From assembly GCF_000455605.1 (NCBI RefSeq), contig NC_017025.1, positions 2,418,001 through 2,482,000 of the forward strand: a stretch of DNA of 64,000 nucleotides, read 5' to 3'. The translations under genes and the position numbers were made by a program. Below are positions 1-64,000 of this stretch, one piece after another. How positions within the stretch are numbered: position 1 is the stretch's first letter; each line of letters begins with the position of its first letter. The notes beneath the pieces were generated by a model that worked only from the letters and a program-made list of their open reading frames with translations, had not been told where the DNA came from and made no database searches. Origin of the DNA: Flavobacterium indicum GPTSA100-9 = DSM 17447 (GTDB lineage: Bacteria > Bacteroidota > Bacteroidia > Flavobacteriales > Flavobacteriaceae).

Positions 1-1100
1 TTTGGAAATATTTTGCTAATATATTTATTAATTAATGTATTGCTATGCATGATAAAACCCGACATTTTAACTGGTTCAGCACCAATGGAACTTTTAATTT
101 CTAAAGCTGTTCTTCCAAAAATAATTTTATGAAAACCGTGCTCAATACCAAATTCGGTCATGTTGTATAACATATTCAAATACAACATTTTTTCTTTTTG
201 AACTTTATCATTATATCCTAAAAAGTACGTCTCTAAAACATCGCCATTTAATAAAACTGAATGAAACCCGACTAATTCTTCATGTATAAAATACCCAAAT
301 AATTTAAATCGGTGACCGCATTGTTTTTTAAAAACTGAAAAATGCTGTTGGTCTAGGAAAAAAGTATTAAAAGGCGCATTTTTTGCTACATAATAGTATA
401 AATCGTAAATCCTCTTTTCATTTTGAATTACCTCATCTAGCATTAATTCTTTTACTACAACACCATCAAATTTTTTTCTAGCTCTTTTGTATTGATCTCT
501 ATATTTTTTTGAAAAAGCCCCGATATAATCTTCTTTGGATTTCCAAGTATGAGGAATTGAAAATATCATATTAGGCTGGGTATTGAACTCATAAACTGAA
601 GCAAAATGATTCTTTTTCAATTCAACAGAACAGTGTTCATAAAAATCTTTAAAAGAAACAATATGAATTTTGATGCCTTTATTTTTAAAATAACCTTTAA
701 TAGCATCTGCCGATTGTAATAAAATTTCACTTATACTAGCAAAATCAATTTCTTTAGAAAAAGCATACCCGTTTTGCCCTGTAATCATATTATTTCCTAA
801 AAAAAGTACATGAGAAGCAAAATTCTTAAAAACAAAATTTCGAATCATGGTTTTAAAGCATTTATCCCGTTCTCCAAAAGATTCCAATTTATTTAAATCC
901 AAATATTGAGCTAATGCAACACCTATTAACGCTGTAGAATCAAAAATTCCAATATAAAAACATTCCATATTTGTGGGTGCTGAATTTTCTAACACTTTCA
1001 AATAAGGGGTTTGTAAAAAATGATTGGTATGAGCCACTTCATCCCAATTGGACGGCAGCTCCACAGTTTTTGAAAAGATTTTAAATGATAGGTTTTCCAA
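1..1100 (-). CDS. GNAT-like acyltransferase, 3' end cut by window
   Basis: The minus strand is open from a TTG codon at 1098-1100 to the left edge, about 366 residues without a stop, so the C-terminus is missing. The protein begins MENLSFKIFSKTVELPSNWD. It carries a C-terminal stretch FGRTALEIKSSIGAEP that resembles the acetyl-CoA-binding half of GNAT/FemAB-like proteins annotated as peptidogalycan biosynthesis or N-acetyltransferase in Flavobacteria. The start is a TTG with no ATG upstream in frame; the first internal ATG (968) would remove about 44 residues. It lies just downstream of the terminator of the next gene. Substrate unknown. Confidence 0.6.
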   Translation of the reverse strand, partial: MENLSFKIFSKTVELPSNWDEVAHTNHFLQTPYLKVLENSAPTNMECFYIGIFDSTALIGVALAQYLDLNKLESFGERDKCFKTMIRNFVFKNFASHVLFLGNNMITGQNGYAFSKEIDFASISEILLQSADAIKGYFKNKGIKIHIVSFKDFYEHCSVELKKNHFASVYEFNTQPNMIFSIPHTWKSKEDYIGAFSKKYRDQYKRARKKFDGVVVKELMLDEVIQNEKRIYDLYYYVAKNAPFNTFFLDQQHFSVFKKQCGHRFKLFGYFIHEELVGFHSVLLNGDVLETYFLGYNDKVQKEKMLYLNMLYNMTEFGIEHGFHKIIFGRTALEIKSSIGAEPVKMSGFIMHSNTLINKYISKIFP

Positions 1101-1102
1101 GA

Positions 1103-1134
1103 TAAAAAAAATCGTCCCACAAATGTAGGACGAA
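1103..1134 (-). terminator. Intrinsic terminator after the DUF1761 gene
   Basis: Read on the minus strand, TCGTCC and GGACGA form a 6-bp stem around a 10-nt loop, followed directly by a run of eight T. It ends the DUF1761 transcript before the acyltransferase gene. Confidence 0.7.
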
Positions 1135-1155
1135 AGTATTATAATAAAATGTTAA

Positions 1156-1635
1156 TTATTTCCAACCACAAATTATAGCTCCCATTATAGTCAACGAAAC
1201 AATCCAATAACCAGAAGTTACTAAAATATATTTCCATGATTTTTGTTCGAACAAACCATTAATGGCAGTTACAGGTAATACAAAAAATAATCCGGTCATA
1301 CATCCATGCAATGCACCATGTTTAAATGAACGAAAAGCGTCTTCTTTACCTTTCATAAACTCAATTAAAGAGGCGTTTGTTTCATCACCACCTACTAATT
1401 GAATTGCTCCAATTTGGTGAATAACCATCATTGGAACTACCATAAATGAAAGCAATAAGGAAAACACTAAGGTTAACCCGAAAATTTTAAGCATGTTCCC
1501 TTTTTGTGCTTTTTCTTCAGTCATTCCAGTCTCATTCATCCAAATTGTACCGAACACTTTTGGATTGTACCAAATGAAACCTACTAAAAAAGTTGACAGT
1601 GCAGCTACTAAGCATGCGATTGGATTAATTGGCAT
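1156..1635 (-). CDS. DUF1761 domain membrane protein
   Basis: The 159-residue protein starts MPINPIACLVAALSTFLVGF and contains WYNPKVFGTIWMNETGM, the typical N-terminal signature of DUF1761. About four hydrophobic segments are visible (roughly residues 5-23, 48-72, 112-128 and 136-155), so it is an inner-membrane protein. Its length is usual for the family. No biochemical role is established. It lies 53 nt downstream of the HMA-domain gene and ends in an intrinsic terminator, so it may be the last gene of that transcript. Confidence 0.85.
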   Translation of the reverse strand: MPINPIACLVAALSTFLVGFIWYNPKVFGTIWMNETGMTEEKAQKGNMLKIFGLTLVFSLLLSFMVVPMMVIHQIGAIQLVGGDETNASLIEFMKGKEDAFRSFKHGALHGCMTGLFFVLPVTAINGLFEQKSWKYILVTSGYWIVSLTIMGAIICGWK

Positions 1636-1688
1636 AGTTGTTAATTTAATTGGTTAGTATACCAAATATACTAAAAAGATTAATACAA

Positions 1689-2072
1689 TTAATGTGTTTC
1701 TTGAGTACGGTATTGACAACATCCGTGAATAGCCCCGTATTGCTCATCCGTTGCCTTCACTCCTGCTGTGTCATGTCCAACTTTAGCTATCGCTTTTTGT
1801 ACATCTAAAACAGAACACTTTGATTCATCTATGATTAAATGAATATCTTGATGATCTGCATTCCAAATTGCTGATTTTACTCCTTTAACAGAATAAGCGG
1901 CTTTTTCAATACGTTTTTTACACATATCACAATTTCCATTGACTTCAAACTCAACTTTTTTGTTCTTGTTTGGCTTTTGCTGAGTAACTTGAACTTCATC
2001 TTTTTTTAATTCTTGTGCTTGAATAGTAAGTGTACTACAAGCTACTACTAATGCTAAAATTATTTTTTTCAT
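1689..2072 (-). CDS. Secreted HMA-domain metal-binding protein
   Basis: An N-terminal signal peptide (MKKIILALVVACSTLTIQAQ) precedes a heavy-metal-associated domain with the motif GNCDMCKKRIEKAAYSVKGV, in which CxxC binds Cu+ or a similar soft metal. The C-terminal end adds a second cysteine pair (GCCQY). I chose the ATG at 2070-2072 over one 27 nt upstream (2099) because the signal peptide starts there and AGAGAAG sits just before it. It lies directly downstream of the TonB receptor, so the two probably work together in periplasmic metal handling. Confidence 0.85.
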   Translation of the reverse strand: MKKIILALVVACSTLTIQAQELKKDEVQVTQQKPNKNKKVEFEVNGNCDMCKKRIEKAAYSVKGVKSAIWNADHQDIHLIIDESKCSVLDVQKAIAKVGHDTAGVKATDEQYGAIHGCCQYRTQETH

Positions 2073-2121
2073 ATTCTTCTCTTTTATATTATTTTTCAAC
2101 TTTCAACTTTCGACTTAAAAA

Positions 2122-4356
2122 TTATTTAATCTTAAATCTTAATCCGGCATAAAACATTCTTCCAAAAACCGGACCATAGATCATGGTACTATCAAAATAG
2201 GCATTAAACGGATTATCTGAAGCAATTATGGCATTGTTTTGCCTAAAATTACCCAAATTTTCACCACCTACATACATTTCAAACACACTAGAAAAAGTTC
2301 TTGTTACTTGTGCATTAAACATCTCATAAGGTTTTGTATAATCACCCAATTGATAATTTATTGGATTACTTTTCGTGTTTGGTAATCGTTGTTCGCCAAT
2401 CCAATTAAATGTAGCATCAAATTTCCATTGTTGTCCCTTTTCTTTAATATGCGTTTCATAAGCAACATTAGCAAAAAATCGGTGTTTGGCTTGCAATGGT
2501 TTTTCGAGTAATCCCTTTTGAAAATCGGTTTTTACATCTAAATATTTATACGCTGTTCTAATGTCTAAATGGGTTAAAATATTAAAATTTAACTCTGCTT
2601 GAAAAGACGCGGCATAACTTTTACCATTTAAATTAGAAAAAGTAACTTGCTGAGGGTTTTCTAAATCGACCACTACTTGGTTTTGAAAATCGGTTTTATA
2701 ATAATCCAAAACCAATTCATGTTGTCTTCCAAATAAATTAAATTTTTGGTTTAAACTTAATCCATAATTCCATGCTATTTCAGGATTTAAACCATACAAT
2801 TTACCTCCAGCATCTTGAATAATAATTTCACGTGAGCTAGCTAATAAATTTATGTTCTCAGCAAAAATATTTGCTGCACGTTTACCCCTACCTGCCGACA
2901 CACGTATTGTTGTTCTTTCAAATGGAATATATTTTAAATGTGCTCTAGGCGTAAAAAAAGTACCTAAACGGTTGTGATTGTCTACACGAGCACCTAATAC
3001 AAAACTCAAATTGTTTAAATTATCATAAGAATATTCGAAAAAAGCACCAACAGAATTATCAATTCGGTCGTAATTACGAGTAAAATTGACAACCACATTT
3101 TCTTCAAATTTATCGTACGTAAAATTAACTCCCGTAATGAATTTATTTTTAGTATTATTTAGGATTGAATTAAACAATAAGTTAGAAAAATAACTTTTAT
3201 GTTTGATTTCATGCAATTTCGTTCCAAATAAACTATTTTGTTTGTTGTATTGAAAGGCTTGTTGAAATCCAATACTTTGAAAAGGCATATCGGGAAAAAC
3301 ATAACCAATTTTGTTTGATAATTCTAATTTTTCAGTATCAACTTGACTTCCCCATAATCCTGAAGGATTAGTTCTTGAAAAACCGACTTGACCTCCTGTT
3401 TTTTCATCTTTGAAATACTTGATATTAAAAAAACTAACCAATCCTTTTTCAGCATCATTATACTGCCAACGGTTCAATAAATTAATTTGTTTTCCTTGTG
3501 GATTATCCATAAAACCATCTTGATTCATATCATTTACTTGGTTTCTTGTATTCCCATGTAGCAAAACTAAAGAACTCAATTTTTCAGAAAATTTGGTTTT
3601 AAAATGGGTGTTTAGCTCATACCTACCGTCATTAGAAGCATAGGCATTAGTATAAAACGGCACTTCTTTTATAGGCTTGAGTAACTCATAATTAATTTGG
3701 CCAGAAATGCTTTCGTAGCCATTCGTTACACTCCCCGCTCCTTTTGTAATTTGAATACTTTCTACCCAAGTTCCAGGAATAAAGTTTAATCCGGTTGCTT
3801 GTAACGCACCTCTAATTGCCGGAATATTTTCTTCCGACATTAAAATATAAGGACTGGTTAATCCTAACATTTTAATTTGTTTGTTACCTGTTACTGCATC
3901 GGAAAAATTGACATCAATAGAAGGATTGGTTTCAAAACTTTCAGACAAATTACAACAAGCAGCTTTTTGAAGTTCTTTTTGGGATAAATTAATCGTATTT
4001 GTTACTGCTTTAACACTACGATTCATGGCTTTTTGCTCTTTTTTTACTACAACAGCTTCAATTTCTTTTTCAGATGAAACCTGTTCGACAACTAAAACAA
4101 AATCTTGAGCGCAATTTTGCTTTACTTCCATTTTTTTATATCCGTTTGCCTCAATTATCAAATGGACATCGGTGTTGGCTTGAATCAAACTAAAGTTTCC
4201 ACTTTCGTCCGTATAAAACGAATTATTTTGTTCGATGACACTTATTTTAGCATTCGAAATGGGTTGATTATTGGCGTTAACAATCTTACCCGTTATACTT
4301 GATTGTGCAATTGTTACCAATGGTAACAGTAATGCAATTAAAATTCTATAAAACAT
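2122..4356 (-). CDS. TonB-dependent receptor, probable metal uptake
   Basis: The 744-residue outer-membrane receptor has a signal peptide (to about residue 18), a carboxypeptidase-regulatory-like beta-sandwich (about 19-90), a plug domain (about 115-225) and a C-terminal beta-barrel ending in an aromatic strand (GRMFYAGLRFKIK). An unusual double cysteine, AACCNLSESFE, lies at the start of the plug. This cysteine pair, with an HMA protein downstream and a CC-rich protein upstream, points to a metal or metallophore (copper-type) cargo; that part is inference. It forms an operon with 1689-2072 and 4430-4855. Confidence 0.8.
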   Translation of the reverse strand: MFYRILIALLLPLVTIAQSSITGKIVNANNQPISNAKISVIEQNNSFYTDESGNFSLIQANTDVHLIIEANGYKKMEVKQNCAQDFVLVVEQVSSEKEIEAVVVKKEQKAMNRSVKAVTNTINLSQKELQKAACCNLSESFETNPSIDVNFSDAVTGNKQIKMLGLTSPYILMSEENIPAIRGALQATGLNFIPGTWVESIQITKGAGSVTNGYESISGQINYELLKPIKEVPFYTNAYASNDGRYELNTHFKTKFSEKLSSLVLLHGNTRNQVNDMNQDGFMDNPQGKQINLLNRWQYNDAEKGLVSFFNIKYFKDEKTGGQVGFSRTNPSGLWGSQVDTEKLELSNKIGYVFPDMPFQSIGFQQAFQYNKQNSLFGTKLHEIKHKSYFSNLLFNSILNNTKNKFITGVNFTYDKFEENVVVNFTRNYDRIDNSVGAFFEYSYDNLNNLSFVLGARVDNHNRLGTFFTPRAHLKYIPFERTTIRVSAGRGKRAANIFAENINLLASSREIIIQDAGGKLYGLNPEIAWNYGLSLNQKFNLFGRQHELVLDYYKTDFQNQVVVDLENPQQVTFSNLNGKSYAASFQAELNFNILTHLDIRTAYKYLDVKTDFQKGLLEKPLQAKHRFFANVAYETHIKEKGQQWKFDATFNWIGEQRLPNTKSNPINYQLGDYTKPYEMFNAQVTRTFSSVFEMYVGGENLGNFRQNNAIIASDNPFNAYFDSTMIYGPVFGRMFYAGLRFKIK

Positions 4357-4429
4357 AAAAATCAGTTACTAGTAATACAATATCCTTCGGATTTTAAACT
4401 TAAAAATCCAACTGTAAAAAAAGTACTGA

Positions 4430-4855
4430 TTAAGCGTAGAAAATGTATTGAGAATAGAGTTTATAGAGCGGTGGTGCGTTTGCATCACAGTAATAATCTG
4501 TAACTTGTTCTTGTGTAGTTTTTACTTCCTCTGTTTTAAAAACTGGTAAAACTACATCAAAAATTACAGCTTGAAATTTAAAATCGAAATGATTAAAAAT
4601 AGTATAATCAATTTTCTTTTCAACTTTAATTTCTTGATTTGAACAACACCCTGAATCTTCTTTTTGATCCTCTTCCGTAATTTGAGGGGAACAACAAGAA
4701 TCTTCTTCTGTAGAATCAATTAGTGAATTTTCTTGATAAACTAAAGATATATAGGAAATTTCATTATGACAAAAATGCAATACAAGACTAGCACTACTAT
4801 TCACAATTAAAATGAAAAGCGCTAAAAAAATACTTATTTGCTTTTTGAAATTCAT
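4430..4855 (-). CDS. HYC_CC_PP family protein
   Basis: The 141-residue protein has an N-terminal hydrophobic segment (about 8-28), then FHLH-like LHFCHNE, two double-cysteine motifs (SCCSP, GCCSN) and the C-terminal NAPPLYKLYSQYIFY. This order of HYC, CC, CC and PP motifs defines a Bacteroidota-specific family known as HYC_CC_PP. The family is repeatedly found next to TonB receptors and HMA-domain proteins, as here. The motifs suggest metal chelation at the envelope, but the function is not established. Confidence 0.8.
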   Translation of the reverse strand: MNFKKQISIFLALFILIVNSSASLVLHFCHNEISYISLVYQENSLIDSTEEDSCCSPQITEEDQKEDSGCCSNQEIKVEKKIDYTIFNHFDFKFQAVIFDVVLPVFKTEEVKTTQEQVTDYYCDANAPPLYKLYSQYIFYA

Positions 4856-4897
4856 TGTACAAATGTATAAAATATTTTTATTAAAAAATGTTATGAA

Positions 4898-6253
4898 TTA
4901 AATTTCAAATACTTGACCTAACATTGGAATGGTTATATTATAACTATATTTCTCTTGAATCTTGGTTCTTAAAGCATCTAAAGCTAAATTTTCACCATGA
5001 ATTAAAAATACTTTTTGAGGTGTATTGGTCAAATCCGACATCCAATGCAATAAATCAATTTGATCGCCATGCGCCGATAAACCCTCTATTGAAACTATAT
5101 TGGCTTCAACATTAAAATAGTTACCATGCATTTTAATTTCTTTTTCACCTTCTAAAAGTTTTCTACCTCGTGTACCTTCAGCTTGATACCCCACTAATAC
5201 AACCGTGTTTTCTGGTTTTGAAATATATCTTTCTAAATAAGCCAAAACCCTACCACCTGTAATCATACCACTCGCTGCGATTACAACCTTAGGTCTTTCT
5301 TCATAAATCGCTTCAATAGTATCTTCAAAACTAGTAATAAGGGTAAACATTTCACACATCTCTATACTTTCATTAGGAGTTAATTTATGCCATTTTAAAT
5401 TAGCCCTAAACACATCTAACACACTAATACCCATTGGGGTATCAATTATATATTTTATATCAGGAATTCGATTTTGTTTTTTTAATTGCCATAATAAATA
5501 CATAACCGTTTGTACACGTTCTACAGCAAAACTTGGAATGATTACATTCCCATTTCGTTCATACGTATTATTTATTATTGTTTCTAAAAGCAATAAAGTA
5601 TCTTCTTGCGGATGAATTCTATTTCCATAGGTACTTTCTAAAAAAATATAATCTGCTGCTTTTGGTTTTTCAGGTTGAAACATTAATACATCGTCATCTT
5701 GCCCTATATCTCCTGAAAACACTAAGGTTTTATTTTCAATATGTAATTCAATAGAACAAGCGCCTAAAATATGTCCAGCATAAAAGAATTTAAACCAAAC
5801 ATTATCCTCTATTTTAATTTCAAGATCTTTATCAACAACTCTAAAAAGAGGCAGTACTTTTTCTACATCTTCTACTGTATAAAGTGGCGTTGCCGGATTG
5901 TGCTTTGAAAAATTTTCTTTATTCGCTCTTTCTGCTTCCTCTTCCTGAATTTTGGCACTATCCTCTAAGATTAGTTTTGTAATTTCTTTCGTTGGATGTG
6001 TACAAAATATTTTTCCATTAAATCCATCTGCAACTAGCTTGGGTAACCATCCACAATGATCTAAATGTCCATGAGTTAGAAGTACAAAATCAATAGTACT
6101 TGGGGGTACAGCTAGCGGTTCTCGATTTAATTCTCTTAATATTTTTAAACCCTGAAACATTCCACAATCAATTAAAATTTTTAATCCTTGTGTTTCAACT
6201 AAAATTTTTGAACCTGTGACTGTGCTTGCTGCACCTAAAAAATGTATTTTCAT
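4898..6253 (-). CDS. MBL-fold/beta-CASP RNase-like hydrolase
   Basis: The 451-residue protein begins MKIHFLGAASTVTGSK and has the metallo-beta-lactamase motif HGHLDHCGWLP (about residues 62-72), a further zinc ligand in YAGHILGAC, FSGDIGQDDD, a central beta-CASP insertion and a C-terminal RNA-specificity (RMMBL) segment with LSAHGDQIDLLHW. These features place it among CPSF-73-like RNA-processing exonucleases/endonucleases of bacteria. Length is normal. Its stop is 8 nt downstream of the next gene's reading frame, which suggests co-transcription with the ATP-cone nuclease. Confidence 0.88.
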   Translation of the reverse strand: MKIHFLGAASTVTGSKILVETQGLKILIDCGMFQGLKILRELNREPLAVPPSTIDFVLLTHGHLDHCGWLPKLVADGFNGKIFCTHPTKEITKLILEDSAKIQEEEAERANKENFSKHNPATPLYTVEDVEKVLPLFRVVDKDLEIKIEDNVWFKFFYAGHILGACSIELHIENKTLVFSGDIGQDDDVLMFQPEKPKAADYIFLESTYGNRIHPQEDTLLLLETIINNTYERNGNVIIPSFAVERVQTVMYLLWQLKKQNRIPDIKYIIDTPMGISVLDVFRANLKWHKLTPNESIEMCEMFTLITSFEDTIEAIYEERPKVVIAASGMITGGRVLAYLERYISKPENTVVLVGYQAEGTRGRKLLEGEKEIKMHGNYFNVEANIVSIEGLSAHGDQIDLLHWMSDLTNTPQKVFLIHGENLALDALRTKIQEKYSYNITIPMLGQVFEI

Positions 6254-6261
6254 AACAACTA

Positions 6262-7083
6262 TTATAATTGATGAGCTTCCGCTAAAATTCTTCTAATTCT
6301 CGGTTTGCTAATTTCTAATTTTTCTAGCCAATCGTTTTGTTCTACTAACTCTTTAACTGTAATAATTTCAACAGCCAATAATTTTTCTTTTTCAACTTGT
6401 GTCAATGTGGTTAAACAAGTTACAGGATATAATTTCAATTTATCGATAAGTTCACGCAATCCATTTTTTTCTGGATAATCCCAACTTAATAATTCTAAAT
6501 TTGAACAGTTACCAAATTTTAAAGCATCTTCAGTGAATTTATTATTGGTAACAATCAAACAACTTTCAATTTGCCTTGTTTTACCAAACAATTGAAAATC
6601 TCTATTTTTTAAATCATTGAAACGAGACAAAATATACATAGGTATTTTCACATCCGATTTTGCATCATTACTAGAATGAAACTTACATTCGATCATTTTA
6701 ATTTTCTCGTCTTTCAACAACACAACATCTATTTCATGTGAAACACAAGTACCATTTAAAATAACATTTGTTGTAGTATCAAATCCAAGATATTCATGTA
6801 TTTTAGCTATATATTTTTCAAAATAAAATCCGGCAGGCCCTAATCCCAATAATGCCGTTCTTAAATTGTAGCGAGCGGCATGCACATTGGAACAATTTTT
6901 CTTTAACAGCTGATAAGCTAACTTGTAAATTTTTTTAGAAGAAATACCATCATACAATTGTGGCTCTATAATATTCAAAATTTCAGACACAACCACATCA
7001 TTAGCTCCTGATTTTTTTAAAGAACGCACCAATTTAGATTGATCATAGTCTACTATTTCGCCAGAAAATTTTGTAACTTTCAT
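6262..7083 (-). CDS. ATP-cone plus PD-(D/E)XK nuclease-like protein
   Basis: The N-terminal 85 residues (MKVTKFSGEIVDYDQSKLVR onward) form an ATP-cone, the nucleotide-sensing domain known from ribonucleotide reductases and NrdR. Residues about 105-190 resemble a restriction-endonuclease fold: EIDVVLL followed by IECKFH gives the D...ExK catalytic pattern. The C-terminal 60 residues look helical and could bind DNA. It lies 8 nt upstream of the beta-CASP gene. An ATP-regulated nuclease is a reasonable reading, but the substrate is unknown. Confidence 0.75.
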   Translation of the reverse strand: MKVTKFSGEIVDYDQSKLVRSLKKSGANDVVVSEILNIIEPQLYDGISSKKIYKLAYQLLKKNCSNVHAARYNLRTALLGLGPAGFYFEKYIAKIHEYLGFDTTTNVILNGTCVSHEIDVVLLKDEKIKMIECKFHSSNDAKSDVKIPMYILSRFNDLKNRDFQLFGKTRQIESCLIVTNNKFTEDALKFGNCSNLELLSWDYPEKNGLRELIDKLKLYPVTCLTTLTQVEKEKLLAVEIITVKELVEQNDWLEKLEISKPRIRRILAEAHQL

Positions 7084-7112
7084 GAAAAATTATTTTTATA
7101 AAGTTACGAAAT

Positions 7113-7556
7113 TTATTGTACTGTTTTTTGATAAAAAAAGGCAGGAATAAATAATATTAAAAACAAAGGCTGAATTAAAAATCTTCTAATATAAAAAAGA
7201 GTTAAATAATCCGGTTGTTTTGAAAAATGTAAAATAAAAAACATCGCAATTACCAAAACACAAAAAAAGAGTAACAACAAAAAAAGAGTTAGGTTTACAA
7301 TAGATTTTTGTTGAAATAAAGTTTTAATAATTAGAACGGTAAAAATACTATTTAATGTATAGCGAAAAAGCAATCCAAAAAACAATTGAATGGAATTAAA
7401 TTTAGGCAGTTTATGGTTTTGAAAATCATCTTTAAAAAATTCTAAAAAAGGATCATAAAACAATTCATTTTCAAAAGCTCGAATTAACACTAGCCCTAAA
7501 ACAAATAATAATACAAAAACTAATTGCTTTTTATTTTGCAGTAACTTTTGCCACAT
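7113..7556 (-). CDS. Exosortase F system-associated membrane protein
   Basis: This 147-residue protein has four hydrophobic segments (about 12-26, 58-82, 87-110 and 122-142) and the motif FYDPFLEFFK near the N-terminus. It overlaps the 3' end of the XrtF gene by 26 nt and matches the small integral membrane protein that always follows XrtF in Flavobacteria. Its role in the exosortase pathway is not known. Confidence 0.75.
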   Translation of the reverse strand: MWQKLLQNKKQLVFVLLFVLGLVLIRAFENELFYDPFLEFFKDDFQNHKLPKFNSIQLFFGLLFRYTLNSIFTVLIIKTLFQQKSIVNLTLFLLLLFFCVLVIAMFFILHFSKQPDYLTLFYIRRFLIQPLFLILFIPAFFYQKTVQ

Positions 7557-8106
7557 ATCCAGAAATTTTTGTTACCCATAAAATCCAAAGTAAAAACACT
7601 ATCCCATAAATCACAAGAGGAAAAACAATATTATGCAATACATGCTCGTATTGAGGAAAATGATATAAAGCTACGCTCAATAAAGCTATTCTGAAAAAAT
7701 TTAAAACATAAATCAAAATGGAACCCAAAAATATATATAAGAAGGTTTTTCCGAACGAAGTTGAAAAAGCAAAAATAAATGAAGCAAACAAAATAATAAC
7801 ACTAATAGCATTACATCCTTCAATTACCCTAGCAACATACTTGCCTTGATAAAGAATTTTATACGAAGGTTCAAATTCATGTTTTGAAATTTCACAATCT
7901 TTACCAAAGAACACCAAAGTTACTTTAGTTTGTTCTGCAACATTTTCAGTAATGTAATCTACTTCATTTTTCTCCATTTTAAATTCATTTAAAAACAACT
8001 TGTATAAAACAGTAAAAACTAAATAGAACACTAAAAACTTTAACAAAAAAACAAAAAAGGGTTTATGTTGTTTAATGATGTTTTTCAAAATAGTGATTTT
8101 TAACAA
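7531..8106 (-). CDS. xrtF: Exosortase family protein XrtF
   Basis: The 191-residue multi-pass membrane protein carries the exosortase catalytic triad in order: Cys in EGCNAISV, Arg in FFRIALLSVAL and His in LHNIVFPLVIYG. Exosortases are membrane cysteine proteases/transpeptidases that process proteins with a C-terminal anchor. The length and the overlapping downstream partner identify the F subtype of Bacteroidota. The start may be the ATG at 8106 or a little inside. It diverges from the GAF-domain gene. No target protein with an obvious exosortase anchor is visible in this window. Confidence 0.85.
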   Translation of the reverse strand: MLKITILKNIIKQHKPFFVFLLKFLVFYLVFTVLYKLFLNEFKMEKNEVDYITENVAEQTKVTLVFFGKDCEISKHEFEPSYKILYQGKYVARVIEGCNAISVIILFASFIFAFSTSFGKTFLYIFLGSILIYVLNFFRIALLSVALYHFPQYEHVLHNIVFPLVIYGIVFLLWILWVTKISGYVAKVTAK

Positions 8107-8136
8107 AAATATAATTTTTCTTAACTTTTTAAAATT

Positions 8137-8144
8137 TAATTTTG
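8137..8144 (+). promoter_or_regulatory. -7 element of the GAF gene
   Basis: TAATTTTG matches the Bacteroidota -7 consensus TAnnTTTG. It lies inside the longer ORF that begins at 8075 but just before the ATG at 8159, which supports the shorter start. Confidence 0.55.
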
Positions 8145-8158
8145 CAAAAAATAAATTT

Positions 8159-8611
8159 ATGAATTTTGAAAATTTAAAACCGCAAGTCGAAATTATTGTT
8201 CAAAGTCAATTAGAGAGAGACGAAAAATTAAAAAAAATATGCCAGTTATTATCTGATTCTGTAAGTTATTATGATTGGGTGGGTTATTACTTTGCCAATC
8301 ACGAAACTAAAACCTTGCATTTAGGCCCTTATGTTGGTGCCGCAACAGACCATACGGTTATCCCCTTTGGAAAAGGTATTTGTGGTCAGGTAGCTGAATC
8401 AAATGCAAATTTTGTTGTACCCGATGTTAAAGCACAAGACAACTACATTGCCTGTAGCATTACAGTAAAATCAGAAATTGTTGTACCTTTATTTGTTAAC
8501 GGTAAAAACATAGGACAAATTGATATTGACAGTCATGTAATAGATCCATTTACTACAGAAGACGAAAGATTCTTAGAATTTGTAAATGAACAAGTTGCAA
8601 CACTTTTTTAA
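8159..8611 (+). CDS. GAF-domain protein, free Met-(R)-sulfoxide reductase-like
   Basis: The 150-residue protein is a single GAF domain. It keeps the features of free methionine-(R)-sulfoxide reductases (fRMsr): SYYDWVGYYF, a cysteine in GKGICGQVAE, and the catalytic-region cysteine in NYIACSITVKSEIVVPLF. fRMsr reduces free Met-R-sulfoxide with thioredoxin. I chose the ATG at 8159 (MNFENLKPQVEII) rather than 8075, because a promoter element lies between them and the upstream part is low complexity. It is a single gene between xrtF and rpsO. Confidence 0.8.
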   Translation: MNFENLKPQVEIIVQSQLERDEKLKKICQLLSDSVSYYDWVGYYFANHETKTLHLGPYVGAATDHTVIPFGKGICGQVAESNANFVVPDVKAQDNYIACSITVKSEIVVPLFVNGKNIGQIDIDSHVIDPFTTEDERFLEFVNEQVATLF

Positions 8612-8629
8612 TCAATAAACAAGAAAAGG

Positions 8630-8659
8630 TTTGGTAATTAAAAAATAAAGTTACCTTTG
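8630..8659 (+). promoter_or_regulatory. rpsO promoter
   Basis: TTTG at 8630-8633 and TACCTTTG at 8652-8659 form a clear Bacteroidota promoter with an 18-nt spacer, about 55 nt before the rpsO start. Confidence 0.75.
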
Positions 8660-8713
8660 CACCCGTATTGAGAAACACTCAATTTACATAATAATTATTT
8701 AAGGAATATTAGC

Positions 8714-8983
8714 ATGTACTTATCAAAAGAGAAAAAAGCTGAAATTTTTGCAACTCATGGTGGAGCTGCAACTAACACAGGTTCAACAGAAGGACAAATC
8801 GCATTGTTTACTTTCAGAATCAACCACTTAACTGAGCACTTAAAAAGAAATCGTCATGATTACAACACTGAGCGTTCATTAGTGAAGTTGGTAGGAAAAA
8901 GAAGAAGTCAATTAGACTACTTAAAGAAAAAAGATATCAACAAATATCGTGAGATTCTGAAAACATTAAACATCAGAAAATAA
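8714..8983 (+). CDS. rpsO: 30S ribosomal protein S15
   Basis: The 89-residue protein has the normal S15 length and its hallmark sequences: GSTEGQIALFTFRINHLTEHLK, the RSLVKLVGKRRSQLDYLKKKD helix and a C-terminal YREILKTLNIRK. S15 is a primary 16S rRNA binder of the small subunit platform. It has its own promoter and terminator and lies upstream of pnp, the usual bacterial order in which S15 and polynucleotide phosphorylase are neighbours. Confidence 0.98.
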   Translation: MYLSKEKKAEIFATHGGAATNTGSTEGQIALFTFRINHLTEHLKRNRHDYNTERSLVKLVGKRRSQLDYLKKKDINKYREILKTLNIRK

Positions 8984-8986
8984 TTC

Positions 8987-9010
8987 AAGGGGGCTTTGTG
9001 CCCCTTTTTG
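8987..9010 (+). terminator. rpsO terminator
   Basis: AGGGGGC and GCCCCTT form a short GC-rich hairpin around TTTGT and run into a T tract, just after the rpsO stop. Confidence 0.8.
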
Positions 9011-9128
9011 TTTACAAAAAAAAGACAGACAAAGTTTGGTTTTTCATTGGGTTTCAAACAACTACAACAACACACAACAACAACACAACTAAACCCTTTG
9101 TTTAAATTATTTATTGAATGAACAATTT

Positions 9129-11300
9129 ATGATTCCAAAAGTAACCCAAGAAATTATCGATTTAGGTGATGGAAGAACAATCACAATCGAAACAGGAAAA
9201 TTAGCCAAACAAGCAGATGGGTCTGTCGTGGTACGTATGGGCGACGCAATGTTGCTTGCAACTGCTGTATCTGCCCGTACTGCCAATCCGGGTATTGATT
9301 TTTTACCTTTAACAGTAGATTACCGCGAAAAATTTGCAGCGGCCGGTCGTTTTCCAGGAGGATTCTTCAAAAGAGAAGCACGTCCTAGCGACCAAGAAAT
9401 TTTAACAATGCGTTTGGTAGACCGCGTTTTACGCCCTTTATTCCCAGACGATTATCACGCTGAAACTCAAATCATGATTCAGTTAATGTCTCATGACGAC
9501 AATGTAATGCCTGATGCTTTAACAGGTTTAGCTGCTTCGGCTGCATTAGCTGTTTCAGACATTCCTTTTTACAACTTAATCTCTGAAGTAAGAGTAGGTC
9601 GTGTAAATGGAAAATTAATCATCAATCCTAGCCGTGAAGAATTAGAACAATCTGACATCGACATGATGATTGGAGCTTCTAAAGATTCTGTTTGTATGGT
9701 GGAAGGTGAGATGAAAGAAATCTCAGAAGCGGAAATGGTTGAAGCCATTAAATTTGCTCATGAAGCTATCAAATTACAAATTGAAGCACAAGAAAAATTA
9801 AGAGCTGCAATTGGTACTCCAGCTTATAGAGAATATGAGCCAGAAAAAGAAGATGAAGCTGTTTATGCTAAAGTAAAAGCTGCAGCATACGACAAATACT
9901 ATGCTATTGCACAGGAAGCTTCAGCAAAAAGCGAAAGAGGTGAAAAATTTGCTATCGTAAAAGAAGAAGTTAAAGCTTTATATTCAGAAGAAGAATATGC
10001 TGAAAATGCAGATTTAGCTGAATTAGTAAGCAAATACAATTATAAAGTTCAAAAAACTGCCGTTAGAAATGTAATTTTAGAAAAAGGAATTCGTTTAGAC
10101 GGAAGAAAAACTACTGAAATTCGCCCAATTTGGTGTGAAGTAGATTATTTACCTTCTGCACATGGATCAGCAGTTTTTACACGTGGTGAAACTCAAGCTT
10201 TAGCAACAGTAACTTTAGGAACATCTAGAGAAGCTAACGTTATCGATTTACCTTCGGAACAAGGTGAAGAGCGTTTCTACTTACATTATAACTTCCCTCC
10301 TTTCTCAACGGGTGAAGCAAAACCATTAAGAGGAACCTCTAGAAGAGAAGTTGGACATGGTAATTTAGCGCAACGTGCTTTAAAAAACATGATTCCTGCT
10401 GATTGTCCTTATACAATTCGTATAGTATCAGAAGTATTAGAATCTAATGGTTCGTCTTCAATGGCTACTGTATGTTCTGGAACATTAGCATTAATGGATG
10501 CAGGTGTACAAATGGTAAAACCAGTTTCTGGTATAGCTATGGGATTAATTACCGATGGCGAAAAATTTGCTGTATTATCAGACATCTTAGGTGATGAAGA
10601 TCACTTAGGAGATATGGACTTTAAAGTAACAGGAACAGCAGACGGAATTACTGCTTGTCAAATGGACATCAAAATTGAAGGATTAAGATACGACATTATG
10701 GAGCAAGCCTTAGAACAAGCTCGTGATGGTCGTTTACATATATTAGGAAAAATTACTGAAACTATTGCTCAACCAAATGCAACTGTTAAAGCAAAAGCTC
10801 CTAAAATTGTTAAATTCAGCATTCCAAAAGATTTCATTGGAGCTATCATTGGACCTGGAGGTAAAAACATTCAAGGATTACAAGCCGATACTGAAACTAC
10901 TATAGTAATTACAGAAGTTGGAGACTTTGGAGAAATTGAAATATTAGGTACAAAACAAGAAGGAATGGACAAAGCTTTTGCTACTATTCAAAATCAAGTT
11001 TTTGCTCCAGTTGAAGGTGAAACGTATAAAGTAAAAGTAACTAAGGTACTGGACTTTGGAGCAGTTGTTGAATTTGTTCCAGGAAAAGACAGTTTGTTAC
11101 ACGTTTCTGAATGGGATTGGAAACGCATTGAAAAAATCAGCGACTTTGTAAAAGAAGGTGATGAATTAGAAGTGAAATATTTAGGTTTAGATCCAAAAAC
11201 TAGAAAACCAAAAGTTTCAAGAAAAGCATTATTACCTCGTCCTCCAAGAGAAGACAAAAAACCTGAAAACAAGGAAAACAAAGATAATCCACAAGGTTAA
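9129..11300 (+). CDS. pnp: Polynucleotide phosphorylase
   Basis: The enzyme degrades RNA 3' to 5' by phosphorolysis and can polymerise nucleoside diphosphates. Two RNase PH domains are visible (about residues 1-140 and 320-540, the second with [23 protein letters not shown]), separated by an all-helical domain. They are followed by a KH domain ([13 protein letters not shown]) and an S1 domain (about 640-700) with a charged tail. I chose the ATG at 9129 ([16 protein letters not shown]), the normal family start; a TTG at 9114 would add five residues. Confidence 0.97.
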
Positions 11301-11322
11301 TATTATTATTAATTCTATATTT

Positions 11323-11358
11323 AAAGCCTCAAAATGTTAAATTTTGAGGCTTTTTTTG
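11323..11358 (+). terminator. pnp terminator
   Basis: AAAGCCTCAAAAT and ATTTTGAGGCTTT make a 13-bp stem with a short loop, followed by a run of T. Confidence 0.85.
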
Positions 11359-11397
11359 TGTTTGTAAGATTTATTACATATATTACACAAAAAAACA

Positions 11398-12075
11398 TTG
11401 AAAAAATCGTTAACCCTCTTATTATTAACTTTTTATTGTTTTCTTCATGGGCAAGAAACTTTAATTGAAGTTAATGACAGTATAGCACAGTATGAAAATT
11501 TACCAATAAACAATGGTTTATCATACGAGAACAAATATTGGAACACTACCAATGACACGAAACAATTTTACAACAATGAATATACAAAATGCACCATTTC
11601 TTATGATGGAAAACTATATTCAGATGTAAAATTAAAATTTGACATCCTTAACAATCAAATTTTATTCAAACCAAAATTCAACGTTATTTCAGAAATTGTT
11701 TTAATCAATGAACTTGTTGATTATTTCATTATTAATCAAAAAAAATTCATCAAGTTAAACATCAACAACCATTATCAATATTTTGAAGAAATTAAAATTA
11801 ATAACGAAGATTCATTACTTATTAAGCATGTTAAAACCTTTAAAGAAGACTTATCAACTGGTGAAAAAAAATATTCATTTTACGACAATTTTGAAATTTA
11901 TTTAAACCATAAAAAAGCTTATTATTTGCTTAATAACAAGAATAGTTTAATTACTATTTTTCCAAATTATAAAAAAGAAATTCAAAATTTTTACAAAAGT
12001 AACGAGCTGTTAAAAGAAAATAATCTTATTCTGTTTTATACTAAATTAATTAACGAACTTATTTCAATTAAATGA
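11398..12075 (+). CDS. Secreted protein of unknown function, TonB cassette
   Basis: The 225-residue protein has a signal peptide (MKKSLTLLLLTFYCFLHGQ) and no motif I recognise. The rest alternates charged and hydrophobic beta-type sequence (EIVLINELVDYFIINQKKFIKL). The start is a TTG at 11398; no ATG precedes the signal peptide in frame. Its stop overlaps the start of the STN-TonB receptor by 4 nt (ATGA), so the two are translationally coupled. It probably acts at the cell surface with that receptor. Confidence 0.6.
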   Translation: MKKSLTLLLLTFYCFLHGQETLIEVNDSIAQYENLPINNGLSYENKYWNTTNDTKQFYNNEYTKCTISYDGKLYSDVKLKFDILNNQILFKPKFNVISEIVLINELVDYFIINQKKFIKLNINNHYQYFEEIKINNEDSLLIKHVKTFKEDLSTGEKKYSFYDNFEIYLNHKKAYYLLNNKNSLITIFPNYKKEIQNFYKSNELLKENNLILFYTKLINELISIK

Positions 12076-14804
12076 AAAAATATTTAATTCTATTTCTCTT
12101 CTCTTGCTTATTTTCTTTTTCTCAAATTAAAAAGGACTCTATAAACATTTCATTTGAAAATGAGAATCTCATAACTGTAGTAAATAAAATTGAAAAAGAA
12201 TCAAATTGTAAAATATATTATGATACAAAATGGTTAGATAATGAAAAGAAAACAATAACAGCTTCTTTCAAAAACACTACATTAGATAAAATTTTAACCG
12301 AAGTTTTTGCGAACACAAAAATTAATTTTTATGTTGACTCTGATCGCATTATATTGATGGAAAATAGAATTATTTATGACTATTTTACCGATGATTATTT
12401 CATCAATCAAAACAATCAAAATATCGTACAATCTACTGCAATTGAAAATAAAAGAAACCCAAACGAAGAATTAATTTATATTGGAAAAAATACCAAAAAC
12501 ATAAAGAACAAAACATTTACTATCAAAGGAAATGTCAAAAATGTAGAGACAAATAATACTGTAAAAAATACTATAGTAAGAATAAATAAAAATTTAAGTA
12601 CAACTACCGATTCAAATGGAGCGTATAGCATTGAAGTTCCAGCTGGTTTAGTTACTTTAACCGTTGAAGTTCCAAACGCGTCCAACAATAGTAAAAAACT
12701 ATTTGTTAGTGAAAATGGTACAATTGATTTTTTTATTACTGAAAAAACAATTGGAATTAAAGAAGTTGTAATTACAACTAAAATTCAAAATAAAATTAAA
12801 AGCACCACAACAGGAGCCACAACAATAGATTTAGAAAACATGAAAAATGTCCCTATACTTCTAGGCGAACAAGATGTTTTTAAAATTGCGACTATAATGC
12901 CTGGAATTAAAACCGCAGGTGAAGGAGCCACTGGACTGAATGTTAGAGGTGGAAATGCCGATCAAAATTTGATTTTAGTTGACGACATTTCATTATATAA
13001 CCCGTTCCACTTTTTAGGTTTTTTCTCTTCAATTAATCCTTATAGTTTAAAAAATGTAACTATCTATAAAGGCAGTATTCCTGTGGAATATGGCGGGAGA
13101 TTATCTTCAGTAATGGATTTAAAAACGAAAAAACCAAATGCTTCAAAATTATCCGGAGAAGGTGGAATAGGCCCTGTAACAAGTAATGTATTTTTAAATG
13201 TACCTGTAATAAAAGAAAAATCCGCTCTTGCTACAGCATTTAGAGCAACCTATTCTGATTGGATTCTTAAAAGTTTAGATGAAGAGCAACTTAAAAACAG
13301 TAATGCTTCTTTTTATGATTTTTCATTGAAATACAGCCACGATATCAATCCAAAAAATACCATCAATACTTTATTTTACTATAGTAATGATAAATTTAGA
13401 ATTACCTCCGACTCTTTATTTAAATACAACAACAGACTAGTTGGGATAAATTGGGAACATAAATTTTCTAAAAAAGCAGACTTAGCCGTTTTACTAAACA
13501 ATAGTGACTACAAATACGGCGTAGACTATTCTAACCATAAAGAAGAATTGAACTCGTTTAAATCGGGCTTTAATATCAACGAAACTAACCTGCAAGTTAA
13601 GCAAAGTAATAAGATAAATCAATTTATAAATTTAGACTACGGAATTTCTGGAAAACTTTATAAAATAAATCCTGGTTTTTTAACTCCAAAAGATGAAAAT
13701 AGTATCTTAACTCCAAAAGATATTATTGACGAAAAAGCATTAGAATCGTCCATTTTCTTTAAAAACGAAGCAAAAATTAATACTAAACTAGTTGTAAACA
13801 TTGGATTACGATATACCAATTATTCATTTTTGGGTCCAAATACTCAGCGAATCTATGAAAATGGTTTGCCCAAAAACGAAGCCACTCTTTTAGAAACTAA
13901 AAACTATAAAAATAACGAGGTTATTAAACAATATGGCGGACTTGAACCTCGAATTTCTGCTAGATACATGTTGACCAATTCGTTAGCTATCAAAGGAAGT
14001 TATGATAAAACTTATCAATATATACATTTATTATCTACAAATACGACACAAACTCCGACAGATGTGTGGAAATTATCAGACATCAATGTTAAACCTCAAA
14101 TTGGAGAACAATATTCATTGGGTTTATATAAAAATATAAATGAAATTTATGAAATTAGCTTAGAAGGATACACCAAACGTTCAAAAAATATTTTAGATTA
14201 TAAAACTGGAGCAACTATCATTTTAAGTGATAAAATTGAAACAGAATTATTACAAGGTGAAGGTAAATCTTATGGAATAGAATTATTAATTAAAAAATCT
14301 ATTGGAAAATTAAATGGATGGATTGCTTACACTTATTCAAGAAGTTTTATTAAATTAGACAGTCCATTTAGAGATGAAAAAGTAAATAATGGGGAATATT
14401 TTGCTACAAACTTTGATAAACCCCATGATTTTAATTCGGTTTTAAACTACAAAATCACAAAAAGATATAGTTTCTCAATGAATTTTGTGTACCAAACCGG
14501 CAGACCTATTACATATCCCATAGGGAAATACACCTATGGAAATGCAGAATATACTTTATATAGTGATAGAAATAAATTTAGAATTCCAGATTATTATAGA
14601 GTAGACTTTAGTTTTAACATTGAAGGTAGCCATAAAATAAAAAAATTAGCACATAGTTTTTGGAATATTTCCGTTTACAATTTATTAGGTAGAAACAACC
14701 CTTATTCTATTTATTTTATTACTGAAAACGGACAAGTTAAAGGATACAAAACATCTATTTTTAGTATTCCAATTCCAACAATAACTTATAACTTTAAATT
14801 CTAA
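12072..14804 (+). CDS. TonB-dependent receptor with STN domain
   Basis: The 910-residue receptor has a signal peptide, then a secretin/TonB short N-terminal (STN) domain (about residues 20-85, with TITASFKNTTLDKILTEVF). A carboxypeptidase-regulatory-like domain follows (about 148-225), then a plug (about 245-350, with GLNVRGGNADQNLILVDDI) and a barrel ending in YNFKF. STN domains usually signal to a sigma/anti-sigma pair, but no such pair is adjacent. It is coupled to the upstream secreted protein and followed 5 nt later by a DUF4249 lipoprotein, a common surface-cassette order in Bacteroidota. Confidence 0.85.
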   Translation: MKKYLILFLFSCLFSFSQIKKDSINISFENENLITVVNKIEKESNCKIYYDTKWLDNEKKTITASFKNTTLDKILTEVFANTKINFYVDSDRIILMENRIIYDYFTDDYFINQNNQNIVQSTAIENKRNPNEELIYIGKNTKNIKNKTFTIKGNVKNVETNNTVKNTIVRINKNLSTTTDSNGAYSIEVPAGLVTLTVEVPNASNNSKKLFVSENGTIDFFITEKTIGIKEVVITTKIQNKIKSTTTGATTIDLENMKNVPILLGEQDVFKIATIMPGIKTAGEGATGLNVRGGNADQNLILVDDISLYNPFHFLGFFSSINPYSLKNVTIYKGSIPVEYGGRLSSVMDLKTKKPNASKLSGEGGIGPVTSNVFLNVPVIKEKSALATAFRATYSDWILKSLDEEQLKNSNASFYDFSLKYSHDINPKNTINTLFYYSNDKFRITSDSLFKYNNRLVGINWEHKFSKKADLAVLLNNSDYKYGVDYSNHKEELNSFKSGFNINETNLQVKQSNKINQFINLDYGISGKLYKINPGFLTPKDENSILTPKDIIDEKALESSIFFKNEAKINTKLVVNIGLRYTNYSFLGPNTQRIYENGLPKNEATLLETKNYKNNEVIKQYGGLEPRISARYMLTNSLAIKGSYDKTYQYIHLLSTNTTQTPTDVWKLSDINVKPQIGEQYSLGLYKNINEIYEISLEGYTKRSKNILDYKTGATIILSDKIETELLQGEGKSYGIELLIKKSIGKLNGWIAYTYSRSFIKLDSPFRDEKVNNGEYFATNFDKPHDFNSVLNYKITKRYSFSMNFVYQTGRPITYPIGKYTYGNAEYTLYSDRNKFRIPDYYRVDFSFNIEGSHKIKKLAHSFWNISVYNLLGRNNPYSIYFITENGQVKGYKTSIFSIPIPTITYNFKF

Positions 14805-14809
14805 TAATC

Positions 14810-16004
14810 ATGAAAAAGTTATTCATTTTACTTGTATTTGTTTTAGTAAGCTGTACTGAACCTTATCATTTACAAACTTCAAATTTTGAAGAAGCGCTTG
14901 TAATTGAAGCAACAATTACCAATGAATTAAAATCACAACAAATTAAAATAACAAAAACTTACAGGTTAGAAGAAAACGGACCTGATTTTGTAGAAAATGC
15001 GGAAGTTTATGTAAAAGATAATTTGGGAAATATTTATAATTTCTCGGAAGGTGATGAAATTTATCAATCTGACATTGCATTTCAAGCAGTTCAAGGAAGA
15101 AGCTACCAATTGTTTATCAATACTGCAGACGGTAAATCTTACCAATCTGATGCCGAACTGCTAACCCATGAAAATCCAATACAATCCATTGAAGTTGCTG
15201 ATAAAACTTTTCAAGGTGAAAGAGGTGCTGAAATAAAGGTAAAAGCATTTGATCCAACAAATAGTTCAAAATATTACCGATATGAATATGAAGAAACCTA
15301 TAAAATTATTGCTCCAAAATGGTTACCTTTTACTGTATTAGTTGATCCTAACACTAAAGAACTTATTTATACACCTAGAACTTATGAAGCAAGAACTTGC
15401 TATTCAACAGTAAAATCTAATGACATCATATTAACGAAAACAACTAATTTAAATGAAGATAGAGTTGACCACATGGTTAGATTTATAGCTGTAACAGACC
15501 CTATTATCAAACACAGATACAGTATTTTAGTCAGACAATATGTGCAAAACCTTGAAGCATATACTTATTACAGTACTTTAAAACAATTATCTAATAATGA
15601 AAGTATACTTTCTCAAAACCAACCAGGATTTTTCTCTGGAAATATTGAATGTGTTTCAAATCCAAATGAAAAAGTTATTGGTTTTTTTGATGTTTCAACT
15701 GTAAGTTCTCAGAGAATATTTTTTTAACTTTCCTGATGTATTTCCAAACACACAATATCCAGGTTATTTTTATGATTGCTATGATTGTATTGACCCTGAC
15801 CCTTCAAATTGTAGAGATGGAAAATATAAATTTTGCTTTCATCCTTCCTCTGATACTTGTGAAGGTTATTTAGCCGAAAATGAATTGAATTCTGGTAGAA
15901 TGTTATTCTTAAGTTTTGATTCCCCTTATATTTACTTAGTTCCTGCACCTTGTGGAGATTGTACAAAATTTTCGTCTAACGTAGTACCACCTTTTTGGCA
16001 ATGA
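14810..16004 (+). pseudogene. DUF4249 lipoprotein, interrupted by a one-base frameshift
   Basis: The first 305 residues (14810-15727) are a DUF4249 lipoprotein with lipobox cysteine at residue 15 (VLVSC). They stop at a TAA inside a run of seven T. If one T is removed, the frame continues for about 92 more residues (NFPDVFPNTQYPGYFYDCYD to SSNVVPPFWQ), contains the expected C-terminal cysteines and PFW ending, and stops at 16002-16004, overlapping the next ATG as ATGA. The long conserved tail argues that the full gene is about 397 residues. The break may be a mutation, a homopolymer sequencing error or a programmed slip. If expressed as read, the protein lacks its C-terminus. Confidence 0.75.
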
Positions 16005-17686
16005 AAAAAAGCAATTTTTTAATTATATTTTTATTCCTCTCTTGTTTAATTTTAGCTCAAAACAAGAAATTACAACAATCATCTGTTGTAATAGAAAATA
16101 CGATTTTACAAACAAATAGCAACTTCTATTTGGCTGGTGAAAACATATTTTACAAACTCATTTGTATCAATAGTTCCAACAATCAAATTTCAAATTTTAG
16201 TAAAGTTGCATATATAGAATTGATTGATAAAGAAAAGAAATCAATTCTCAAACAAAAACTCATCCTAAAAGAAGGAATTGCCTCCAACGATTTCTTTTTA
16301 CCCACTAATATTCAAAGTGGATATTATAAAGTTGTTGCATATACTACTTGGATGACAAATTATAATTCTTTCTTTGAAAAGGATATTTTAATTATTAATC
16401 CTTATACAAATATTCCAGAAGAATTAAAGGAAAAAGAGAATAATAACAAAACAATTATCACTACCAAAAATAGTAATTCCAATAAAAAAATAAAAATTAG
16501 CAAATCAATTTATACTAAAAGAGAAAAAGTAACCTTCAATGTACAAGAACAGTTAAAAGGAAGCTTTATACTAAATGTAAATAAAATTGATAGTATTCCA
16601 TTTTCTAACGAACAAAATATATTTACAGCTTTAAATAAAAATTCAAGTCCAATTAATCTTGACGATTTTAAAAATGCAGCTGAAAATAGAGGCGAAATTT
16701 ATTATGGAAAAATTGAATCAAAATCAAGCGATAGTGGTGTTGAAAATAAAAAAATTGCTTTTAGCCAAATGGGAGATGCTTTTGATTTAAAAATTTCAAC
16801 AACAAATAGTAAAGGTGAATTCACAATTATTACTGACAAGACTATAAACAACGAAGGATATATACAAGTTTATGAAGATGATCGTTCAAAATATAAAATA
16901 GCATTAAATAAATTTAGCATTTCCAATTTAATCAATGAAAACTCATTTAAATCAAACAAAATACAATCAATTTATGGAAAAGCTATTCTAAATCGTTCTA
17001 TAGCAAATCAAATTCAAAACATTTACTACCATACAAAAAGCGATACAATTTATTCCAACCCTAAAACCAAACCTTTTTATACAGGAGCAGATAAGCAATA
17101 TATTTTATCCGATTACAATCCGCAAAATTCATTAAAAGAAGTATTTGTTGAAGTAATTCCAGAAATCTATACTGTTAAAAAAAATGGAAAAAGTATAATG
17201 AGGGTAAATGATTATGAAGTAAATAAAAGTGATTTATTTGAAAATACCATAGTTTTAGTGGACGGATTCCTTTTACAAGAAATAGACGAAATTCTCACCT
17301 ATGACCCTACCTATTTTACAAAAATCAATTTTGTAAATAAAGGTTATTTTTTAAATAAATATATTTTTAATGGAATAGTAAATTTAACTACTAAAGAGCA
17401 AAATTATGTTCCAAAAATTTCAGAAGAATGGATAATTAAAGCACCATTAGAAAAACCAGAATTAGATAAAAAATACTTTTCAATAGATTACACAAAAAAC
17501 ACTTATGATAAAATTCCAGATTACAGGTACCAACTTGTTTGGGAACCCAACATAACAGAATTAGCTCCTAATAAAGAGTTAAGTTTTTTTACATCAGACC
17601 TAAAAGGAAATTATAAGATTAGTATAGAAGGAATAACTGATACCGGAGAACCGGTAATTATTGAAGAATATATTCAAGTCAATTAA
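16001..17686 (+). CDS. Secreted MG2-like protein of the TonB cassette
   Basis: The 561-residue protein has a signal peptide (MKKSNFLIIFLFLSCLILAQ). Its N-terminal region (about 25-135) reads like a macroglobulin MG2-type beta-sandwich (NFYLAGENIFYKLICINSSN then SGYYKVVAYTTWMTNY). Such proteins accompany TonB receptors and DUF4249 lipoproteins in Bacteroidota. I chose the ATG at 16001, which overlaps the DUF4249 tail stop, over the in-frame TTG at 15995. The C-terminal half shows nothing I recognise. It is the last gene before a terminator. Confidence 0.65.
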   Translation: MKKSNFLIIFLFLSCLILAQNKKLQQSSVVIENTILQTNSNFYLAGENIFYKLICINSSNNQISNFSKVAYIELIDKEKKSILKQKLILKEGIASNDFFLPTNIQSGYYKVVAYTTWMTNYNSFFEKDILIINPYTNIPEELKEKENNNKTIITTKNSNSNKKIKISKSIYTKREKVTFNVQEQLKGSFILNVNKIDSIPFSNEQNIFTALNKNSSPINLDDFKNAAENRGEIYYGKIESKSSDSGVENKKIAFSQMGDAFDLKISTTNSKGEFTIITDKTINNEGYIQVYEDDRSKYKIALNKFSISNLINENSFKSNKIQSIYGKAILNRSIANQIQNIYYHTKSDTIYSNPKTKPFYTGADKQYILSDYNPQNSLKEVFVEVIPEIYTVKKNGKSIMRVNDYEVNKSDLFENTIVLVDGFLLQEIDEILTYDPTYFTKINFVNKGYFLNKYIFNGIVNLTTKEQNYVPKISEEWIIKAPLEKPELDKKYFSIDYTKNTYDKIPDYRYQLVWEPNITELAPNKELSFFTSDLKGNYKISIEGITDTGEPVIIEEYIQVN

Positions 17687-17696
17687 AAAATAATTA

Positions 17697-17727
17697 AAAG
17701 CCTCAAATTTACCATTTGAGGCTTTTT
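17697..17727. terminator. Bidirectional terminator
   Basis: AAAAGCCTCAAAT and ATTTGAGGCTTTTT form a strong hairpin with A and T runs on both sides, between two convergent genes. Confidence 0.85.
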
Positions 17728-17729
17728 AT

Positions 17730-18344
17730 TTAAAAATTCCAACTCCCTGAAACACCAAAATTTAAACTCGATCCACCAAAGTTATTTTCTGCATTTTTAT
17801 TAAACAAATCATAGGGTGCATATTGATAATTCGCATGTATTCCAAAACCATAGAACATTATTTTTACCCCTTGAGAAATAGCAATTGTGTTCAAACTTGG
17901 CTCAAAATCAAGCGCTTTAAACTCCTCTTTATCTGGTATTTTATAATGTATGTATTTCCATCCCAATCCAGTGTTTGTTTCAATCCAAAAATTATCGTCT
18001 TTTGATAAAAACAAAAACCTACTGTATCTAAAACCTAACAAAAATGTTGTTTTACCAGGATCAACTATTAACGGTGCTGAAGCAACACTATAACTAACCC
18101 TTCTTGGTTTATTTAAAGCTCCTAGTTCCAAACCGAAATCGATGAATTGTTTTTTTGCAATTTTTGTTCTAAAATACATGGCTGTATTAATTGAGTTTTG
18201 ATATTTATCTTCTAGCTGACCAAGAGGCATACCATAACTTATTTCTAAAATATTTCTTTTAAAAAGATCCACCTTAGGATACACAATGGTATCTTGTGCA
18301 TTTATTTTTAAGGAAATTAAAAGTAATAAAACAAATCTATTCAT
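17730..18344 (-). CDS. Outer-membrane beta-barrel-like secreted protein
   Basis: The 204-residue protein has a signal peptide (MNRFVLLLLISLKINAQD), then amphipathic strands such as FLLGFRYSRFLFL and IHANYQYAPYDLF, and ends SLNFGVSGSWNF with a C-terminal aromatic residue. This is the pattern of a small outer-membrane barrel. I chose the ATG at 18344, where the signal peptide starts, not 18395. The gene overlaps the upstream lipoprotein gene by 8 nt. Function unknown. Confidence 0.6.
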   Translation of the reverse strand: MNRFVLLLLISLKINAQDTIVYPKVDLFKRNILEISYGMPLGQLEDKYQNSINTAMYFRTKIAKKQFIDFGLELGALNKPRRVSYSVASAPLIVDPGKTTFLLGFRYSRFLFLSKDDNFWIETNTGLGWKYIHYKIPDKEEFKALDFEPSLNTIAISQGVKIMFYGFGIHANYQYAPYDLFNKNAENNFGGSSLNFGVSGSWNF

Positions 18345-18948
18345 TGCTAATTGTATTAAATTTATAAATTCTATTTGATGAATGCCCTGCTCCAAAAAAC
18401 AACATCATTCCCTCACTTACATAGTATTCTTTAATTTCAAGAGTCGTTTTATTTATAAAACATACAGCATACTTTGTCATTTGTTTTGTTGTAAAAATTA
18501 GTGGGAAATTTATGGTCTCGTAATTGGTATAAAAAACAAATTTGTTTTTGTAATGTTTACCATAAAAATGAAGCACAAATTTTCTTTGCAAAGCGTCTTC
18601 AAACTTTAAAAACAATTGATTTTTTTGAATCTTCAGTTCTATTGGTTTAGAATAATCAATAAATTGTTTGTCGGTAAAATTTTTGATAAAACTTCGTGTA
18701 TGAACTTCTGTGTCGTATTTAGCATTAGAAAACAGTGTATCTAATTTATCATAAAACACAACTGTAGTATCCGTTGGACATTTTACATATAAATCCTTGT
18801 CTATTGGGTTTTGAACTCCACAAGAGGCCAATAGAATGAAGAATACAAATCGAAATTTTCTCTTAAAATAAAGATTAACTTTTTTAGAATACTTTTTCAA
18901 ATCTTTGGAGCGACAATACTCTATTTTTTCAACAACTATTTTTTTCAT
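18337..18948 (-). CDS. Lipoprotein of unknown function
   Basis: From the ATG at 18948 the protein is 203 residues. A long positively charged N-terminus precedes a hydrophobic stretch and a lipobox (FVFFILLASCG). The rest has no motif I recognise. The ORF could extend six residues upstream to 18966. It overlaps the barrel-like gene downstream by 8 nt, so the two are probably made together. It diverges from the HTH regulator at 19046. Confidence 0.55.
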   Translation of the reverse strand: MKKIVVEKIEYCRSKDLKKYSKKVNLYFKRKFRFVFFILLASCGVQNPIDKDLYVKCPTDTTVVFYDKLDTLFSNAKYDTEVHTRSFIKNFTDKQFIDYSKPIELKIQKNQLFLKFEDALQRKFVLHFYGKHYKNKFVFYTNYETINFPLIFTTKQMTKYAVCFINKTTLEIKEYYVSEGMMLFFGAGHSSNRIYKFNTISNE

Positions 18949-18997
18949 ATTTATCAATTTATACACGACAAAACTATTTTGATATTCACAATTTTAG

Positions 18998-19031
18998 TTG
19001 TGATAAATAATTTTTTGTATTTTTATTTTTG
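18998..19031 (+). promoter_or_regulatory. Promoter of the HTH regulator gene
   Basis: TTG at 18998-19000 and TATTTTTG at 19024-19031, 23 nt apart, lie just before the ATG at 19046. The transcript leader would be only about 8 nt. Confidence 0.6.
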
Positions 19032-19045
19032 CGAATTTCACAAAT

Positions 19046-19993
19046 ATGAAAAATCAAGAATTATTACTTAAACATATTCGAACAAAAATTTCCAATAAGC
19101 AATCGTTGTTAGAAGAAATAGCTCAAACACTTTCAATAAGCTATGATGCGGCACACAGAAGAGTTTCAGGGAAAACTAAATTTACAATAGAAGAAACTAT
19201 AGCATTATGCAACCATTATTCCATTTCAATGGATCAGTTATTTTTAAATGGTAACAATTACATATTAGAAAAAACAAAAACCATCAAATCAGTCTTGGAT
19301 TTTAAAGATTACCTTTCCAATTCTGTTCAAATCTTAAACCGATACAAATCAGCCCCATCTACTGCTTTTTATTCAGCTAAAGATATTCCCTTGCATTATA
19401 CTATTGGTGGTTCTCTCTTGTCGAAATTTAAACTCTATGTTTGGATTTCAATGTTAAACGCTGAGCAAAATAATAAATTTGAACATTTTAGTTTAAACAC
19501 TTCAATGCTTGAAGAATCGAGTCAATTAATAACTATTTTTAATTCTGTAAATCGTATTGAAATTTGGAATGACACCACAATTAACAGTTCGTTACAACAA
19601 TTAATGTATTTTTTTGAAGCCGGATTAATAAATTTTGACAATGCTCTTCTTGTTCTTGAAGAGATCAAACAAATAGTAGAGAAAGTAGAACAATTAACGC
19701 AAAGCAAAAAGACTAACTTTGAATTATTTTACAATGAACTTTTACTATTGAACAACACGGTATTATTCACAAATACAGATGATACACATTATTTTATTCC
19801 GCACAATATGTTAAGTTACTATGTAACTTCAGATAAAAATATTTGTAATGAAGAACAAGAATATATTTACCATCAATTAAAAAACTCCAAATCTTTAAGT
19901 AATTCTGGAACCAAAGATCAAAAAATATTTTTCAACAGAATGTACCAAAAAATTGAATTTTATAAGACAAAAATTATTCAGTATATAGAATAA
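19046..19993 (+). CDS. HTH transcriptional regulator
   Basis: The 315-residue protein starts with a helix-turn-helix of the Cro/BetR kind (residues about 18-65: LLEEIAQTLSISYDAAHRRVSGKTKFTIEE, then ALCNHYSISMDQLF). The remaining 250 residues are helical with no named domain, a layout common in Bacteroidota regulators with BetR-like N-termini. It is divergent from the lipoprotein/barrel pair at 17730-18948 and might control it. No ligand is evident. Confidence 0.7.
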   Translation: MKNQELLLKHIRTKISNKQSLLEEIAQTLSISYDAAHRRVSGKTKFTIEETIALCNHYSISMDQLFLNGNNYILEKTKTIKSVLDFKDYLSNSVQILNRYKSAPSTAFYSAKDIPLHYTIGGSLLSKFKLYVWISMLNAEQNNKFEHFSLNTSMLEESSQLITIFNSVNRIEIWNDTTINSSLQQLMYFFEAGLINFDNALLVLEEIKQIVEKVEQLTQSKKTNFELFYNELLLLNNTVLFTNTDDTHYFIPHNMLSYYVTSDKNICNEEQEYIYHQLKNSKSLSNSGTKDQKIFFNRMYQKIEFYKTKIIQYIE

Positions 19994-19996
19994 AAA

Positions 19997-20030
19997 AATC
20001 CTTATTACATTATATAAACAAGGATTTTAA
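19997..20030. terminator. Bidirectional terminator
   Basis: AAAATCCTT and AAGGATTTT form a 9-bp stem around a 16-nt loop between two convergent genes. Confidence 0.65.
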
Positions 20031-20047
20031 AAGGGGTAACAATTAAA

Positions 20048-20389
20048 TTAATATACTTTAGCCGTAACTATTTGTTTGATTTTTTTATTCACGCTTACAC
20101 GAATCTTACAAGGTTGGGTTGGACTAACATTCTTAGGAATTTCAGCTAAATATTTAAAATTCCCACCATATACAAAAACCCGTGATGTAGATAAAATTTC
20201 TTCATTCAAACCATATAATAATTCTATCTTACAAGTAGTAAACAAATTCAATAGTCCTCCTTCAATTGTTCCCTCTACTGTTAACACATCCATTTCTTTA
20301 CATAATATAACACTAGCTTCCTGAATAGAAATAGATTTTTTAGTTAAAAACATTTCTATTTCTTCTAAAATTGGGTAATTCATCGTCAT
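20048..20389 (-). CDS. Hypothetical protein
   Basis: The 113-residue protein (start MTMNYPILEEIEMF, or two codons later at MNYP) has no signal peptide or membrane segment. It reads as a mostly beta domain with a single cysteine in ILCKEMDV and another in TTCKIELLYG. I do not recognise the family. It stands alone between an HTH regulator (convergent) and a divergent small gene at 20657. Confidence 0.55.
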   Translation of the reverse strand: MTMNYPILEEIEMFLTKKSISIQEASVILCKEMDVLTVEGTIEGGLLNLFTTCKIELLYGLNEEILSTSRVFVYGGNFKYLAEIPKNVSPTQPCKIRVSVNKKIKQIVTAKVY

Positions 20390-20598
20390 AACATTAATCT
20401 TTTTAATTTAATTGGGTTTTGGGAGTTGTAAAAGTAATTTAACCAAATTGGAAGAATAAAAAAAATGGCATAAAAAGGTCTTTTTTAACCATCAAAGCAA
20501 TTTTTAGTATCATAGAAATTAATTAGTAACTTAAAATGAGGTTTCATACTATAAAAAAGGCTGCACGAGACAAAAAAACATTATTTTGTTCCACAAGT

Positions 20599-20631
20599 TG
20601 TAAATAACAAGATTTACTTCATTAAATTTGA
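20599..20631 (+). promoter_or_regulatory. Promoter of the 20657 gene
   Basis: TTG at 20599-20601 and TAAATTTG at 20624-20631 with a 22-nt spacer match the Bacteroidota promoter, 25 nt before the ATG. Confidence 0.65.
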
Positions 20632-20656
20632 ATACTAAACTTTAAAAAATTAAACT

Positions 20657-21073
20657 ATGCAAGTAATTCCAACCCCAACAGGTAAAATTGATTCTAATTC
20701 AAGTAAAATGATGGTTTCAGATGAAATTCAATCTACAATCGCATTTACAAACAACAGACCTTGTGAACCATTACCTCCGCTTGTACAAGCAATGTATACT
20801 AGCAGTACAAATAACCTAGAAGTAAGCGCAGTTGTTTTTCTTGCTCAAGAAGAAGATCCAGAATCAATTTATGTTACTTACGAAATTGCCAAAGATGGAA
20901 CTCCGAATTTTATGATCAATTATAATGATGCAGAAATTGAAGCAAAAACTTTTTACGGATACCAAGTGAATTTTAACATTACAATTGAAAATCAACCTAG
21001 TGTAATTGAAGCTTTTGTAAATGATGTAGACCCTAAAACATCAAGAGGAACAATAGTAACCGTTCAATCTTAA
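20657..21073 (+). CDS. Hypothetical protein
   Basis: This 138-residue soluble protein (MQVIPTPTGKIDSNSSKMMV) has no signal peptide and no motif I recognise. Its second half looks like a small beta-sandwich (YGYQVNFNITIENQPSVIEAFVND). It has its own promoter and terminator, so it is monocistronic. Confidence 0.6.
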   Translation: MQVIPTPTGKIDSNSSKMMVSDEIQSTIAFTNNRPCEPLPPLVQAMYTSSTNNLEVSAVVFLAQEEDPESIYVTYEIAKDGTPNFMINYNDAEIEAKTFYGYQVNFNITIENQPSVIEAFVNDVDPKTSRGTIVTVQS

Positions 21074-21086
21074 TTGGAACAGTTAA

Positions 21087-21118
21087 AAAACTAGATAGTT
21101 GATTCTATCTAGTTTTTA
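21087..21118 (+). terminator. Terminator of the 20657 gene
   Basis: AAAACTAGATAG and CTATCTAGTTTT form a 12-bp stem with a TTGATT loop followed by T. Confidence 0.8.
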
Positions 21119-21157
21119 TTAAGTAAATTCATTATCTTAGGCAAAGTTTTTTGCTCT

Positions 21158-22894
21158 ATGCCTATGAATCTTAAAGTATTATTTATCACTATTTTATTTA
21201 TTTTGTTTACTCCAAGTTGGGGGCAAGAATTTCATTTTAATTTCAAAAAAAATATAACTTCCAAAATAAATAAAATTCCTAACGCTAAACTTTTACAAAA
21301 AACATGTCAGTATTATTTAAACCAAAATATTGACTCTACTTTATTATACACGCAAAAAACTTTGAATCTAAATCCTAAAGAAAAGGAAATTTTAAATTAC
21401 ACCTATTTTTTTAGAGGATTGGCACTTAAAGAAAAAATGCTCTATGAGGAAAGTAAAAAATTCTTTTTAAAAATAAATAAAAATTTTTACTATTATCCAA
21501 AAGTAAAAGCTAGCCTTGGTGAAATTGCACTTAATAAAAATGAATTAATTAAAAGTATTAACTATTTACAATCAATTGAAAAAACACCTAATTTAAGTGA
21601 ATACAACATTAAACTAAGTAGTATAAAACATAATTTAGGAATTGCCTACTTGCTATTAAAAGATTTTAGTAACGCTGAAAAATATTTACTCGAAAATACA
21701 TCTATACAAGAAACCGAAAAAGACACTATCAACTTAATTAGTTCCTATGGCGATTTAGCGAACTTATATTACGAACAATATAAAGACAATCAGGCCATTC
21801 CTTATTTTGAAAAAGCTTACAACCTAGCAAAAAAAACTAATGATTTTAAACTCAAAGCTACAACTTCTCATAATATGGCAGTTGTAGAGGAAAATAGGAA
21901 AAATTATGAAAAAGCTAATCAATATAGAAAAGAGCATGCCATTTGGAAAGATTCTGTAAATGATAAAAATAAAGTTTGGGAAGTAGCCCAATTAGAAAAA
22001 CAATTTGCAATAAAAGAAAAACAAAAAGAAGTTAGTTTATTACAAGCTGAAAAAAAAGTTAAAATTGCCGAAAGAAATGGACTCCTTTTTTCTGCAATCA
22101 TTCTTCTTGCTTTATTAATAGTTTCATTCTATTTTTATATGGAAAAAAGCAAACGAAATCGAATCATCTCTAAACAAAAAGAAAAGTTAGATGAAATAAA
22201 TGCTACAAAAGACAAGTTATTTTCGATTGTAAGTCATGATTTACGTTCTTCGGTTAGCGCATTAAAATCGAGCACAAACAAGATTATCAATCATGTAAAT
22301 GAATCTAAATGGGAAGAAGCAACTTCCGATTTAAAACAAAATAGCGCTATTGCGAATGCCACATACAATTTACTTGATAATTTATTGCATTGGGCTTTGC
22401 TTCAAAACCAACAAACATTTTTTGAAATTACACCCATAAAAATTCATTTTATAGTTGAACAAGTAAGCTTTAATTATCTTTCCTTGTTGAAAGAAAAAAA
22501 CATAATTCTAGAAAATTTAATTCCAAAAAAAGCTTGTGTTGTTGCCGATCAAGAATCTTTAAAAATCATTCTTCGAAATTTAATCGATAATGCCATAAAA
22601 TTTTCAAACGAAAATAGTTTCATTCGATTTTATGCTGAGGAAACAGAACAATATTGGCGCATTACACTCGAAGACCAAGGAAAAGGAATGTCTGAAACCA
22701 TTAAAAACGAACTACTAAATGATACAATTCAGGTGGCTAAAAAAACCAATCAAGAAATAATCGGAAGTGGATTAGGAATGCAACTATGTAAAAGTATGAT
22801 TCAAAAAAATCATGGAAAATTAGAAATTGAAAGTACGCTCGGAATTGGAACTAAAATGATTATCTCATTACCTAAACAACACAACCATGGATAA
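21158..22894 (+). CDS. TPR-containing sensor histidine kinase
   Basis: The 578-residue protein has a signal segment, tetratricopeptide repeats (about 45-270), one membrane helix (about 305-325, GLLFSAIILLALLIVSFYFY) and a kinase core. The core has an H box (LFSIVSHDLRSSVSALK), an N box (LRNLIDNAIKFSNE) and G boxes (DQGKGMSE, GSGLGMQLCKSM). The TPR part would sense in the periplasm. The start may be the ATG at 21158 or the next at 21164. It overlaps the LytTR response regulator by 8 nt, so they form a pair. Confidence 0.88.
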   Translation: MPMNLKVLFITILFILFTPSWGQEFHFNFKKNITSKINKIPNAKLLQKTCQYYLNQNIDSTLLYTQKTLNLNPKEKEILNYTYFFRGLALKEKMLYEESKKFFLKINKNFYYYPKVKASLGEIALNKNELIKSINYLQSIEKTPNLSEYNIKLSSIKHNLGIAYLLLKDFSNAEKYLLENTSIQETEKDTINLISSYGDLANLYYEQYKDNQAIPYFEKAYNLAKKTNDFKLKATTSHNMAVVEENRKNYEKANQYRKEHAIWKDSVNDKNKVWEVAQLEKQFAIKEKQKEVSLLQAEKKVKIAERNGLLFSAIILLALLIVSFYFYMEKSKRNRIISKQKEKLDEINATKDKLFSIVSHDLRSSVSALKSSTNKIINHVNESKWEEATSDLKQNSAIANATYNLLDNLLHWALLQNQQTFFEITPIKIHFIVEQVSFNYLSLLKEKNIILENLIPKKACVVADQESLKIILRNLIDNAIKFSNENSFIRFYAEETEQYWRITLEDQGKGMSETIKNELLNDTIQVAKKTNQEIIGSGLGMQLCKSMIQKNHGKLEIESTLGIGTKMIISLPKQHNHG

Positions 22895-23633
22895 AATTAA
22901 TATATTAGTTGTAGAAGACACTGCAAAAGAACGTGATGCTTTATTAAAAGTACTTCACGAAAACAATTACAACGTAGTGGGTGTTGCTACCAGTCATAAA
23001 GAAGCTTTGGAACTTTTTTATGCCAATAAAGTGGACATTGCTATTATAGATATTTATTTAAACGGTGTTCCTGAAGGAATTACATTTGCCGAAACTTTAA
23101 ATGTTTTGCCCAATTTGGCCAAACCATTTGTATTTTTAACTAGCACAACAGACCGTACAACTTTTGAACGAGCAAAATTAACTAAGCCTTTTAGTTACTT
23201 GTTAAAACCTTTTAATGAATTGGAACTTTTATATGCATTAGAATTGGCTGTAGAAAAATTTTATGCGCAAAATGATGTGTTTTTAGGAGACGAAGAAGAT
23301 ACAGTTATAAGTGCTGAATACTTATTTATTAAAAAAGGGAAATCACTTAAAAAAGTTCAAATTACAGACATAGTGTATATTGAAGTTGAAGAAAAATACT
23401 GTAATATTGTTACGGATAAAGAAAAGTTTGTAATCCTTATTTCACTAACCAAAATTTTAGATCTTTTAGACCCAAATACCTTTTGTAGAACACACCGAAA
23501 TTATATTGTGAACACCTCTAAAATAATGGAAATTGTTCCCACCGATAACTTAGTTATACTCGCCGGCAATCACAAAATTACGTTGAGTGATAAATATAAA
23601 GATTTAATGAAAAAAGTGAGGACATTGAAGTAA
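22887..23633 (+). CDS. LytTR-family response regulator
   Basis: The receiver domain (residues 1-120) starts INILVVEDTAKERDA, keeps the phospho-acceptor aspartate in VDIAIIDIYL and ends KPFSYLLKPFNELEL. The LytTR DNA-binding domain (about 145-245) has FIKKGKSLKKVQITDIVYIE, FCRTHRNYIVN and ITLSDKYKDLMKKV. It is coupled to the TPR kinase upstream. Its stop is directly next to the stop of the convergent WYL gene, with no room for a terminator between. Confidence 0.93.
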   Translation: MDKINILVVEDTAKERDALLKVLHENNYNVVGVATSHKEALELFYANKVDIAIIDIYLNGVPEGITFAETLNVLPNLAKPFVFLTSTTDRTTFERAKLTKPFSYLLKPFNELELLYALELAVEKFYAQNDVFLGDEEDTVISAEYLFIKKGKSLKKVQITDIVYIEVEEKYCNIVTDKEKFVILISLTKILDLLDPNTFCRTHRNYIVNTSKIMEIVPTDNLVILAGNHKITLSDKYKDLMKKVRTLK

Positions 23634-24650
23634 TCAATTGTCCTCATATTTAGCTAAAGCTTTTTGTATTATTTCATGCATTCTTTTTCTAAATCCATCT
23701 GGCTTAATAACCTCTAAACTACTTCCAAAACCTAATAACAATCGTTCTAATTCATAGTTAATTATTAAAAACAAATGTAGCAACACACTTCCATCTGGAT
23801 ACGTTTCGATTAGCCTTTGTGAACGATGTAGCGGTTTTGTCAATACATAAGGAGCATTTGCCGCATCTATTTTAATTTCGATTTTTCTTGCTTTTAATCC
23901 ATGATTTACTGTTACTCCTACAACATCTCTAAAATAGTATTCTGCATCAAAATTTTCCTCTAAATAATCCATTCCAAATTCAAAATCTACACTAACAATT
24001 CTGTCTAAAGCTAAATTCACAATTGGTTGACTTGCTTTTCTTCTTCCAATTAAAAACCAACGATTATTAAATTCTTTTAAAACAAATGGGTGAAAATAAA
24101 AAGAACTCGTTTCTAAGGCTTTAAAAGATTTATATTCTAATTTCAAAACTACTTTTTTAACAATTGCTTGATATAAAACATCTAAAAAATGTAACCCTTT
24201 CAAATTATCATTTTTATCCAAATGAATAATCGGTCGAGTATTCGATTTTTCGGCATAAATTTTATCTTCTAATCGTTGTAAAATATCTGAAACATCAGAA
24301 AACAACGAAAAATCTTTAAACTGCTTCAACATAGAAACCGTTTCGGTCAACACATTGATATCCGTTTCAGTAAGTGGAATATCTGTGATGGAGAAATCTT
24401 CCTCTGCATACCTATAATATTTTTTATCATATACTTCAATAGGTGCATTATATCCTAATTTTTCACTACGCATCATTTGAATATCCAACTGAATTGTTCG
24501 CTTGCTTACCGCATTTTCTTTACCTTCAAATTCATATAACGCATTTGAACAAGCTTCTATTAAATCATCCAATGTCCAGGTGCGGTATTTGTTTTGCAAA
24601 CATTTATCAATCGTTTTATATCGGATTAGAGCATTTTTATTTTGAGCCAT
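23634..24650 (-). CDS. WYL-domain transcriptional regulator of the RNA-repair island
   Basis: The 338-residue protein has an N-terminal winged-helix region (about 1-85; KNALIRYKTIDKCLQNKYRTW, VSKRTIQLDIQMMRSE) and a WYL domain (about 150-240; FHPFVLKEFNNRWFLIGRRK, with WFL in place of WYL). A WCX extension follows (about 260-335). WYL domains bind nucleic acids or nucleotides and control stress and defence genes. It lies 52 nt downstream of the HD gene, facing the leader/RING-TerD/rtcB block. I infer that it binds the two palindromes at 25352-25370 and 28038-28056. Whether it activates or represses cannot be told. Confidence 0.88.
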   Translation of the reverse strand: MAQNKNALIRYKTIDKCLQNKYRTWTLDDLIEACSNALYEFEGKENAVSKRTIQLDIQMMRSEKLGYNAPIEVYDKKYYRYAEEDFSITDIPLTETDINVLTETVSMLKQFKDFSLFSDVSDILQRLEDKIYAEKSNTRPIIHLDKNDNLKGLHFLDVLYQAIVKKVVLKLEYKSFKALETSSFYFHPFVLKEFNNRWFLIGRRKASQPIVNLALDRIVSVDFEFGMDYLEENFDAEYYFRDVVGVTVNHGLKARKIEIKIDAANAPYVLTKPLHRSQRLIETYPDGSVLLHLFLIINYELERLLLGFGSSLEVIKPDGFRKRMHEIIQKALAKYEDN

Positions 24651-24702
24651 TTTTTTTAGTTTACAGTATTTAGTCTCCGTGTTCAGTCTCAGTATTCAGT
24701 GG

Positions 24703-25314
24703 TTACAGTAATGATATTTCCTTATTTATATTTTCTCTTGCTTGCTTCTCATATTTTGTTCTAAAAGTCTCTGTTTGATAGATAAATTCATTTTCTAAAA
24801 AATGCTCTAACGCCTTTCTTCGTCCTGGATTATAAAGTAAGTTGGGATAAATTTTATACTCTTTTCTTATTTGTTTGAAATACACTTCATAATCAATCCA
24901 TTCTTTAGATAAAATTTTCAAATCGAAATCGATTAACCAATTTATATCCGCTACTCTATTTTGTTGATGCATTTTTGTGGCCACTATCATATCATAAATC
25001 AATTCTTTATTAATCATTGTATGTTTTGGCAAAATAGAAACAGCATATTCGGCGCTTTTCAGTTCATTTTCTTTGCATGTTACTTTGTAAATGTAGTCAT
25101 GATAGAAAATAGCATACAAAACCTCAACAGGAAAAGTGAGTTGTGCATAATACATTTCATACTGCTCTATCATTTCTTTCAAATGCTTCAAATTATGATA
25201 ATACCTACTTTTTGCGGTATAGGCTTTTACCAAATTATTCCATAAAACCTCTATTTCGTTGTTATCGAAACCCAATTCTTTTAACAAAACAATGTATTTT
25301 TCTTTTAAATCCAC
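24703..25314 (-). CDS. HD-domain predicted metal-dependent phosphohydrolase
   Basis: The 203-residue protein has conserved histidines in SRYYHNLKHLKEM (about 37-48), the HD pair in IFYHDYIYKV (about 70-76), an acidic IVATKMH segment and a distal aspartate in NWLIDFDLKIL. These match a small HD-hydrolase family of predicted metal-dependent phosphohydrolases. It starts the divergent transcript that also carries the WYL regulator. Next to an RNA ligase, a role in trimming RNA ends or nucleotide signals is possible, but this is inference. Confidence 0.8.
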   Translation of the reverse strand: MDLKEKYIVLLKELGFDNNEIEVLWNNLVKAYTAKSRYYHNLKHLKEMIEQYEMYYAQLTFPVEVLYAIFYHDYIYKVTCKENELKSAEYAVSILPKHTMINKELIYDMIVATKMHQQNRVADINWLIDFDLKILSKEWIDYEVYFKQIRKEYKIYPNLLYNPGRRKALEHFLENEFIYQTETFRTKYEKQARENINKEISLL

Positions 25315-25328
25315 AACCTATTTTTTAT

Positions 25329-25360
25329 CAAATTTAAAATTTCTTTTTTACTGCGCAAAA
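25329..25360 (-). promoter_or_regulatory. Divergent promoter of the HD/WYL unit
   Basis: Read on the minus strand, TTTTG (25356-25360) and TAAATTTG (25329-25336) are 19 nt apart, a good Bacteroidota promoter. The start site would be about 8 nt before the HD gene. Its -33 element lies inside the palindrome at 25352-25370. Confidence 0.6.
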
Positions 25361-25370
25361 TAATTGCGTA
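25352..25370. promoter_or_regulatory. Palindromic operator, copy 1
   Basis: TGCGCAA-AATAA-TTGCGTA, a 19-bp inverted repeat with 7-nt arms (one mismatch) and a 5-nt spacer. It matches copy 2 at 28038-28056 in 18 of 19 positions. Both copies are followed 14 nt later by the TTTG of a shared box TTTGAAATCTTTG. It sits between divergent units and is the likely WYL-protein site. Confidence 0.75.
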
Positions 25371-25375
25371 GTGGT

Positions 25376-25388
25376 TTTGAAATCTTTG
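25376..25388 (+). promoter_or_regulatory. Shared TTTGAAATCTTTG box, copy 1
   Basis: TTTGAAATCTTTG is identical in front of rtcB (28062-28074) at the same distance from the palindrome. AATCTTTG resembles TAnnTTTG with one mismatch. The upstream TTG in the palindrome arm is 14 nt away, shorter than usual, which would fit an activator-dependent promoter. Confidence 0.5.
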
Positions 25389-25432
25389 TCAAGTCAAAAG
25401 GAAAAAACGTTCTTTGAATACAAAAAAATGTT

Positions 25433-25452
25433 GGTCAAGTAAAAGTTACTTC
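25433..25452 (+). repeat. 20-nt leader motif, copy R1
   Basis: First of four copies of GGTCAA-N7-TTACTTC. In R1 the part AAGTAA-AAG-TTACTT can form a small hairpin. It lies upstream of the tRNA-like element. Confidence 0.7.
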
Positions 25453-25503
25453 AGTTAACACCATCAGATAAAACTTTTACAATTATCAACATTTAAAAAA
25501 ATT

Positions 25504-25617
25504 GGGGCAGTAGCTCAGTGGTAGAGCAAGTAGTTTTGAAATTATCTTTTAGGTCAATCAAAACTTACTTCTACACTTTTAATGTCTGTGTCGTGGGTTC
25601 GAGTCCCACCTGCTCCA
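25504..25617 (+). ncRNA. tRNA-Lys(UUU)-like RNA with a 42-nt insertion
   Basis: The 5' and 3' ends form a full tRNA frame. The acceptor stem is GGGGCAG (25504-25510) with CTGCTCC (25610-25616) and discriminator A. The D arm is GCTC-AGTGGTA-GAGC (25513-25527) and the T arm GTGGG-TTCGAGT-CCCAC (25593-25609). The 3' half holds a Lys-type anticodon loop CTTTTAA (25576-25582) flanked by ACA/TGT, then a 5-nt variable loop GTGTC. Between position 26 (A25528) and the anticodon arm are 42 extra nucleotides (25529-25570), which contain motif R2 and can pair TTTTGA with TCAAAA. No CCA is encoded. It lies in the untranslated leader of the RING/TerD gene with no promoter of its own. The anticodon stem is poor (3 strong pairs), so I read it as a tRNA mimic, not a working tRNA. 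An alternative fold uses AGTAG-TTTTGAA as the anticodon arm. Confidence 0.7.
25552..25571 (+). repeat. 20-nt leader motif, copy R2
   Basis: GGTCAATCAAAACTTACTTC, lying almost entirely inside the 42-nt insertion of the tRNA-Lys-like element. Confidence 0.7.
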
Positions 25618-25625
25618 CAATTTTT

Positions 25626-25645
25626 GGTCAATAAAAACTTACTTC
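25626..25645 (+). repeat. 20-nt leader motif, copy R3
   Basis: GGTCAATAAAAACTTACTTC. Its last five bases (ACTTC) also form the 5' strand of the minihelix at 25641-25681. Confidence 0.7.
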
Positions 25646-25681
25646 AAATTGGTACTTGTGGTTCGAATCCACCTTTGAAGT
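25641..25681 (+). ncRNA. tRNA minihelix (acceptor plus T arm) mimic
   Basis: ACTTCAAA (25641-25648) and TTTGAAGT (25674-25681) form a perfect 8-bp stem. Inside it is a T arm, GTGG-TTCGAAT-CCAC (25658-25672), whose loop fits the universal TTCRANY consensus. The remaining 9 nt contain TTGGTA, as in a D loop. This is the top half of a tRNA without an anticodon domain. Confidence 0.65.
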
Positions 25682-25706
25682 TTATAAATTATCAGAAAAA
25701 AATTCA

Positions 25707-25726
25707 GGTCAAGTGTTTCTTACTTC
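25707..25726 (+). repeat. 20-nt leader motif, copy R4
   Basis: GGTCAAGTGTTTCTTACTTC, the last copy, 60 nt before the start codon of the RING/TerD gene. AAGT and ACTT can pair inside it. Confidence 0.65.
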
Positions 25727-25786
25727 AAAAACTCTTTAAGGTAGAAAACTAGAAGCACCATTATCTAATTAAAAAAAACAAACAAA

Positions 25787-28024
25787 ATGAAAAATGAATT
25801 ATTAAAAATCAGCTTGCGTCAAAACGCAGTTTTTATTCCTTCGGAATTAATTACAAATGAATTAAAAGAACTATCAGGAACAACTTCTATATTAGTTGCC
25901 AATGCTTCAAAATTAGGTTTTTCCTTTTCCGAACCTTTATTAAAAGCTATAAATAACTCAAATACAACTACAAAAACTGAAATTTTAGATACGTTAAAAA
26001 CTGCTTTAGGAACCAATAAAAACTGGACACCATTAGTAAAAGGGTGGAATGTTCCAACTTGTGAAACTCGTTTAGATCATATCATTACGCTTTTCGCAAA
26101 TATTTTTAAAACTAAAAACGGTACGACTTTAACTTGTGGTCATATTATTCCTGTAAACACTTTCCCATTAGAAAGATATAATGGATGTCCGTTTTGCGGA
26201 ACACCATTTGAATTTGGAAAAATTGAAAATTATAGTCAAGGAAGCAAATTAAAAGTTTTAGAATTATGGACGGAAGAAGAAATGAATCTTTTTTTCGAAA
26301 GTCTTTTAACTTCAAAAACGGTTTTAGATGCTACACAAATTGATAGTTTAAAAATTGCATTAAAAGTTTTAGATTTACCTAAAGTGGCAATCGGAATGAA
26401 AGAAACTTTAATGGTAGTTATTGATGAATTAATTGCACAAAATCAAACAGAAAAAGCGAATCAGTTTTTCACATCGCCACAAGACATTTTACGTTATTTA
26501 TGGTTTAAGAAAACTGGATTATTACAAATAACAGAGCCTAAAACGATTATTAATAGAACAAAAAACAATCATACCAATATTTTCTATCCTGCTGATGATA
26601 GCATTCAAACGAAGAAGATCACGCAAGCAGATTTAAAATTAAAATATTCAAGAAAAGAATGTTTGATGGTTGCTAATTGGTTAAACAACTTAGATCTAAA
26701 AACAGAAGCTATATGCGAAATGATGCATCCAAAAAGAGGAATGTGGGTTCGATTTATTCGTGCATTGAGATTACCAGAATATGCAAAAAGAAAAGGTTTT
26801 GAAAAATTAGCAGAAATATTAGATGTTTTTTACACTCAAAAATATGAGGTTTGGCAAGGACGAGTAAATTATTTCAGATTAAAATCTGATGTGGAAAATA
26901 CTTTTAAATTATTAAAACAAAGACCAGGATTATTTGCGCGTTCTTTATTTTCAAATATGCTTTGGTTTGGTGAAGAAGATACTATTAATGCCTTCACAGA
27001 AGTTATTGATAAAGTACCAGCACGATTGATTTTCACTTTAAACATGTATGCTCAAAATTATTTTGATGTTTCAACACAAAGAAGTGTAAAACCATTAGGA
27101 GGAACAACGAAAAGAATTCCTGCAAATCCAATTTTAAAACTTTATGACGAGAATCATTTAGAGCAAATGAAATTAAAAATTGAAGATTTGTGTGTTATCG
27201 CTATGAAAAGAAGATTTTCTGCTATTGAAAATAGTAACAAAAGTATTTATATCGACCCACAATTATTTAACATACCTGTTTCAATTGGAGATAGAAGTGA
27301 AAGCGTTCAAGATTTACCAGTGGCTTTGATGGGAACAAAATTCCCTGTGGAAGGAAATGAAATTCGATTGTTTATGCAATGGGGAAAAGACATGCCTGCA
27401 CAACATTTAGATATGGATTTAAGTTGTCATATTTCCTATGAATTTGGTTCAGATTTTTGCTCTTTTAGTAATTTATCAACTACTGGATGTAAGCATAGTG
27501 GAGATATACAAAGCATTCCAAACAAACTTGGAACTGCCGAATATATCAACATCAATCTTGATGAATTAACAAGAGCAGGAGCAAAATTTGTAACTTTTAC
27601 TTGCAATGCTTACAGCAATGGAGGTATTACTCCTAATTTAGTTGTAGGTTGGATGGATAGTCAATTTCCGATACATATTTCTAAAAGTACTGGAGTAGCA
27701 TATGATCCATCATGTGTGCAACATCAAATTAGAGTTACTCAAAACACTACCAAAGGATTAGTTTTTGGAGTTTTAGATGTAGCTAATAGAGAAATTATTT
27801 GGCTTGAAATGAGTTTTGGTGGTCAAATTGTTCAAGGATTAGATTATAAAGGTGTTCAAGCCATGCTTTCAAAATTGAAATCTAAATTAAATATTGGACA
27901 ATTATTATTATTAATAGCTGAAGTTCAAAATTTAGAAATAATTGATAATGAAAATGCAGATGAAGTTTACGATATGAAATGGGCTATGAATACAGCATTA
28001 GTCACTCAATTATTAGTTGATTAA
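25787..28024 (+). CDS. RING/TerD-like protein, MXAN_6230/SCO0854 family
   Basis: The 745-residue protein has a helical N-terminus and a RING-type zinc-binding motif (C117-G-H119, then C134-x-x-C137 in GCPFCGTPF). A long helical middle region follows (about 150-490; KECLMVANWLNNLDLKTEAICEMMHPKRGMWVRFIRALRL). The C-terminal domain (about 500-690) shows TerD-like features: HLDMDLSCHISYEFG, HSGDIQSIPNKLGTAEYINI and VVGWMDSQFP. This matches what I know as the MXAN_6230/SCO0854 RING-domain family, which occurs next to RtcB. It has no signal peptide and so is cytoplasmic. The long structured leader and the rtcB gene 114 nt downstream suggest it handles damaged or tRNA-like RNA, but the activity is unknown. 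Confidence 0.75.
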   Translation: MKNELLKISLRQNAVFIPSELITNELKELSGTTSILVANASKLGFSFSEPLLKAINNSNTTTKTEILDTLKTALGTNKNWTPLVKGWNVPTCETRLDHIITLFANIFKTKNGTTLTCGHIIPVNTFPLERYNGCPFCGTPFEFGKIENYSQGSKLKVLELWTEEEMNLFFESLLTSKTVLDATQIDSLKIALKVLDLPKVAIGMKETLMVVIDELIAQNQTEKANQFFTSPQDILRYLWFKKTGLLQITEPKTIINRTKNNHTNIFYPADDSIQTKKITQADLKLKYSRKECLMVANWLNNLDLKTEAICEMMHPKRGMWVRFIRALRLPEYAKRKGFEKLAEILDVFYTQKYEVWQGRVNYFRLKSDVENTFKLLKQRPGLFARSLFSNMLWFGEEDTINAFTEVIDKVPARLIFTLNMYAQNYFDVSTQRSVKPLGGTTKRIPANPILKLYDENHLEQMKLKIEDLCVIAMKRRFSAIENSNKSIYIDPQLFNIPVSIGDRSESVQDLPVALMGTKFPVEGNEIRLFMQWGKDMPAQHLDMDLSCHISYEFGSDFCSFSNLSTTGCKHSGDIQSIPNKLGTAEYININLDELTRAGAKFVTFTCNAYSNGGITPNLVVGWMDSQFPIHISKSTGVAYDPSCVQHQIRVTQNTTKGLVFGVLDVANREIIWLEMSFGGQIVQGLDYKGVQAMLSKLKSKLNIGQLLLLIAEVQNLEIIDNENADEVYDMKWAMNTALVTQLLVD

Positions 28025-28037
28025 AAAGATTTTATGC

Positions 28038-28056
28038 TACGCAAAATAATTGCGTA
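28038..28056. promoter_or_regulatory. Palindromic operator, copy 2 (rtcB)
   Basis: TACGCAA-AATAA-TTGCGTA, a perfect 7-bp inverted repeat with a 5-nt spacer. It is the same site as at 25352-25370 and is followed at identical spacing by TTTGAAATCTTTG (28062-28074). Confidence 0.8.
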
Positions 28057-28089
28057 TTTGATTTGAAATCTTTGTAAAGAAATAATACC

Positions 28090-28122
28090 AACCGGATTGC
28101 TTCAGCGGAAAGCAATCCGGTT
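28090..28122 (+). other. Strong hairpin in the rtcB 5' leader
   Basis: AACCGGATTGCTT (28090-28102) and AAGCAATCCGGTT (28110-28122) pair perfectly over 13 bp with a 7-nt loop CAGCGGA. No T run follows, so it is not a terminator. It lies 16 nt before the rtcB ATG and could control stability or translation of the mRNA. Confidence 0.75.
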
Positions 28123-28138
28123 CACAAAAGAAAAAATT

Positions 28139-29560
28139 ATGAACACACCCATAAACGGAAACGACTTAAAAGAACTAGGCTATCCTGAAGGAACTTTAGT
28201 AGGCTTAGCGTTACGAATTAACAAAAAAAGAAACGGATATAACAGAGAAGAAATGTTTATGCATTACAAAGCTGTTTTAGAACATCCAGAAAACTATATT
28301 GACGATAAAGTATTTAGCAAACTAGCTATTGCCATTATTGAAAAAGCCAATGAAAAACCAGAAGATTTCATTCAATTGAACAAAAATCCAAATGCATTTT
28401 CAGCTTACGGATTAGAAAATATTGAAGAAGGTGCTAGAAAGCAAATGGAAGTCGCGATGCAATTACCGGTGACAATTGCTGGCGCCTTGATGCCAGACGC
28501 ACATCAAGGTTATGGTTTGCCAATTGGTGGAGTTTTAGCCACAAACAATGCGGTTATTCCATATGGAGTGGGTGTTGATATTGGTTGCAGAATGGCATTA
28601 TCGGTTTATGATATTCCGGAATTCTTTTATTATGAAAACGAAGATAAATTTAAAAGAGAATTGATTGCGCACTCAAAATTTGGAGCCGGACATGGATTTC
28701 ATGGTCAGTACAAAAGTGATCATGCGGTATTAGAAAGCAACGTATTTAACGAAAATACTTTTGTGAAAAAATTAAAAGACAAAGCTTGGTCGCAATTAGG
28801 TTCTTCTGGTGGTGGAAATCACTTTGTAGAATTCGGAATTATGGAATTTGAAAAAGACGATGAGATTTTAAACATTCCAAAAGGAAAATACGTGGCACTT
28901 TTAACACATTCAGGTTCGAGAGGATTAGGCGCAACAATTGCTGGGCATTACACAAAATTAGCTAAAGACACGTGCAAATTACCAGAAGTAGCAAAAAACT
29001 TAGCCTATTTAGATTTGAATTCACAATTGGGACAAGAATATTGGTTGGCCATGAACTTGTCTGGTGATTATGCTTCGGCTTGTCATGAAGTGATTCATAC
29101 TAAAATGGAGAAAGCATTAGGTGCTACGGTTTTAGCGAAAGTAGAAAACCATCATAATTTTGCTTGGAAAGAAATGTACAATAACGAAGAAGTAATTGTA
29201 CATAGAAAAGGTGCTACTCCAGCAGCAAAAGGCCTCATGGGAATTATACCCGGAAGTATGACCGCACCAGGATTTTTAGTACGAGGAAAAGGCGAAGAAA
29301 ACGCCATCAACTCAGCTTCACATGGTGCAGGACGACAAATGAGCCGAACAAAAGCTATTAAATCCATTACGAAAACCGACATGCAAACCATCTTGAAAGA
29401 CCACGGTGTAACGTTGATTGGTGCTGGATTAGATGAAGCTCCAATGGCGTATAAAGACATCCATCAAGTGATGGCTGCCCAACAAGAATTGGTTGATGTA
29501 GTTGCCAAGTTTACTCCAAAAATGGTAAGAATGGCAGATGATGGAAGTCATGAGGATTAA
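28139..29560 (+). CDS. rtcB: RNA-splicing ligase RtcB
   Basis: RtcB joins RNA 2',3'-cyclic phosphate or 3'-phosphate ends to 5'-OH ends using GTP and Mn2+. The 473-residue protein keeps the family signatures: DAHQGYGLPIGGVLAT, GVDIGCRMAL (metal-binding Asp and Cys), SSGGGNHFVEFG, LTHSGSRGLGATIAGHY and SHGAGRQMSRTKAI, which contains the guanylylated histidine. I chose the ATG at 28139 (MNTPINGNDLKELGYPEG); an upstream start at 28097 would place the leader hairpin inside the coding region. No archease or RtcA gene is nearby. A copy of the palindromic operator precedes it, so it is induced together with the RING/TerD unit. Confidence 0.95.
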   Translation: MNTPINGNDLKELGYPEGTLVGLALRINKKRNGYNREEMFMHYKAVLEHPENYIDDKVFSKLAIAIIEKANEKPEDFIQLNKNPNAFSAYGLENIEEGARKQMEVAMQLPVTIAGALMPDAHQGYGLPIGGVLATNNAVIPYGVGVDIGCRMALSVYDIPEFFYYENEDKFKRELIAHSKFGAGHGFHGQYKSDHAVLESNVFNENTFVKKLKDKAWSQLGSSGGGNHFVEFGIMEFEKDDEILNIPKGKYVALLTHSGSRGLGATIAGHYTKLAKDTCKLPEVAKNLAYLDLNSQLGQEYWLAMNLSGDYASACHEVIHTKMEKALGATVLAKVENHHNFAWKEMYNNEEVIVHRKGATPAAKGLMGIIPGSMTAPGFLVRGKGEENAINSASHGAGRQMSRTKAIKSITKTDMQTILKDHGVTLIGAGLDEAPMAYKDIHQVMAAQQELVDVVAKFTPKMVRMADDGSHED

Positions 29561-29565
29561 TCTTA

Positions 29566-29597
29566 AAAACCTAACAACCATAGATTTGTTAGGTTTT
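29566..29597 (+). terminator. rtcB terminator
   Basis: AAAACCTAACAA and TTGTTAGGTTTT form a 12-bp stem with an 8-nt loop directly after the rtcB stop. Confidence 0.8.
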
Positions 29598-29648
29598 CGG
29601 CATACTTATTGAAGTACATATCGTACTAACCAACAACCTCAACAAGAT

Positions 29649-30212
29649 ATGCATAACAGTTTACATTCCTATGGCCGAAAAAGTTTAACTCCAAAAACTA
29701 AAAAACTAATTCCTTTTGTAGATGTAACAGCTATGGTGAATTTATCATTTCTGTTAATACTATTTTTCATGCTCCAAAGTTTTATTCAAAAACCACAAGC
29801 TCTGGATTTAGAATTACCTGATAAAAACAGCGTTACTTGTGGGGGATCGAATATAATATCTTATATTGAGGGTTGGCGTACAATAACTATTATTCTAGGA
29901 AAAAACAATGAAGTAATCACTTATCAAGGACAAATTAATGATCCTATTGAATTTCCAAAAAGATTTAAGTTAGATTCCGAAAGTTTTAAAACGTATCTTT
30001 TACAAAAAGGAAATGAATTTTGTTCTAGAGTCAACAATCCAATAAAAGAGAAATTATTCATCAATTTAAAACCCAGTGATTATAGTAAATATTCCGATTT
30101 AGTCACTACAATAGACCTTATAAATACTGTAATTCAAACCAACTATAGTATAAATGAATTAAATAAACTCGAAAATAAAATGGTGGTCCAAAATGCAAAA
30201 ACGTCCCTATAA
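29649..30212 (+). CDS. ExbD/TolR-like protein lacking the usual membrane aspartate
   Basis: The 187-residue protein has a single N-terminal membrane helix (about 24-44) in the context FVDVTAMVNLSFLLILFFML and a periplasmic domain with DLELPDKN, as in ExbD/TolR. In ExbD the helix starts with VDV, whose aspartate carries protons. Here the aligned residue appears to be Asn (MVNL), and an aspartate lies six residues earlier. No ExbB or TonB gene is adjacent. The stop codon lies inside its own terminator hairpin. Energy coupling is therefore uncertain. Confidence 0.65.
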   Translation: MHNSLHSYGRKSLTPKTKKLIPFVDVTAMVNLSFLLILFFMLQSFIQKPQALDLELPDKNSVTCGGSNIISYIEGWRTITIILGKNNEVITYQGQINDPIEFPKRFKLDSESFKTYLLQKGNEFCSRVNNPIKEKLFINLKPSDYSKYSDLVTTIDLINTVIQTNYSINELNKLENKMVVQNAKTSL

Positions 30213-30226
30213 AAAGGGACGTTTTC
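30196..30226 (+). terminator. Terminator of the ExbD-like gene
   Basis: ACGTCCCT and AGGGACGT form an 8-bp stem with a short A-rich loop and a T tail; the TAA stop is inside the loop. Confidence 0.8.
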
Positions 30227-30245
30227 AATAATTAACCTTTAATTT

Positions 30246-31727
30246 TTATTGTTTCTTTCGATCTATAATGGCTAATGATGGCTGCTGTGGCAAACCTTTC
30301 ATTAATCCATTATAAACGTGACTCAAGTCGTCTGGCTTTAATCCTTTATTATTGGAATGACAAGAAAAACAACTTCCAAAAGTGTTGTATTTATCCCCAT
30401 TTTGAGCATAGGTTTCCATGGTGGAATTGGCCAACTGACTTGCACCTATGGCTACTCCAGCCACCTTTAATGAATCAACGGTAGGATTGTAACTATAACC
30501 ATTGGGTCCAGCTCCATTTTCTGTCCAAGTAGCCCCTATAAAAATATAATTTTTACGAACATCTTTCCCTTTCAATTTAGAAATCACTGAATTATTAATG
30601 GCAATAATTTCACTATTTGAAGCAGCAGGAGTTGCATCCTCTGCGTTTGGTTTAACATCCACTGCACTTCCCCAAGGTTTTGTCCTCAGTGTATTACTAG
30701 GTGTTATTTCACACAAATCTTTTGCAATAATTGAATCTCCAGAAAAAGTCATGTGTGATTGATTATTAATAGCTCTTGGTTCTGAATTAAACAACCAATC
30801 GTTATTCCCATCTTCTAAAACAGTTTCAATGGTTCCATCTTTAGTAAGATATTGATACGCCTGATTTGGTGTGTTTCTTTTATGTTCAAAGGTAGCCCAA
30901 ATCATCTCAGGATGTCCATTAGCACTTCCCACAATATGCATTCCAACTAAAGCCAATTTAACTTTTCGCTCACCTTGAATCAACCATAATTGATTACTTT
31001 GTTTTTTATAAACGGGTATTGTCGCTTCAATTGTTACAAAATCTTCCACGTTTTTTAATGATTCTGCAACTACCCACGACGTTTTAATTTCCATGGCTAA
31101 TGCACTTGGATTTTTTAATTTAACACCATTATGTTGTGCAAAACTAAAAATACTATCTCTTTCCTCTTTAGTAGTAGGAAATTGTTTTCCCGACATTTTC
31201 TTCTGATGGACTGCATTCAAAAATTCAGCATATACATCGTTAACCATAGAAATATAGTAAACCAAGTTTCCATTTACATCCATCAATACATCGTCTGTTG
31301 CTTGTCCTTCTTCAGAGATAATTTTACCGGTTTTATCCACATTAGCAACAGCTTTTAACAATTGATTTGGTCGATGTGGAATCAAATTTCGTTGTCCATT
31401 CACTTTTGGAGAAACTGTATAAAATTCGGGCGATTCGAAAACAGTTTTTCCTCCTTGCTCCTTTGATGTCATCCATAAAAACATGCGTTCTGACCATTTA
31501 TAAAAATCGCAATTCGTTTTATGAATAAAATCAACACTATTAGCCGGAGTAACCATTCCGTTTTCTGTAATTGTTCCTGATTTAAACCAGCTCGCCATTT
31601 CGTTCTCTGATAAATCACACAAAGGTTTTACATTTTGTGGTAGTTTCCCGTTTTCTACAACACAGGAAACAACTAGAGCACCAATAAGTAGCGTTGGCAA
31701 CACCTTTTGAATTATTTTTTTTCTCAT
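30246..31727 (-). CDS. Lipoprotein with one heme c motif
   Basis: The 493-residue protein has a lipoprotein signal (LLIGALVVSC, Cys22) and, near the C-terminus, one heme c attachment motif CFSCH in FGSCFSCHSNNKGLKP. The long middle (about 60-440) contains no domain I can name, but WSERMFLWMTSKEQGG and PEMIWATFEHKRNTPNQAY look conserved in type. It would lie in the periplasm or at the outer membrane. A DUF1842-like gene lies 53 nt upstream, separated by a terminator. Redox function is inferred from the heme motif only. Confidence 0.65.
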   Translation of the reverse strand: MRKKIIQKVLPTLLIGALVVSCVVENGKLPQNVKPLCDLSENEMASWFKSGTITENGMVTPANSVDFIHKTNCDFYKWSERMFLWMTSKEQGGKTVFESPEFYTVSPKVNGQRNLIPHRPNQLLKAVANVDKTGKIISEEGQATDDVLMDVNGNLVYYISMVNDVYAEFLNAVHQKKMSGKQFPTTKEERDSIFSFAQHNGVKLKNPSALAMEIKTSWVVAESLKNVEDFVTIEATIPVYKKQSNQLWLIQGERKVKLALVGMHIVGSANGHPEMIWATFEHKRNTPNQAYQYLTKDGTIETVLEDGNNDWLFNSEPRAINNQSHMTFSGDSIIAKDLCEITPSNTLRTKPWGSAVDVKPNAEDATPAASNSEIIAINNSVISKLKGKDVRKNYIFIGATWTENGAGPNGYSYNPTVDSLKVAGVAIGASQLANSTMETYAQNGDKYNTFGSCFSCHSNNKGLKPDDLSHVYNGLMKGLPQQPSLAIIDRKKQ

Positions 31728-31749
31728 ATTCGTAATTTTGGTTAGGATA

Positions 31750-31771
31750 AAAAAAGCCTCATTTCGAGGCT
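31750..31771 (-). terminator. Terminator of the DUF1842-like gene
   Basis: On the minus strand, GCCTC-GAAAT-GAGGC is followed by TTTTTTT, just downstream of the 31781 gene. Confidence 0.7.
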
Positions 31772-31780
31772 TAATAAAAT

Positions 31781-32158
31781 TTATTTAGAAGTAACTGGAA
31801 CTGATTCAACATGCGTATTAGCATAACTGAAACCTCCTGTACCATTCCATGAACCATCAATTGCTAAATGTGCTTCAAACGGAATTTCAATTGGCATTAC
31901 CCCTTCTGAATGAATGGTTCCTTTAACTGCTACAATTTGTGTAACATTTCCTAAACCTGTTGCATATAATGTTCCTGTAACTTGTCCGCTATAATTTCCA
32001 TTTTCAGTAGCTTGCGTGATTTGTACAGCTCCACTTACTTTATGTTGTGAAGGAACTACAACGAATGAAAAATGAACGATTGGAGCACCAGGCATACCTA
32101 CGTTTCCTATTGTTCCTTGTGCTAAATAAGCACCAGCTAAATTTGATTGTGTTGACAT
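31781..32158 (-). CDS. DUF1842-like protein
   Basis: The 125-residue protein has no signal peptide. It starts MSTQSNLAGAYLAQGTIGNV and contains APIVHFSFVVVPSQHKVSGAVQITQAT, a beta-rich pattern that resembles DUF1842, a small domain also found in some bacterial lectins. The role is unknown. It is preceded by a long gene-poor stretch and followed by its own terminator, so it is probably monocistronic. Confidence 0.55.
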   Translation of the reverse strand: MSTQSNLAGAYLAQGTIGNVGMPGAPIVHFSFVVVPSQHKVSGAVQITQATENGNYSGQVTGTLYATGLGNVTQIVAVKGTIHSEGVMPIEIPFEAHLAIDGSWNGTGGFSYANTHVESVPVTSK

Positions 32159-32386
32159 AATTTAAAATTTTATAGTTTTGATTCCTACTCTATTGGCTTT
32201 TCGGTTCCGCCGTGTTAATAATGAATTGGCTAGCTTAAAATTCTAATGGTGAAATTATCAAGACGGAATGAGATAAATTATTATTTTGTAACAAAAACCT
32301 TCTTTTTAGGCATTTAAGTACGAAATTGAAGTATAAAAACATAAGAAAATTAATCATTTAAATTAAGCACAAAATAGGAACATAAT

Positions 32387-32418
32387 TTTTGTCCTTATTC
32401 CAAATTTTACTAATTTTG
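32387..32418 (+). promoter_or_regulatory. Promoter of the first short unit
   Basis: TTTTTG (ending 32391) and TAATTTTG (32411-32418) are 19 nt apart. The start site would be at about 32425, only a few bases before an ATG. Confidence 0.65.
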
Positions 32419-32427
32419 TACCTGAAA

Positions 32428-32538
32428 ATGAAAACAAAAAACCAACATATCCGCTTTTATTTAGATCCTAGAACTACTTTATCTATGGAAATTGTCCTTA
32501 CTTTTCCGAATAGGATATTGGGTATTTTAACTAATTGA
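32428..32538 (+). CDS. Possible 36-residue peptide
   Basis: The ORF begins MKTKNQHIRFYLDPRTTLSM and ends ILGILTN. A good promoter lies 10 nt upstream and an intrinsic terminator 30 nt downstream, so this stretch is very likely transcribed. The peptide matches nothing I know. The transcript could equally be a small regulatory RNA of about 180 nt. Confidence 0.4.
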   Translation: MKTKNQHIRFYLDPRTTLSMEIVLTFPNRILGILTN

Positions 32539-32568
32539 TATACATTTAAGTACATTAACAACAATACT

Positions 32569-32606
32569 AAACGTCCTTTTTTAACTAAAAGGACGTTTTT
32601 TTTTTA
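32569..32606 (+). terminator. Terminator of the first short unit
   Basis: ACGTCCTTTT and AAAAGGACGT form a 10-bp stem around TTAACT, followed by ten T. Confidence 0.85.
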
Positions 32607-32813
32607 CAATGAATAAAAAAATAAAACATGAATAAACGTTAATAGTAAAATATTATTTTGAAAAGTAACCAAATGAGAGACAGCCATTTGCAAATTTTAA
32701 CCTATCTGTAGAATTACGGACAAGATTTTTATTACCTTAAATTTAAATTTAACTAATTGATTTTCAGATATTTAATTGCAAAATAAATTTGGAAATTAGT
32801 TTTTTTTGATTTT

Positions 32814-32821
32814 ATCTTTGC
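32814..32821 (+). promoter_or_regulatory. -7 element of the second short unit
   Basis: TATCTTTG, a perfect TAnnTTTG, just before the 32872 ORF; a TTTGG about 20 nt upstream could be the -33 element. Confidence 0.55.
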
Positions 32822-32871
32822 AACAGAAAAATTACAACGGGTAATTTATATACCTATTAAAAAATAATATA

Positions 32872-33009
32872 GTGGAAAATTTAGTACTTACATATCAAAA
32901 CATGCCAAAACAAGGTAAACGAATTTTATCTGTTCTATCTATGGACCGAAATGTATTTGGTAGAGAAATTGCTATAACTAAGGTGTATTATTATAAATAT
33001 AGGAAATAA
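32872..33009 (+). CDS. Possible 45-residue peptide
   Basis: A GTG at 32872 opens a basic peptide MENLVLTYQNMPKQGKRILS that ends in KVYYYKYRK. It is framed by a promoter element about 50 nt upstream and a strong terminator 20 nt downstream. I do not recognise it. The whole unit (about 230 nt) may instead be a non-coding RNA. Confidence 0.4.
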   Translation: MENLVLTYQNMPKQGKRILSVLSMDRNVFGREIAITKVYYYKYRK

Positions 33010-33026
33010 AATATTTATAGATAATT

Positions 33027-33057
33027 TAAAAAAGCACCTTTAACAGGTGCTTTTTTT
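33027..33057 (+). terminator. Terminator of the second short unit
   Basis: AAAAAAGCACCT and AGGTGCTTTTTT form a 12-bp stem with a short TTAAC loop and a T tail. Confidence 0.9.
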
Positions 33058-33071
33058 ATGTCTTACAATTA

Positions 33072-33144
33072 GATTTTGTAGCTCAACTGGATTGAGCATT
33101 CGTCTACGAAGCGAAAAGTTTAGGTTCGAATCCTAACAAAATCA
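33072..33144 (+). tRNA. tRNA-Arg(ACG), divergent
   Basis: All four arms are present. The acceptor is GATTTTG/CAAAATC with discriminator A, the D arm GCTC/GAGC, and the anticodon arm TTCGT-CTACGAA-GCGAA with ACG at 33106-33108. The variable loop is 4 nt and the T arm TTAGG-TTCGAAT-CCTAA. Length is 73 nt with no encoded CCA. The AT-rich acceptor is unlike a normal housekeeping Arg tRNA, so this may be an accessory or decoy copy. Confidence 0.75.
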
Positions 33145-33165
33145 CTTAGTTCTAGAGAGGAACTT

Positions 33166-33237
33166 GGCTCATTGTGGTAATGGCTAACCTACCCGACTGT
33201 CTCTCGGGTGCTACGGGTTGGATTCCCGTATGAGCCG
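33166..33237 (+). tRNA. tRNA-Asp(GTC)-like, degenerate
   Basis: The acceptor is GGCTCAT/ATGAGCC with discriminator G, which is the Asp identity base. The anticodon arm is CCCGA-CTGTCTC-TCGGG with GTC at 33199-33201, and the T arm is ACGGG-TTGGATT-CCCGT. Oddities are a three-pair D stem, G in place of the universal C56 in the T loop and a pyrimidine at position 37. It follows the Arg tRNA by 21 nt, so they are probably transcribed together. Confidence 0.6.
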
Positions 33238-33272
33238 CAAGTTAAAATAGTATAAATTAAAAAAATAAAATT

Positions 33273-33590
33273 ATGAGACCAGACATTTTAAAAAGGTTTT
33301 TAACAAACACCGATGAAACAGGAAGATTTATTATGAAATCACGCATTACAGGTATCATCTACTTTGTAGAGCCTATTTATAATGGCAAAACACCTGTGTG
33401 GGGAGATGTTGATCCAGCCACAAAAAAAATTACAGGCAATTATGGTTCAAAATTTACAGGAGCAATTACTAATAAAGAATCATTGATTACTGAAGAAAAC
33501 GGATTCATGAATATAGGTTATTTCAAAGGAAGTCCTTTTGGAGCAATTGATGTAAGAGATAAAGAACATCAAAAACGAATGGGCATTTAA
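33273..33590 (+). CDS. Hypothetical protein downstream of accessory tRNAs
   Basis: The 105-residue soluble protein (MRPDILKRFLTNTDETGRFI) contains SRITGIIYFVEPI and ITGNYGSKFTGAITNKES and has no signal peptide or membrane segment. I do not recognise it. It starts 35 nt after the tRNA-Asp-like gene with no promoter of its own visible, so it may be read from the tRNA transcript. Confidence 0.5.
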   Translation: MRPDILKRFLTNTDETGRFIMKSRITGIIYFVEPIYNGKTPVWGDVDPATKKITGNYGSKFTGAITNKESLITEENGFMNIGYFKGSPFGAIDVRDKEHQKRMGI

Positions 33591-33641
33591 TTTGTAATCC
33601 TAAAATTGAAATCAAATGTGTAAAAAACAAATAAAAAAATG

Positions 33642-33667
33642 ATCTTCGAAATTCATTTTTCGAGGAT
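33642..33667 (+). other. Imperfect hairpin before a micro-ORF
   Basis: ATCTTCGAAA and TTTCGAGGAT pair with one mismatch around a short loop, 15 nt before the micro-ORF at 33682. A weak terminator or leader element. Confidence 0.4.
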
Positions 33668-33681
33668 ATAAAACTAGAGAA

Positions 33682-33786
33682 ATGAAAAATAGAATTAAAA
33701 CAATAGATACAAATACCGATAAATGGATTTGGATAGTGGCTAACATCCTTGCAGTTATTGCATTTATATTAAAAGACAAATTATAA
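33682..33786 (+). CDS. Possible 34-residue membrane micro-protein
   Basis: The ORF MKNRIKTIDTNTDKWIWIVA ends in one clear membrane helix and a charged tail (KDKL). Small single-span proteins of this kind occur in toxin-antitoxin and stress loci, but the sequence is not one I know. The remaining bases to 33904 show no gene apart from a 14-codon ORF at 33788. Confidence 0.35.
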   Translation: MKNRIKTIDTNTDKWIWIVANILAVIAFILKDKL

Positions 33787-33904
33787 AATGAAGACAATAA
33801 GAAATTGGTTGACCATACAACTTAGAAGTTGATAAATTATATTTCGCGTAGAAGTAATAAAACAGTAATCAAATAAAAATTTTATAGGTACTGTTTTAGA
33901 ATCT

Positions 33905-33943
33905 TAAAAATCCCGTTAGAAAATTAAACGGGATTTTTTTTTA
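33905..33943 (+). terminator. Terminator before rpoD
   Basis: AAAATCCCGTT and AACGGGATTTT form an 11-bp stem and end in nine T, insulating rpoD from the upstream small genes. Confidence 0.85.
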
Positions 33944-34045
33944 ATCTCATTACACTTAAAATTATTTTTTTTAAAAACTTTTGTAACTTTTTTGAAACCT
34001 TGTACGTATAACTATAAGAACTTTTAAAAAGTAAGGAGAAACCCA

Positions 34046-34909
34046 ATGAGACAGCTTAAAATTACCAAGCAGGTAACAAACCGTGAAACTGCATCCCTTG
34101 ACAAATACCTACAAGAAATTGGAAAAGTTGACCTTATCACAGCTGATGAAGAGGTAGAATTAGCACAACGTATTAAAGCGGGTGACCAAAGAGCACTTGA
34201 AAAATTAACTAAGGCTAATTTACGTTTCGTAGTATCAGTTGCTAAACAATATCAAAATCAAGGATTAACACTTCCTGACTTAATTAATGAAGGAAACTTA
34301 GGTTTAATCAAGGCAGCACAACGTTTTGATGAAACACGTGGTTTCAAATTTATTTCTTATGCCGTTTGGTGGATCCGTCAGTCTATATTACAAGCTTTAG
34401 CAGAACAATCTCGAATTGTACGTTTACCTTTAAACAAAATTGGTTCTATTAACAAAATCAATAAAATGTATGCGTTATTAGAACAATCGAATGAGCGTGC
34501 TCCTTCAGCTGAAGAAATTGCTAAAGAGTTAGACATGACTGTAAATGATGTAAAAGAGTCGATGAAAAACTCAGGACGTCATTTATCAATGGATGCTCCG
34601 TTAGTGGAAGGTGAAGATTCAAACTTATACGACGTATTACGTTCTGGTGAATCTCCAAATCCTGACAGAGAATTAATTCATGAGTCGTTACAAACAGAAA
34701 TTGAACGTGCTTTAGAAACATTAACTCCAAGAGAAGCGGATGTGGTTCGTTTGTATTTTGGTCTAGGTGATCAACACCCAATGACATTAGAAGAAATTGG
34801 AGAAACATTTGACTTAACGCGTGAGCGTGTACGTCAAATTAAAGAAAAAGCTATTAGAAGATTAAAACATACTTCTAGAAGTAAAATATTAAAAACGTAT
34901 TTAGGCTAA
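34046..34909 (+). CDS. rpoD: RpoD-family primary sigma factor
   Basis: The 287-residue protein lacks region 1.1, as in all Bacteroidota. It has region 1.2 ([25 protein letters not shown]), regions 2.1-2.4 ([42 protein letters not shown] type), region 3 and the region 4.2 helix-turn-helix ([27 protein letters not shown]). It directs RNA polymerase to the TTG/TAnnTTTG promoters seen in this window. Unlike most neighbours it has a good ribosome-binding site (AAGGAG) before the ATG. Confidence 0.95.
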
Positions 34910-34981
34910 TACCTAAATTACAATAACAACGGTCTTATGACTGTTCGTTTTTTGATTGATGATTGAAACTCCGGCTGATTA

Positions 34982-35145
34982 CCGGAGTTTTGTTTTTTAA
35001 ACGAAACAATAACTCCGGTCTGTTCGCTTTGCTCGAGTTCCCGGAGTTTTGTTTTTTAAACGAAACAATAACTCCGGTCTGTTCGCTTGGCTCGAGTTTA
35101 GCTTCGCTCTGTTCGCCTTTGGCTTGAGTCCGGAGTTTTGTTTTT
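34982..35145. repeat. 59-bp tandem repeat with stacked terminators
   Basis: Two 59-bp units (34982-35040 and 35041-35099) differ at only two or three positions. Each contains CCGGAGTTTTGTTTTTT, a spacer with ACGAAACAATAA, then ACTCCGG and a CTCGAG palindrome. A third partial copy of CCGGAGTTTTG starts at 35130. ACTCCGG and CCGGAGT pair to give serial hairpins with T runs, ending rpoD transcription and facing the convergent T9SS gene. Confidence 0.75.
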
Positions 35146-35177
35146 AATTCTATATTTTATCCAATTATTGTCTGCTA

Positions 35178-36200
35178 TTATTCCTTCATCAACTTATTAG
35201 AATACAACATCTTTCCATTTTTATCCAATATTTTAACAAAATAAAGTCCTGTTTGTAAGCTTGAAAGATTTACTGAAAAATCAGAAGATTCAATATTTGA
35301 TTGTTTAAAGACTAATGCACCTTTAAAATCATAAATAGTTAACGAATCTGGATTTTCTAAAAGTTGTTTATTCAATCTGAAATTACAAACTTCTTTTACA
35401 GGCATAGGATACATACTAAAGTTGGATGTCCCAGCACTAAATTCAATTCCTAAAAGATCAGTCCCGATTAATTGAAATGGCATAGATCTATTAAATGAGG
35501 AACCTGTATCAATCAAAGCCGCCCAAGTATTGGCGTTTCTTTGCTTTGCAGTCCAATTAGGATCACTTTGTGTATTTAGTATTGTAACTGGTGGCATAAA
35601 AATGGAACTGTCATTTAAAGCATGTACTTGATATTCGATCCAATAAGTTCCTGGATTTAATATTGTAGAAATGGTTGCATTAAAGCGCCAAACTCTTCTA
35701 GTTGTCCCTGTAGCATTGGATACTCTATAAATAAATTCTTCCCCACTCCCAGCAGCATTTAACACATTGGTCGTCATATCACCATATACAACTGAAGAAG
35801 TTCCTAAAGAAGGATCTCCATTCCAAATTCTAATTCTTAAAGCATCAATTGGAATTGTTAATCCCGCATAGTTTGTTTGATATCCGTAAAAATTAACATT
35901 TGTCAAACTCCACGATTGTCCAGCCGGCACTACAAATTCTTCAGCTATAGCAAAATCATTAGTCAATGCATTGTTATAAAAAGAGGAAAAACCTAGAGTT
36001 CCAGCAGGTGTTTGTAATTCTGACCAAGTATAACCTGCTGGTGCACTTGTACTTGTCGCAAGATGTGTTACACCAGTTGAAATTGCGCCATTAGAATACA
36101 ATTGAGAATATACATTCTCAGAAAAAAACATCATTATTAGTACTGTAAAAAAATGTAAATAGTAATGTTTTAAAATCATCAAAGTAGTTTTTTGTTTCAT
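35178..36200 (-). CDS. T9SS-secreted protein with C-terminal sorting domain
   Basis: The 340-residue protein has a signal peptide (MILKHYYLHFFTVLIMMFFS region) and a beta-rich middle typical of surface proteins (AGQSWSLTNVNFYGYQTN, GTYWIEYQVHAL). It ends in a type A T9SS sorting domain (FSMYPMPVKEVCNFRL to LQTGLYFVKILDKNG...LMKE). It is exported by the type IX system and attached or released at the cell surface. The start could be 36200 or the next Met, 7 residues in. No catalytic motif seen. Confidence 0.85.
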   Translation of the reverse strand: MKQKTTLMILKHYYLHFFTVLIMMFFSENVYSQLYSNGAISTGVTHLATSTSAPAGYTWSELQTPAGTLGFSSFYNNALTNDFAIAEEFVVPAGQSWSLTNVNFYGYQTNYAGLTIPIDALRIRIWNGDPSLGTSSVVYGDMTTNVLNAAGSGEEFIYRVSNATGTTRRVWRFNATISTILNPGTYWIEYQVHALNDSSIFMPPVTILNTQSDPNWTAKQRNANTWAALIDTGSSFNRSMPFQLIGTDLLGIEFSAGTSNFSMYPMPVKEVCNFRLNKQLLENPDSLTIYDFKGALVFKQSNIESSDFSVNLSSLQTGLYFVKILDKNGKMLYSNKLMKE

Positions 36201-36353
36201 AAAATTCCAATTAAAAAATATTTCTAAATTAATGTTAATAGCGTATAGTTTAGAATTAAAACGATTAACAACCTTATTTATCGTTATAAAACATTATATC
36301 CTCAAAAAATATTTTATGATAACTATTAAAATGATCTTTTAAAAAATATATTG

Positions 36354-36385
36354 TTGTATCTTTTAAAAAGTAAAAACTATCTTTG
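36354..36385 (+). promoter_or_regulatory. rpe promoter
   Basis: TTG at 36354-36356 and TATCTTTG at 36378-36385 with a 21-nt spacer. Its position downstream of 36383 excludes the longer ORF start and supports the ATG at 36413. Confidence 0.7.
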
Positions 36386-36412
36386 CACAAACAACACACA
36401 CTTAACAAGTTT

Positions 36413-37072
36413 ATGAAAAATACTTTAATTGCTCCTTCAGTCCTTGCCGCTGATTTTGCCAACTTACAACGCGATATTGAAATGATCAATGCTAGTGAGG
36501 CCGATTGGTTTCATATTGATATTATGGACGGCGTTTTTGTTCCGAATATTTCATTTGGAATGCCTGTTTTAGATGCTATTTCCAAGCATGCAAAAAAAAC
36601 AATTGACGTACACTTAATGATAGTGGATCCTGACCGATTTATTACAACGTTTAAAAAATTAGGCGCTGATATTTTAACAGTACATTACGAGGCTTGTACT
36701 CATTTACACAGAACCCTTCAAGCCATCAAAGCAGAAGGTATGAAAGCGGGAGTTGCTGTTAATCCTCACACGAATGTTGCTTTACTAGAAGATATTATTA
36801 ATGATATTGACTTGGTTTGTATAATGAGTGTAAATCCAGGTTTTGGAGGACAGTCATTTATTGAAAAATCCTACAATAAAGTAGCGCAATTAGCTGAAAT
36901 TATTAGACGAAATAAAGCTAATACTTTAATTGAAATCGACGGCGGAGTAACAAATAAAAACGCTAAACAATTAGTGGAAGCAGGTGCTAATGTTTTAGTT
37001 GCTGGAAGTTATGTCTTTGGCGCACAAGATCCTATTGCAACTATAGCCGATTTAAAAGAAATTACAAAATAA
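36413..37072 (+). CDS. rpe: Ribulose-phosphate 3-epimerase
   Basis: The enzyme interconverts ribulose 5-phosphate and xylulose 5-phosphate in the pentose phosphate pathway. The 219-residue TIM barrel has IAPSVLAADFANLQRDI, HIDIMDGVFVPNISFG (catalytic Asp and metal-binding His), MSVNPGFGGQSFI and EIDGGVTNKNA. I chose the ATG at 36413 (MKNTLIAPSVL) because the promoter lies over the upstream start. Single gene ending in a strong terminator. Confidence 0.97.
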   Translation: MKNTLIAPSVLAADFANLQRDIEMINASEADWFHIDIMDGVFVPNISFGMPVLDAISKHAKKTIDVHLMIVDPDRFITTFKKLGADILTVHYEACTHLHRTLQAIKAEGMKAGVAVNPHTNVALLEDIINDIDLVCIMSVNPGFGGQSFIEKSYNKVAQLAEIIRRNKANTLIEIDGGVTNKNAKQLVEAGANVLVAGSYVFGAQDPIATIADLKEITK

Positions 37073-37079
37073 TATTTAA

Positions 37080-37110
37080 ACCTGACAGGTTTCAAAACCT
37101 GTCAGGTTTG
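37080..37110 (+). terminator. rpe terminator
   Basis: AACCTGACAGGTTT and AAACCTGTCAGGTTT form a long hairpin with a TTT tail. Confidence 0.75.
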
Positions 37111-37202
37111 TAATAATTAAAAAACTAAAAAAACTATTAAAAACAGTATTACATAAAGTAAACCCAATGTAATCTCAAGTTTATAGAATTCAATTTTTTT
37201 CA

Positions 37203-38801
37203 TTATTTCTTAATCAATTTACTAACTCCAATTTTTCCTGATTCTGTTTCGATATTTACCATATAAATTCCAGAAGCAAGTGAACTAACGTCAATTTTTT
37301 GTTGATTTGATTCTAATAACTTTTTACCTGATAAATCAAAAATCGTAACTAGTTTCACTACTTCATTCGGTATTTCAACATTGAAAATTGAATTTGTAGG
37401 ATTTGGGTATAAATTACTATTTTGTATGCTAAAATTCTCTTTTGATAACGAGGATGGAACTTGATATCGTAAAGCCATAATCTGAGCTTGAGTTAACGCT
37501 CTATTGTAAATGTAAAGTTCATCTAACTGCATATTTGAAGCATTTTTACTCGCTAAAAAGGTACCACTTCCGTTACCTGTTAATCCACCTCCAAGGGTAA
37601 TGTAATTTTCGAAAGATTGGTTCAAAACTCCACTACCTATATTTTGTTCATAAATTAATATTCCGTTTCTATACCATTTTACAATAGTTGCATTTCCTGT
37701 GGTAGGTTCGAACGTAGCAGCATAATGCACCCATTCATTATTAATCCATCTATTAATTTCAACATTTTGCCAATTGCTTCCCCCAAAATTGAATCCAAAA
37801 TTAGTTCTAGTTGAGGCATTTGCGGTTCCATCTCTAAAATAGAGCGAACCAAATGCTTCCAACATTGTATCATAAGTAAAAGCAGGATTACCTGATCTTT
37901 TATTCCAAAAAGAAATGGTAAAATTGTTGTTGTTTAATTGCGAAGGCTGAAATGGCATTGATGCAGGCACACTCAACTGAAAATTCAATCCTTGTCCATT
38001 AAACCCAGTTGTGTATGGTAAAGCATTACTGGTGGTAAATTCCAGACTTGAATTATTTTGAGCGGTCAAACTATTATTAAAGCCAAAATAAGCAACTAAT
38101 TGATTCGAATTAAGTGGAGTTTCGGCTGTATATTTATTTTGAATTTGCGTTTCAGTTAGTGCTACATCATAGATTTCTAAATCATCATAATGTAATTGAG
38201 AGTTAGCAAATGCCGCCGTTCCTAAATTTAAACTAAATGTATTTCCCGAAGTTCCAAGCGTCACATTAGATTGGCTTAACACCAACAACCCATTAACATA
38301 TATTTTTAATGTACTATTATCGTGTATTGCTACATAATGGTACCAACCTCCTGGATAGATTACTGCTTTATTATTATCTGATACATAAGAATTGACACCA
38401 TCAGAAACAAAAAGTCTATCAAATGAAATACCTTGATGACCCAGTCTATAAGATTGATTAACTGTATTGTTACCATACTGAAAAACATTTATCAAAGCAT
38501 TATTGGGATAATTTATATTTTTCACCCAAACTGAAACCGTCCTATTACTATTTCCTTGTGGTAAATTTGTTAATACCGTAGATAAATTTGCCGTTACGTT
38601 TGTGGGCAACACACACGCTCCATTGGCTTGACCAAACCTGTCATTGGTGTACGAAACTGTTCCTGAATAACCTGAATTAGTAATCAAAGTATTTGCTCCG
38701 TTACTAGAATTTAAATTTCCGTTAAATTCAAACTTAACTATTGGCGTTTGTGACCAACTCACTTGAACTAATAAAATTAAAATAAGTACTGTTTTTTTCA
38801 T
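37203..38801 (-). CDS. T9SS-secreted LamG-domain protein
   Basis: The 532-residue protein has a signal peptide (MKKTVLILILLVQVSWSQ), two concanavalin/LamG-like jellyroll domains (about 20-225, GGWYHYVAIHDNSTLKIYVN; and about 235-440, NNEWVHYAATFEP) and a C-terminal T9SS type A sorting domain (NSNLYPNPTNSIFNVEI to GIYMVNIETESGKIGVSKLIKK). It is a surface protein, probably sugar- or matrix-binding. Single gene, divergent from the sensor kinase at 38886. Confidence 0.88.
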   Translation of the reverse strand: MKKTVLILILLVQVSWSQTPIVKFEFNGNLNSSNGANTLITNSGYSGTVSYTNDRFGQANGACVLPTNVTANLSTVLTNLPQGNSNRTVSVWVKNINYPNNALINVFQYGNNTVNQSYRLGHQGISFDRLFVSDGVNSYVSDNNKAVIYPGGWYHYVAIHDNSTLKIYVNGLLVLSQSNVTLGTSGNTFSLNLGTAAFANSQLHYDDLEIYDVALTETQIQNKYTAETPLNSNQLVAYFGFNNSLTAQNNSSLEFTTSNALPYTTGFNGQGLNFQLSVPASMPFQPSQLNNNNFTISFWNKRSGNPAFTYDTMLEAFGSLYFRDGTANASTRTNFGFNFGGSNWQNVEINRWINNEWVHYAATFEPTTGNATIVKWYRNGILIYEQNIGSGVLNQSFENYITLGGGLTGNGSGTFLASKNASNMQLDELYIYNRALTQAQIMALRYQVPSSLSKENFSIQNSNLYPNPTNSIFNVEIPNEVVKLVTIFDLSGKKLLESNQQKIDVSSLASGIYMVNIETESGKIGVSKLIKK

Positions 38802-38885
38802 ATTTTTAAAATTAAATTTGATACAAATATGTTGGACATTAATTTTAAAAATTAAGCAAATTAAATGAAACCCTATTCTGAGTGA

Positions 38886-41750
38886 GTGAAAATATTTTTT
38901 GAATTCAATATTATTAATTCCTTTGCAAAAACTTCTAAATTGAAAAATAAACTTTTATATTTTTTATTATCTCTATGGGCTTTAACAGCAAATAGTCAAA
39001 CTATTTTTTATGACCAATTAGACCTAAAAAGTGGTTTGCCATCATCTGTTGTTTATGATATTTTTCAAGATTCAAAAGGCTTTATTTGGATTGCAACAGA
39101 CGAAGGATTACTAAAATACAACGGTTATAATTTTAAAACTTATTCACATCCCGATTTACATGCTAAATCGGGTTCTAATATTAAGGAAGATGTATTAGGT
39201 AGAATTTGGTACCAAACTTTTGATGGTTTTTTATTTTTTGTTGACAACAAAGACCAAATGCAAACATTTACTCAAAAAAACAATATTGGCTTTGTAAATT
39301 TTGTTATTACCAAAGAATATTTGATTAAAACCACTTGGGATGGTATTGAGGTTCGAAACATAAAAACATTAAAAATTAAAAAAGAAATTAAGATCCCAAA
39401 AATACAAACTAGTTTTTTAGAGGTTTCTGAAAACAAAATCATTTTAGGCAATACTGAAACTAAGGTAATTTCATTAGAAAATTGGAAAAGTGAAAAAATA
39501 AAAAATGAACCCTTAAAAAAGGCTACTAAACTTTTAACTTATCAATACCAAAACCATTTATATTTTTTAACTCAAGAATCAAATTCCAAATGTAGACTTT
39601 ATAAGTTTTCAAAAAATGAATTAATCCCAATTGCAAAAATTGATAACACTAAAAATATTCAAAACTTTGAAATCGTAGACAATACCATTTGGATATGTAC
39701 AAAAAAAGGTGCTCATGCATTTACCTTTACAGGCAGAGAACTATCATTTACTTCCAAACTCCCTTCAGAAGATATTTCTAAAGTATTCAAAGATTATAAT
39801 AATGTATATTGGTTTACTTCATTATCTAAAGGAATTTTCATTATTAAAAACTTTAACTCTTGGGAACTGCAACTGGCTAATGAAAAATTCAACGCAATTA
39901 CTTCTGATAAAAATAATTTATATGTAAGCTCAAGTTCTGGTAAAATTTACCAATTAGATTCAGAATTAAATCACAAAATCTATTGGAAAAATGAAGATTT
40001 ACATCCTGTATATTACCTTGACTTTAATACAGATTCTAAGTATAATTTCTTCTCTGCAAATGGTTTTTATATCTTACAAAAAACGAACAAAAAAGTCACT
40101 CATTTTAATAGCGCAGTGAAACAAATAATTCCATTTAAACCTAATTTATTTCTAACCACTGGAACAGGCTTTGTAAATAGCATTTCAACAAATCCAACTA
40201 TTCAATGGAAAGACAACATTTTAACTAACATTCGAGGAAAATCAATTGTTTATAATAGTAAAAATAATCGCATTTTAACAGCAACAAATAATGGTTTATT
40301 TTCAATACAAAATGGAGAAAATCACGAACTAAGTTATAGAAACAAACCTTTGTTTATAAAATCACTAATTACTGAAAATAAGAGAACTATTGCTCTTAGT
40401 AATCAAGGCGAACTGTTTGAAATAAAAGAAAAATCTATTGAGAAAATAAAAAGTAATCGTCTATTTACACATTTAAAAAAGGACTTAAACGAGACACTAC
40501 TTGTTGATAAAAACAACGTGTTTCGTTTAGAAAAAAACAAAATAATTAAACTTTTTTCAGTTGGAAAATTTTTAAAAATTAAAGATTTAATCTCATTTAA
40601 TTCTAATTATTTCATTATAACTGAAGACAAAATTATTAGAATTAACAAAGAGAAAAATAATAAAAATTCATTCAAAAAACCAAATTTATTTATAGAAAAT
40701 ATTTTAGTCAATGGCAAAATCAAATCGATTAACAAAACTAAACTAGATGCTAATGAAAATGACATTCAAATTAACTTTAATTTATTAAATTTTGACTTTG
40801 ACAGTGATTATCAGTTAGTATATAAAATTAATGGTGCATTAAAAAACGTAACTAATTTTTCAACCATAAAACTAGTAGCATTAGCACCAGAAAACTATTT
40901 TATCGAAGTTGGAATACAAGATAAAAACACTTCTAAAACTGAATTCATTCAAACTATTTCATTTGAGATTTTACCCCCTCTTTGGAAACGCTCTTGGTTT
41001 ATATTAACTTCAATTTTTCTATTATTATGTTTAATCTTTATAATTTATAAATGGAAAATCAGACAAATTAAAGCAAAAAATGAAAAAGCCATTGAAAAAT
41101 TAACTTTAGAGAATAATTTAAAAGAGTCTCGATTGCAATTAATTAAATCGCAAATGAATCCACATTTCTTTTTTAATGCAATAAACAATATACAATCGTA
41201 TATTTTTACAAACGAAACCAAAGAAGCTTCCGTTTATTTAACAAAATTCTCAAAATTAACTCGAAAAATTCTTGAATTTTCAGATGTAAATTCCATTTCA
41301 TTAAAGGATGAAATTGCTTCATTGCAACTGTACTTAGAACTACAACAAATGCGATTTAAAGACTTGAAATTTGAAATTAAGTGTAATAGTACTACCAATA
41401 TTGACAATATTAAAATTCCAACGATGCTTATCCAGCCTTATGTTGAAAACGCAATTCTTCATGGCTTATCCCATAGTAATAAAGATAAAAAACTAGAAAT
41501 AAAATTTGAGGGGGAATTTACTAACCTATTAACTGTAACCATTTATGACAACGGAATAGGAAGAATAAAATCTGCCGAACTTAATCAGCTTAACACATCG
41601 AAACCAAAATCTTTTGCAACCAAAGCCAATTTAGAACGAATTATGCTACTCAACAAAGATCAGTATCAAATTGATGTGAATTATGAAGATTTATATGATG
41701 AATTTTCGGAAAGTTGTGGAACTAAAGTAACTATTAAAATAAAATTGTAA
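38886..41750 (+). CDS. Propeller-type sensor histidine kinase (LytS-like core)
   Basis: The 954-residue protein has a signal segment, an N-terminal beta-propeller made of two-component-regulator repeats (GLPSSVVYDIFQDSKGFIWI, IWYQTFDGFLFF), a Y_Y_Y-type domain (about 600-690), one membrane helix (WFILTSIFLLLCLIFIIY) and a His_kinase core (QMNPHFFFNAINNIQSYIF). The core ends in an ATPase with YDNGIGRIKSA. The ORF opens with GTG at 38886; a TTG at 38940 gives a cleaner signal peptide (MKNKLLYFLLSLWALTANSQ) and is a strong alternative. It is paired with the LytTR regulator downstream. Confidence 0.88.
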   Translation: MKIFFEFNIINSFAKTSKLKNKLLYFLLSLWALTANSQTIFYDQLDLKSGLPSSVVYDIFQDSKGFIWIATDEGLLKYNGYNFKTYSHPDLHAKSGSNIKEDVLGRIWYQTFDGFLFFVDNKDQMQTFTQKNNIGFVNFVITKEYLIKTTWDGIEVRNIKTLKIKKEIKIPKIQTSFLEVSENKIILGNTETKVISLENWKSEKIKNEPLKKATKLLTYQYQNHLYFLTQESNSKCRLYKFSKNELIPIAKIDNTKNIQNFEIVDNTIWICTKKGAHAFTFTGRELSFTSKLPSEDISKVFKDYNNVYWFTSLSKGIFIIKNFNSWELQLANEKFNAITSDKNNLYVSSSSGKIYQLDSELNHKIYWKNEDLHPVYYLDFNTDSKYNFFSANGFYILQKTNKKVTHFNSAVKQIIPFKPNLFLTTGTGFVNSISTNPTIQWKDNILTNIRGKSIVYNSKNNRILTATNNGLFSIQNGENHELSYRNKPLFIKSLITENKRTIALSNQGELFEIKEKSIEKIKSNRLFTHLKKDLNETLLVDKNNVFRLEKNKIIKLFSVGKFLKIKDLISFNSNYFIITEDKIIRINKEKNNKNSFKKPNLFIENILVNGKIKSINKTKLDANENDIQINFNLLNFDFDSDYQLVYKINGALKNVTNFSTIKLVALAPENYFIEVGIQDKNTSKTEFIQTISFEILPPLWKRSWFILTSIFLLLCLIFIIYKWKIRQIKAKNEKAIEKLTLENNLKESRLQLIKSQMNPHFFFNAINNIQSYIFTNETKEASVYLTKFSKLTRKILEFSDVNSISLKDEIASLQLYLELQQMRFKDLKFEIKCNSTTNIDNIKIPTMLIQPYVENAILHGLSHSNKDKKLEIKFEGEFTNLLTVTIYDNGIGRIKSAELNQLNTSKPKSFATKANLERIMLLNKDQYQIDVNYEDLYDEFSESCGTKVTIKIKL

Positions 41751-41838
41751 TGAAATGCCCATTAATTAATATTGCAAACCCACTCCAAACGAACAAAATG
41801 GGCAATACATTTTCCTTAAATTTAAATATTTTAAACAG

Positions 41839-42585
41839 ATGAAAGCCATTATCATAGAAGACGAAAAAAGAGCTCAAATATATTTACAAGGTGTACTAGA
41901 ACAAGTAGCTCCTGAAATAAATGTAGTAGCCGTTTGTGATGATTTGCCATCAGGTGTAATTGCTATTAGAAAAAATAAACCTGATTTAGTATTTTTAGAT
42001 ATTGAAATGCCAAAGTACAATGGATTGGAAATTGTCAACTTTTTTGGTAAAAATGAAATCGAATTTTCTATTGTTTTCACAACGGCTTACAATCAATATG
42101 CAATTCAAGCTTTCAAAACCGCTGCTTTAGATTATTTATTAAAACCAATTGATCCAGAAGAATTAAAAGAAACCATAGAGCGTTACAAGCAAAAAAATAA
42201 GATACAGCAATATGAGCAATTAGTTTTACTAAATGAAAGTTTGACAAAAGAGACAAAAATTGCTATTCCCGACGGCAATAATTTACAACTAATCTCATCT
42301 GAAGAAATTATGTATCTAAAAGCAGACAGTAATTACACACAGATCTTCTTAGAGAACGGGAAAAAACACATAACGAGTAGAATTCTAAAAAACTTTGAAG
42401 ACACATTGAAAGATTACAAACAATTCTTCAGATGTCATAAATCATACATCGTAAATACAACATTTATTGAATGTTATAGTAAATCAGATGGAGGAACAAT
42501 AATCCTTAAAAACAAACAAGAAATTCCTGTCTCACCTGAAAAATCTGAAGAATTGTTATCTTATTTTACTAAAATTGAAAGATAA
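41839..42585 (+). CDS. LytTR-family response regulator
   Basis: The receiver domain (MKAIIIEDEKRAQIYLQGVL, phospho-acceptor in PDLVFLDIEMPKYNG, KPIDPEEL) is followed by a LytTR DNA-binding domain (about 140-245, with IMYLKADSNYTQIFL, FFRCHKSYIVN and IPVSPEKSEELL). It follows the propeller histidine kinase by 88 nt and is its likely partner. LytTR proteins in this phylum often control surface or carbohydrate genes. Confidence 0.93.
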   Translation: MKAIIIEDEKRAQIYLQGVLEQVAPEINVVAVCDDLPSGVIAIRKNKPDLVFLDIEMPKYNGLEIVNFFGKNEIEFSIVFTTAYNQYAIQAFKTAALDYLLKPIDPEELKETIERYKQKNKIQQYEQLVLLNESLTKETKIAIPDGNNLQLISSEEIMYLKADSNYTQIFLENGKKHITSRILKNFEDTLKDYKQFFRCHKSYIVNTTFIECYSKSDGGTIILKNKQEIPVSPEKSEELLSYFTKIER

Positions 42586-42586
42586 T

Positions 42587-43006
42587 TTAATATTGCTCTA
42601 ATAAATATTTAATTAAATCAGTTGTTGTCACAATACCCACTAACAAATCTCCTTTACAAACGGGTAAAGCATGAAATTCTCGTGTTGCCAAAATTTCTGC
42701 AGCTTCTTTAATTGTAGTCTCAGGAGACACAGAAATCAAATTTTTACTCATAACTTGTTCTACACTAAACATATTATAAACAGTTGAATCTATAATAGTA
42801 TCATCTTCATCCACAGCATCAGCAAAGGAAATTCGCAGCAAATCTGTGTAGCTCAACATACCTACAATTTTATTACTATTCACTACGGGAATATGTCGGA
42901 TATGATTCTTTTTAAATAAAGTTTCAGCTTTAGTTAACGTATCTGTAATATTCAACTTAATGATACTTGTCGTCATTATCGTTGAAACGGGAACTTGTTG
43001 TTTCAT
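42587..43006 (-). CDS. CBS-pair domain protein
   Basis: The 139-residue protein consists of two CBS motifs and nothing else: VSTIMTTSIIKLNITDTLTKA...HIRHIPVVNSNKIVGMLSYTDLL (about 7-60) and VEQVMSKNLISVSPETTIKEAAEILATREFHALPVC...IVTTTDLIKYLL (about 78-137). CBS pairs bind adenine nucleotides and sense energy state. Its target is unknown. Its stop lies 2 nt from the stop of the convergent LytTR gene. Confidence 0.92.
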   Translation of the reverse strand: MKQQVPVSTIMTTSIIKLNITDTLTKAETLFKKNHIRHIPVVNSNKIVGMLSYTDLLRISFADAVDEDDTIIDSTVYNMFSVEQVMSKNLISVSPETTIKEAAEILATREFHALPVCKGDLLVGIVTTTDLIKYLLEQY

Positions 43007-43279
43007 AACTACTTATTTTTAAAGTACTATAAAGCTACAACAATTTTAAATGATTAATAATGACTTTTATCATCAAAATAAAATTATCAAGTTGTAATAA
43101 GTATGTATTTTCGGGTGTATAATTTGTATCTTTTCGGTTCTACATAACTTATTTCCCGATGTTAAAACTATCTTTCATGATGCAGTATTTAGAGTATACT
43201 AATCATAGAATATTGATGGTATTCTTTTTTGTTGATAGTTACACAGAAAAATCGACTTAAACTTTCTACTTTAGTAGTT

Positions 43280-44134
43280 TTACGCGAAATACTTTTCATT
43301 ATAATTAATCATGTGACTAATTTTAGTATAGATATAAGGAAAATTTGTTTTTAAATCTTCTGGAGATTCAAAAAAATGTTCTAATAATACTGCAACAAAC
43401 TCAAATTGATTTTCAAAAGCATAATCTCTAATTATACCAGAATCAATTAATTTGTCTTTTAATTTAGTATTAGCAAGCGCTCTAAAAATATTCTCTAGTG
43501 ATTCTCTAAATAACACATTATTCGTTTTATCACTTTTTAAGGCTTTAATATGTAATGCATGTGTAAATTCATGAAGTCCTAAATTCAAATTATCATTTTT
43601 TATATGGATTCCTTCATAAAAATGCTTCCAAGAAAATATTATAGCATTTAATTTGGGGTTGAATTCTCCTTTATGGTACTCCTGAGTATCTTCAGAGAAA
43701 TAAATATCAGGATGAATATAAATAGTCTTAAAAAGTGGATTTAAATAATCGCGTAAGCCAAAAGTTAGCATAACATGAGTTCCTGCAATCAATAGTTTCA
43801 TTTCATCTGTAATGACTAACGAAAGACTTTCAAACTTTATTTTATCTATAAATGTATAAACCCGATGATTAAAATAGCTTTTATATTTAGGTTTTAATTT
43901 TCTGTAGTAGGAAAAATGATCATATAGAATTTTTTGATGAATTGGGCTCATCTTTCTTGTTGAAGTATGAGCAAAAACAAATAATGGCTTTTTATATTTT
44001 CTCAGATAAATTATTTCAAAAACATAAAATCCAAAATATCCTACCATTAAAAATAAAGGTAAGCTACACAAAACCATTCCAATATAATCTGCAAATACTA
44101 ATTCATATTTTTCTGCAATGGTTTGCTCTTTCAT
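43280..44134 (-). CDS. MtfA-like zinc-dependent peptidase
   Basis: The 284-residue protein has two hydrophobic segments near the N-terminus and a metalloprotease motif HEFTH in LNLGLHEFTHALHI, with YHKGEFNPKLNAIIFSWKHF before it. This is the layout of M90 (MtfA) peptidases. I chose the ATG at 44134 (MKEQTIAEKYELVF); the longer ORF to 44206 would run into the tRNA-Arg gene. It lies directly downstream of the tRNA and could share its transcript. Confidence 0.85.
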   Translation of the reverse strand: MKEQTIAEKYELVFADYIGMVLCSLPLFLMVGYFGFYVFEIIYLRKYKKPLFVFAHTSTRKMSPIHQKILYDHFSYYRKLKPKYKSYFNHRVYTFIDKIKFESLSLVITDEMKLLIAGTHVMLTFGLRDYLNPLFKTIYIHPDIYFSEDTQEYHKGEFNPKLNAIIFSWKHFYEGIHIKNDNLNLGLHEFTHALHIKALKSDKTNNVLFRESLENIFRALANTKLKDKLIDSGIIRDYAFENQFEFVAVLLEHFFESPEDLKTNFPYIYTKISHMINYNEKYFA

Positions 44135-44147
44135 ATAATTAAATTTG

Positions 44148-44221
44148 TGACTTCGAAGGGAGTCGAACCCCCAACCGCTGGAGCCGAAATCCAGTGCTCT
44201 ATCCAATTGAGCTACGAAGCC
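44148..44221 (-). tRNA. tRNA-Arg(TCG)
   Basis: On the minus strand the acceptor is GGCTTCG/CGAAGTC with discriminator A, the D arm GCTC/GAGC, and the anticodon arm CTGGA-TTTCGGC-TCCAG with TCG. The 5-nt variable loop is followed by T arm GGGGG-TTCGACT-CCCTT. It is a regular 74-nt tRNA without encoded CCA. Confidence 0.93.
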
Positions 44222-44299
44222 TTGTATAGTTTTTTATAAAAATAGAAAAGCGATATGTTTAGTATTATACTTCTCACTTTTCTATTTTTATTTTTCAAT

Positions 44300-44749
44300 T
44301 TATGCTAAAAGTTTTTTAACAATCGTTGAAATCGTTTTTCCATCTGTTTGTCCTGCTAATTCTTTAGAAGCTAAGCCCATTACTTGACCCATAGCCCCCA
44401 TACCTGCAAATCCATTAGCGGCAATAATTTTAGCCACTACAGCTTCAACTTCTGCTTCTGATAATTGAGCGGGTAAGAATTTTTCAATCACTGCAACTTG
44501 TGCTAATTCAGGCTCTGCTAAGTCAGCACGTCCTTGTTCATTATAAATTGCAGCACTATCTTTTCTTTGTTTAACTAAACGTTGTAACATTTTAATTTCG
44601 TCATCTGCAGATAATTCATCGCCTGCACCTGCTTCTGTTTTAGCTAAAATAATAGCCGATTTTATTGCTCTTAAAGCTTCTAATGCAACGGTATCTTTTG
44701 CTTTCATGGCTTCTTTCATATGATCCATGATATTTTTTTCTAAACTCAT
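44300..44749 (-). CDS. GatB/YqeY domain-containing protein
   Basis: The 149-residue protein is a free-standing YqeY domain: MSLEKNIMDHMKEAMKAKDTVALEALRAIKSAIILA, then EIKMLQRLVKQRKDSAAIY and the C-terminal GAMGQVMGLASKELAGQTDGKTISTIVKKLL. The same fold forms the tail of the amidotransferase subunit GatB and binds tRNA there; the free protein's role is not settled. It follows ftsZ, from which a terminator separates it. Confidence 0.93.
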   Translation of the reverse strand: MSLEKNIMDHMKEAMKAKDTVALEALRAIKSAIILAKTEAGAGDELSADDEIKMLQRLVKQRKDSAAIYNEQGRADLAEPELAQVAVIEKFLPAQLSEAEVEAVVAKIIAANGFAGMGAMGQVMGLASKELAGQTDGKTISTIVKKLLA

Positions 44750-44804
44750 TATATTTTGTATTAGTGTTTAAAACCCTTTTTTTTCTGTATGCGAAAATAA
44801 TAAA

Positions 44805-44838
44805 AAACCCGTCTAGTTTTGATAACCAAACGGGAATT
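44805..44838 (-). terminator. ftsZ terminator
   Basis: On the minus strand, CCCGT and ACGGG pair, with extra pairs inside, followed by TTTTTT. It ends the dcw transcript. Confidence 0.6.
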
Positions 44839-44860
44839 CTTAAGAAATATTTTTTTGAAA

Positions 44861-46879
44861 TTAATCTACATTATCATGTAAGAACGAATTATTAGAACGT
44901 AATTGAACATCGTCATTACTATCTAGACCTAATGATAATCTTGATTGATTATTTTGATTAGGAATACTGGTTACATCTAATCCTTGACGTTTAAAAGCTG
45001 GTTCTTTCTCTAACTCATCAATACGTCCTGGATTGTTGAATTTATAATTAAAATCTTTTAATTTTCTTTTTCTTTCTTCAGCTCTTGCTCTTAGTGTATC
45101 TTCAATTGACATTTCTAAAGGCGATGCTTCAAAATTCACATTCGAATCAGCAACTGCTGTTTGTCTTACAGTAAAATTTAATTCTTCTTCTATTGGTTCA
45201 ATTACTGGTTGAACTTCTGCTACTGGTTTAGCTACTACATCAATTTCCTCTTCTAAAGTATATCGAATAACGCCATTTTGATTCATTTCAGTAACAGGCA
45301 TTACTTGTACTGGCTCATTCACTTTCATTTCTTTCACTTCATTTGACAAGTCAAAAACAATAGTGTTTTGTGTTGGTGCTTCAGCTTTTGTTTCAAATAA
45401 ATCTAAAGAAAAATTAAATTCATCTTTAGCTACAACAAACTCTGGTTCAACCACTTCAATTTCTCTAACTTGTGAAGAGATTATTTCAAACTCTTGCGTA
45501 ATTGGCTGAATAGTTTCAACTACTGGTGAAGCAATTGGAGCTACTGTTTGTTCAAAAACAGGTTTAGGTTGTTCAGCAATTGGGGAAACGATTTCAAAAA
45601 AAACATCCAAATTTTTGATATAATCAGTAGTTGGAATTAAATCGGAAACAGGTTCTTGAATTGCCTGTGGTTTTTCAACCTCAAAAGTATTTAAATCAAA
45701 AACAACTCTTTCTTCTTTTACCTCTAGCTGATCAAAATTTGCTTCAGGATTTACTGGCTGAGAAATTGGTTCATTAACAGACACCGCTGGAGCAACAGCT
45801 TGTGGTGTTAAATTATGAACTACTTTTTGTTCACCTTCTAAAGTATGTATAATCTTTTTTGGTTCAGCATTAACAATTTCGATTTGTTGATCTGTATTAA
45901 AACCCGTTGCAATAACCGTTACATTGATTGCATCAGCATCTGAGATATTTTCATCTTCACCAGCACCCATAATGATGTTTGCATTATACCCTGCTTCTGA
46001 TTGAATATACTCATTAATCTCGTTCATTTCATCAAATGTAATTTCATTTGTACCAAAAGTGATAAGCAACAATACATTTTTAGCACCTGCAATTTTATTA
46101 TCATTTAATAATGGAGAGTCTAATGCTGTTTCGATAGCTACACGCGCTCTATCTGGACCCGATGCAGTTGCAGAACCCATAATAGCTGTACCGCTTTCTC
46201 TCAATACTGTTTCAGCATCTTTTAAATCGATATTTAATGTTAGGTGTTTTGTAATAACTTCTGCAATACCTTTTGATGCAGTAGCTAACACTTCATCTGC
46301 TTTAGCAAAACCAGATTTGAAACCTAAATTTCCATAAATTTCTCTTAACTTATTATTGTTAATAACAATTAATGAGTCAACCTGTTTTCTCAAGCGTTCA
46401 ACACCTTGCATGGCTTGTTCTATCCTTACTTTTCCTTCAAATTGGAATGGAATAGTAACAATACCTACGGTTAATATACCTCTTTCTTTTGCTAATTGAG
46501 CAATTACTGGAGCTGCACCTGTTCCTGTTCCACCACCCATTCCAGCAGTAATGAAAACCATTTTAGTATTAGCATCCAACATTTTTTCAATTTCTTCAAT
46601 GCTTTCCAAGGCAGCTTGATGTCCAACTTCTGGTTTTGCACCTGCTCCTAAACCTTCTGTTAAGCTTACACCTAATTGAATTTTATTAGGCACAGGACTA
46701 CTTTGTAATGCCTGAGAATCCGTATTACAAACCACGAAATCTACACCAATAATTCCTTGTCTAAACATGTGATTAATGGCATTACTACCACCACCACCTA
46801 CTCCTATAACTTTGATTACATTTGATTGGTTTTTAGGCAAATCAAACATAATGTTTCCAAATTCGTTGTTGCTCTCCAT
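44861..46879 (-). CDS. ftsZ: Cell division protein FtsZ
   Basis: FtsZ polymerises with GTP into the division ring. The 672-residue protein has the tubulin signature GMGGGTGTGAAPVIAQL (about 107-123) and the T7 loop region (SGTAIMGSATASGPDRA). It also has a long acidic, Glu/Pro/Val-rich linker (about 330-620) before a conserved tail (RAEERKRKLKDFNYKFNN). Other bacteria have about 380 residues; the long linker is normal for Flavobacteria. It is the last division gene of the cluster. Confidence 0.97.
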   Translation of the reverse strand: MESNNEFGNIMFDLPKNQSNVIKVIGVGGGGSNAINHMFRQGIIGVDFVVCNTDSQALQSSPVPNKIQLGVSLTEGLGAGAKPEVGHQAALESIEEIEKMLDANTKMVFITAGMGGGTGTGAAPVIAQLAKERGILTVGIVTIPFQFEGKVRIEQAMQGVERLRKQVDSLIVINNNKLREIYGNLGFKSGFAKADEVLATASKGIAEVITKHLTLNIDLKDAETVLRESGTAIMGSATASGPDRARVAIETALDSPLLNDNKIAGAKNVLLLITFGTNEITFDEMNEINEYIQSEAGYNANIIMGAGEDENISDADAINVTVIATGFNTDQQIEIVNAEPKKIIHTLEGEQKVVHNLTPQAVAPAVSVNEPISQPVNPEANFDQLEVKEERVVFDLNTFEVEKPQAIQEPVSDLIPTTDYIKNLDVFFEIVSPIAEQPKPVFEQTVAPIASPVVETIQPITQEFEIISSQVREIEVVEPEFVVAKDEFNFSLDLFETKAEAPTQNTIVFDLSNEVKEMKVNEPVQVMPVTEMNQNGVIRYTLEEEIDVVAKPVAEVQPVIEPIEEELNFTVRQTAVADSNVNFEASPLEMSIEDTLRARAEERKRKLKDFNYKFNNPGRIDELEKEPAFKRQGLDVTSIPNQNNQSRLSLGLDSNDDVQLRSNNSFLHDNVD

Positions 46880-46906
46880 ATATTTGGTTTTTTTTATAGT
46901 TATAAA

Positions 46907-48301
46907 TTACTCTGCGTTATCTAAAAATTCTTTTATTTTACCTAAAAGATTATTAAAATCATATCTTCTTTTAGGAGTTTCAGGCTCTGCTTTTTCTTGT
47001 TTCACCTGAGTTTCTTTTGGTTGCACTACTACATCTTCCACTTCATTTTTAATAGGTTCTTCGTAGTGAGGTACAACTGGTGGAGTTACCACAATTGGTT
47101 CTTCTCGCTTCATTTCTACGAATGGAGTGGCACTGTTTAAGTTATTACGTAAACTTTCCATTACCAATCCGACAGATGTTGCATACAGAGGACTAGACAA
47201 TTCTTCGTCTGAATTACCCGCTAAATGCTCGTTTGGATAACCAATTCTAGTATCCATTCCTGTGATGTATTCCACTAATTGCTTAATGTGTTTTAATTGA
47301 GAACCACCCCCTGTTAAAACGATACCAGCAATTAATTTTTTCTTTGGTTCTTCGTGACCATATTGCTTAATTTCAGCATAAACTTGTTCTACAATTTCTA
47401 CGACTCTTGCATGGATAATTTTAGACAAGTTTTTCAAAGAAATTTCTTTCGGTTCACGTCCTCTCAATCCAGGAATTGAAACAATTTCATTGTCTTTATT
47501 TTCACCTGGCCAAGCAGAACCAAAACGTGTTTTTAATAATTCCGCTTGTTTTTCAATGATTGAACAACCTTCTTTGATATCATCCGTAATTACATTCCCT
47601 CCAAAAGGAATTACCGCAGTATGACGGATGATTCCATCTTTAAAAATAGCTAAATCTGTTGTACCCCCACCTATATCGATAAGTGCTACTCCAGCTTCTT
47701 TTTCTTCTTGACTCAATACTGCATCTGAAGACGCTAATGGCTCTAACGTTAAGCCTGTTAATTCAAGACCAGCGCTTTTTACACATCTTCCTAAATTACG
47801 AATAGATGCCGCTTGTCCAACCACAATATGAAAGCTTGATTCTACTCTTCCTCCATACATTCCCACCGGCTCTTTAATTTCGGCTTGACCATCAATTTTG
47901 AACTCCTGCGGCAATGCGTGTATAATTTCTTCACCAGGTAACATGGCTAAATTCTGCACCTGAGAAGTTAATTGTTCAATATCATAATCCCCGATTACTT
48001 CATCTGCATTTTTTCTAATGATGTAATCATGGTGTTGAATACTTCTTATGTGTTGCCCAGCAATTCCAACTACTACATCGTTGATTTTATAGCCCGAATT
48101 ATTTTCTGCTTCGGCAACTGCTTGTTGAATAGATTGAATTGTTTGAGTAATGTTGTTAACCACTCCACGGTGCACACCTAAACTTTTAGATTTACCAACA
48201 CCTAGAATTTCTAACTTACCATACTCATTTTTCTTGCCGATCATGGCTACAATTTTTGTTGTACCAATATCTAATCCTACTGCAATACTTTCTTTATTCA
48301 T
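46907..48301 (-). CDS. ftsA: Cell division protein FtsA
   Basis: The actin-like protein anchors FtsZ to the membrane. The 464 residues include phosphate-1 SIAVGLDIGTTKIVAMIGK, the 1C subdomain, phosphate-2 ALIDIGGGTTDLAIF, the adenosine motif GIVLTGGGSQLK and a C-terminal amphipathic helix (LLGKIKEFLDNAE) that would bind the membrane. It sits between ftsQ and ftsZ as in most bacteria. Confidence 0.96.
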   Translation of the reverse strand: MNKESIAVGLDIGTTKIVAMIGKKNEYGKLEILGVGKSKSLGVHRGVVNNITQTIQSIQQAVAEAENNSGYKINDVVVGIAGQHIRSIQHHDYIIRKNADEVIGDYDIEQLTSQVQNLAMLPGEEIIHALPQEFKIDGQAEIKEPVGMYGGRVESSFHIVVGQAASIRNLGRCVKSAGLELTGLTLEPLASSDAVLSQEEKEAGVALIDIGGGTTDLAIFKDGIIRHTAVIPFGGNVITDDIKEGCSIIEKQAELLKTRFGSAWPGENKDNEIVSIPGLRGREPKEISLKNLSKIIHARVVEIVEQVYAEIKQYGHEEPKKKLIAGIVLTGGGSQLKHIKQLVEYITGMDTRIGYPNEHLAGNSDEELSSPLYATSVGLVMESLRNNLNSATPFVEMKREEPIVVTPPVVPHYEEPIKNEVEDVVVQPKETQVKQEKAEPETPKRRYDFNNLLGKIKEFLDNAE

Positions 48302-48313
48302 ATTCCTATTCTT

Positions 48314-49036
48314 TTACTTAGCACACACAACTTGTTGTGTGAACATTAAATTTATTGATTTGTATTTGTCTAAAAGTGTATCTCTTGAAGCAAATTGATA
48401 AAATGCTTTGTAATTTTTGAACTTTTTTTCTATCAAGATTGGTTTTCCAAACAGAATTTCAAAATCATGTTCTCGGGTCAACATTTTCAGACCGCCATCT
48501 TTTAAGATTTCAATTGCAATAATATTTTTCTTCAAAAAATCATCTTTATTTATTTCGTTCAATGTACCAACAAAACCCTTTTTAAATTCATCTTTAATGA
48601 TTCCTTTCACAAGAGGCACTCGCGCAGAATACACATTAGACAATTCAAAAACGCTTCCGTTTTTATCTACATAAAAATTTCGGTTATTGTTAACAATTCG
48701 AGCAATTGGGGACTTTTGCTTTACTTTAGTTATTAACATTCCGTCTTCAGAAGTAAAAACTTCTGCATCATCAATAAATGGATGGTTTTCCAACACACTT
48801 TCCAAATCTTTCAAATCTACTTGTTCTTTTTCAATTGTAGAAGCATGTTTTAAATTTTGTATTAACAAGTTATTAACCATCTCATGTGTTAAAAACATTT
48901 TGTTATCCCCCTGAAATTCAACTTCAATTTTAGTTATTTTTCGCTTTTCATTACGGTTAATTGCGAAGGAGTACAAAAACACCATCACAAAAACCATCAA
49001 CAAAAGGCGAATATTTTGCCACTTAAACCTTTTCAT
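48314..49036 (-). CDS. ftsQ: Cell division protein FtsQ
   Basis: The 240-residue protein has one N-terminal membrane helix (LLLMVFVMVFLYSFA), then a POTRA-type domain (about 32-105, ITKIEVEFQGDNKMFLTHEMV, VLENHPFIDDAEVF) and a beta domain. FtsQ links early and late division proteins in the periplasm. It overlaps murC by 14 nt and precedes ftsA. Confidence 0.9.
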   Translation of the reverse strand: MKRFKWQNIRLLLMVFVMVFLYSFAINRNEKRKITKIEVEFQGDNKMFLTHEMVNNLLIQNLKHASTIEKEQVDLKDLESVLENHPFIDDAEVFTSEDGMLITKVKQKSPIARIVNNNRNFYVDKNGSVFELSNVYSARVPLVKGIIKDEFKKGFVGTLNEINKDDFLKKNIIAIEILKDGGLKMLTREHDFEILFGKPILIEKKFKNYKAFYQFASRDTLLDKYKSINLMFTQQVVCAK

Positions 49037-50372
49037 TTAAAAGCTTTTTTATGTCTTTAACCATCTCTCCTATATCCCCAGCACCTATTGTAACAAACAC
49101 CTCTGCATCTGAATTTTTGAAATAATCCATCAACTCATTTTTTGTTAACAATTGCTTTTTAGAATTTTCAATTTTACCCAACAACCAAGCTGAATTAACC
49201 CCTTCCATTGGCAATTCTCTAGCAGGGTATATTTCTAACAAAACTATTTCATCGAATTGAGACAAACTTTGCGCAAATCCATCGATAAAATCTTTTGTTC
49301 TACTAAACAAATGCGGTTGAAAAGCAGCTACAATTTTTTTATTAGGATACAATTCTCTTACCGCTTGATGTACGGCATTAATTTCCGTTGGATGATGTGC
49401 ATAATCATCAATATAAACTAATTTTTCTTCTCTAATTTGGAATGAAAAACGACGACGAACCCCTTTGAAACTTGCTAAAGCATTACTAATTTTTTCATTT
49501 TCAACACCATACGATTTTGCCATTGCTAAAGCTAATAATGCATTGGTTAAATTATGATGACCTGGTAATCCAAACTTTATATTTTCAATTGTTTCCGATG
49601 GTGTCTTTACATCAAATACATAAAATCCATTTTCAATTCGGATATTTTGTGCAATATAATCAGCCCCAACAGTAACCGCTACAGTATTCCCTTCTAAAGG
49701 CAAGCCTTTCACAACAAACAAATCTTTCGCCGGTACTTTTTCTGCAAATTCTCTAAATGTAGCTTCTATCGCTGCTGCATCGCCATAAATATCAAGATGA
49801 TCCGCATCCATTGAAGTTATACAAGACAAATTGGGATGTAAATGCAAAAATGAACGATCGAACTCATCGGCTTCAACTACGGTTACCGTTTTACCTGAAC
49901 CAATTAAGTTAGAATTATAATTCTCTACAATTCCACCTAAAAAAGCAGTAACATCCACACCACTTTGAAACAAAATATGTCCTAAAATACTCGACGTCGT
50001 GGTTTTACCGTGGGTTCCTGCAACTGCAAAACAAAACGTATCTTTCGTAATAATCCCTAAAACTTCTGCACGTTTTTTTACCGTAAATCCATTGGATAAA
50101 AAGTAATTCCATTCCGTGTGATCTTTAGGTACAGCCGGTGTTACAACAACCAAAGTGTTTTCCGGATTTTTATAGATTTCATCAATCAAAGTACAATCGT
50201 CTTGAAAATGGATTTGCATACCATTTTCAATTAATTCATCGGTTAATTGTGTTTCTGTTTTATCATATCCAGCCACATTTTTTCCGATGAATTGAAAATA
50301 GCGCGCTAATGCACTCATTCCGATTCCTCCGATTCCGATAAAATAAACGTTCTGTATTTGATTTAAATTCAT
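49023..50372 (-). CDS. murC: UDP-N-acetylmuramate-L-alanine ligase
   Basis: The first amino-acid ligase of peptidoglycan precursor synthesis. The 449 residues start with the Rossmann motif YFIGIGGIGMSALARYF, carry the ATP loop VAGTHGKTTTSSILG, the substrate motif DEFDRSFLHL and YIDDYAHHPTEI. No ddl or murB follows it, as is common for this phylum. It overlaps ftsQ. Confidence 0.97.
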   Translation of the reverse strand: MNLNQIQNVYFIGIGGIGMSALARYFQFIGKNVAGYDKTETQLTDELIENGMQIHFQDDCTLIDEIYKNPENTLVVVTPAVPKDHTEWNYFLSNGFTVKKRAEVLGIITKDTFCFAVAGTHGKTTTSSILGHILFQSGVDVTAFLGGIVENYNSNLIGSGKTVTVVEADEFDRSFLHLHPNLSCITSMDADHLDIYGDAAAIEATFREFAEKVPAKDLFVVKGLPLEGNTVAVTVGADYIAQNIRIENGFYVFDVKTPSETIENIKFGLPGHHNLTNALLALAMAKSYGVENEKISNALASFKGVRRRFSFQIREEKLVYIDDYAHHPTEINAVHQAVRELYPNKKIVAAFQPHLFSRTKDFIDGFAQSLSQFDEIVLLEIYPARELPMEGVNSAWLLGKIENSKKQLLTKNELMDYFKNSDAEVFVTIGAGDIGEMVKDIKKLLNEKV

Positions 50373-50471
50373 TTTTCAAATTCAATTATAAGTCCAAAAT
50401 CAATTTTAAACTTTTGTTATTTACTTTTTTTTATTGAGCCTGCTCTTAAAATTGAACTTGCTCTTGAACTA

Positions 50472-51563
50472 TTATTTAATCAATTTTTTAATTTCTTCAA
50501 CTATTGTTTTTGTTGCATTAGGCAAGGCCAATTTTTTAATATTTTGACTCAATTCAATTTGTTTGGCTGCATTCGAAATCAAATCTGAAAAAACCGTTTC
50601 AAATTGCCCCTCTAAATCACTTTCCTTAATTAACAAGGCGCCATTTTTATCCACAATAGCTTTTGCATTTTTTGTTTGATGATCTTCTGCCACATTAGGT
50701 GAAGGAATAAAAATAGTTGGTTTACCTACAATACATAATTCCGACACTGATGACGCTCCCGATCTTGAAATTACAACATCTGCCGCTGCATACACCAAAT
50801 CCATTCTATCAATAAAAGCTAAAACTTGAACGTTTTCTCTAGAATTGTATTTTTCATAATCATTAAAATACAATTTCCCACATTGCCATATGATTTGAAT
50901 GTTTTGACTCAAAAGAAAATCCAATTCTTTCTCAATTAATTGATTTATTCTTCTAGCCCCCAAACTTCCTCCTAAAACCAACAACGTTTTTTTAGATGCA
51001 ACTAGATTAAAATAAGTTAGTGCTTCTGCTTTTTTTGTACCTACTTCAATTAAATCTTGTCGAACAGGATTTCCCGTCAACATCATTTTCTCTTTTGGAA
51101 AAAAACGTTCTAAATTTTCATAGGCTACACATATTTTATTTGCTTTTTTAGCCAATAACTTATTTGTAATTCCAGGAAACGAATTTTGCTCTTGAATTAC
51201 TGTTGGAATCCCTAACATAGAGGCAACTTTTAACACTGCCCCACTGGCAAACCCACCTGTTCCAATAACTACATCTGGTTTAAATCTTTTCACAATTCGA
51301 AAAGACTTAAGCAAACTAGATGCCAATTTTACAGGAAATAACGCATTCTGAAAAGTCAATTTTCTTTGCAAACCTGCAATCCAAAGACCCTCAATAGAAT
51401 ACCCTGCTTGTGGTACTTTTTGCATTTCCATTTTATCCTGTGCACCCACAAATAAAAATTCAGCATCAGGGAATTGTGCTTTCAATTCGTTTGCAATGGC
51501 AACTGCAGGATAAATATGTCCGCCTGTACCTCCTCCACTTATGATAAATCTTGGTTTTTTCAT
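50472..51563 (-). CDS. murG: UDP-GlcNAc:lipid I N-acetylglucosaminyltransferase
   Basis: MurG turns lipid I into lipid II at the inner face of the membrane. The 363-residue GT-B protein has [42 protein letters not shown] and the sugar-nucleotide motif [14 protein letters not shown]. Its start overlaps the end of ftsW by one base. A 100-nt gap with no visible element separates it from murC. Confidence 0.97.
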
Positions 51564-52933
51564 TATTTTTTATTTAATACGGCATTCATAGGGTTTTGCC
51601 CATTCACCAAACTATCGCCTTCTGCATTCATCTCTTCTTTTAAAGATTCCCTAATTGAATACTTCATTTCATTTATTTTCTCTTGATTCGCATTTGCCTC
51701 TTCATTAAACTCTTCCTCATTCATCACTGCAACTTCTTTTTCAATTAATCGTTGTAAGGCTTCTTCTCTTTGTTGTTGCTCTTTTAAGTCGGCAGCAATC
51801 TCATCATCCTTTTTCGTTACACTTAAAATAATTCCTAAAGACAAGCATGTCATCCATATTGAAGTTCCTCCACTACTGATTAAGGGTAAAGGCTGACCAG
51901 TAACTGGTAACAATTCTACAGCAACACCCATATTTATGAAGGCTTGAAAAATAATTGGAAAACCCAGACCAACAATCAGCAATCGACCAAACAAACTTGG
52001 CGCTTTATTTGAACGAATTAAAAACCTAAAAAACAAAATCAGATAGATAAAAATTAAACTAAATCCACCTAATAATCCATATTCTTCTACAATAATAGCA
52101 TAAATAAAATCGGAAGAAGATTGAGGTAAAAAGTTTTTCTGCACACTTTTCCCTGGACCTAAACCGTATATTTTACCGGATGCAATTGCAATTTTTGATT
52201 TCTCAATTTGGTAATCGTCTTCATCAGGTTTTTCAGTTGTAAAATTTTCGATACGACTCACCCAAGTATTCACACGACTAAACAATTTATTCGTCGGAAA
52301 TGCTTTTGCTAATAAAAAGAAAAGCAGCAAGCCTGCTACAGCCATAGCAAAAATATAGCCTAAATATTTTAAAGGATAATGCCCAACAAAAACCAGCATA
52401 CAAACCATGGCAAAAATAAGCGCCGTAGTTGAAAAGTTTGAAGGCAATATAAATATCAAAACTGCCCCAACAGGAATCCATAATTTAATAAAAGATTCCT
52501 GAAAAGTATACTCCGTGTCTTTAATCTTGGCCAGCGTTCTTGCCACATATACCATTAACACTATGAAGGCAAAAGTAGACGTTTGAAAAGACATTCCTAT
52601 AAACGGAATTTCAATCCATCGACTGGCGTTTGCTCCGCCAATTGTTTTTCCTTGCAATAACGTATAAGCCAATAAACCAACCACTACTGGCAAACCCAAT
52701 ACAGCAAATTTTTTAAATTTTTCATAATGCATTTTATGCACTACCCAAGCAATACAAAGTCCAATTCCTAAATGAACAAAATGTTTAAGCAGATACCCTA
52801 AAGTAGAACCTTTACCTATAGTATAGACCAAATTTGTACTGGCACTATATACAGGTAAAAACGAGGCAATAGCCAATAAGAATATCATGGCCCAAATCGT
52901 TTTGTCTCCTCTAAGAAATTGTAACTTTTCCAT
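51563..52933 (-). CDS. ftsW: Lipid II polymerase FtsW
   Basis: The SEDS-family glycosyltransferase builds septal glycan with FtsI. The 456 residues have about ten membrane helices, the motif [13 protein letters not shown] and the C-terminal signature [15 protein letters not shown] charged tail of about 75 residues ([20 protein letters not shown] onward) is longer than in proteobacteria. It lies between murD and murG. Confidence 0.95.
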
Positions 52934-52946
52934 TGTATATGCTCAA

Positions 52947-54281
52947 CTATAATTTTTGAACCGCTAATTTAAACTGACGTCCTCTATCTTCGTAATTTTC
53001 AAATAAATCAAAACTTGCACAAGCAGGTGACAATAAAACCGTATCGCCTTTTTCTGCTATTTTATTCGCAATTTTCACTGCTTCTTCCATAGAAGTGGTT
53101 TCCACTAAAACTTCAACTACATTTTCAAATTTTTCCACCAATTTTTTGTTATCTACTCCTAAACAAACAATACCTTTTACTTTTTCTCTAACCAAGGGCA
53201 TTAATTCATCATAATCATTTCCTTTATCCACACCGCCTACAATCCAAACCGTTGGAGTGGTCATACTATCAAGAGCAAAGAAAGTTGCATTCACATTAGT
53301 TGCCTTTGAATCGTTTATATATTGCACATTTTGAATTTTCAATACTTTTTCCAATCTATGTTCTGCTCCTTGAAAATTAGTTAAACTTTCTCTTATCGTT
53401 TCTTTTCTGATTTTCATTAATTGAGCTATTGTTGTAGCCGCCATAGCGTTTTTAACGTTATGTTTTCCTTCAAGTGCCAATTTATTAATTGCCATAGTAA
53501 AATTATCTTGGTTTAGGTTGATATTTATATTGTTATCTTTGTCGATACTTCCTCCAAATTCCAACTCTTTAGCTACAGAGAAAGGAATAATTTGTGCTTT
53601 TGTTGAATTATTTTTTAACCAGTGCCCAATTGCTTCATCATCAGCATCCACAATTAAAAAATCGTTTTCTGTCTGGTTCATGGTAATTCTAAATTTTGAA
53701 GCGATATACAAACTATAATCATAATTATATCGATCCAAATGATCCGGACTAATGTTAGTGATTACGGCAATATGAGGCTTATAATTTATGATGCCGTCCA
53801 ATTGAAAACTACTCAATTCAAGCACATACGCTTCATGTTTATTTTCGGCCACTTGCCAAGCAAAACTTTTACCAATATTTCCTGCTAAGCCAACATTCAA
53901 TCCGCCTTGTTTTAACAAATGGTAAGTTAAAAGCGTAGTCGTCGTTTTACCATTACTTCCTGTAATTCCAATTGTAATTGCATCTGTAAACGGCGCTGCA
54001 AATTCAATTTCAGAAATAACCGAAATTCCTTTTTCTCTTAATTGTTTTACAATGGGTGATTTATCTGGAATACCTGGGCTTTTCATGACCACATCCGCAT
54101 TTAGAATTAAATCTTCAGTATGTTGTTTTTCTTCCCAAGGAATTTGATTGATGGACAACACTTCCTTGTAATTTTCTTTAATTTTTCCAAAGTCAGACAC
54201 AAAAACATCGTATCCTTTTTTCTTACCGAGAATAGCAGTACCTACGCCGCTTTCTCCTCCTCCTAAAACTACTAATCGCAT
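52947..54281 (-). CDS. murD: UDP-MurNAc-L-Ala:D-glutamate ligase
   Basis: Adds D-Glu to the precursor. The 444-residue protein has LVVLGGGESGVGTAIL, the ATP loop ITGSNGKTTTTLLTYH, YINDSKATNVNATFFALDS and a C-terminal domain with LLSPACASFDLFENYEDRG. Its start is 1 nt from the mraY stop, so they are tightly linked. Confidence 0.97.
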   Translation of the reverse strand: MRLVVLGGGESGVGTAILGKKKGYDVFVSDFGKIKENYKEVLSINQIPWEEKQHTEDLILNADVVMKSPGIPDKSPIVKQLREKGISVISEIEFAAPFTDAITIGITGSNGKTTTTLLTYHLLKQGGLNVGLAGNIGKSFAWQVAENKHEAYVLELSSFQLDGIINYKPHIAVITNISPDHLDRYNYDYSLYIASKFRITMNQTENDFLIVDADDEAIGHWLKNNSTKAQIIPFSVAKELEFGGSIDKDNNININLNQDNFTMAINKLALEGKHNVKNAMAATTIAQLMKIRKETIRESLTNFQGAEHRLEKVLKIQNVQYINDSKATNVNATFFALDSMTTPTVWIVGGVDKGNDYDELMPLVREKVKGIVCLGVDNKKLVEKFENVVEVLVETTSMEEAVKIANKIAEKGDTVLLSPACASFDLFENYEDRGRQFKLAVQKL

Positions 54282-54282
54282 A

Positions 54283-55503
54283 TTATCTTAGTTTTAATGA
54301 AACAAGTGAGAAAATAGCCAATAGAATTGCAACAATCCAAAAACGGGTTACTATCTTACTCTCATGATAGCCTTTCTTTTGGTAATGATGGTGTAAAGGA
54401 GACATCAAGAAAATACGTCTTCCTTCTCCGAATTTCTTTTTAGTATATTTAAAATAGCTGACTTGTAAAACCACTGATAAATTCTCTGCTAGGAAAATTC
54501 CACACAAAACAGGAATCATTAATTCTTTTCGCACGGCTATAGCAATTACTGCGATGATTCCACCAATTGTTAAACTCCCCGTATCCCCCATAAATACGGT
54601 AGCCGGATACGTATTATACCACAAGAAACCAATTAAAGCACCTACGAATGCAGAAATATAAACGGTCATTTCCCCCGAATTTGGAATATACATGATATTC
54701 AAATAATTAGAGAAAATAATATTCCCAGAAATGAAAGCAAAAATTCCTAATGTCAATACTGAAATCGCAGAAGTACCAGCGGCTAAACCATCAATTCCAT
54801 CCGTTAAATTCGCTCCATTAGAAACAGCAGTAATGATAAAAATCACCATTGGAATAAAAATCAACCACGCATAATTTTCATAACCATCTCCCATGAAAGA
54901 TAAAATTTCGGCATAATCAAACGTATTATCTTTTAAAAACGGGATTGTTGTTTCGGTTGATTTAATTTCGGGTGAAGTAGATTTGATAACACTATGAATA
55001 CCTTGTTTAGTCACCGTAACATCCTCTTTAATGGTAACACTTGGATGAAAATACAGTACTGTTCCAACAATTAAACCCAAACCAACTTGGCCTATTACCT
55101 TAAAAATACCTTTTAATCCTTCTTTATCTTTTTTGAATACTTTAATATAATCATCCAAAAAACCAATTAACCCCATCCAAACTGTGGTTATCAATAACAA
55201 AATAATATAAATGTTGTCTAATTTGGCAAGTAATAAAACCGGAATTAATGTAGATAAAATAATGATAATTCCACCCATTGTTGGGGTACCTGCTTTTTGA
55301 ACTTGTCCTTCTAGGCCTAATTCACGTACTGTTTCACCAACTTGTTGCTTTCTAAGGAAATTGATTATTTTTTTACCATAAATTGTTGATATTAACAACG
55401 ATAAAATAATAGCCAATCCTGATCGAAAAGTAATATACTGAAACACTCCCGCTCCAGGAAAATCGAAGGTTTGATCTAAGTATTTAAAAATATAGTACAA
55501 CAT
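54283..55503 (-). CDS. mraY: Phospho-MurNAc-pentapeptide transferase
   Basis: Transfers the precursor onto undecaprenyl phosphate to make lipid I. The 406-residue membrane protein has [11 protein letters not shown], the aspartate motif [28 protein letters not shown] and [21 protein letters not shown] cytoplasmic or periplasmic insertion of about 50 residues ([20 protein letters not shown] and after) is typical of Bacteroidota MraY. Confidence 0.97.
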
Positions 55504-55538
55504 AATTACTTTGGGTTTATAGTTTAATTTGGTTTGTT

Positions 55539-57008
55539 TTATTTTCCTAATTGACGCATTAACTCTTTAGCAATTTGCATATCATCAAAATCATGTCGAA
55601 CCCCATTAATTTCTTGATAGGTTTCATGACCTTTTCCGGCAATTAAAATAATATCGCCCGAATGTGCCATTTGACATGCTGTTTTTATTGCTTGTTTGCG
55701 ATCTAAAATTGAAATTGTTTTTTTAAAATTTTGAGCTTCCACCCCAGCTTCCATTTCTTCTAAAATCACTTGAGGATCTTCTGTTCTTGGATTATCAGAA
55801 GTAAAAATGGCTTTATCACTTAAAGAAGAAGCACAGTTTGCCATAATGGGTCTCTTGGTTTTATCACGATCTCCACCACAACCTACAACAGTGATTAACT
55901 GTTCATTTTTGGTTCGGATGTCGGCAATTGTGTTCAACACATTTTCCAATGCATCTGGCGTATGCGCATAATCAATAATTACCGTTACATTTGAATCGGA
56001 AATAAAGTATTGAAATCTACCCGAAACACTTTCCAACTCCGACAACAAACGAAGCGCTTCTTGACTTTCAATACCTAATTCTACTGCAACACCATAAATA
56101 GCCAATACATTATAAGCATTAAACGATCCAATTAATTTTACCCAAACTTCTTCATTATTCACTTTCAACAACAAACCTGAAAGTTGGTTTTCAAGTATTT
56201 GTGCTTTGTATTCTGCATAAGTTTTTAAGGCATAGGTACGTTTTCTTGCAGCTGTATTTTGTAACATTACCACTCCATTTTTATCATCAACATTGGTCAA
56301 GGCAAAAGCGGTTTTAGGCAATTGATCGAAGAAAGATTTTTTTACATCTCTGTATTCTGCGAACGTGTTATGATAGTCTAAATGATCGTGAGATAAATTA
56401 GTAAACACACCACCTTCAAAATGCAAGGATTCCGTTCTTTTTTGGTGAATTCCATGAGAACTCACTTCCATAAAACAAAATTCGCACCCTACTTCAACCA
56501 TTTCATTTAAATAATGATTAATAGTTAAAGAATCTGGCGTAGTATGTGTAGCTTTGTGTTCATTGGTGTCAACCATAATTTTTACTGTTGACAGCAAGCC
56601 TACTTTATATCCTGCTTTTTTAAACATTTGATACAACAAAGAAGCAATGGTTGTTTTTCCATTAGTTCCGGTTACCCCAACTAACTTTAATTTTTGAGAA
56701 GGATTATCATAAAAATTGGCCGCTAAAAAAGACAACGCCTGATTAGAACTTTCGACTTGTACATAAGTGATTCCTTCAACAAATGCTGCTGGAAAAGCTT
56801 CACATATAATTGCTTTTGCACCTAAAGAAATTGCTTTATCAATATATTCATGTCCGTCTGAAAGCGTTCCTTTAATAGCAACAAAAACATCATTTTTTGT
56901 CACTTTTCTTGAATCAAATTCAATTTTCTTTACATTCACATCGGTTGAACCATGAACTGCTTCAATATGAACTTTGTATAAAATATCTTTTAATTTTTTC
57001 ATTTTCAT
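55539..57008 (-). CDS. murE: UDP-MurNAc-tripeptide synthetase
   Basis: Adds the third peptide residue. The 489-residue protein has the ATP loop [33 protein letters not shown] and the motif DNPRTEDP, which marks enzymes that use meso-diaminopimelate. The start may be 57008 or the second Met two codons inside. It is followed by mraY after 35 nt. Confidence 0.97.
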
Positions 57009-57017
57009 CCTTGTTTA

Positions 57018-59003
57018 TTAAGACAATTCTAATGTGATGACTTGATTTTTTTTGAAACCAGTACCCGGTTCTATTGATTGAGACTTCACTTTTCCAATTC
57101 CCTTAATTTTTACTTTTAATCCCATATTTTCTAACAATGACACGGCATCCATTCCAGCCATTCCTTTTACATTTGGAATTGTATTGGTGTTCCCTTGTGA
57201 TTTTTTGTAATATTCTGCGTAATTAACTTCTTGTTTTTGGCTTTTTATCTTAACCGTTTTAAACTTATTGGTAGAAGGCACATCGGTAAATATTTTTTGA
57301 GCAATTCTTTTGAATACTGGTCCAGCAACATCTGCACCATAATAACCAGCTGCTACATTTGGTTTATGCACAACTACAATACAAGAATATTTAGGTTGGT
57401 CTGCCGGAAAATATCCCACAAAAGAAGAAGCATAATACATTTTTCCATCGCCTTTATGATAATCTACTTGAGCTGTTCCTGTTTTTCCTGCCATTGAAAA
57501 GTCTTTTGAATACAAACTCTTTCCTGTACCTCTCTTTACTACATTACCTAAAACTTCTTTTACCTTTTTCAAGGTTTCATCAGAACATATCTTAGGATTA
57601 ATTACTTCAGTTTCAAATTTTTTAATGCTTTTATTCCATTCTTTAATTTCCTTTACAAAAATGGGTTTTATCATTTTACCATTATTTGCTACAGCATTAT
57701 ATAAGGCTAATGTTTGTAACGGTGTAATTGATACTCCATACCCAAATGCCATCCATGGTAAAGTTGTTCCATACCAATTTGAAGCTCCAGGTTGCGGAAT
57801 TACAGGCGTCCCTTCTCCTTTTAACTGAATTCCTAATGGTTTATTTAATCCGTAACTATTAATTCTGTTAACAAATTCACTTGGATTGTTTTTATAATTT
57901 TGATAAACGGCTTGTACTAAAACTGTATTAGAAGAAACTTCAAATCCACGTGCTAATGATATTTTACCGTATCCACCTGTATGCGAATCTTTTACTTTTC
58001 TATTATGTATGGTAATTACTCCTCCATTTGAATCATATACTTTACTAGTATCAATTTTTTTATCATCCAACAAAGCAATTAGATCAATTAACTTAAAAGT
58101 TGATCCTGGTTCATGAGATTCAGCCACCGCATAATTATAGATTTCAGAGTACACACTATCTCTAACTTTTCCTAAATTAGCAATAGCTTTAACCTCTCCC
58201 GTTTTAGTTTCCATAACTACAACACAACCGTGATCCGCATTGTAATATTGCAATTGTTTTAACAAGGCATGATGGGCAATATCTTGAATATAAACATCAA
58301 TTGTGGAATAAATATCATAACCATCTTGTGGTTCTAGTTCATTGGTATCATGAATTGGTTTCCATTGATTTTTTGCAATTTTTTGCATCATTCTATGACC
58401 ACTTTTACCACTAATATATTCAGAGAACGTATATTCTAAACCTTTTTTTGCAATGACCGTATTATAACCAATGGTTCGCGCAGCGATAGAACCCACAGGT
58501 AATTTTCGCACCGTTTCTTGTTCTGTTATAATCCCCCCTTTAAAAGGTCCCAATTTAAATAGTGGAAAACCTTTTACTTTCATATAATCTGTAAAACTCA
58601 ATTTTTTAGCTACCAAATAATACCTGTTTTTAGTAGCTCTTGCTTTTCGTAATTCCGATTGAAAAAAACCAGAAGGTTTGTTTAATAATACAGAGAGAGA
58701 GTCCGATAAAGATTGGATATATTTTTCAAAATTTTCATCCGATGGCGAAATGGCATCGAAACGAATGGTATATTCTGGAACCGAAGTAGCTAATAAACTT
58801 CCATCAGCAGAATAGATATTTCCTCTATTGGCAGGGATTTCAAAATTTTTAACCGTACGTTGTTTGGCTAATTCGCGGTAATACTTACCTTCAACCCACT
58901 GAATATTAAATAGTTTTACAGATACAGCAATAGAAATGATTATCACAGCTGCTGCTACTGTAAATAATCTATAAGAGTTTGTATTTTCTTTTTTTACTCC
59001 CAT
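57018..59003 (-). CDS. ftsI: Septal transpeptidase FtsI (PBP3) with PASTA domain
   Basis: A single-pass class B penicillin-binding protein that cross-links septal peptidoglycan with FtsW. The 661 residues have an N-terminal membrane helix (about 14-31), a dimerisation domain and the catalytic motifs SxxK (HEPGSTFKLIDL), SxN (VSSNTVLVQ) and KTG (MAGKTGTAQV). A single C-terminal PASTA domain follows (about 600-661, IPNVKGMAGMDAVSLLENMG). It overlaps ftsL by 10 nt. Confidence 0.96.
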   Translation of the reverse strand: MGVKKENTNSYRLFTVAAAVIIISIAVSVKLFNIQWVEGKYYRELAKQRTVKNFEIPANRGNIYSADGSLLATSVPEYTIRFDAISPSDENFEKYIQSLSDSLSVLLNKPSGFFQSELRKARATKNRYYLVAKKLSFTDYMKVKGFPLFKLGPFKGGIITEQETVRKLPVGSIAARTIGYNTVIAKKGLEYTFSEYISGKSGHRMMQKIAKNQWKPIHDTNELEPQDGYDIYSTIDVYIQDIAHHALLKQLQYYNADHGCVVVMETKTGEVKAIANLGKVRDSVYSEIYNYAVAESHEPGSTFKLIDLIALLDDKKIDTSKVYDSNGGVITIHNRKVKDSHTGGYGKISLARGFEVSSNTVLVQAVYQNYKNNPSEFVNRINSYGLNKPLGIQLKGEGTPVIPQPGASNWYGTTLPWMAFGYGVSITPLQTLALYNAVANNGKMIKPIFVKEIKEWNKSIKKFETEVINPKICSDETLKKVKEVLGNVVKRGTGKSLYSKDFSMAGKTGTAQVDYHKGDGKMYYASSFVGYFPADQPKYSCIVVVHKPNVAAGYYGADVAGPVFKRIAQKIFTDVPSTNKFKTVKIKSQKQEVNYAEYYKKSQGNTNTIPNVKGMAGMDAVSLLENMGLKVKIKGIGKVKSQSIEPGTGFKKNQVITLELS

Positions 59004-59353
59004 ATTTTTAACTTCTCTATAAAACTTTTTTCTTTTGGTTTAAGTATTACTATTTTTTTTGGTGGGACAGAAGAAGGATAAATCTGTCGAGCTTCCATTT
59101 TTTTTGAAATGGTGGATTCCATTTTTAATTTCATTAATTCCGACCGAGTATCTACAAATTTTGATCGCAATTCTTTTACTTCATTTGTTAGCTTAGTTAT
59201 TCGATAATTTTTTTCATCATAATTATGATTAAAAGCAATCATCAACATAGCTAACGTAAACAAAAACAATATAAACTTCCATGTTTTTAAAGCATCGTCC
59301 TCAATTAAAAACTTTGCTTTTAACAAACTGTATATGCTATTTTCTCCGCTCAT
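58994..59353 (-). CDS. ftsL: FtsL-like division protein
   Basis: The 119-residue protein has one membrane helix (KFILFLFTLAMLMIAF, about 26-42), followed by a coiled coil (ITKLTNEVKELRSKFVDTRSEL). Position between rsmH and ftsI and this layout identify the FtsL-like protein of Bacteroidota, which works with FtsQ and recruits FtsW/FtsI. It shares one base with rsmH. Confidence 0.88.
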   Translation of the reverse strand: MSGENSIYSLLKAKFLIEDDALKTWKFILFLFTLAMLMIAFNHNYDEKNYRITKLTNEVKELRSKFVDTRSELMKLKMESTISKKMEARQIYPSSVPPKKIVILKPKEKSFIEKLKIWE

Positions 59354-60264
59354 TATATTTTTTCAGCAATTCTTAATTTGGCACTTCTCGCTCTATTATT
59401 TCTTGCAATTTCTTCGTCGGATGGAACTATTAATTTACCTATCGATTTAAAAGGCACTTGAAAATTTCCAAAAAAATCGCGCTCTGGTTCTCCTTCAAAC
59501 ATTCCATTTCTAATAAATCTTTTTACCAATCTATCTTCCAACGAGTGATACGATATCAAACTAATTCTTCCGCCTGAATCAAGAAGTTCTTCGGTTTGTT
59601 CCAAAAACTCTTTCAATACTTCAATTTCTTGATTGACTTCAATTCGAATCGCTTGATAAATTTGAGCTAAAATTTTATTGCTTTTGTGCGCTGGTAAAAA
59701 TTTGGCTAAGACTTGCTTTAATTGTTCTGTATTTTTTATTGGCTTTTCTTTGCGATAATTTACTATGACATTTGCCATTGCACCTCCGTTTTTTAATTCG
59801 CCAAAATCAACAAAAACACGTTTTAATTCTTTTTCCTCATATTCATTAACCACTTCATAAGCAGACAAGGCATCTTTTTGATTCATACGCATATCTAAAG
59901 CTGCATCAAATCGAGTTGAAAACCCTCTATCTGCTTCATCAAATTGATGCGAAGAAACCCCAAAATCTCCCAAAATTCCATCTACTTTTTTAATTCCATG
60001 AAATCTTAAAAAGCGTTTGATATACCTAAAATTTTCACCAATTAAAGTAAATCGTTGGTCGTCTAAAACATTTCTTAAAGCATCTTCATCTTGATCAAAA
60101 GCAAATAATTTTCCATTTGGCCCCAATCGTCTTAAAATTTCTTTAGAATGACCTCCGCCACCAAAAGTCACATCCACATAAACACCATCGGGTTTAATAT
60201 TTAAACCATCAACCGTTTCATGCAACAATACCGGATTATGATATTCCATTTCCATCTTCGTCAT
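59353..60264 (-). CDS. rsmH: 16S rRNA (cytosine-1402-N4)-methyltransferase
   Basis: RsmH methylates C1402 in the decoding site. The 303-residue protein has VDVTFGGGGHSKEILRRL (SAM binding), GDFGVSSHQFDEADRGFSTR, LDMRMNQ and a C-terminal SYHSLEDRLVKRFI. The start overlaps mraZ by 29 nt; the ATG at 60264 or two Mets slightly inside are possible. Confidence 0.96.
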   Translation of the reverse strand: MTKMEMEYHNPVLLHETVDGLNIKPDGVYVDVTFGGGGHSKEILRRLGPNGKLFAFDQDEDALRNVLDDQRFTLIGENFRYIKRFLRFHGIKKVDGILGDFGVSSHQFDEADRGFSTRFDAALDMRMNQKDALSAYEVVNEYEEKELKRVFVDFGELKNGGAMANVIVNYRKEKPIKNTEQLKQVLAKFLPAHKSNKILAQIYQAIRIEVNQEIEVLKEFLEQTEELLDSGGRISLISYHSLEDRLVKRFIRNGMFEGEPERDFFGNFQVPFKSIGKLIVPSDEEIARNNRARSAKLRIAEKI

Positions 60265-60712
60265 CGTTTTGATTACCCATTACTTCCTCAGCCAAATCAG
60301 CAAAATCTATCATTGCGCTGTCTAACGCAGTTTCATACAAGTTTTTATCCCAAATTTCTATAATGTTTACTGCAGAAGACAACACAATGTCTTTTTCAAT
60401 TTTTGAAAACACAATTAAATCTTTTGGTATTAACAACCTTCCTGTTCCATCAATCTCCACCATTTTTACCCCCGCTGTAAATGCACGAATAAAGTCGTTA
60501 TTCTTTTTTACAAAACGGTTGAGCTTATTAATCTTCTGCATCATTTTATTCCACTCCTGCATTGGATACAACTCTAAACAAGGCTGAAACACAGAACGTT
60601 TCAACACAAACCCCTCCTCAAGATTGCCCAATTGCTTCTTGAGAGGCGCTGGCAACATTAATCTGCCTTTTGCATCTGCTTTACATTCGTATGTTCCTAA
60701 AAAAGAGTTCAA
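60236..60712 (-). CDS. mraZ: Transcriptional regulator MraZ
   Basis: MraZ is an AbrB-fold DNA-binding protein that controls its own dcw cluster. The 158 residues contain two SpoVT/AbrB-like repeats: FLGTYECKADAKGRLMLPAPLKKQL (about 4-28) and AGVKMVEIDGTGRLLIPKDLIVFS (about 80-103). It is the first gene of the cluster. Four TGGTA direct repeats on a 10-bp phase lie 42-96 nt upstream and are its expected operator. Confidence 0.95.
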   Translation of the reverse strand: MNSFLGTYECKADAKGRLMLPAPLKKQLGNLEEGFVLKRSVFQPCLELYPMQEWNKMMQKINKLNRFVKKNNDFIRAFTAGVKMVEIDGTGRLLIPKDLIVFSKIEKDIVLSSAVNIIEIWDKNLYETALDSAMIDFADLAEEVMGNQNDDEDGNGIS

Positions 60713-60736
60713 ACCTTAATTTAAATTTATATGTTA

Positions 60737-60773
60737 CAAATTTAGAAATTATTTACCACTTTCTACCACAAAA
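60737..60773 (-). promoter_or_regulatory. Promoter of the dcw cluster
   Basis: On the minus strand, TTTTG (60769-60773) and TAAATTTG (60737-60744) are 24 nt apart, slightly long. The MraZ-type repeats lie over and between these elements. Confidence 0.55.
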
Positions 60774-60808
60774 TACCACTTTGTTAATAAGTTTTTCCAC
60801 TTTTACCA
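60754..60808 (-). promoter_or_regulatory. MraZ-type operator: TGGTA direct repeats
   Basis: On the minus strand TGGTA occurs at 60774-60778, 60764-60768 and 60754-60758, exactly 10 bp apart, with a fourth copy in phase at 60804-60808. Known MraZ sites are TGGG-type direct repeats with 10-bp period; here the base after TGG is T. The region 60810-61000 shows nothing else. Confidence 0.75.
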
Positions 60809-61004
60809 CCACAAACAAGATTACATTAGTGAAATACATAAAAAAACAAGGGCTTTACGAATTTTTATTTAATTTTTGAACTACAATAAAAACAGCAAAA
60901 ATTGCCCAATAAACACAAAAGTTGTTGAAAACTAAAGCGTTATACAATATGTTTTTTAGCAAAAAGTTTCTTTCTTAATATGGTAAATATGTTTCAATAA
61001 ATCT

Positions 61005-61012
61005 TATATTTG
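61005..61012 (+). promoter_or_regulatory. -7 element of the hydrolase gene
   Basis: TATATTTG matches TAnnTTTG, 35 nt before the ATG at 61047. No clear -33 TTG is seen. Confidence 0.5.
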
Positions 61013-61046
61013 CCTATAATAGAAATATTGTAGACGATAAAGAATT

Positions 61047-61802
61047 ATGTTAAAAACAGAAAAAAAATACACTTATTTTGAAGCCGGAGAAGGAACACCT
61101 ATTATTGTTTTACATGGTTTAATGGGCGGATTAAGTAATTTTGATGGAGTAGCCACTTATTTTCCAAAAAATGGTTATAAAGTTGTTATTCCTGAACTAC
61201 CTTTATATACACAAAGTATTTTAAAAACCAATGTAAAAGCTTTTGCTAAATTTGTAAAAGACTTTGTGATTTTTAAAAAATTTGAGCGTGTAATTTTATT
61301 AGGCAATTCATTAGGTGGACATATTTCATTATATTTTGCAAAACAATATCCTGAATTAGTTAAAGGTTTGGTTATCACAGGAAGTTCTGGTTTATACGAA
61401 AGCGGAATGGGTGAAAGCTATCCAAAACGTGGTGATTACGAATACATTAAAAAGAAAAGCGAAGACGTATTTTATGACCCTAAAGTTGCTACCAAAGAAA
61501 TTGTAGATGAAGTATTTGCTACAGTTAATGATCGAATAAAATTATTAAAAACATTAACTATTGCCAAAAGTGCCATTCGTCATAATATGGCAAAAGATTT
61601 ACCTAAAATGCACACACAAACGTGTATTATTTGGGGGAAACAAGATAAAGTTACTCCACCAGAAGTAGCGGAGGAATTCAATAAATTATTACCTAATTCA
61701 AGTTTATATTGGATAGACAAATGTGGCCATGCCGCCATGATGGAACATCCGGATGAGTTTAATGTATTATTACATAATTGGTTAAAAGAAAAGAATTTAT
61801 AA
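61047..61802 (+). CDS. Alpha/beta hydrolase
   Basis: The 251-residue protein has the fold's landmarks: IIVLHGLMGGLSNF (oxyanion loop), the nucleophile elbow LLGNSLGGHIS with Ser, an acid in IIWGKQDKVTPPEV and a histidine in DKCGHAAMMEHPDEF. No signal peptide, so cytoplasmic. The substrate cannot be told. It precedes engB by about 50 nt with a weak hairpin between. Confidence 0.9.
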   Translation: MLKTEKKYTYFEAGEGTPIIVLHGLMGGLSNFDGVATYFPKNGYKVVIPELPLYTQSILKTNVKAFAKFVKDFVIFKKFERVILLGNSLGGHISLYFAKQYPELVKGLVITGSSGLYESGMGESYPKRGDYEYIKKKSEDVFYDPKVATKEIVDEVFATVNDRIKLLKTLTIAKSAIRHNMAKDLPKMHTQTCIIWGKQDKVTPPEVAEEFNKLLPNSSLYWIDKCGHAAMMEHPDEFNVLLHNWLKEKNL

Positions 61803-61854
61803 TAGTTTAAAAGTCATTCTTTAGAGTGGCTTTTTTATTTTTAAAACAGAGACA

Positions 61855-62472
61855 ATGAAAGTAAATACCGCAGAGTTTGTAATCAGTAATTCGGATGCCA
61901 GTAAGTGTCCAAAAGATCCGATTCCAGAATACGCATTTATTGGTCGATCTAATGTTGGAAAATCATCATTAATTAATATGTTGACTGGGCACAAAAGCTT
62001 AGCAAAAACCTCAGCCAGACCCGGTAAAACGCAATTAATCAATCATTTTTTAATTAATAAAAATTGGTTTTTAGTAGATTTACCTGGATACGGTTATGCA
62101 CGAGTTTCTAAATCGACCAAAGCTACCTTTCAAAAATTCATTACTGATTATTTTGAAACTAGAGCGCAATTGGTTTGTGCATTTGTTTTAATTGACAGCC
62201 GTCTTGAACCTCAAAAAATAGACGTGGAGTTTATCAATTATTTAGGAGAAAGTGGGATTCCGTTTTGCATGATTTTTACAAAAGCAGATAAATTAGGCAA
62301 AACTCAAGTGCAAAAAAATGTAGCGGCTTACAAAAAACATTTATTAGCGAATGATTGGGAAGAAATACCACAATATTTTGTAACCTCATCAGCAGATGGT
62401 ACAGGAAGAGAAGAAATTTTAAAATATATTGGAGCTGTAAATGACGAGATCAACAGCGGAAGCCAATTTTAA
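61855..62472 (+). CDS. engB: Ribosome biogenesis GTP-binding protein EngB
   Basis: EngB (YihA/YsxC) is a GTPase for assembly of the 50S subunit. The 205-residue protein has G1 GRSNVGKSSLINML, G2 TSARPGKTQ, G3 DLPGYGYARVS, G4 FTKADKLGK and G5 TSSADGTGREE. Length is normal. Single gene with a bidirectional terminator after it. Confidence 0.97.
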   Translation: MKVNTAEFVISNSDASKCPKDPIPEYAFIGRSNVGKSSLINMLTGHKSLAKTSARPGKTQLINHFLINKNWFLVDLPGYGYARVSKSTKATFQKFITDYFETRAQLVCAFVLIDSRLEPQKIDVEFINYLGESGIPFCMIFTKADKLGKTQVQKNVAAYKKHLLANDWEEIPQYFVTSSADGTGREEILKYIGAVNDEINSGSQF

Positions 62473-62503
62473 AAAAAGCCTATCTTTTGATAGGCTTTTT
62501 TAT
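62473..62503. terminator. Bidirectional terminator engB/gpmI
   Basis: AAAAAAGCCTATC and GATAGGCTTTTTT form a 13-bp stem around TTTT between convergent genes. Confidence 0.9.
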
Positions 62504-62509
62504 TCTATA

Positions 62510-64000
62510 TTATAGCAAAGAATGTTGCGTCATTACCTTAGGTTGTTGAATACCCATTAAATCTAAAATAGTTGGTGCAATATCACCTAACACCCCATTA
62601 TTAATTTTTAAATTAGCCTCATTACTCACCAATAGTACCGGCACTGGATTTGTTGTATGAGCAGTATTTGGCGAACCATCTGGATTAATCATTGTTTCAC
62701 AATTTCCATGATCTGCAATTACTATAGTAACATAATCTTTTGCTAAAGCTGTTTGAATAATTTCTTTCACACAAACATCTACCGCTTCACATGCTTTTAT
62801 TGCGGCATCCATTACACCCGTGTGACCAACCATATCGCCATTTGCAAAATTTAGACACACAAAATCAACTTCCCCTTTTTCAATTTCTGGCACTAAAGCC
62901 TCTTTTAATTCAAAAGCACTCATTTCTGGCTTTAAATCATACGTTGCGACTTTGGGTGAATTTTTTAATATTCTAGTTTCGCCTTCAAATGGCTCTTCTC
63001 TTCCACCCGAAAAGAAAAATGTTACATGAGGGTATTTTTCGGTCTCTGCAATTCGAATTTGTTTTTTTCCAGCATTGGCAATTACTTCACCTAATGTTTC
63101 TGTAATATTATCTTTATCGTAAATAACGTGTACATTTTGATAGGTTTCATCATAATTAGTCATGGTTACATAATACAAATTCAATTTATGCATATTTTGT
63201 TCATGAAAATCTTGTTGCGACAGTGCTTCTGTTAATTCCCGACCTCTATCTGTTCTAAAATTAAAAAAGACCACCACATCTCCTTCATTTATTGTAGCAA
63301 TAGGTTTGTCTGTGGCATCAATTTTTACTAACGGTTTAATAAACTCATCCGTTATGTTTTCATCATAACTCGATTGAATACTAGCAATTAAATCATGAGT
63401 TGGCTCCCCTTTCCCATTAACGATAAGGTCATACGCCAGTTTTACACGTTCCCAACGTTTATCTCTATCCATTGCATAATAACGACCTATAACCGAAGCT
63501 ATTTTTGCAGGCTTATCTTCTAGATAGTGCTCTAAATCTGCTATGTATTTTTTACCCGATTTTGGATCTACGTCCCTTCCGTCAGTAAAGGCGTGGACAA
63601 ACATATTTGTTACTCCATTTTCCTGCGCTGCCTCAATTAAACCTCTTAAATGAGAAGTGTGAGAATGCACGCCACCATCTGATAACAATCCTAAAAAATG
63701 AATGGGTTTAGCATTAATTTTTGCATACTCAAAAGCATCTAACAAAGGTTTTTCTTGGCTCATAGTATGATTTTGAACTGCAAGGTTAATTTTAGCCAAA
63801 TCTTGGTATACAATTCTACCCGCACCCAAATTCATATGTCCTACTTCAGAATTACCCATTTGCCCTTCTGGTAAACCCACATGAAGTCCGTCTGTTCTTA
63901 ATTCAGCATTAGGATATTTTTCATATAACGAATCAATAAAAGGAGTGTTAGCATTATCTATTGCAGAAACTTTAGGATCAGGAGAATGTCCCCAACCATC
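62510..64000 (-). CDS. gpmI: 2,3-bisphosphoglycerate-independent phosphoglycerate mutase, start cut
   Basis: The enzyme converts 3- and 2-phosphoglycerate in glycolysis. Visible parts are DGWGHSPDPKVSAIDNANTP at the right edge, the catalytic serine in QMGNSEVGHMNLGAGR, HAFTDGRDVDP, FFNFRTDRGRELT and the metal-binding VIADHGNCETM. The frame stays open to base 64000, so only about the first 15 residues are missing; an internal Met at 63880 is not the start. Alkaline-phosphatase superfamily, Mn2+ dependent. Confidence 0.97.
   Translation of the reverse strand, partial: DGWGHSPDPKVSAIDNANTPFIDSLYEKYPNAELRTDGLHVGLPEGQMGNSEVGHMNLGAGRIVYQDLAKINLAVQNHTMSQEKPLLDAFEYAKINAKPIHFLGLLSDGGVHSHTSHLRGLIEAAQENGVTNMFVHAFTDGRDVDPKSGKKYIADLEHYLEDKPAKIASVIGRYYAMDRDKRWERVKLAYDLIVNGKGEPTHDLIASIQSSYDENITDEFIKPLVKIDATDKPIATINEGDVVVFFNFRTDRGRELTEALSQQDFHEQNMHKLNLYYVTMTNYDETYQNVHVIYDKDNITETLGEVIANAGKKQIRIAETEKYPHVTFFFSGGREEPFEGETRILKNSPKVATYDLKPEMSAFELKEALVPEIEKGEVDFVCLNFANGDMVGHTGVMDAAIKACEAVDVCVKEIIQTALAKDYVTIVIADHGNCETMINPDGSPNTAHTTNPVPVLLVSNEANLKINNGVLGDIAPTILDLMGIQQPKVMTQHSLL

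Follow-up and report, generated by a model that had tools for sequence, protein, structure and literature searches.

An RNA array with an interrupted tRNA in the leader of a RING-TerD gene of Flavobacterium indicum, and its possible role as tRNA bait

Related systems and how the locus compares

The closest known thing to the RNA array described here is the Ro60-Y RNA particle found beside rtcBA (PMC7790460, PMC7824862). The RNA YrlA carries a tRNA-like domain and is made next to RtcB in rsr-yrlBA-rtcBA operons, where a nuclease-inhibitor role has been suggested for it and cut products were not detected (PMC7790460). The same account describes rtcBA under RtcR control as an RNA ligase operon that answers tRNA damage (PMC7790460).

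The locus considered here lies in a 64,000-nucleotide stretch of Flavobacterium indicum GPTSA100-9 = DSM 17447, referred to below as the window. Much like the Ro60 (Rsr)/YrlA system (PMC7790460), the locus places an RNA with a tRNA-like domain beside RtcB. The protein encoded next to the array may also resemble Ro60 in having a ring-shaped helical RNA-binding platform, here as a predicted fold. It differs from Ro60, which has a vWA domain, in lacking a TROVE domain by sequence and in carrying RING and TerD domains. Unlike YrlA, the RNA comprises several units with one handle, has its tRNA in normal order and varies in its anticodons, and, unlike for the Y RNAs, no Y RNA family occurs among its Rfam matches. 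If the kinship with Ro60 holds, the array system could be a variant of the Ro60-Y RNA kind. An RNA ligase operon is likewise shared with RtcR-controlled rtcBA, and a Variovorax locus with a distant RING homologue has rtcR nearby, whereas the present locus has a WYL-type protein, a palindrome and the RNA array.

The RING protein is a homologue of the MXAN_6230/SCO0854 RING family (NF041916; E 1.1e-34), but its score of 119.8 bits falls short of the family cut-off of 600; to our knowledge, no RNA partner of that family is known. Introns of tRNAs, which are of the group I kind in bacteria and of the bulge-helix-bulge kind in archaea, are similar in that the break lies near the anticodon and the stem is complete without the insert. 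The array tRNA differs from them in its variable linkers, its moving insertion point and the lack of a group I family match. PrrC and colicins D and E5 are anticodon nucleases that would cut loops like those displayed by the array, but no single enzyme would match so diverse a set of anticodons. We found no account of such an array in the open-access literature searched, which mostly lacked subscription papers and bioRxiv preprints, and we know of no described system with this array anatomy, with a handle in the anticodon stem of a tRNA or with variable anticodons.

The leader array and its neighbours

The tRNA-like element belongs to a larger RNA array, of which it forms one unit (Table 1). 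The unit was defined by comparing eight members of the genus and then 122 leaders overall, and its consensus runs from a P0 strand with GGU at its end through CAA, the first 8-nt strand and UACUUC to a variable insert; a second 8-nt strand, complementary to the first, then leads to HAUU and to AYC, which closes P0. Constant from unit to unit is the handle, comprising P0, the CAA/HAUU internal loop and an 8-bp P1 of free sequence, followed by UACUUC. In type 1, to which most units belong, the flanking transcript connects through P0, and P1 bears the insert at its distal end. In type 2, the tRNA unit, the order is reversed, such that a short loop closes P0 and P1 opens into the tRNA. Both types carry the variable RNA at the same end of the handle.

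Table 1. Features of the array locus, in window coordinates
Feature	Position	Strand	Remarks
WYL/WCX-domain protein, likely regulator	23634..24650	-	homologue in 55/84 longer loci
203-aa protein without Pfam match, conserved neighbour	24703..25314	-	homologue in 52/84 longer loci
Palindrome ACTGCGCAAAATAATTGCGTAGT, likely operator	25350..25372	+	core [AG]CGCA-N4-8-TGC
AAATCTTTG, likely -7 promoter box	25380..25388	+	
Unit 1, type-1 hairpin	25430..25490	+	56.6 bits with R1
Interrupted tRNA, anticodon UUU at 25578-25580	25504..25617	+	Rfam RF00005, 50.7 bits
Insert in anticodon stem = unit 2, type-2 (permuted) module	25531..25572	+	42 nt
Unit 3, type-1 hairpin holding a T-arm (GTGG-TTCGAAT-CCAC)	25623..25696	+	49.4 bits
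Last unit before the gene, type 1, P1 GTGTTTCT/AGAAGCAC, insert of no recognised kind	25704..25768	+	62.9 bits
745-aa RING protein	25787..28024	+	weak Prok-RING_4 match, helical middle domain, TerD fold
RtcB-family RNA ligase	28139..29560	+	PF01139, 271.5 bits vs cut-off 27; ORF from TTG 28097

The window leader contains three type-1 units and one type-2 unit. The motif GGTCAAN7TTACTTC occurs without mismatch at 25433, 25552, 25626 and 25707, all within the leader and nowhere else in the window; two more window sites have 2 mismatches, and six matches with up to 2 mismatches were reached in 3 of 100 shuffles. Unit 1 has a P0 of GTTGGT/ATCAAC, a CAA/AATT loop, a P1 of GTAAAAGT/ACTTTTAC, TACTTC and a 20-nt insert of no recognised kind, while unit 2 reads P1' AGTTTTGA, AATT, ATC, a short loop, GGT, CAA, P1 TCAAAACT and TACTTC. 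When run against its own genome, a 51-unit model recovered the three type-1 units at E <=1.3e-9 and one other match, at E 0.96.

A preliminary description had read 25504-25617 as a tRNA-Lys(UUU)-like RNA with an insertion, and its tRNA character is borne out by the forward-strand match to the Rfam tRNA model, which clears the gathering cut-off of 29; the tRNA is absent from ARAGORN output. The acceptor stem, D arm, T arm, CTTTTAA loop and GTGTC variable loop are all present as claimed, and the length given for the insert was correct. Its placement ahead of a complete anticodon arm was not: the insert interrupts the arm itself, breaking the anticodon stem after its second nucleotide. Nor is that stem weak, as had been thought, since AG (25529-25530) and ACA (25573-25575) together pair 5/5 with TGTCT (UGUCU in the RNA) across the insert. 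The lack of an encoded CCA is real but is no sign of an unusual RNA, since the tRNA genes at 33072 and 33166 in the same window lack it too. An Rfam scan of 25300-25800 gave 15 matches up to E 10, with no Y RNA family among them (Rfam presumably includes a bacterial Y RNA model) and with tmRNA at 36.2 bits, below its cut-off of 47.

A tRNA search of the genome returned 60 matches; 30 tRNA-match loci were taken, ARAGORN was run on 21 of these, and two intact tRNA-Lys(TTT) genes were found, so that the interrupted tRNA-Lys is an extra copy. Several other RNA elements were seen in passing. The gene at 33166-33237, adjoining a tRNA-Arg(ACG), resembles tRNA-Asp(GTC) but is odd, its D arm being unusual; two further tRNA-Asp genes were found in the genome. 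Outside the window, at C1:2494200-2496200, tandem copies derived from tRNA-Gly(UCC) begin with two normal ones, and several later copies, at a spacing of about 180 nt, hold a hairpin CTCGTTACGTGTAACGAG in the T-arm region; seven places of this type occur among the genome's tRNA matches. Rfam elements within the window include an S15-Flavobacteria leader (8652-8716) and a DUF805b RNA (32182-32213).

The RING-TerD gene directly follows the array and rtcB comes second. The earlier idea of a tRNA mimic in the leader of an RNA-repair gene stands in that the element is conserved and the operon is of an RNA-repair type, but the gene directly downstream is the RING-TerD gene. Upstream, the palindrome is likely an operator, and the WYL-type protein would be the regulator of the array operon. 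The palindrome core was found in 115 of 122 leaders (up to 1500 nt), as a raw count; a stricter pattern occurs in 113 leaders, followed in 110 by a TTTG-type box under a loose pattern. It precedes the first unit in the window and in most listed cases, with L106, L108 and L115 having it also or only after that unit. We take AAATCTTTG to match the Bacteroidetes -7 consensus, and our guess for the 203-aa protein is an HD-type phosphohydrolase. PADLOC returned WYL/Cas-type matches only, all of them to the WYL protein. By eye, uninterrupted tRNA-like clusters were also seen just before the array, upstream of the palindrome, in L098, L100, L105 and L107.

The RING protein has an alpha-helical middle domain of Ro60-like predicted fold (residues about 152-506) and a TerD fold (about 520-692). 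Ro60 ranked first for the middle domain by predicted fold in one aligner, with no sequence support. PF05731 (TROVE) was absent from the Pfam matches of 30 RING-family members at E up to 1 and had no match in the genome, and a sequence search of solved structures with the RING protein gave nothing up to E 1. From six TROVE loci, two of them without a usable ORF under the filter, hhalign against four Bacteroidota TROVE proteins gave 0.2% and hence no support. The protein has 4198 homologues at E <= 0.001 among 7996 candidates scored.

Conservation, displayed RNAs and distribution

An interrupted tRNA occurs in 114 of the 122 leaders of homologous genes, from 128 raw hits (123 after dropping 5 nested or false ones) in a search that required a paired D arm plus near-complete acceptor and T stems. 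A Flavobacterium johnsoniae genome (L075) is among those with the locus. The wide occurrence of interrupted tRNAs rules out the possibility, raised in the preliminary description, of a decayed gene restricted to its own genome. The 122 leaders are redundant, with some species present in both genome collections, and skewed to near relatives (80 best of 406), and covariation was therefore tested on distinct sequences. At least two A strands lie within 1100 nt in 118 of the 122; L018 and L019 have one, while Prevotella L020 and Niallia L023 have none by motif, with one degenerate copy visible by eye in the former. Motif counts range from 0 to 7 units per leader. Sorting the 580 A strands that fitted a loose definition, a step that itself relied on pairing, placed 412 in type 1 and 125 in type 2 and left 43 unplaced.

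The pairing of P1 could be followed across these leaders. A partner 8-mer (7 or 8 pairs) stands before HATTAYC within 160 nt for 387 of 533 strict A strands, which were chosen without regard to pairing, as against 12.4±3.7 for shuffled 8-mers and 187±12 for 8-mers drawn from the pool of these leaders; the pool control, which weakens the case, is high because unit types recur between leaders. In an alignment of 51 of 57 units, 93.5% of P1 cells were paired, compared with 37-54% after sliding, and both-sided changes occurred at seven of the eight pairs; these units were preselected for a P1 of >=7 of 8 and a P0 of >=4, and the pairing figures are therefore inflated.

Compensatory changes of the kind that the preliminary description had asked of relatives were found in the anticodon, acceptor and T stems. 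Across the insert, 46 of 55 distinct anticodon arms pair 5/5, whereas exchanging the 5' segments under the same best-fit procedure left 20.3±2.3 such arms, with a maximum of 27 in 500. The nine failing arms include three nested-T-arm readings that are not real arms (L100, L105 and one of two in L106). Examples of maintained stems are GG+ACA/TGTCC, AG+ACA/TGTCT, GG+GCA/TGCCC, ATG+GC/GCCAT, ACG+GC/GCCGT, CCG+GC/GCCGG, TTGGA/TCCAA, CAGGA/TCCTG and CCAAC/GTTGG. In the 46 arms, the insertion point falls after stem nucleotide 2 in 29, 3 in 7, 4 in 2 and 5 in 8, and the linkers between tRNA stem and module run from 1-10 nt on the 5' side and 0-7 nt on the 3' side, (1,2) being commonest. Acceptor stems are fully paired in 20 of 22 distinct cases, with pair types exchanged at several positions, and T stems in 10 of 11, among elements preselected for pairing at 6 of 7 and 4 of 5 positions, respectively. 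Sequence comparison thus lends good support to an array anatomy of conserved handle, covarying helix and tRNA parts.

Some inserts of type-1 units also resemble parts of tRNAs. A T-arm was found in 50 of 194 distinct inserts of 18-60 nt (0.09 after shuffling), and 28 of the other 144 form a 4-bp hairpin whose 7-nt loop has U33 and, at position 37, a purine (4.3±2.0 after shuffling); with A, C or G at position 33, the counts of 4, 3 and 2 showed no excess over 5.0, 3.3 and 2.2. The remaining 116 match neither pattern. The next-to-last unit of Flavobacterium-type leaders, picked by its place in the array without any sequence constraint (90 copies carrying 46 distinct inserts), holds a non-T-arm hairpin of 4 bp and 7 nt in 36 copies and none in 54, and the stem is CAAA/TTTG in 35 of the 36. 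These 35 copies have nine loops, with U33 present in six (31 copies) and absent from three (4 copies); the former are Asp GUC (15), Gly UCC (10), Thr GGU (2), Leu UAA (2), Arg ACG (1) and Lys CUU (1). Loop entropies at positions 32-38 are 0.50, 0.68, 1.26, 1.46, 0.91, 0 and 0.99 bits.

The interrupted tRNAs likewise differ between species in their anticodons. UUU is commonest, followed by UCU and, more rarely, GUU, GAU, UAU, CUU, CAU, GUC, ACG, UCC, UUC, UGG, AGG and others. The specific link to Lys(UUU) and PrrC entertained at the outset is accordingly not supported, and a Lys/PrrC-specific decoy was rejected, the anticodon varying among relatives. In six Bacteroidota loci (L098, L100, L102, L105, L106 and L117), a longer tRNA insert appears by eye to nest a type-1 T-arm minihelix.

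The array tracks the RING-TerD gene more closely than rtcB, the less constant neighbour. Among 398 genomes of the genus, the RING protein was found in 60 (G557 weakly) and the RNA model in 61 (G553 and G660 weakly), with 59 in common, as judged under strict filters for the RNA and by comparing the two lists. G553 and G660 each have one weak hairpin-model match (E 1.6e-4 and 3.2e-4), and no RING gene was found in them. In two samples of the phylum (395 and 390 genomes searched), both searches named the same 11 genomes, all of one genus and at least five of them also in the genus sample, and so not an independent test. Homologues of rtcB occur in 38 of the 84 longer loci, with only 27-30% identity in three cases; rtcB is also present in 19 of 53 genomes of the genus in which the RING gene is missing.

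Hairpins of the same plan, mostly judged by eye, lie beside homologues in other phyla. Those near distant homologues have a different constant sequence, GGCU-A ... UUCCUUCU ... UUUCC. A pattern written after inspecting the loci matches 3 of 11 (Niallia two, Vibrio one, Streptomyces halstedii one) and none of 20 shuffled sets, a zero that is consequently no independent test. Inspection by eye adds another copy in Vibrio, two in Variovorax beyond the small ORF that comes after the gene, two in Deinococcus L022 and one each in Streptomyces L196 and L198; clear anticodon loops beyond Bacteroidota were seen, again by eye, in Deinococcus L022 only. In Vibrio, Variovorax and Niallia, the hairpins lie downstream of the gene. 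The pattern scan gave no module in phages L194 and L195 or in Deinococcus L197, and the Bacteroidota module regex found none in Deinococcus or in parts of the Vibrio locus, nor did the motif in Niallia. Viral contigs yielded no relative of the RING protein, and of 33 pattern matches in them, none was confirmed. A gut phage fragment, MT835874.1, encodes a distant RING-TerD homologue with, by eye, two same-plan hairpins upstream of the match.

Possible functions of the array

The reading that we tentatively prefer is an inducible RNP that presents tRNA baits to tRNA-cutting RNases, with repair functions close by. It would form when the RING protein, with its Ro60-like predicted fold in the middle domain, binds the handles. 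The tRNA parts (anticodon stem-loops, T-arm minihelices and whole tRNAs whose anticodon stem bears a handle) would be baits that mimic the targets of tRNA-cutting RNases, whether toxins or phage or host anticodon nucleases, and the handle within the anticodon stem would bar the bait tRNA from translation. Anticodons might be species-specific because attackers differ. The divergent WYL regulator would switch the operon, cut baits or tRNAs would be sensed or held by the RNP, and RtcB could seal them where present. Such baits would explain the display of different tRNA parts next to one another, the preservation of stems despite changing anticodons, the arm within the anticodon stem, and the proximity of an RNA ligase and of a promoter that is likely switchable. 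They do not explain the inserts of no recognised kind, and our confidence is lowered because an anticodon loop occurs in only 35 of 90 unit copies and because YrlA is reported uncut. More doubtful is the wider version, a Ro60-like RNP found across phyla in which RING-TerD proteins would carry a genetically encoded, diversifying library of tRNA baits that sense or soak up tRNA-cutting toxins and set off RNA repair.

A second way to read the array is as a scaffold resembling Ro60 and its Y RNAs, a platform that would mimic tRNA and serve RNA decay or repair without acting as bait, and on which anticodon drift would be neutral. The Ro60-like predicted fold of the middle domain favours this, as do the tRNA-like domain of bacterial YrlA and its position adjoining rtcBA (PMC7790460), together with a TROVE platform and tRNA-like partner described for RNA repair (PMC7824862). 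We consider it somewhat unlikely, since compensation keeps the anticodon stem and position 37 is invariant while 34-36 vary, unlike drift of the whole arm, and since different tRNA parts stand side by side.

A third reading, which we judge improbable, takes the insert as a tRNA intron of a new kind, after whose excision RtcB would join the two halves into an auxiliary tRNA; type-1 units would then release their inserts, perhaps as circles. It would account for the perfect stems, given that 46 of 55 distinct arms yield a 5-bp anticodon stem and a 7-nt loop without the insert, and it fits with P1 joining both insert edges and with a ligase as the second gene. It accounts neither for the variable linkers, even with (1,2) commonest, nor for an insertion point that moves among stem nucleotides 2, 3, 4 and 5. 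Moreover, rtcB is absent nearby in many loci, the tRNA-free module is the commoner one (412 type-1 versus 125 type-2 assignments), and a changed anticodon on a similar body would presumably risk mischarging. A group I intron specifically was rejected, as none of the 15 Rfam matches found in 25300-25800 at E <= 10 belongs to such a family.

Fourth, the hairpins could conceivably act in cis to control RING and rtcB expression, for example, through autoregulation by binding of the RING protein. The window array does sit between the likely promoter and the ORF, but hairpins downstream of the gene in Vibrio, Variovorax and Niallia, a copy number of 0 to 7 and the expectation that tRNA processing enzymes would cut the tRNA ends make this distinctly improbable. 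Finally, although the insert sits in a tRNA and the module is repeated, decay of a tRNA gene or the chance insertion of a small repeat is scarcely credible and was rejected, since 114 of the 122 leaders have an interrupted tRNA and its stems show compensatory changes.

Whichever function applies, the array is a candidate RNA partner for a large RING-TerD protein family of no assigned function, and it includes tRNAs with an extra structured arm in the anticodon stem, the stem being kept by compensation. The bait interpretation points to bait-based sensing of tRNA-cutting toxins, and what signals tRNA cutting to an RNA-repair operon becomes testable. If true, such arrays would amount to an RNA-based surveillance against attack on translation.
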